From assembly GCA_944363655.1 (NCBI GenBank), contig CALVUU010000058.1:1-15253 (forward strand): a DNA stretch of 15,253 bases. The letters run 5' to 3'. The position numbers and the translations under genes were made by a program. Of the stretch, positions 1 to 15,253 are shown piece by piece. Position 1 is the first letter of the stretch. Each line of letters starts with the position of its first letter. The stretch is from an uncultured Bacilli bacterium. GTDB lineage: Bacteria; Bacillota_I; Bacilli_A; RF39; UBA660. Below the pieces are notes generated by a model. The model saw nothing but the letters and a program-made list of their open reading frames with translations. It was not told where the DNA came from and did not search any database.

Positions 1-279
1 GAATACAAAATAAAAATAGGTGATTCATATAACTATATTGATTTATTACTTTATAATTATGATTTTAATTGTTTTGTTGTTGTAGAACTTAAAGTTACTG
101 AACTAAAAAAAGAACATATTGGTCAAACAGAAGTTTATATGAATTATATAGATAAACATTTAAGAAAAGTAACGCAAGATAAAACAATAGGAATTATTAT
201 ATGTAAAAAGGATAATAAATTTATAATGGAATATTGTAGTGATTCTAGAATACTTGCTAAAGAATACCAATTAAATTAA
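1..279 (+). CDS. DUF1016 (YhcG-type) PDDEXK nuclease, C-terminal fragment (5' end outside window)
   Basis: Frame 1 is open from the first base to TAA at 277-279 and encodes 92 residues. They match the C-terminal PDDEXK nuclease domain of DUF1016/YhcG proteins: a YIDLLLYN strand with the first catalytic Asp, then VVVELK with the Glu and Lys of the ExK motif. The segment differs from the C-terminus of the next gene at only about 11 of 92 positions, so the two are recent tandem paralogues. The stop codon touches the ribosome binding site of that next gene, so they are probably co-transcribed. The family is usually found near restriction or mobile-element genes; the substrate is not known from this sequence. 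The start and N-terminal domain lie upstream of the window, so completeness cannot be judged. Confidence 0.88.
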   Translation, partial: EYKIKIGDSYNYIDLLLYNYDFNCFVVVELKVTELKKEHIGQTEVYMNYIDKHLRKVTQDKTIGIIICKKDNKFIMEYCSDSRILAKEYQLN

Positions 280-287
280 GGAGGATT

Positions 288-1175
288 ATGAATTATTATA
301 ACGAAATTAAAAACGAATTAATAAATAATGAAATAACTAAAAAAGTAAAAGATTATAGTAAGAATAGAAGTGATTTAACTACTTATTATAATGTAGGTAA
401 ATTACTAAGTGAAGCTGGTAAGCATTACGGTGAAGGTATTATTAAAGAATATTCTAATAGATTGACTGAGGAGCTTGGTAAAGGGTACGGTTTGTCAAAC
501 TTGAAAAGAATGCGACAATTTTATTTGGCTATTGAAAAAGGTGTGGCGATGCCACACCAATTGAGTTGGTCGCATATACTTGTATTGTTGCCAATTAAAG
601 ATGAAAACGAGATTAATTATTATATTAACTTAGCTGAAAAATTTAGTTTATCTTATAGGGATTTGCAAAAAAGAATTAAAACTCACGAATATGAAAGATT
701 AGATAATGCAACTAAAGAGAAATTAACTATAAGTACTAATAATATATCTGTAACTGATTTTATTAAAAATCCTATTGTTATAAAAAATACCACTAATAAA
801 GAAATAATTTCTGAGAAAATATTACAGCAATTGATACTTGAAGATATTCCTGCTTTTTTAAAAGAACTAGGCAATGGTTTTACCTTTGTAGAAAACGAAT
901 ATAAAATAAAAATAGGTAATACTTATAATTATATAGATTTACTTCTTTATAATTATGAGTTTAACTGCTTTGTAGTTGTTGAACTTAAAGTAACTGAACT
1001 TAAAAAAGAATATATTGGTCAAATAGAAGTATATATGAATTATATTGATAAGAATTTAAGAAAAGTAACGCAAGATAAAACAATAGGAATTATTATATGT
1101 AAAAAGGGTAATAAATTTATAATAGAATATTGTAGTGATAAAAGGATATTAGCAAAGGAGTATAAATTAGTATAG
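288..1175 (+). CDS. DUF1016 (YhcG-type) PDDEXK nuclease family protein
   Basis: A 295-aa protein with the usual two-part layout of the family. An N-terminal DUF1016_N domain (about residues 10-130) contains the GKGYGLSNLKRMRQFY and QLSWSH-type motifs. The C-terminal PDDEXK nuclease domain (about 160-290) has Asp217 in YIDLLLYN and Glu232/Lys234 in VELK as the predicted metal-binding and catalytic residues. The length is near the shorter end for the family. The AAGGAGG site at 278-284 overlaps the stop codon of the upstream paralogue and is only 3 nt from this ATG, suggesting coupled translation. The last 92 residues are about 88% identical to the upstream fragment. The biological role is inferred to be DNA processing or defence; no partner restriction gene is visible downstream. 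Confidence 0.9.
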   Translation: MNYYNEIKNELINNEITKKVKDYSKNRSDLTTYYNVGKLLSEAGKHYGEGIIKEYSNRLTEELGKGYGLSNLKRMRQFYLAIEKGVAMPHQLSWSHILVLLPIKDENEINYYINLAEKFSLSYRDLQKRIKTHEYERLDNATKEKLTISTNNISVTDFIKNPIVIKNTTNKEIISEKILQQLILEDIPAFLKELGNGFTFVENEYKIKIGNTYNYIDLLLYNYEFNCFVVVELKVTELKKEYIGQIEVYMNYIDKNLRKVTQDKTIGIIICKKGNKFIIEYCSDKRILAKEYKLV

Positions 1176-1193
1176 TAAATAAAAAATGGATTA

Positions 1194-1560
1194 ATGAATG
1201 AAGGTAATTTAATGTTAGATGTTAAAATTAACTGATGGTCCTGAAAAATAAGTAATTGTTTTTTTAATACTCAAAGAGGTAATATATTTATTGGAGTTAA
1301 TGATGCTGGTAAAGTTTTGGACTTAACTTAAATTGGGATTTGTTATAAATAACAATTAAAACTCGTATTATGCTATCAACAATAGTTTTATATGATGTTT
1401 TAGTATTAGATTATGAAGATAAAAAATATATTAAAATAATTGTTGCTAGAGGTGGGGAATGACCATATTATTTAAAAGGTATGAAAATGATTCTAGAAAG
1501 TTGTTTTATGTGACCTTAATGTCCAAAGAAATGTTGAAATTTTATTGGATTTAATGGTTA
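1194..1560 (+). pseudogene. Decayed AlbA_2-type (Schlafen-like, putative DNA-binding) gene
   Basis: No open frame covers 1176-1662, but piecing frames together recovers the AlbA_2 domain signature. It begins with an LTDGPEK segment, then NTQRGNIFIGVNDAGKV, then an LYDVLVLDYEDKKYIKIIV segment, and ends with PYYLKGM and MSKEML. These blocks occur in the family order (nucleic-acid-binding N-terminal domain of transcriptional-regulator or helicase-like proteins). The reading is broken by several in-frame stops (TAA after GPEK and after KVLDLT, TGA before PYYLK) and at least two frameshifts. The C-terminal part seen in full-length relatives is missing, so this is a truncated remnant. It occupies nearly all of the gap between the nuclease gene and the ImmA/IrrE operon. 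The exact ends are approximate. Confidence 0.75.
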
Positions 1561-1608
1561 TTTCTAGAGTTGATGTTATAAAATAAGAAAAAACTACTAT
1601 AATTTATA

Positions 1609-1648
1609 TGGTTTACAATTAGTGATTTATATGATAAAATGTAAACCA
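1609..1648 (+). promoter_or_regulatory. Promoter framed by a perfect inverted repeat (likely autoregulatory operator)
   Basis: The arms TGGTTTACA (1609-1617) and TGTAAACCA (1640-1648) are perfect reverse complements separated by 22 nt. Inside them lies a sigma-A-like promoter: TTTACA (1612-1617), a 17-nt spacer, then TAAAAT (1635-1640). The left arm contains the -35 and the right arm begins at the last base of the -10. The downstream gene encodes an XRE DNA-binding domain, so binding of its product here would block RNA polymerase. The operator role is inferred. Confidence 0.7.
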
Positions 1649-1662
1649 AGAAGGTGATAACT

Positions 1663-2697
1663 ATGAGTGAAATAGGTAATAACTTAAAAAGAGCCCGGCT
1701 TATAAAAAATTTATCTTTAAGAGAGGTAGCTCAAAGATTAAATGTTTCTCCAACTGCTGTATCTAAATATGAAAATGGAATTATAATACCTGATTCTAAA
1801 AGATTAATAGAGTTTGCTAATTTATATGAAGTAAAGGTACGAACTTTATTGCAATCTAAGGAACTTCCTAAAATGAATTTTAATTCATTTAGAAAGAAGA
1901 AAAGATTAATTGGTAAAAGATTAGAGATTTTAAAAAGCATTATTTTAAATAAAGTAAGAGATTATTTAGAAGTTCTTAATTTAAATCAGTATATTCCTAT
2001 AAAATTAGTTAAATTTAAATGTAATAGTGTAGAAGATGCTGAGGCAATTGCTAGAAAATATAGAGAAATAATTAATTTTTCTGTTATTCAGCCTATATCT
2101 AATTTAATTAGTGTTTTAGAAAATTTAGGTATTATGATAATACAAATTGCAGATGTTAATAATTATATTAAAGATTTTGATGGTTTAAGTGAAGTAGTTA
2201 ATAATGTTCCGTTTATTGTTCTTCTTAATAATATTAAAGATGGAGCAAGACAAAGATTTACAATTGCTCATGAGCTTGGACATTTAGTTATGGATGTTTC
2301 AGACAACTTAGATGCCGAGAAGATGTGTCATAGATTTGCTAGTGCATTTCTGATGCCAAAAGAAAGTGTTATTAATGAATTTGGTAGTTTTAGAAAAAAT
2401 ATTAGTTTATTTGAATTAAAAGCATTTAAAGAAGAATATAGGGTAAGTTATGCTGCTATAATTTATAGATTAAAAGATTTAAATATAATTTCAGAATATT
2501 TGTATAAAAAGTTAAGTATAGAAATAAGTACAATTATTACTAAAAATGATCCAGAACCTATTGAAGTAGAATATTCTAATCAATTTAAAAAGTTAGTATA
2601 TCAATTAGATAGTAAAAATATTATTTCTTTAAATAAAGCGTGTGAATTATTAGGAGTATCAGCTTATGAATATAACAGCGAAAATTATAATTACTGA
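1663..2697 (+). CDS. XRE-family HTH / ImmA-IrrE (M78) metallopeptidase fusion, putative antitoxin or regulator
   Basis: A 344-aa protein with an N-terminal XRE helix-turn-helix (about residues 4-62, LREVAQRLNVSPTAVSKYENG) and a C-terminal ImmA/IrrE (DUF955, M78) zinc peptidase domain. The metal site is HELGH (His203, Glu204, His207), with Glu219 in AEKMCHRFASAFLMP as the likely third ligand. ATG 1663 was chosen because AAGGTG (1651-1656) is a ribosome binding site 6 nt upstream; the in-frame GTG at 1654 lies inside that site. The last 32 nt overlap the PIN-like gene, so the pair is translationally coupled. Fusions of this type next to a PIN-like nuclease are known as toxin-antitoxin-like modules, in which the HTH-peptidase protein represses the operon and neutralises the nuclease. 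That role is inferred here. Ends with TGA. Confidence 0.88.
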   Translation: MSEIGNNLKRARLIKNLSLREVAQRLNVSPTAVSKYENGIIIPDSKRLIEFANLYEVKVRTLLQSKELPKMNFNSFRKKKRLIGKRLEILKSIILNKVRDYLEVLNLNQYIPIKLVKFKCNSVEDAEAIARKYREIINFSVIQPISNLISVLENLGIMIIQIADVNNYIKDFDGLSEVVNNVPFIVLLNNIKDGARQRFTIAHELGHLVMDVSDNLDAEKMCHRFASAFLMPKESVINEFGSFRKNISLFELKAFKEEYRVSYAAIIYRLKDLNIISEYLYKKLSIEISTIITKNDPEPIEVEYSNQFKKLVYQLDSKNIISLNKACELLGVSAYEYNSENYNY

Positions 2698-3196
2698 TAC
2701 AAATATAATAACTGATTTAAATAACGCAGGAATTTTAGAAAAGTTTATTGAGCTTGATAATGTTTATGTTAGTGATTTGGTAATGAATGATGAGTTTAAT
2801 TCTAATACATGTGATGAGTATATTTTGAAAAAGATGAAAACTATTGGATTTACTTCTGAGCAGATGTTGGAATTGGAAAAGTTGCAAAGGGCAACTAACA
2901 AATTATCGCAATATGATTTGGTGAACTATATTACTGCTAGAGATTGTGGGGGAATACTTGCAACAGGAGATAAAAGATTAAAGGAATTTTCTGAAAAAAA
3001 TGGTGTTTTAGTAATTAGAACCTTAAAAATAATTGAAATGTTAGTAGAAGATGAAGTTATTACTTATAAGGATGCTATAGATGCTTGTGATTTATTAAAA
3101 ATATGTAAAGATACAAGAATTCCTGATGAAAGTATAGATGATTTTATAAATAAATTAATGTATAAATATTTGTTAATAACAGAAAAAATTGGATAA
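2666..3196 (+). CDS. PIN-like nuclease, putative toxin partner of the XRE-ImmA/IrrE protein
   Basis: A 176-aa protein with the PIN-domain pattern of spaced acidic residues: Asp11 in IIITDTN, Glu43 in VMNDEF, Asp84 in LSQYD, and Asp102 in the ILATGDKRL motif. These would hold the metal ions of a single-strand ribonuclease. The start ATG 2666 is inside the end of the upstream gene; TAGGAG (2651-2656) lies 9 nt before it. The C-terminal 50 residues (from about 125) are outside the core fold and helix-rich. By comparison with HTH-M78/PIN-like (DUF4411-type) gene pairs, it is inferred to be the toxic nuclease of a two-gene module. I cannot assign it to a specific PIN subfamily or name a target RNA. 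Confidence 0.8.
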   Translation: MNITAKIIITDTNIITDLNNAGILEKFIELDNVYVSDLVMNDEFNSNTCDEYILKKMKTIGFTSEQMLELEKLQRATNKLSQYDLVNYITARDCGGILATGDKRLKEFSEKNGVLVIRTLKIIEMLVEDEVITYKDAIDACDLLKICKDTRIPDESIDDFINKLMYKYLLITEKIG

Positions 3197-3217
3197 AGTA
3201 TAATCTTATCCAATTTT
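3183..3217. terminator. Bidirectional intrinsic terminator between convergent genes
   Basis: The arms AAAATTGGATAA (3185-3196) and TTATCCAATTTT (3206-3217) form a perfect 12-bp stem with a 9-nt loop, with an A-run on the left and a T-run on the right. It ends both the PIN-like gene (+) and the XRE gene (-). The left arm is also the last codons of the PIN-like gene. Confidence 0.75.
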
Positions 3218-3219
3218 AA

Positions 3220-3468
3220 TTATTTATCTTCTTCATCAAGTGGTTCAAACAAAACTCTTATATCTATCCCAAGTACTTTAGCAAATGTCCATATAGTTCC
3301 TAAACTAAATGTTTGTAAATAATTAGGACTTTCGATATTCATTATAAAACCTTCACTGTAATTACAAAGCATCGCAAATTTTGTTATAGTTAGATGCTTT
3401 AATTTACGTTGTTTTTTTAGATTTTGTCCAACAAGATAATATATGTAGTTTTCATCATTTTTATCCAT
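3220..3468 (-). CDS. Small XRE-family HTH regulator
   Basis: An 82-aa protein that is almost entirely one helix-turn-helix domain (about residues 14-75). It starts VGQNLKKQRKLKHLTITKFA, has the recognition segment around SEGFIMNIESP, and ends with the FAKVLGIDIRVLFEP helix typical of Cro/CI-like repressors. The ATG at 3468 is preceded on the minus strand by AGGTGAT with good spacing. It is transcribed divergently from the surface-protein gene across about 100 nt that contain strong inverted repeats, so it probably represses itself and perhaps that gene. It converges on the PIN-like gene through a shared terminator. It could be a lone antitoxin or a cryptic phage or element regulator; no other element genes support either. 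Confidence 0.82.
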   Translation of the reverse strand: MDKNDENYIYYLVGQNLKKQRKLKHLTITKFAMLCNYSEGFIMNIESPNYLQTFSLGTIWTFAKVLGIDIRVLFEPLDEEDK

Positions 3469-3488
3469 AATTTTATCACCTGATTAAA

Positions 3489-3524
3489 TTTTCTCATTAA
3501 ACAAGTGAGAAAATTTCACTTGTT
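3489..3524. promoter_or_regulatory. Overlapping inverted repeats between divergent genes (candidate XRE operator)
   Basis: There are two overlapping palindromes. TTTTCTCA (3489-3496) pairs with TGAGAAAA (3506-3513) across 9 nt. AACAAGTGA (3500-3508) pairs with TCACTTGTT (3516-3524) across 7 nt. The two share bases, so they cannot both fold in one RNA, which fits alternative or adjacent protein sites better than a hairpin. They lie upstream of both the XRE gene (-) and the surface-protein gene (+). Assignment to the XRE protein is inference. Confidence 0.6.
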
Positions 3525-3536
3525 CAGTGAATTTTG

Positions 3537-3545
3537 TGGTATAAT
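3537..3545 (+). promoter_or_regulatory. Extended -10 promoter of the surface-protein gene
   Basis: TGG followed by a perfect TATAAT (3540-3545) forms an extended -10 element 24 nt before the start codon. No clear -35 is seen at normal spacing; the inverted repeats occupy that region. Confidence 0.6.
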
Positions 3546-3568
3546 CAATTTAGGATGGAGGAAATTTA

Positions 3569-4732
3569 ATGAAAAAAAATATTTTGTTATTAGGAGTGGT
3601 TGTGGTTATATTTTCTATATTTTTTATATGTCTTAGTTCAAATAATGACAAAGCTATAATTGAAAATACAAATAGTTCTAATTTAAATTTTAATTCTAAT
3701 ACTTTAACCATGATGTATGAAACAGAAGAGAATAGTGGAGAATACCAAGTTAGTAATGATAATGCGTGGCCACAGGAGGGATATGTTTTTAACGAAAGAT
3801 TATCAAGTTGTGAAAACGGAAGTACACTTACTTGGGATGATGAAAATAAGAAAGTATTATTACAAACTAATACTTCAGATAAATGTTATATTTATTTTGA
3901 TAAAGAACCCGATATAGTATATTTAGCAGATTATATAAAGAAAAACGTTTATACAAGTGATGGAGTAAATGATTTATATTATCATGATGGAGTGGGAACA
4001 TATGGATATCTTGAAGCTGGCGATAATAGCTATCGTTATAGCGGAGCAAATCCAAATAATTATGTGTGCTTTGGCAGTGATGCAGCAGCATGTCCGAATG
4101 ACTATTTGTATAGAATCATAGGAGTGTTTGGAGATCAAGTTAAGTTGATAAAATCTACGAGTATTGGAAGTTATGCTTGGGATGCAGATAACGTAAATAC
4201 ATGGGATGGAACAACTAAACCAGATGTTTATTATTTATTAAATGATACATTTTATAATAATAAAACATACATAGAGGAACAATTGATAAGCAAAATATCT
4301 GTTCATGATTTTGAAGTTGGTGGAGTAAATTTTAATGATATTGGAACGGCTAAAGAAGTATATCAATTAGAAATTGAAAATCAAACTGGATATAAAGAAA
4401 GAATGCCAATAGGTTTAATGTATGTAAGTGATTATGGATATAGTGTTGATCCTAGCAAATGGAGCGAACCATTAATGTACGGCACTACCGATTATGATAT
4501 AAATTACGGGATAAACAATTGGCTATATTTAGGGAACCAATATGAGTGGCTAATAACTCGCATATCAGATATTAATAGTGCTTTTCATATTCCGAATTTA
4601 TTTAATGGAAGTTTAGGAGGCGGTTATTCTGCTGATCAAAAAAGTGCAATACGTCCTGTCTTCTATCTAAAATCTAATGTAGAATTAGTCAGAGGAACAG
4701 GTACTTCAAGTGATCCTTACCGCATTGCCTAA
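3569..4732 (+). CDS. Membrane-anchored or secreted surface protein of an uncultured-Bacilli family
   Basis: A 387-aa protein. Residues 1-24 (MKKN then a hydrophobic stretch) form a signal or anchor. FFIC is not a good lipobox, so a plain transmembrane anchor or signal peptide is more likely than a lipoprotein. A low-complexity Asn/Ser linker follows (about 30-60). A small module at 65-112 has WPQEGYVFNERLSSCENG and KCYIYFDKE with a likely Cys81-Cys106 pair. A larger domain (about 117-387) contains DGVNDLYYHDG, SGANPNNYVCFGS (Cys167, Cys175), YRIIGVFGDQVKLIKS, IGLMYVSDYGY, NWLYLGNQYEWLITR, IRPVFYLKS and the ending GTGTSSDPYRI. From memory, this domain recurs in many copies in uncultured Mollicutes-like gut Bacilli, sometimes behind prepilin-type N-termini. 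Function unknown; cell-surface adhesion or recognition is a guess. GGAGG 3557-3561 sets the start. Confidence 0.8.
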   Translation: MKKNILLLGVVVVIFSIFFICLSSNNDKAIIENTNSSNLNFNSNTLTMMYETEENSGEYQVSNDNAWPQEGYVFNERLSSCENGSTLTWDDENKKVLLQTNTSDKCYIYFDKEPDIVYLADYIKKNVYTSDGVNDLYYHDGVGTYGYLEAGDNSYRYSGANPNNYVCFGSDAAACPNDYLYRIIGVFGDQVKLIKSTSIGSYAWDADNVNTWDGTTKPDVYYLLNDTFYNNKTYIEEQLISKISVHDFEVGGVNFNDIGTAKEVYQLEIENQTGYKERMPIGLMYVSDYGYSVDPSKWSEPLMYGTTDYDINYGINNWLYLGNQYEWLITRISDINSAFHIPNLFNGSLGGGYSADQKSAIRPVFYLKSNVELVRGTGTSSDPYRIA

Positions 4733-4756
4733 AAAAAATTAAACATACTCGACTTA

Positions 4757-4782
4757 GAACGACAAATTCGTCGCTCTTTTTT
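4757..4782 (+). terminator. Intrinsic terminator of the surface-protein gene
   Basis: GA-A-CGAC (4757-4763) pairs with GTCG-C-TC (4770-4776) with one mismatch and a 6-nt loop, followed by six T (4777-4782). It also lies immediately upstream of the spoIIGA -10 element, so it insulates the sporulation block from the island. Confidence 0.72.
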
Positions 4783-4791
4783 GTGTATAAT
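4767..4791 (+). promoter_or_regulatory. Putative spoIIGA-sigE promoter with 0A-box-like site
   Basis: TATAAT at 4786-4791 lies 15 nt before the spoIIGA start. No -35 is recognisable at 17 nt, as in B. subtilis spoIIG, where Spo0A-P activates a promoter with wrong spacing. TTCGTCG (4767-4773), read on the minus strand as CGACGAA, matches the 0A box TGNCGAA at all but the first base. It also forms part of the terminator stem, so the match may be accidental. Confidence 0.42.
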
Positions 4792-4806
4792 CATTTTGTG
4801 ATTAAT

Positions 4807-5610
4807 ATGAAAATATATTTAGATCTAGTATTTATACTTAATTTTATATATGATTTACTTTTAATGATGACTGTTGATATAACTCTAAAAAGGCACACAA
4901 AGTTAAGAAGACTAATATTTAGTTCTATCCTTGGGGCTTTATCTCTTATAATACTTTTTCTTCCCTGCGGAGAACTAATATTGTTTGTTTTTAAAATTAT
5001 TATAAGTGTTTTAATGATTCTTATTGCTTTTGGATATAAAAATATTAAATATTTTGGTACTAATATGATTTATTTATATATGTCTAGTGTAATACTCGGA
5101 GGTTTTTTATATTTTTTAAATATTGAATTTAGTTATAAAAGAGAAGGAATGATTTTTTATTTTGATGGATTAAGTGTTAATTATATACTTCTTTTAATTA
5201 TTGCTCCGATTATTTTGTTTTTATATGTGAGGGAACATAAAAAGTTTAAGAGTACATATAATTATAATTATAAAGTAAGTATTATATTTAAAAATGGTAA
5301 GTGTTTAGAATGTAATGGGTTTTTGGATACGGGAAATAAGTTAAAAGATCCTGTAACTAAAAAGTATATAATACTTGTTAATAAAAAGGTATTAATACCA
5401 TATATAAATATAAGAAGTCCTATATATGTACCATATAAAACTGTCGGTTATAATGGGTTAATAGAGTGTTTTAGTATTAGGTATATTAAAGTAATGAATC
5501 AAGTATTTAAAAATTATATGGTAGGTATTATACCTGAGAAAATAAATTTAAATGGTAGTGATTGTTTACTTAATTATAAATTAATGGAGGATATATGTTT
5601 AGAAAAATAA
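4807..5610 (+). CDS. spoIIGA: SpoIIGA, sigma-E precursor-processing aspartic protease
   Basis: SpoIIGA is the septum-membrane protease that activates pro-sigma-E in the mother cell. This 267-aa protein starts MKIYLDLVFILNFIYD, the family's typical N-terminus. It has about five hydrophobic segments up to residue 142 and a cytosolic C-terminal domain with the aspartic-protease motif GFLDTGN (Asp174). It is somewhat shorter than the roughly 309-aa B. subtilis protein. ATG 4807 was chosen over an in-frame GTG at 4783 because it begins exactly at the conserved N-terminus. The only Shine-Dalgarno match is a weak GTGAT at 4798-4802, so translation is probably inefficient. The gene overlaps sigE by 16 nt, the expected protease-substrate operon. 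Confidence 0.93.
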   Translation: MKIYLDLVFILNFIYDLLLMMTVDITLKRHTKLRRLIFSSILGALSLIILFLPCGELILFVFKIIISVLMILIAFGYKNIKYFGTNMIYLYMSSVILGGFLYFLNIEFSYKREGMIFYFDGLSVNYILLLIIAPIILFLYVREHKKFKSTYNYNYKVSIIFKNGKCLECNGFLDTGNKLKDPVTKKYIILVNKKVLIPYINIRSPIYVPYKTVGYNGLIECFSIRYIKVMNQVFKNYMVGIIPEKINLNGSDCLLNYKLMEDICLEK

Positions 5611-6275
5611 TAGAATATTTAAAACGTAAGTATAATGAAGTATTTTTTGTTGGAGCTACTGATAAACTTCCACCACCTTTAAGTAAGGAAGAAGAACTTG
5701 ATTATTTAATTAAAGCAAGACAAGGAGATAATGATGCAAGGAATAAACTTATTGAACATAATTTAAGATTAGTTGTATTTCTTGCTAAACGATATGAAAA
5801 TACAACATATGATATTGAAGATTTAGTAAGTATTGGTTCCATTGGTTTAATTAAAGGAATTAATACCTATAAGATAGATAAAAATATAAAACTGGCTACT
5901 TATGCATCACGTTGTATTAGTAATGAAATACTCATGTTTCTTCGGAAAAATAAGAGGAAAAGAAGTGAAGTTTCTTTAGATAGTGCTATAAATTTTGATA
6001 GTGAGGGTAATGAACTTCATTTAGAAGATATTCTTGGAACTGATGCAGAATTAGTACCTAAAGAGTATGAACGAAAAGTTGATAAAGAACTTTTAAATAA
6101 AGAAATTGCTTCATTAAGTCCCAGGGATAAAGAAATAATGACTCTTAGATATGGACTTAATAATACAATGGAATATACCCAAAAAGAAGTAGCAGAAATG
6201 TTAGGAATTAGTCAGTCTTATATTTCTAGGATTGAAAAAAAAGTGGTAAGAAAATTAAGCCAATTGATGCATTAA
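5595..6275 (+). CDS. sigE: RNA polymerase sigma-E (mother-cell sporulation sigma factor), made as a pro-protein
   Basis: A 226-aa sigma-70 family protein clearly of the sigma-E type: KLPPPLSKEEE, then region 2 (about 50-120, NLRLVVFLAKRYENTTYDIEDLVSIG and IKLATYASRCISNEILMFLR), the SEVSLD/GNELHLEDILGTD linker, and region 4 (about 165-222, TQKEVAEMLGISQSYISRIEKK). The basic, amphipathic N-terminus MFRKIIEYLKRKYNEVFF is the pro-sequence. By alignment with B. subtilis EVYY/IGG, cleavage by SpoIIGA is expected after Phe18, giving a pro-sequence about 9 residues shorter than the 27 of B. subtilis. GGAGG at 5586-5590 serves the ATG inside the end of spoIIGA. Its stop codon overlaps that of the convergent HTH gene. 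Glu54 is the Glu of the KLIEHNL motif. Confidence 0.95.
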   Translation: MFRKIIEYLKRKYNEVFFVGATDKLPPPLSKEEELDYLIKARQGDNDARNKLIEHNLRLVVFLAKRYENTTYDIEDLVSIGSIGLIKGINTYKIDKNIKLATYASRCISNEILMFLRKNKRKRSEVSLDSAINFDSEGNELHLEDILGTDAELVPKEYERKVDKELLNKEIASLSPRDKEIMTLRYGLNNTMEYTQKEVAEMLGISQSYISRIEKKVVRKLSQLMH

Positions 6276-6703
6276 TTTTTCTTACCTAATATTTTATCCA
6301 TTGAAGTATCATAATTTTTACATATGGAATAAAGAAAATCTGTTTTTATTAAAACTTTCCCTGTTTCATATGCGGAATAAGTTGAAGATGTTGTATTAAG
6401 AAATAAAAAGATATCTTTTTGAACTAAGTTGCGTTCTTTGCGAAATTCTTTTAGATTTTGTCCAATAACTTTAGCATCTAAATCAATAACCCGATAAGAA
6501 GTTTTATTATTGGTAAGACCTGTCATATAATCAACACTTACTTTATAATAATCACTAAGTTTGTTAAGACGGCGTAAAGGTATAGTATCTTTACCTGTTT
6601 CCCAACCGGCGTAGGTTGAACGGTCAACTTCTAAAGTTTTTGCTACATCATTTTGCGTTAGATTTTTTTCTTCTCTTATTTCTTTAAGTCTATCAAATTT
6701 CAT
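6272..6703 (-). CDS. Tandem-HTH XRE-family regulator
   Basis: A 143-aa protein with two complete XRE helix-turn-helix domains: residues about 5-61 (LKEIREEKNLTQNDVAKTLEVDRSTYAGWETGK) and about 80-137 (LKEFRKERNLVQKDIFLFLNTTSSTYSAYETGK). The halves resemble each other, so the protein looks like an internal duplication that could bind two operator half-sites as one chain. The ATG at 6703 follows a GGTGG site on the minus strand. It lies between sigE and sigG in reverse orientation, with its stop codon overlapping that of sigE by 3 nt, so it interrupts the order known from B. subtilis. It is divergent from the 165-aa gene, and the shared region holds repeated GAAAA half-sites. Its target genes are unknown; sporulation control is only suggested by location. 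Confidence 0.85.
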   Translation of the reverse strand: MKFDRLKEIREEKNLTQNDVAKTLEVDRSTYAGWETGKDTIPLRRLNKLSDYYKVSVDYMTGLTNNKTSYRVIDLDAKVIGQNLKEFRKERNLVQKDIFLFLNTTSSTYSAYETGKVLIKTDFLYSICKNYDTSMDKILGKKN

Positions 6704-6719
6704 GTTACCACCGCATTTA

Positions 6720-6782
6720 TTTTCTCATTAATAATATTATTTTCAGGAAAACGTGGGAAAATACGAGAAAATGTGTTATTAT
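6720..6782. promoter_or_regulatory. Divergent regulatory region with three 10-bp-phased GAAAA half-sites
   Basis: GGAAAA (ending 6751), GGGAAAA (ending 6761) and GAGAAAA (ending 6771) repeat at exactly 10-nt steps. On the far side TTTTCTCATTAA (6720-6731) provides the inverted GAGAAAA half-site. An extended -10 element TGT-TATTAT (6774-6782) for the + strand gene lies directly after the last repeat. The 12-mer TTTTCTCATTAA is also found upstream of the other XRE gene (3489-3500). Operator function is inferred. Confidence 0.5.
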
Positions 6783-6807
6783 TAACTATAAGTAAAGGAT
6801 GTGTATA

Positions 6808-7305
6808 ATGATAAAAATTACAGATAAAGTTGAAACCATTAATATTAATGAAAATGAATTAATGTATTATGATAAGTATTATGAAGGATACAAAATTATA
6901 CCAATATTTTCTTATTTTGTAATAGAATTAGTAATCGTTGTAGAAGAAAATTATCTAAGAGAAATAATTAAGATAAATAGTGGGGGAGAAGAAATATTAG
7001 ATAGATTTGTTAGTAAAGAGGAATTAAAAGATACAATTGTCTTAAGTCCTGGTGATTTTAAAAAATTTAAAAGATTATATAATAATTTAAGAAATAAAAA
7101 AGATTATCGTCAGGAAGCTATAATAAATGCTTATGCAGAGTTACTTAGTTATGAATATTATCAAGCAAGTGTTTTAGAAGATATACCAAGTATAACTAAA
7201 GAAGAATTATTTGAAGATTTAGATGGATATAATTATAGCGATTATAGGGAAGAGATATTAAAGAAAAGTCAGGAAATACTTAAAAAACATTATAAAGTTA
7301 AATAA
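6808..7305 (+). CDS. Hypothetical acidic 165-aa protein between sigE and sigG
   Basis: I do not recognise the family. The protein has no signal peptide or clear membrane segment. An N-terminal half (about 1-75) looks beta-rich, with a hydrophobic strand IIPIFSYFVIELVIVV. A C-terminal half is rich in charged residues and Tyr and looks helical, with RLYNNLRNKKDYRQEA, AYAELLSYEYY and a Lys-rich end. ATG 6808 was preferred over ATG 6799 because AAAGGA (6794-6799) is a good ribosome binding site 8 nt upstream of 6808 and overlaps the other ATG. It is divergent from the tandem-HTH gene and followed by the sigG leader after 14 nt. Its position suggests a sporulation-linked or HTH-regulated protein, but nothing in the sequence proves it. 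Confidence 0.75.
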   Translation: MIKITDKVETININENELMYYDKYYEGYKIIPIFSYFVIELVIVVEENYLREIIKINSGGEEILDRFVSKEELKDTIVLSPGDFKKFKRLYNNLRNKKDYRQEAIINAYAELLSYEYYQASVLEDIPSITKEELFEDLDGYNYSDYREEILKKSQEILKKHYKVK

Positions 7306-7319
7306 TTTGTATAAAAAAT

Positions 7320-7353
7320 ACTCCTTTTAAACAAAATATTGTTTGAAAGGAGT
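7320..7353 (+). promoter_or_regulatory. sigG leader hairpin sequestering the Shine-Dalgarno
   Basis: ACTCCTTTTAAACAA (7320-7334) pairs with TTGTTTGAAAGGAGT (7339-7353) over 15 bp with a single G-U pair and a 4-nt loop. The AAAGGAG ribosome binding site of sigG (7346-7352) lies wholly in the right arm, 6 nt before ATG 7359. In RNA this would hide the site. Only four T follow, so it is a poor terminator, though some attenuation is possible. A leader hairpin with this effect has been described for B. subtilis sigG (from memory). Confidence 0.75.
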
Positions 7354-7358
7354 TTTAA

Positions 7359-8135
7359 ATGTCTAAATATAAAGTAGATATCACTGGTATAAATACCAGT
7401 GATATTAAAGTTTTAAGCAATGAAGAGATGACGTATTTATTTGTGAAATTTAAGGATGGAGATATAAGTGCGAAAGAAGAACTTATTAATGGTAATTTGA
7501 AATTAGTTTTAAGTATACTTCGATCATTTAATCGTAGTGATATTAACATGGATGATTTATTTCAAGTTGGGGTAATTGGGTTAATTAAGGCAATTGATAA
7601 TTTTGATTTATCTTATGGTTTTAAATTTAGTACTTATGCCGTTCATTTAATAATTGGAGAGATAAAAAGATATATAAGGGATAATACAGCAATGCGGGTT
7701 AGTAGAAGTATTAAGGATATGGCTTATCAAATTATTAAGTTTAAAGATGAGTATTTAAGTGAACACGGATATGAACCAAATACTCAATTAATAGCTAGTA
7801 CTCTTGGTATAGAAGAATATCAAATTGCTTTTGCTCTTGATGCTTTGAAAGACCCTACAAGTATTTTTGAACCAATTTATAACGATGGGGGAGATACAAT
7901 ATATCTTTTTGATCAAATTGCTGATGTTAAAGATAAAAATAGTGATAAAGATATGCTTATATCTTTAAGAAGAGCATTGTTAAAAATAAAAGAAAGAGAA
8001 AAATCGATATTATTAGAAAGATTTATTGTGGGTAAAACACAGATGGAAATTGCTCAAGAATTAGGTATTAGTCAAGCACAAGTATCAAGAATTGAAAAAA
8101 GTGCAATAGAAAATGTAAGGAAACTTATTAAGTAA
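7359..8135 (+). CDS. sigG: RNA polymerase sigma-G (forespore sporulation sigma factor)
   Basis: A 258-aa sigma factor, the same length class as B. subtilis sigma-G (260). It opens with the sigma-G-specific N-terminus SKYKVDITGINTSDIKVL. It has region 2 (NGNLKLVLSILRSF, MDDLFQVGVIGLIKAIDNFDL, FKFSTYAVHLIIGEIKRYIRDN), region 3 (RVSRSIKDMAY) and the FEPIYNDGGDTIYLFDQI block. Region 4 (GKTQMEIAQELGISQAQVSRIEKSA) ends it. Asn44 in LINGN is the position that, as I recall, makes sigma-G sensitive to the anti-sigma factor Gin/CsfB, while sigma-E has Glu there. Strong AAAGGAG and ATG are present, but both the ribosome binding site and codons 7-16 lie in hairpins. It is followed after 24 nt by the ylmC-like gene. 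Confidence 0.95.
   Translation: MSKYKVDITGINTSDIKVLSNEEMTYLFVKFKDGDISAKEELINGNLKLVLSILRSFNRSDINMDDLFQVGVIGLIKAIDNFDLSYGFKFSTYAVHLIIGEIKRYIRDNTAMRVSRSIKDMAYQIIKFKDEYLSEHGYEPNTQLIASTLGIEEYQIAFALDALKDPTSIFEPIYNDGGDTIYLFDQIADVKDKNSDKDMLISLRRALLKIKEREKSILLERFIVGKTQMEIAQELGISQAQVSRIEKSAIENVRKLIK
7378..7405 (+). promoter_or_regulatory. Perfect hairpin inside the sigG 5' coding region
   Basis: ATATCACTGGTAT (7378-7390) and ATACCAGTGATAT (7393-7405) are perfect reverse complements around AA, giving a 12-bp stem with a 4-nt loop in RNA. It covers codons 7-16 (DITGINTSDI) and begins 20 nt into the gene, just past an initiating ribosome. With the leader hairpin it makes two stacked stem-loops across the initiation region. 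Confidence 0.7.
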
Positions 8136-8159
8136 ACATATAATTTAGTGGTGAATTAT

Positions 8160-8381
8160 ATGTATTTAAGTGAATTACAAAATAAAGATATTATTAGTAC
8201 TAAAACAGGAGTTAATTTAGGAAGAATTGTCGATGTTGAAGTAAGTATGGATGGGCATATTATTAGTTTTATTGCTGAAGAGAGGAAATTTTTTCGCAAA
8301 GTTTTAAAAAATAGTGAAATTAACTTTACTTTTGGGGATATTGCAAAGATTGGTAAGGACGTAATACTAGTAAATAAGTAA
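8160..8381 (+). CDS. ylmC: YlmC/YmxH-family PRC-barrel protein
   Basis: A 73-aa protein that is one PRC-barrel-like domain: YLSELQNKDIISTKTGVNLGRIVDVEV, then beta strands, ending in FGDIAKIGKDVILVNK. This matches the small YlmC/YmxH sporulation-associated family, one member of which lies just downstream of sigG in B. subtilis. The molecular role is not known; PRC barrels usually act in protein or RNA contacts. ATG 8160 was chosen because GGTGA (8150-8154) fits as a ribosome binding site and the family starts here; GTG codons at 8148 and 8151 lie in that site. A TATAAT at 8139-8144 could give an extra promoter, but its transcript would start at the ribosome binding site. Likely read with sigG. 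Confidence 0.85.
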   Translation: MYLSELQNKDIISTKTGVNLGRIVDVEVSMDGHIISFIAEERKFFRKVLKNSEINFTFGDIAKIGKDVILVNK

Positions 8382-8402
8382 AAAATATGATATATTATTG
8401 GC

Positions 8403-8882
8403 ATGAGAAAAAAAAGTTTAATTGTTGCTACATTTTTATTAATAATTGATCAGATTATCAAGATTGTAATTGATAAAACAATGATGTATGGGGAAATAAA
8501 AACAGTAATTTCCAACTTTTTTTATGTAACTAAGGTTTATAATGATGGAGCAGCATGGAGTGTTTTACAAGGTAATGTAATATTTTTAGTTATCATTGCT
8601 ATTTTCTCGATGATATTTTTGTTGAAATATGAAAAATATTTTGAAAATAAATATCGTAATATTATGGCATTTGGATTAGTATATGGAGGGTTATGTGGTA
8701 ACTTACTTGATCGCATTATGTATGGACATGTAATCGATTATTTTAAAATATTATTTGGAAGTTATAGTTTTCCAGTATTTAATTTAGCAGATATAGCTAT
8801 TGTATGTGGTTTTATTTTAATAATATATAGTGTAATAAAGGGTGAAGATAAATATGGAGTTAGTAGTAGAAAAAGAAAATGA
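8403..8882 (+). CDS. lspA: Lipoprotein signal peptidase (signal peptidase II)
   Basis: LspA cuts the signal peptide from diacylglyceryl-modified prolipoproteins in the membrane. This 159-aa protein has four hydrophobic segments and all family motifs: the N-terminal IDQIIK, YNDGAAWS (47-53), GGLCGNLLDR (Asp103), HVIDYF (Asp112) and FNLAD (Asp130). Asp112 and Asp130 match the catalytic pair. The C-terminal tail is short and basic. There is no convincing ribosome binding site upstream of ATG 8403, so expression may be low or depend on readthrough from ylmC 21 nt upstream. The end overlaps the rluD-type gene by 29 nt. The lspA-rluD order matches many Bacillota. Confidence 0.95.
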   Translation: MRKKSLIVATFLLIIDQIIKIVIDKTMMYGEIKTVISNFFYVTKVYNDGAAWSVLQGNVIFLVIIAIFSMIFLLKYEKYFENKYRNIMAFGLVYGGLCGNLLDRIMYGHVIDYFKILFGSYSFPVFNLADIAIVCGFILIIYSVIKGEDKYGVSSRKRK

Positions 8883-9744
8883 AAGATTAGATAAATATAT
8901 AGCAAGTGTTACAGATTATAGTAGAGAATTAGTAACTAAGATGATTCAAGATGATTATATTTTAGTAAATAATTTAAAAGAAAAAGGAAGTTATAAAGTA
9001 AAAATTGGAGATATTATATCTATTAAAGAGGGGTATGTAAAAGAGTTATGTGTTACTCCTAAAAAGATGGATTTAGATATTGTTTATGAAGATGAATACT
9101 TAATGGTTATTAATAAGCCTAGTGGCTTAACAGTACATCCCGGCAATGGTAATAGTGATAATACTTTAGTAAATGGACTTAAGTATTATACTAATAATTT
9201 AAGTAATGTTGGAGGGTTAATTCGTCCTGGTATTGTCCATCGCCTTGATAAAGATACTTCAGGATTAATGCTTGTTGCAAAAAATGATTTATGTCATACT
9301 TTACTTGCTGATGATTTTAAAAATAAAAGGATTCATCGGGAATATGTGGCTTTGCTCGATGGAGTATTTCCACAGAATTCGGCAACTATTGATGCTCCTG
9401 TTGGAAGAAGTAAAGATAATTTTGAGAAAATGGCAGTTGTTGCTAATGGAAAGAGAGCAATAACCCATTTAAGTGTTATAAAAAAATATAAAGATTATAC
9501 TTTAGTTAGACTTATATTAGAAACAGGAAGAACTCATCAAATAAGAGTACATTTATCTTATATAGGTTATCCGGTTCATAATGATCCGGTTTATAATAAA
9601 AAATCTAGTGATGAATTTGGACAATTTTTACACTCAGAGTATTTAAAATTTACTCATCCAATAACAAGAGAGATTTTAGAATTTAGAGCAGATTTACCTA
9701 AAGAATTTAAAAGTTTTTTAGAAACTTTGGAAGAAAGTAATTAA
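8854..9744 (+). CDS. rluD: RluD-family 23S rRNA pseudouridine synthase (YlyB-like)
   Basis: A 296-aa enzyme of the RluA/RluD family that isomerises uridines in rRNA. An N-terminal S4 RNA-binding domain (about 9-60, ERLDKYIASVTDYSRELVTKMI) is followed by the catalytic domain with INKPSGLTVHPG and the active-site motif RPGIVHRLDKDTSG (Asp132). The LETGRTHQIRVHL signature follows later. ATG 8854 was chosen because AAGGGTGA just upstream is the ribosome binding site; the longer frame from GTG 8842 starts inside it. It overlaps lspA by 29 nt and converges on the TspO-like gene with a 27-nt overlap, leaving no visible terminator between them. The exact rRNA target cannot be told from sequence. Confidence 0.93.
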   Translation: MELVVEKENERLDKYIASVTDYSRELVTKMIQDDYILVNNLKEKGSYKVKIGDIISIKEGYVKELCVTPKKMDLDIVYEDEYLMVINKPSGLTVHPGNGNSDNTLVNGLKYYTNNLSNVGGLIRPGIVHRLDKDTSGLMLVAKNDLCHTLLADDFKNKRIHREYVALLDGVFPQNSATIDAPVGRSKDNFEKMAVVANGKRAITHLSVIKKYKDYTLVRLILETGRTHQIRVHLSYIGYPVHNDPVYNKKSSDEFGQFLHSEYLKFTHPITREILEFRADLPKEFKSFLETLEESN

Positions 9745-10047
9745 AATATATAGAAAAGAGTAAAAAATCATTAAAAAATATGGAATACTTGCTAAATTAT
9801 AAGTTCCAAATAATTTTTGAAAATCTTTAATTAGTAAAAAGGAAAATGATAAAAGAAAAGAAATAGCAATTAAACTAAATAATAGATTATAAAAATATCC
9901 AAAGAATATAGCAACTGCGATATTTAATATATAATTAGTTAATAGAAGAAATAAAGTATTTTCATTTAAAATGTTATATTCAATAATTTTAAATATGGGA
10001 ATTAATAGTAAAGCGATACAAATAATGTAAAATAGAAAAAATAGCAA
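9718..10047 (-). CDS. Short TspO/MBR-like (tryptophan-rich sensory protein-like) membrane protein
   Basis: A 109-aa, very hydrophobic protein with about four membrane segments. The order of ILNIAVAIFFGYF, then a hydrophobic helix ending LLIKDFQKL, then LASIPYFLMIFYSFLYIL resembles helices 3-5 of TspO/MBR proteins, where LN...W..FFG, a long helix and a PYLLW..FA..LN segment occur. The Trp residues of the family are absent and helix 1 is missing, so the assignment is tentative. The start is placed at TTG 10047 because AAAGAGGTG lies 6 nt upstream on the minus strand. The longer frame (TTG 10098) has no ribosome binding site. Convergent with rluD, sharing 27 nt, and divergent from the rhomboid gene. 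Confidence 0.55.
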   Translation of the reverse strand: MLFFLFYIICIALLLIPIFKIIEYNILNENTLFLLLTNYILNIAVAIFFGYFYNLLFSLIAISFLLSFSFLLIKDFQKLFGTYNLASIPYFLMIFYSFLYILITFFQSF

Positions 10048-10108
10048 ATTATTCACCTCTTTACTAAATATATGATTTATTGTAAAATAAAAGAACAAGG
10101 AGATGTAT

Positions 10109-11269
10109 ATGACCTCAGTAATGATACGTAAAAATGATCAAATAATGATGTGCTTGGTGCATTATTTTGTAACTAAAGAAAATTATTCTCCGATACATGT
10201 CCAGGGAGTAAAAGATGAAATTTGGTTAGAAAATTTAAATGGACCATATCGCGTTATTAGAATTAGTTGTAATAGGGTAATTAATGAAGAACAATATAAA
10301 TTTGATATATTTAAAATGCAACATATAATTAAACAAATAAAAAGGAAAACTTTATCTTTAAAGATGAATGCTTTAAATATATGTTTAGATATGAGTGATA
10401 AATTAAAATATAATGATGCTGGTAATATTGAGACTATTAATGTTTCATCATTAAATGAAATTAGAAAAAATCCAGCGTTGCAAGAGATTTTTCCTAATTT
10501 AAAAAATGAATTAATTGAATCTAATGATGGAATAGAATTAATAATTAATGTAACTAATGATATTAATAAGAAGACAGAGAAAGAAAATAAATTATTTGCT
10601 AAAGTATTTTCTCCCAAAAAGATTATATTTACTAAATTAATTGTTTTAGCATGTATAATCATGTATTTAATTTTAGCTTTCTATAATAGTAATTTTCTTA
10701 ATTTTACTGCTAGTTCTTTAGCATTTTTGGGAGGGAATAATTTATCACTTGTTCAAAGTGGTGAAGTATGGCGCCTTATTACTAGTGCTTTTTTACATGT
10801 TGGACTTATTCATTTAGTTGTTAATATGTATTCACTGGCTATAATTGGGACGCAGGTTGAAACTTTTATTGGTAAATGGAAATTTTTATTAATTTATTTA
10901 ATTAGTGCTATTAGTGGTAATTTGTTATCTTTGGTATTTAATGAGGGTAATGTGGTTGCTGTTGGAGCAAGTGGAGCAATATTTGGTTTAATGGGATCTT
11001 TATTATATTTTGGATATCACTATCGTTTGTATTTAAGTGAGGCTATTAAAAATCAAATAATTCCTATTATTTTAATTAACTTATTGATTGGTTTTATGAT
11101 ACCAGGAATTGATAATATTGCTCATATCGGAGGACTTATTGGTGGATATCTTTCTTCAATGGCTTTTGGTATAGAAAATAAAAGTGAAAAACGGGATATG
11201 ATAAATGGTTGGGTTGTTTTAATCCTTTATCTTGTATTCTTGTGTTATATTGTATTTTTTGTTAAATAA
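10109..11269 (+). CDS. Rhomboid-family intramembrane serine protease with N-terminal cytosolic domain
   Basis: A 386-aa protein. Residues 1-170 form a soluble domain (VHYFVTKENYSP, RVIRISCNRV) resembling the N-terminal domain of GluP/YqgP-type rhomboids. The membrane part (about 175-385) has the rhomboid signatures: GEVWRLITSAFLHVGLIHLVVNMYSL, the catalytic GASGA with Ser288, and the catalytic His339 in NIAHIGGLIGGY. These form the Ser-His dyad that cleaves membrane proteins within the bilayer. Unlike B. subtilis GluP (about 507 aa) it has no C-terminal TPR domain. ATG 10109 was chosen because AAGGAG (10097-10102) is 6 nt upstream; ATG 10103 overlaps the end of that site. It ends at a bidirectional terminator shared with lexA. 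Confidence 0.92.
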   Translation: MTSVMIRKNDQIMMCLVHYFVTKENYSPIHVQGVKDEIWLENLNGPYRVIRISCNRVINEEQYKFDIFKMQHIIKQIKRKTLSLKMNALNICLDMSDKLKYNDAGNIETINVSSLNEIRKNPALQEIFPNLKNELIESNDGIELIINVTNDINKKTEKENKLFAKVFSPKKIIFTKLIVLACIIMYLILAFYNSNFLNFTASSLAFLGGNNLSLVQSGEVWRLITSAFLHVGLIHLVVNMYSLAIIGTQVETFIGKWKFLLIYLISAISGNLLSLVFNEGNVVAVGASGAIFGLMGSLLYFGYHYRLYLSEAIKNQIIPIILINLLIGFMIPGIDNIAHIGGLIGGYLSSMAFGIENKSEKRDMINGWVVLILYLVFLCYIVFFVK

Positions 11270-11297
11270 AAAATGGTATCGTATGATATCATTTTTT
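11268..11297. terminator. Bidirectional intrinsic terminator between rhomboid gene and lexA
   Basis: AAAAAATGGTATC (11268-11280) pairs with GATATCATTTTTT (11285-11297) over 13 bp with one G-U pair and a GTAT loop. The A-run and T-run make it usable from both sides. It directly abuts both stop codons. Confidence 0.82.
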
Positions 11298-11918
11298 CTA
11301 TATTTTTCGATATAATCCAATGGCTTTTCCTAGTATTGTAACATTGGGAAATATTAGAGGATCCATTGTGTCATTTTCTGGTTGAAGTCTAATATGATCT
11401 TTTTCCTTATAAAATGTTTTAAGAGTTACTTCATTTTCTTCCGTCATAGCAACAACTATATCGCCATTTTTAGCATCATTTTGTCTTTTTACAATAACAT
11501 AGTCGTTATCATATATACCTTTGTTAATCATCGATTCTCCACTAACATGTAAAGTAAATACTTCACCGCTTTTAGGCATAAGTGATGCCGGCAAGTCAAA
11601 GTATTCATCAGGTTGTTCGATAGCGGTAATAGGATTACCAGCGGTAATTTTTCCAAGTAAAGGAACTTTTACGACATCTTCATTTTTTTCTAGATATTCA
11701 TTATCTACTAATAATTCAATTGTTCTAAACTTATTATTGGTTGATTTAATGTAACCATTTTTTTCTAAGTTTTTAACGTGAACAAATACTGTTGCAGGAC
11801 TATTAAGTCCAACTCCTGCACATATTTCTCTTATTGCTGGGGGATACCCATGCATTGCCATATACTTTTTTATGTAAGTTAAGATTTCTTCTTGTCTTGG
11901 TGTCAATTTTTTTTCCAT
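11298..11918 (-). CDS. lexA: LexA, SOS-response repressor
   Basis: A 206-aa LexA of typical Bacillota length. The winged-helix DNA-binding domain (about 1-70) has LTPRQEEILTYIKKYM, YPPAIREICAGVGLNSPATVFVHVKNLEKNGYI. The C-terminal S24 domain has the self-cleavage site Ala93-Gly94 in KITAGNP, catalytic Ser129 in VSGESMIN and Lys167 in VTLKTF. RecA on single-stranded DNA triggers self-cleavage and so derepression. GGAGG lies 5 nt before the ATG on the minus strand. Its promoter carries an SOS box next to the -35, so it should repress itself, as well as the divergent small membrane-protein gene. Confidence 0.96.
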   Translation of the reverse strand: MEKKLTPRQEEILTYIKKYMAMHGYPPAIREICAGVGLNSPATVFVHVKNLEKNGYIKSTNNKFRTIELLVDNEYLEKNEDVVKVPLLGKITAGNPITAIEQPDEYFDLPASLMPKSGEVFTLHVSGESMINKGIYDNDYVIVKRQNDAKNGDIVVAMTEENEVTLKTFYKEKDHIRLQPENDTMDPLIFPNVTILGKAIGLYRKI

Positions 11919-11935
11919 TTAATACCTCCATCATC

Positions 11936-11964
11936 ATTTTACAATACTTTATGTAAAAAGTCAA
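11936..11964 (-). promoter_or_regulatory. lexA promoter
   Basis: On the minus strand TTGACT (11959-11964) is followed by a 17-nt spacer and TAAAAT (11936-11941). The upstream SOS-like box overlaps the -35 by 3 nt. Confidence 0.75.
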
Positions 11965-11975
11965 ACATTTGTTTA
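11962..11975. promoter_or_regulatory. SOS (LexA) box 1, proximal to lexA
   Basis: CAAACATTTGTTTA matches the Bacillota SOS box CGAAC-N4-GTTCG at 7 of 10 fixed positions and is symmetrical in its core (AAAC-ATTT-GTTT). It covers the edge of the lexA -35. Confidence 0.6.
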
Positions 11976-11984
11976 ATTATGTGA

Positions 11985-12013
11985 TTGACACAAACAAATA
12001 TTCGTGTTAAATT
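11985..12013 (+). promoter_or_regulatory. Promoter of the lexA-divergent small membrane-protein gene
   Basis: A perfect TTGACA (11985-11990), a 17-nt spacer and TAAATT (12008-12013) preceded by TGT, an extended -10. The spacer is filled by SOS box 2, so LexA binding would block RNA polymerase. Confidence 0.78.
11991..12004. promoter_or_regulatory. SOS (LexA) box 2, within the small-gene promoter
   Basis: CAAACAAATATTCG matches CGAAC-N4-GTTCG at 8 of 10 fixed positions and begins immediately after the TTGACA -35. Its place between -35 and -10 is the usual position of a repressing operator. Confidence 0.72.
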
Positions 12014-12036
12014 GTATTCAGAAAGAAGAGGTAATT

Positions 12037-12177
12037 ATGATGAGTGTTTTAAAAAAGTATAGTGGAGTATTATTTTTTTATTTAGTGATTATAGGAATGA
12101 TTTTACTTATTAATGCCCGTTTTGCATCTTTAAATACGGATAATACTGATGTTGTTACTTATGCAATGAGTGATTAA
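12037..12177 (+). CDS. Small SOS-controlled single-pass membrane protein (YneA position)
   Basis: A 46-aa reading frame. A short N-terminus with Lys6-Lys7 leads into one hydrophobic segment (about residues 9-25, GVLFFYLVIIGMILLIN), then a 20-residue polar tail (about 27-46, RFASLNTDNTDVVTYAMSD), likely outside the cell. AGAGGT (12027-12032) gives a good ribosome binding site for ATG 12037 or the adjacent ATG 12040. The promoter carries an SOS box in its spacer, and lexA is divergent. In B. subtilis this place is held by yneA, an SOS cell-division inhibitor with one membrane helix and a LysM domain; here the LysM is absent. A division-delay role is inferred from regulation, location and topology only. 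Confidence 0.78.
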   Translation: MMSVLKKYSGVLFFYLVIIGMILLINARFASLNTDNTDVVTYAMSD

Positions 12178-12189
12178 CTTTGATGAATT

Positions 12190-12235
12190 TTGACAAGTTA
12201 TACTTCTAGATTTTAAAGACTTTGTATAGTATAAT
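12190..12235 (+). promoter_or_regulatory. Candidate promoter(s) of the glycosyltransferase gene
   Basis: A perfect TTGACA (12190-12195) is followed after 16 nt by TTTAAA (12212-12217). Separately, a perfect TATAAT (12230-12235) has no clear -35 and would give a leader of only about a dozen bases. Either could serve the gene starting at 12255. Confidence 0.4.
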
Positions 12236-12254
12236 TAAATTGGAGAAGATAATT

Positions 12255-13400
12255 ATGGGTAAAAAAATCTTAATTATTTATGCTCCGTATGGATCCGGGC
12301 ATAAATCAATAGCTGATAAAATAGGTAATTATTTTGAGGAAAGTAGTGATTTGGAAATAAAAATATTAGATGTTGCAAAATACTCTAATATTTTAGGTAA
12401 GGCTAGTATAAAATTATTTGATATGGTTACAAAACATAGTTTTCATAAAACATTTAGTTTTATTTATGATATCGCTGATAATAAGTTAGCTAGTTTAAGT
12501 CAATTGAAATTAGTAAAAAAATTATTTGATAATGAAAAATTGCGTAAAGAAATCGTTGATTTTAATCCGGATTTAACAATATCTACACATTTTTTTGGAG
12601 GTAATATTGTATCTTATTATAATAAAATAGGAATTACTAAATCACTTATTATGACTGTTATAACTGATTATGCTTCCCATAGTTATTGGTGTAAAGATCA
12701 TGAGAGTCAAGATGCTTTTATAGTGGCTAATGAAATAATGAAAAATGTTATGATTAAAAAAGGAATTGATAGTAGAAAAATATATCCTTTTGGACTGCCT
12801 TTTGATCGAAAAAAAATGGAAACAAGACTTAGTCCTGAAGAAACATATTTTAAATACGGTATTGATGCTACTAAAAAAACTTATCTCTTTTTTGGAGGTG
12901 GGGCGGCAGGATCGATGGCTAGTTTAGATTATTTAAAATTTTTAATAAGTGGTGATTTTCCTATTAATATTGTATTTATTAGTGGTAAAAATCAGAAATT
13001 AGAAGAAAAGGCAAGACGTTATGTTATGAAGAAAAAAGCTGATAATGTTAAAGTTTTAGGATTTACTAAAGATGTTTATAGTTTACTTAATATTAGTGAT
13101 GTAGTCATAAGTAAACCAGGAGGAGCAACTTTAACAGAATGTATTGATATGCGTGTACCTTTGATACTAATTCCTGGAAATGGGGGACCTGAAAAATATA
13201 ATGCTAAATATATATGTCGAAAAAAATATGGTTGTAAAGTTATAAATGCTTGGGGTTTAAAAAGAGCTGTTAAAAAAACAATAAAGAATGAAAAATTAGT
13301 GGTTAAATGGCGAGATAATATGCAAAAACATGATAAGAATGAATCTACTAAAAAAATACTTGAGTTAACAAATAAATTATTGAAAAATAAAAATAGTTAA
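12255..13400 (+). CDS. MGDG-synthase-like GT28 glycosyltransferase (diacylglycerol glucosyltransferase type)
   Basis: A 381-aa, two-domain GT-B enzyme, close in length to B. subtilis UgtP (382). The N-terminal MGDG_synth acceptor domain (about 1-170) starts KKILIIYAPYGSGHKSIADKI and contains VITDYASHSYW. The C-terminal GT28 donor domain (about 205-370) has YLFFGGGAAGSMAS, VLGFTKDVYSLLNISDVVISKPGGATLTE and the nucleotide-sugar motif LILIPGNGGPEKYNA. It probably transfers sugar from UDP-glucose to diacylglycerol on the inner membrane face to make glycolipids or lipoteichoic-acid anchors. The sugar, the linkage and whether it is processive cannot be read from sequence. GGAG at 12242-12245 supports ATG 12255; an upstream extension of the frame has no conserved start. 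There is no terminator before the tRNA. Confidence 0.88.
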   Translation: MGKKILIIYAPYGSGHKSIADKIGNYFEESSDLEIKILDVAKYSNILGKASIKLFDMVTKHSFHKTFSFIYDIADNKLASLSQLKLVKKLFDNEKLRKEIVDFNPDLTISTHFFGGNIVSYYNKIGITKSLIMTVITDYASHSYWCKDHESQDAFIVANEIMKNVMIKKGIDSRKIYPFGLPFDRKKMETRLSPEETYFKYGIDATKKTYLFFGGGAAGSMASLDYLKFLISGDFPINIVFISGKNQKLEEKARRYVMKKKADNVKVLGFTKDVYSLLNISDVVISKPGGATLTECIDMRVPLILIPGNGGPEKYNAKYICRKKYGCKVINAWGLKRAVKKTIKNEKLVVKWRDNMQKHDKNESTKKILELTNKLLKNKNS

Positions 13401-13401
13401 A

Positions 13402-13430
13402 TTGTAATTGGAAATAGAATGTGGTAATAT
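13402..13430 (+). promoter_or_regulatory. tRNA-Arg promoter
   Basis: TTGTAA (13402-13407), a 17-nt spacer, and TAATAT (13425-13430) preceded by TGG (extended -10). Transcription would start 1-2 nt before the mature tRNA, leaving almost no 5' leader. Confidence 0.7.
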
Positions 13431-13438
13431 ATTTATGG

Positions 13439-13514
13439 GTCCTCGTAGTTTAATGGATAAAACAAGCCCCTCCTAAGGGTTAGAGTGATGGTTCGATTCC
13501 ATTCGGGGACGCCA
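13439..13514 (+). tRNA. tRNA-Arg (anticodon CCT)
   Basis: A complete 76-nt cloverleaf. The acceptor stem GTCCTCG/CGGGGAC has one T-G pair. The D stem is GTTT/AAAC. The anticodon stem AGCCC/GGGTT has loop CTCCTAA and anticodon CCT at 13472-13474. The T arm has GGTTCGATTCC, followed by discriminator G and encoded CCA. It reads AGG arginine codons. Confidence 0.96.
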
Positions 13515-13524
13515 TTTAACCAAT

Positions 13525-13551
13525 AAAGTCCGAACTTTCGGACTTTTTATT
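13525..13551 (+). terminator. tRNA-Arg terminator
   Basis: AAAGTCCGAA (13525-13534) and TTCGGACTTT (13537-13546) form a 10-bp stem followed by a T-rich tract, 10 nt after the CCA end. Confidence 0.85.
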
Positions 13552-13609
13552 TTGTCAAACACACAATTTTTTTATTGCTTAAAATATTTGGCATTTATAT
13601 TTAGACAAT

Positions 13610-13643
13610 AAAATCTTGTGAAATTGCAAGATTTTTATTTTTT
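13610..13643 (+). terminator. Second intrinsic terminator upstream of the FIST operon
   Basis: AAAATCTTG (13610-13618) and CAAGATTTT (13627-13635) form a 9-bp stem with an 8-nt loop, then T-ATTTTTTT. No gene lies between it and the tRNA terminator; the 13552-13609 interval holds no recognisable gene. Confidence 0.7.
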
Positions 13644-13674
13644 TGTCAAGTTTAGTAAATTGATTGTAAAACAA

Positions 13675-13704
13675 TTGACTGTGGGAAAAATTATGAATTA
13701 TAAT
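13675..13704 (+). promoter_or_regulatory. Promoter of the FIST-aldehyde dehydrogenase operon
   Basis: TTGACT (13675-13680), an 18-nt spacer and perfect TATAAT (13699-13704). This is among the better sigma-A-type promoters in the window, giving a leader of about 48 nt. Confidence 0.75.
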
Positions 13705-13708
13705 TAAG

Positions 13709-13733
13709 TTAGGCTAGAGTGCTAGCAACCTAA
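13709..13733 (+). promoter_or_regulatory. Stem-loop at the 5' end of the FIST mRNA leader
   Basis: TTAG-GCTAG (13709-13717) pairs with CTAGC (13722-13726) and, after an AAC bulge, CTAA (13730-13733), with an AGTG loop. It begins at or within a few bases of the predicted transcription start, where stem-loops often slow RNA decay. No ligand-binding RNA family is recognised. Confidence 0.45.
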
Positions 13734-13758
13734 TGTTGGGTTTTAAGGAGGGAAAGAA

Positions 13759-14931
13759 ATGTTAAAAACCAAAGTTGGTTATAGTGAAAATGTTGATGCA
13801 TTTTCTTCAGGTGTTGAAACAGCTTCTATGGCAAGTAAAGTAGAAAATCCCCAAGTTGGATTGTTCTTTACAAGCTGCGTTCAAGATCAAGCAGAACTTA
13901 TGAAAGGTGCTAAAAGTGTTTTGGGTGATGTGCCAATCATCGGATGTACTTCATCAGCTGCACTTTGTACGCAAGATGGATATCTAAATAAAGAAACAGG
14001 ATATTCAGGAATGATGTTATTCGGTGGAGATGTCGAAGTCGTTACAGCAGGAAGTAAGAAAACAGAAGAATCTCCAAGAGAAATTGGTGCACGTATTGCA
14101 AGAGAAGCAATAGCTAAAAGAAAAGGTGAAGATAAAGAACCAGATTTCTTCTTTATGAGTGCAAGTCCTGCTAATGAAGAAGAATATTTAAAAGGTATAC
14201 AAGATGTTATTGGTAATATTCCAGTTTTTGGTGGTTCGGCTGCCGATAATACAGTTGAAGGTAAATGGAGTTTACTTAATGATGGGGAAGTATTTGCTGA
14301 TGGTTGTGTTATAGCAATATTTTATACAAATGGTAAAATGGCTAATATTTATACGGGAGCTTATCATGAAACGGAAAATGTTGGTATTATTACTAAGATT
14401 GAAGGTAGTAGAACTTTAGTAGAAATCGACCATGAACCAGCCCTTAAGAAATATGCTGAATGGACTAATCAAAAAGTGGAAGACTTAATGGGTGGAAATT
14501 TGCTTACAGCAACAATTTGTGCACCACTTGGAGTAAAAGATCCAATTGGTAAAGTTATAGCTGTTCGTCATCCAATGGCAGGAAATGAAGATTATTCCAT
14601 GAATATTGGAGCAGATCTTGCTTTAAATACAGCGGTAATTCAACTTACTAATACTCCGGAAGGAATATTAAAGGCTAATGCTGAAACTATCGAAAAATTA
14701 AATAATTTAATGGGTGAAGAAGTTGAAAGTTATTTCTTAGTTCATTGCGGAGGACGACGTTTAGGTTTGGCACTTTCTAATATTGAAGATAAGATTTATC
14801 CTGAAGTTAAGAAGGCGATACCTGATAAAGAATTTTTAATGGTATTTACATTCGGAGAATATGGACAAGGGGACCACTCATCTAATACAGTTGGTGGCTT
14901 ATCACTTTCATATACAGCATTTGGAAAGTAA
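13759..14931 (+). CDS. FIST-domain (FIST_N + FIST_C) protein
   Basis: A 390-aa protein with FIST_N (about 25-215: GLFFTSCVQDQAELMKG, VPIIGCTSSAALCT, FFFMSASPANEEEYLKGI, IPVFGGSAADN). FIST_C follows (about 220-375: LVEIDHEPALKKYAEW, ending GGLSLSYTAFG). FIST domains are thought to bind small ligands such as amino acids in signalling proteins; here the domain pair stands alone with no kinase, GGDEF or methyl-accepting module. There is no signal peptide or membrane helix, so it is cytosolic. A very strong AAGGAGG (13745-13751), a good promoter, a structured leader and less extreme AT codon use than its neighbours suggest high expression. It is followed after 26 nt without a terminator by an aldehyde dehydrogenase gene, so the two are probably an operon; the link may be metabolic. 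Confidence 0.87.
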   Translation: MLKTKVGYSENVDAFSSGVETASMASKVENPQVGLFFTSCVQDQAELMKGAKSVLGDVPIIGCTSSAALCTQDGYLNKETGYSGMMLFGGDVEVVTAGSKKTEESPREIGARIAREAIAKRKGEDKEPDFFFMSASPANEEEYLKGIQDVIGNIPVFGGSAADNTVEGKWSLLNDGEVFADGCVIAIFYTNGKMANIYTGAYHETENVGIITKIEGSRTLVEIDHEPALKKYAEWTNQKVEDLMGGNLLTATICAPLGVKDPIGKVIAVRHPMAGNEDYSMNIGADLALNTAVIQLTNTPEGILKANAETIEKLNNLMGEEVESYFLVHCGGRRLGLALSNIEDKIYPEVKKAIPDKEFLMVFTFGEYGQGDHSSNTVGGLSLSYTAFGK

Positions 14932-14957
14932 AAATATAAGAATAAAAAGGAGAAAAA

Positions 14958-15253
14958 ATGAAAAGTTTAATAGGAAATAGTTGGAGAGATTCAAGTGATG
15001 GTAAAGTAATTAATGTTATGAATCCTGCGACAAATGAACTGGTAGATACGGTTCCAAGTTTAACAAAGGAAGATGTTGAAGAAGCAATTCTATATGCTCA
15101 CAATCACCAAAAAGAGTGGGAAGCGCTATCAGTAGTTGAAAGATGTGTTATACTAACAAAATTCGCTGCATTAGTGGAAGAAAACAAAGATGAACTTGCT
15201 AAACTTTTATCTGATGAAACAGGAAAACCAATTAAAGAAGCATATAATGAAAT
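14958..15253 (+). CDS. NAD(P)-dependent aldehyde dehydrogenase family protein, N-terminal part (runs off window)
   Basis: The frame is open from ATG 14958 to the window end and encodes 98 residues plus two bases. KSLIGNSWRDSSDGKVINVMNPATNELVDTVP is followed by EDVEEAILYAHNHQKEWEALSVVERCVILTKFAALVEENKDELAKLLSDETGKPIKEA. This is the typical N-terminal NAD-binding part of the ALDH superfamily (succinate-semialdehyde, lactaldehyde or GapN-like). The catalytic Cys and Glu are beyond the window, so the subfamily is open. AAGGAG (14947-14952) lies 5 nt before the ATG. It follows the FIST gene without a terminator. Confidence 0.93.
   Translation, partial: MKSLIGNSWRDSSDGKVINVMNPATNELVDTVPSLTKEDVEEAILYAHNHQKEWEALSVVERCVILTKFAALVEENKDELAKLLSDETGKPIKEAYNE

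What the first reader, a model, noticed from the sequence alone, without database searches (positions are those of the whole stretch)
11959..12177. SOS-regulated 46-aa membrane peptide divergent from lexA
The gene is too short for routine calling, yet it has a perfect -35, an extended -10, a good ribosome binding site and an SOS box filling its promoter spacer. A second box covers the lexA -35. It occupies the place of yneA, the SOS division inhibitor, but has only a membrane helix and a short outer tail, with no LysM domain. It may be a minimal division-delay peptide, comparable in principle to the small SOS membrane inhibitors SidA and DidA of Caulobacter, and so an undescribed SOS effector in this lineage.
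Basis: partly seen in the sequence, partly recalled or inferred. Interest (0 to 1): 0.72.

Follow-up and report, generated by a model that had tools for sequence, protein, structure and literature searches.

The report
SOS membrane peptide shared with phages
Beside the DNA-damage repressor gene lexA, a bacterium related to uncultured Bacilli carries a 46-residue membrane peptide gene with its own damage-control site; relatives across its order and some of their phages carry it too, and it is most likely a minimal brake on cell division.

Summary
In detail: a 46-aa frame (12037-12177) is divergent from a true lexA, a LexA-type box fills its promoter spacer (11991-12004), and a second box overlaps the lexA -35. 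It is a real gene: 110 database proteins including itself match its profile at E below 0.01, and it is under purifying selection. In the order, 108 of 121 lexA loci examined carry such a divergent peptide (the set is enriched for it), with a box 43-52 nt before the start in 102 of 108. Where the gene is separated from lexA (five genomes, three events) the box stays with it. Beyond the finding, five phage or prophage elements carry homologues with no box found; in four of them these lie ahead of replication genes, downstream of repressor-family genes. The elements share DNA, so captures may be few. Best reading: a LexA-controlled N-in/C-out peptide that delays septation, like SosA, YneA and SidA but without LysM, borrowed by phages. 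Induction, division block and target are inferred, not shown.

The parts
12037..12177 (+). 46-aa single-TM peptide gene (stop codon included), predicted N-in/C-out
   Evidence: purifying selection; AF2 helix 2-44, pLDDT 96 and 91 over residues 11-30, 62 and 53 in the tail; N-flank net charge exceeds C-flank in 94 of 108 relatives
11985..12013 (+). peptide promoter: TTGACA, 17-nt spacer, TG-extended TAAATT
   Evidence: TTGACA invariant in 12 aligned sequences
11991..12004 (.). LexA-type box CAAACAAATATTCG in the spacer of the peptide promoter
   Evidence: 11 of 13 to a recalled consensus; a box at -43 to -52 in 102 of 108 relatives; stays with the gene when it is separated from lexA
11962..11975 (.). 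LexA-type box CAAACATTTGTTTA overlapping the lexA -35
11936..11964 (-). lexA promoter TTGACT-17-TAAAAT
12024..12031 (+). ribosome-binding site AGAAGAGG
   Evidence: sequence; 5 of 6 to AGGAGG in the pick rule
11298..11918 (-). lexA repressor gene
   Evidence: TIGR00498 above cut-off; Peptidase_S24 and LexA_DNA_bind
12255..13400 (+). downstream MGDG/UgtP-like glycosyltransferase, 77 nt away, no terminator-like site between; the neighbour differs in other clades, so probably not a functional partner

Best explanation
A LexA-repressed, minimal SOS effector. In undamaged cells LexA sits on the box in the promoter spacer and blocks a strong promoter. DNA damage makes LexA cut itself with RecA's help, and both divergent promoters open. 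The 46-aa peptide inserts with a short basic N-terminus inside, one helix, and about 20 residues outside. The helix and the membrane-proximal outer stretch (around L-N-x-R-F-x-x-L-N) bind a divisome membrane protein, most likely the septal peptidoglycan synthase FtsW or its complex, and delay septation until the peptide is removed, perhaps by the CtpA-type protease that relatives encode. Phages have taken the peptide at least once, without the LexA box, and carry it ahead of their replication genes, plausibly to stop host division during lytic growth. Supported by sequence here: gene, box, topology, order-wide occurrence, phage copies. Inferred: LexA binding and induction in vivo, division block, target, proteolysis, benefit to phages.
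Against: No expression, binding or phenotype data. The YneA TM alone localises but does not inhibit, and its LysM is needed (PMC13396833), so a LysM-less peptide must act differently. Conservation does not follow one helix face (permutation p 0.08, 0.20 and 0.47 for three ranges). Some genomes with lexA showed no lexA-linked peptide and no relocated lexA-type copy: L083, L084, L085, L090, L125 among the fetched loci, L196 and L209. The phage elements are related to each other, so they are not independent witnesses; in L215 the frame overlaps the end of a 143-aa frame by 74 nt.
Confidence: 0.7

Rival explanations
1. SOS-induced depolarising or pore-forming peptide of the TisB/DinQ kind (names recalled) that slows metabolism, rather than a division inhibitor.
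For: Small, hydrophobic, under a LexA-type box, single helix. One chance-level minus-strand promoter-like site (12357-12328, 9 of 12) would read antisense across the gene.
Against: No Rfam match besides a tRNA in the window; linked to lexA through much of an order and under purifying selection; the TM core of the window peptide has no charged residue; phage copies lie with early replication genes, where loss of energy would be costly (inference).
Confidence: 0.12
2. Regulator of another envelope protein (a lipid glycosyltransferase, another SEDS protein, a protease), acting on envelope growth rather than septation.
For: In the window an MGDG/UgtP-like glycosyltransferase follows 77 nt downstream with no terminator-like site between; relatives have two to four ftsW-family matches each.
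Against: The downstream gene differs between clades (rough motif census of 109 loci: glycosyltransferase 30, transketolase-like 39, other kinds or none in reach 40), while lexA linkage or the box is the constant.
Confidence: 0.15
3. A regulatory leader frame or a spurious frame with no peptide function.
For: Short, 5' of another gene; a GTG lies upstream in frame at 12004.
Against: Pooled pS 0.498 against pN 0.151 over 55 pairs, conserved G10, Y15, R28, homologues in phages away from lexA.
Confidence: 0.02

Closest known systems
SosA (Staphylococcus aureus; PMC6851548, passages read)
   Same: Small single-TM protein, divergent from lexA, SOS-induced, extracellular C-terminus, no LysM; conservation strongest just outside the membrane.
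   Different: 77 aa against 46; outer part shorter here. No direct sequence comparison was made (SosA letters could not be fetched by name).
YneA (Bacillus subtilis; PMC13396833, abstract and passages read)
   Same: Beside lexA, SOS control, one TM, C-terminus outside.
   Different: No LysM here; YneA needs its LysM to inhibit.
SidA (Caulobacter crescentus; PMC4211646, passages read)
   Same: Very small SOS-induced membrane division inhibitor.
   Different: 29 aa, another phylum; no sequence comparison made. Its companion DidA (71 aa) is SOS-independent.
Lambda Kil and Qin-prophage DicB (PMC3961180, PMC6832061; title and start of abstract in the listing)
   Same: Phage- or prophage-borne small proteins tied to a block of host division.
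   Different: Kil is described as acting through FtsZ assembly. I saw nothing that makes either a homologue of a host SOS gene, whereas the present phage peptides match the host family.

Membership tests
lexA-linked SOS small membrane division inhibitors (the kind: YneA, SosA, ChiZ, DivS) | gene next to lexA | tested here: met
   window; 108 of 121 loci (L083 excluded), plus 3 with a 30-34 aa version
lexA-linked SOS small membrane division inhibitors (the kind: YneA, SosA, ChiZ, DivS) | LexA control | tested here: met
   by sequence only; recA comparison; no binding or induction data
lexA-linked SOS small membrane division inhibitors (the kind: YneA, SosA, ChiZ, DivS) | single TM, extracellular C-terminus | tested here: met
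   prediction only: charge difference in 94 of 108, one helix
lexA-linked SOS small membrane division inhibitors (the kind: YneA, SosA, ChiZ, DivS) | inhibits cell division | not testable with these tools
   needs expression and microscopy
YneA/ChiZ | LysM domain | tested here: not met
   no LysM match in Pfam or NCBIfam at the thresholds used; about 20 residues outside the helix core
SosA | sequence homology to staphylococcal SosA | not tested
SosA | no LysM and a conserved membrane-proximal outer segment | tested here: met
   R28, L32, N33 conserved at the outer end of the helix; the SosA residues themselves were not aligned
SidA | sequence homology; binding to FtsW | not tested
   no SidA sequence fetched, no complex prediction offered; ftsW genes present in relatives
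TisB-like type I toxin | antisense RNA antitoxin | tested here: inconclusive
   no Rfam match besides tRNA; one chance-level antisense promoter-like site at 12357-12328

The most novel reading that the evidence does not exclude
A whole order of uncultured Bacilli uses one ancestral, LysM-free SOS peptide of about 30-55 residues as its division brake, and its temperate phages captured that brake at least once, dropped its LexA box and placed it ahead of their replication genes, so that host checkpoint and phage takeover use the same protein against the same septal target.
Probability: 0.45. Interest if true: 0.75.

Novelty: new variant of a known kind. Interest (0 to 1): 0.6.

Why it matters
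If true it gives a minimal natural inhibitor of septal wall synthesis with about a hundred diverged versions, natural tail-less forms and phage versions, so the question of what such an inhibitor needs beyond its membrane helix, still discussed for YneA and SosA, becomes testable by comparison. It supplies phage homologues of a host SOS checkpoint gene. And it names a lexA-linked family for which none of the libraries searched here has a model.

Full report
What is there. In the window lexA (11298-11918, minus; TIGR00498 223.6 bits, cut-off 110.95) is separated by 118 nt from a 46-codon frame on the plus strand (12037-12177). The promoter scan finds on the plus strand TTGACA, 17 nt, TAAATT with a TG before it (11985-12013), and on the minus strand TTGACT, 17 nt, TAAAAT for lexA (11964-11936). 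CAAACAAATATTCG (11991-12004) lies inside the plus-strand spacer, and CAAACATTTGTTTA (11962-11975) overlaps the lexA -35. Promoter matches of this quality are as frequent in shuffled sequence, so the case rests on conservation.

It is a gene. In a search of about 5.8 billion proteins the single sequence found 36 proteins including itself; the profile A1 listed 111, of which 110 have E below 0.01. The peptide has no Pfam match over its cut-off (best 14.9 bits against 25), no NCBIfam match up to E 0.1, no PHROGs match and no PADLOC match. Twelve loci in named genome contigs are titled uncultured Bacilli (ten), uncultured bacterium (one) and uncultured Erysipelotrichaceae (one). In the ten that keep both genes whole (L001, L003-L011) lexA is divergent, with the peptide start 116-133 nt from it; L012 and L002 are the two halves of one locus of one MAG, split by a contig end. 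The intergenic region is nearly invariant over the boxes and promoter in 12 sequences. Over 29 aligned codons in 11 sequences pooled pS is 0.498 and pN 0.151; window against each relative gives dN/dS 0.08 to 0.46 in nine of ten comparisons, the tenth being saturated at synonymous sites.

It occurs through the order. In 385 genomes of the order profile A1 hits 78 (E up to 0.001), the more diverse A3 hits 159 (E up to 0.01; weak hits there include chance ones, to judge by their long or interrupted frames), and lexA is found in 342 (E up to 1e-30). I fetched lexA upstreams for part of these and pooled them with earlier loci. Of 121 loci with at least 350 nt upstream, a pick rule found a short single-TM frame in 109; one (L083) is unrelated, leaving 108, and three more (L086, L094, L104) carry versions of 30-34 aa. 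This pool is biased: many loci were chosen by the peptide. The fairer subset is L073-L112, 40 loci taken from the listed lexA hits because profile A1 had missed their genomes: 28 have the frame by the rule, 3 the short form, 5 have it elsewhere in the genome or behind an inserted gene, 4 none found. Of 13 further lexA loci of the order read, one has too little sequence, 10 of the other 12 show such a frame (one with a TTG start, weak) and two do not (L196, L209). Eleven lexA loci of the class that were not in the order draw (lexA 46-49% identical) show no match to the profile (best E 0.24). A strict rule is met in 100 of 121 real upstreams, 1 of 2420 shuffles and 0 of 121 reverse strands. For the most diverged members the relation rests on position and design more than on sequence.

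It has a LexA-type box of its own. Against a recalled consensus the best intergenic box reaches 11 of 13 or more in 107 of 109 loci against 1.7% of shuffles, and the second reaches 10 or more in 108 of 109 against 1.2% (L083 included). The box nearest the start lies 43-52 nt before it, with 10 or more of 13, in 102 of 108. recA of 15 of 15 relatives has a box of 11-12 of 13 within 250 nt upstream (no shuffles were run there). The strongest test is separation: in five genomes the gene is parted from lexA, by an inserted gene (L224, a CmpB-like protein; L225), by about 8 and 12 kb (L219, L220) or onto another contig (L222), and a box of 11-12 of 13 remains at -47 or -48. L219/L220 are 87% and L224/L225 85% identical over the shared stretch, so these are three events. 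The box belongs to the peptide gene, not only to lexA.

Anatomy. AlphaFold2 gives one helix, residues 2-44, with mean confidence 96 and 91 over residues 11-30 and 62 and 53 beyond; pTM is 0.47. The N-flank carries more net positive charge than the C-flank in 94 of 108 (means +2.1 and -0.5), so N-in/C-out is predicted; a median of 21 residues follows the 19-residue hydrophobic core. Most conserved are G10, Y15 and R28; N33, L32 and N26 less so. Conservation does not follow one helix face.

Phages carry it too. Two order-wide hits lay in prophage-like stretches, not at lexA (L116, L126). Following them gave L211 and L212/L213 (the same peptide on two contigs) in viral contigs, the wider regions L215 and L216, and L221, whose genome G231 also has a lexA-linked copy. 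Against a profile of host peptides only, with Z set to one million, L221, L215, L211, L216 and L213 score E 3.9e-13, 1.7e-11, 3.3e-10, 1.2e-9 and 1.9e-6. In L213 the gene directly follows a small repressor-family HTH gene and precedes Erf-like, exonuclease, SSB and DnaD-like genes. In L215 two repressor-family genes and a 143-aa frame come first (the peptide frame overlaps the end of that frame by 74 nt), then a primosomal-type protein, DnaB and Erf. In L216 a repressor-family gene and small frames come first, then the peptide, with Erf, terminase and portal further on. In L221 an M78 peptidase, an HTH repressor and a small HTH protein (just under its Pfam cut-off) come first, and DnaB, ERF and SSB follow. 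L211 lies at a contig edge. No upstream box above 10 of 13 was found in the stretches scanned (281 to 1500 nt). The elements are mosaic relatives: L215 and L221 are 87% identical over 2.1 kb next to the peptide, L216 and L221 77% over 1.0 kb, L211 and L213 share shorter stretches. Best host matches fall in different host clades, but the shared DNA means that one capture followed by spread is enough.

How it most likely works. SOS derepression, insertion N-in/C-out, binding to the septal peptidoglycan synthase complex, delay of septation, then proteolysis. The middle steps are inferred from YneA (TM binds FtsW TM7, LysM needed; PMC13396833), SosA (no LysM; residues just outside the membrane essential; turnover linked to CtpA; PMC6851548) and SidA (29 aa, FtsW; PMC4211646). 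Relatives have ftsW-family and CtpA-family genes. The phage position fits host control: an early gene that stops division could help a phage, an early pore would not (inference). A TisB-like role and an envelope role unrelated to septation remain open.

What it is not. It is not YneA (no LysM). Membership in the SosA family was not tested. I file it as a new, minimal and phage-shared variant of the lexA-linked SOS membrane division inhibitors, with the division effect itself still to be shown.

Noticed in passing
L213:6046-6201, L211:282-446, L215:10575-10724, L216:14908-15084, L221:3609-3767: Phage or prophage homologues of the peptide; in four of the five they follow repressor-family genes and precede replication or recombination genes, with no box above 10 of 13 upstream.
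   Followed up: yes
L094, L104, L231 (30 aa) and L086 (34 aa): Versions with almost no outer tail, essentially the helix alone; in L231 the box is still at -48.
   Followed up: partly
L101, L103, L123, L133, L139, L144, L148, L149, L224, L225, L231: A further box-like element CGATATAATGTTCG lies 30-32 nt before the start and contains the -10 TATAAT.
   Followed up: no
L184, L194, L201 (class members not in the order draw): A different lexA-divergent frame of about 57 aa with a hydrophobic helix, followed by a short soluble frame resembling YnzC (name recalled, not scanned).
   Followed up: no
L078, L081: lexA is divergent from a membrane protein resembling SpoVAC (name recalled, not scanned); the SOS peptide sits about 8-12 kb away with its box.
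   Followed up: partly
L125 and L126/L215 (G044): This genome's lexA has no peptide beside it in the fetched stretch, and the only peptide hit lies in a prophage-like region.
   Followed up: partly
window 139-279 and 288-1175: A 46-aa frame nearly repeats the C-terminal end of the neighbouring PDC-S02-like protein: a partial duplication.
   Followed up: no
window 1654-3196: An HTH-plus-peptidase-like protein matching RmrA models (PADLOC, E 6e-47) followed by a 176-aa frame that looks PIN-like by eye (no PADLOC match).
   Followed up: no
window 4783-8381: SpoIIGA-, SigE-, SigG- and YlmC/YmxH-like genes: the lineage keeps sporulation regulators, several scoring under the curated cut-offs.
   Followed up: no
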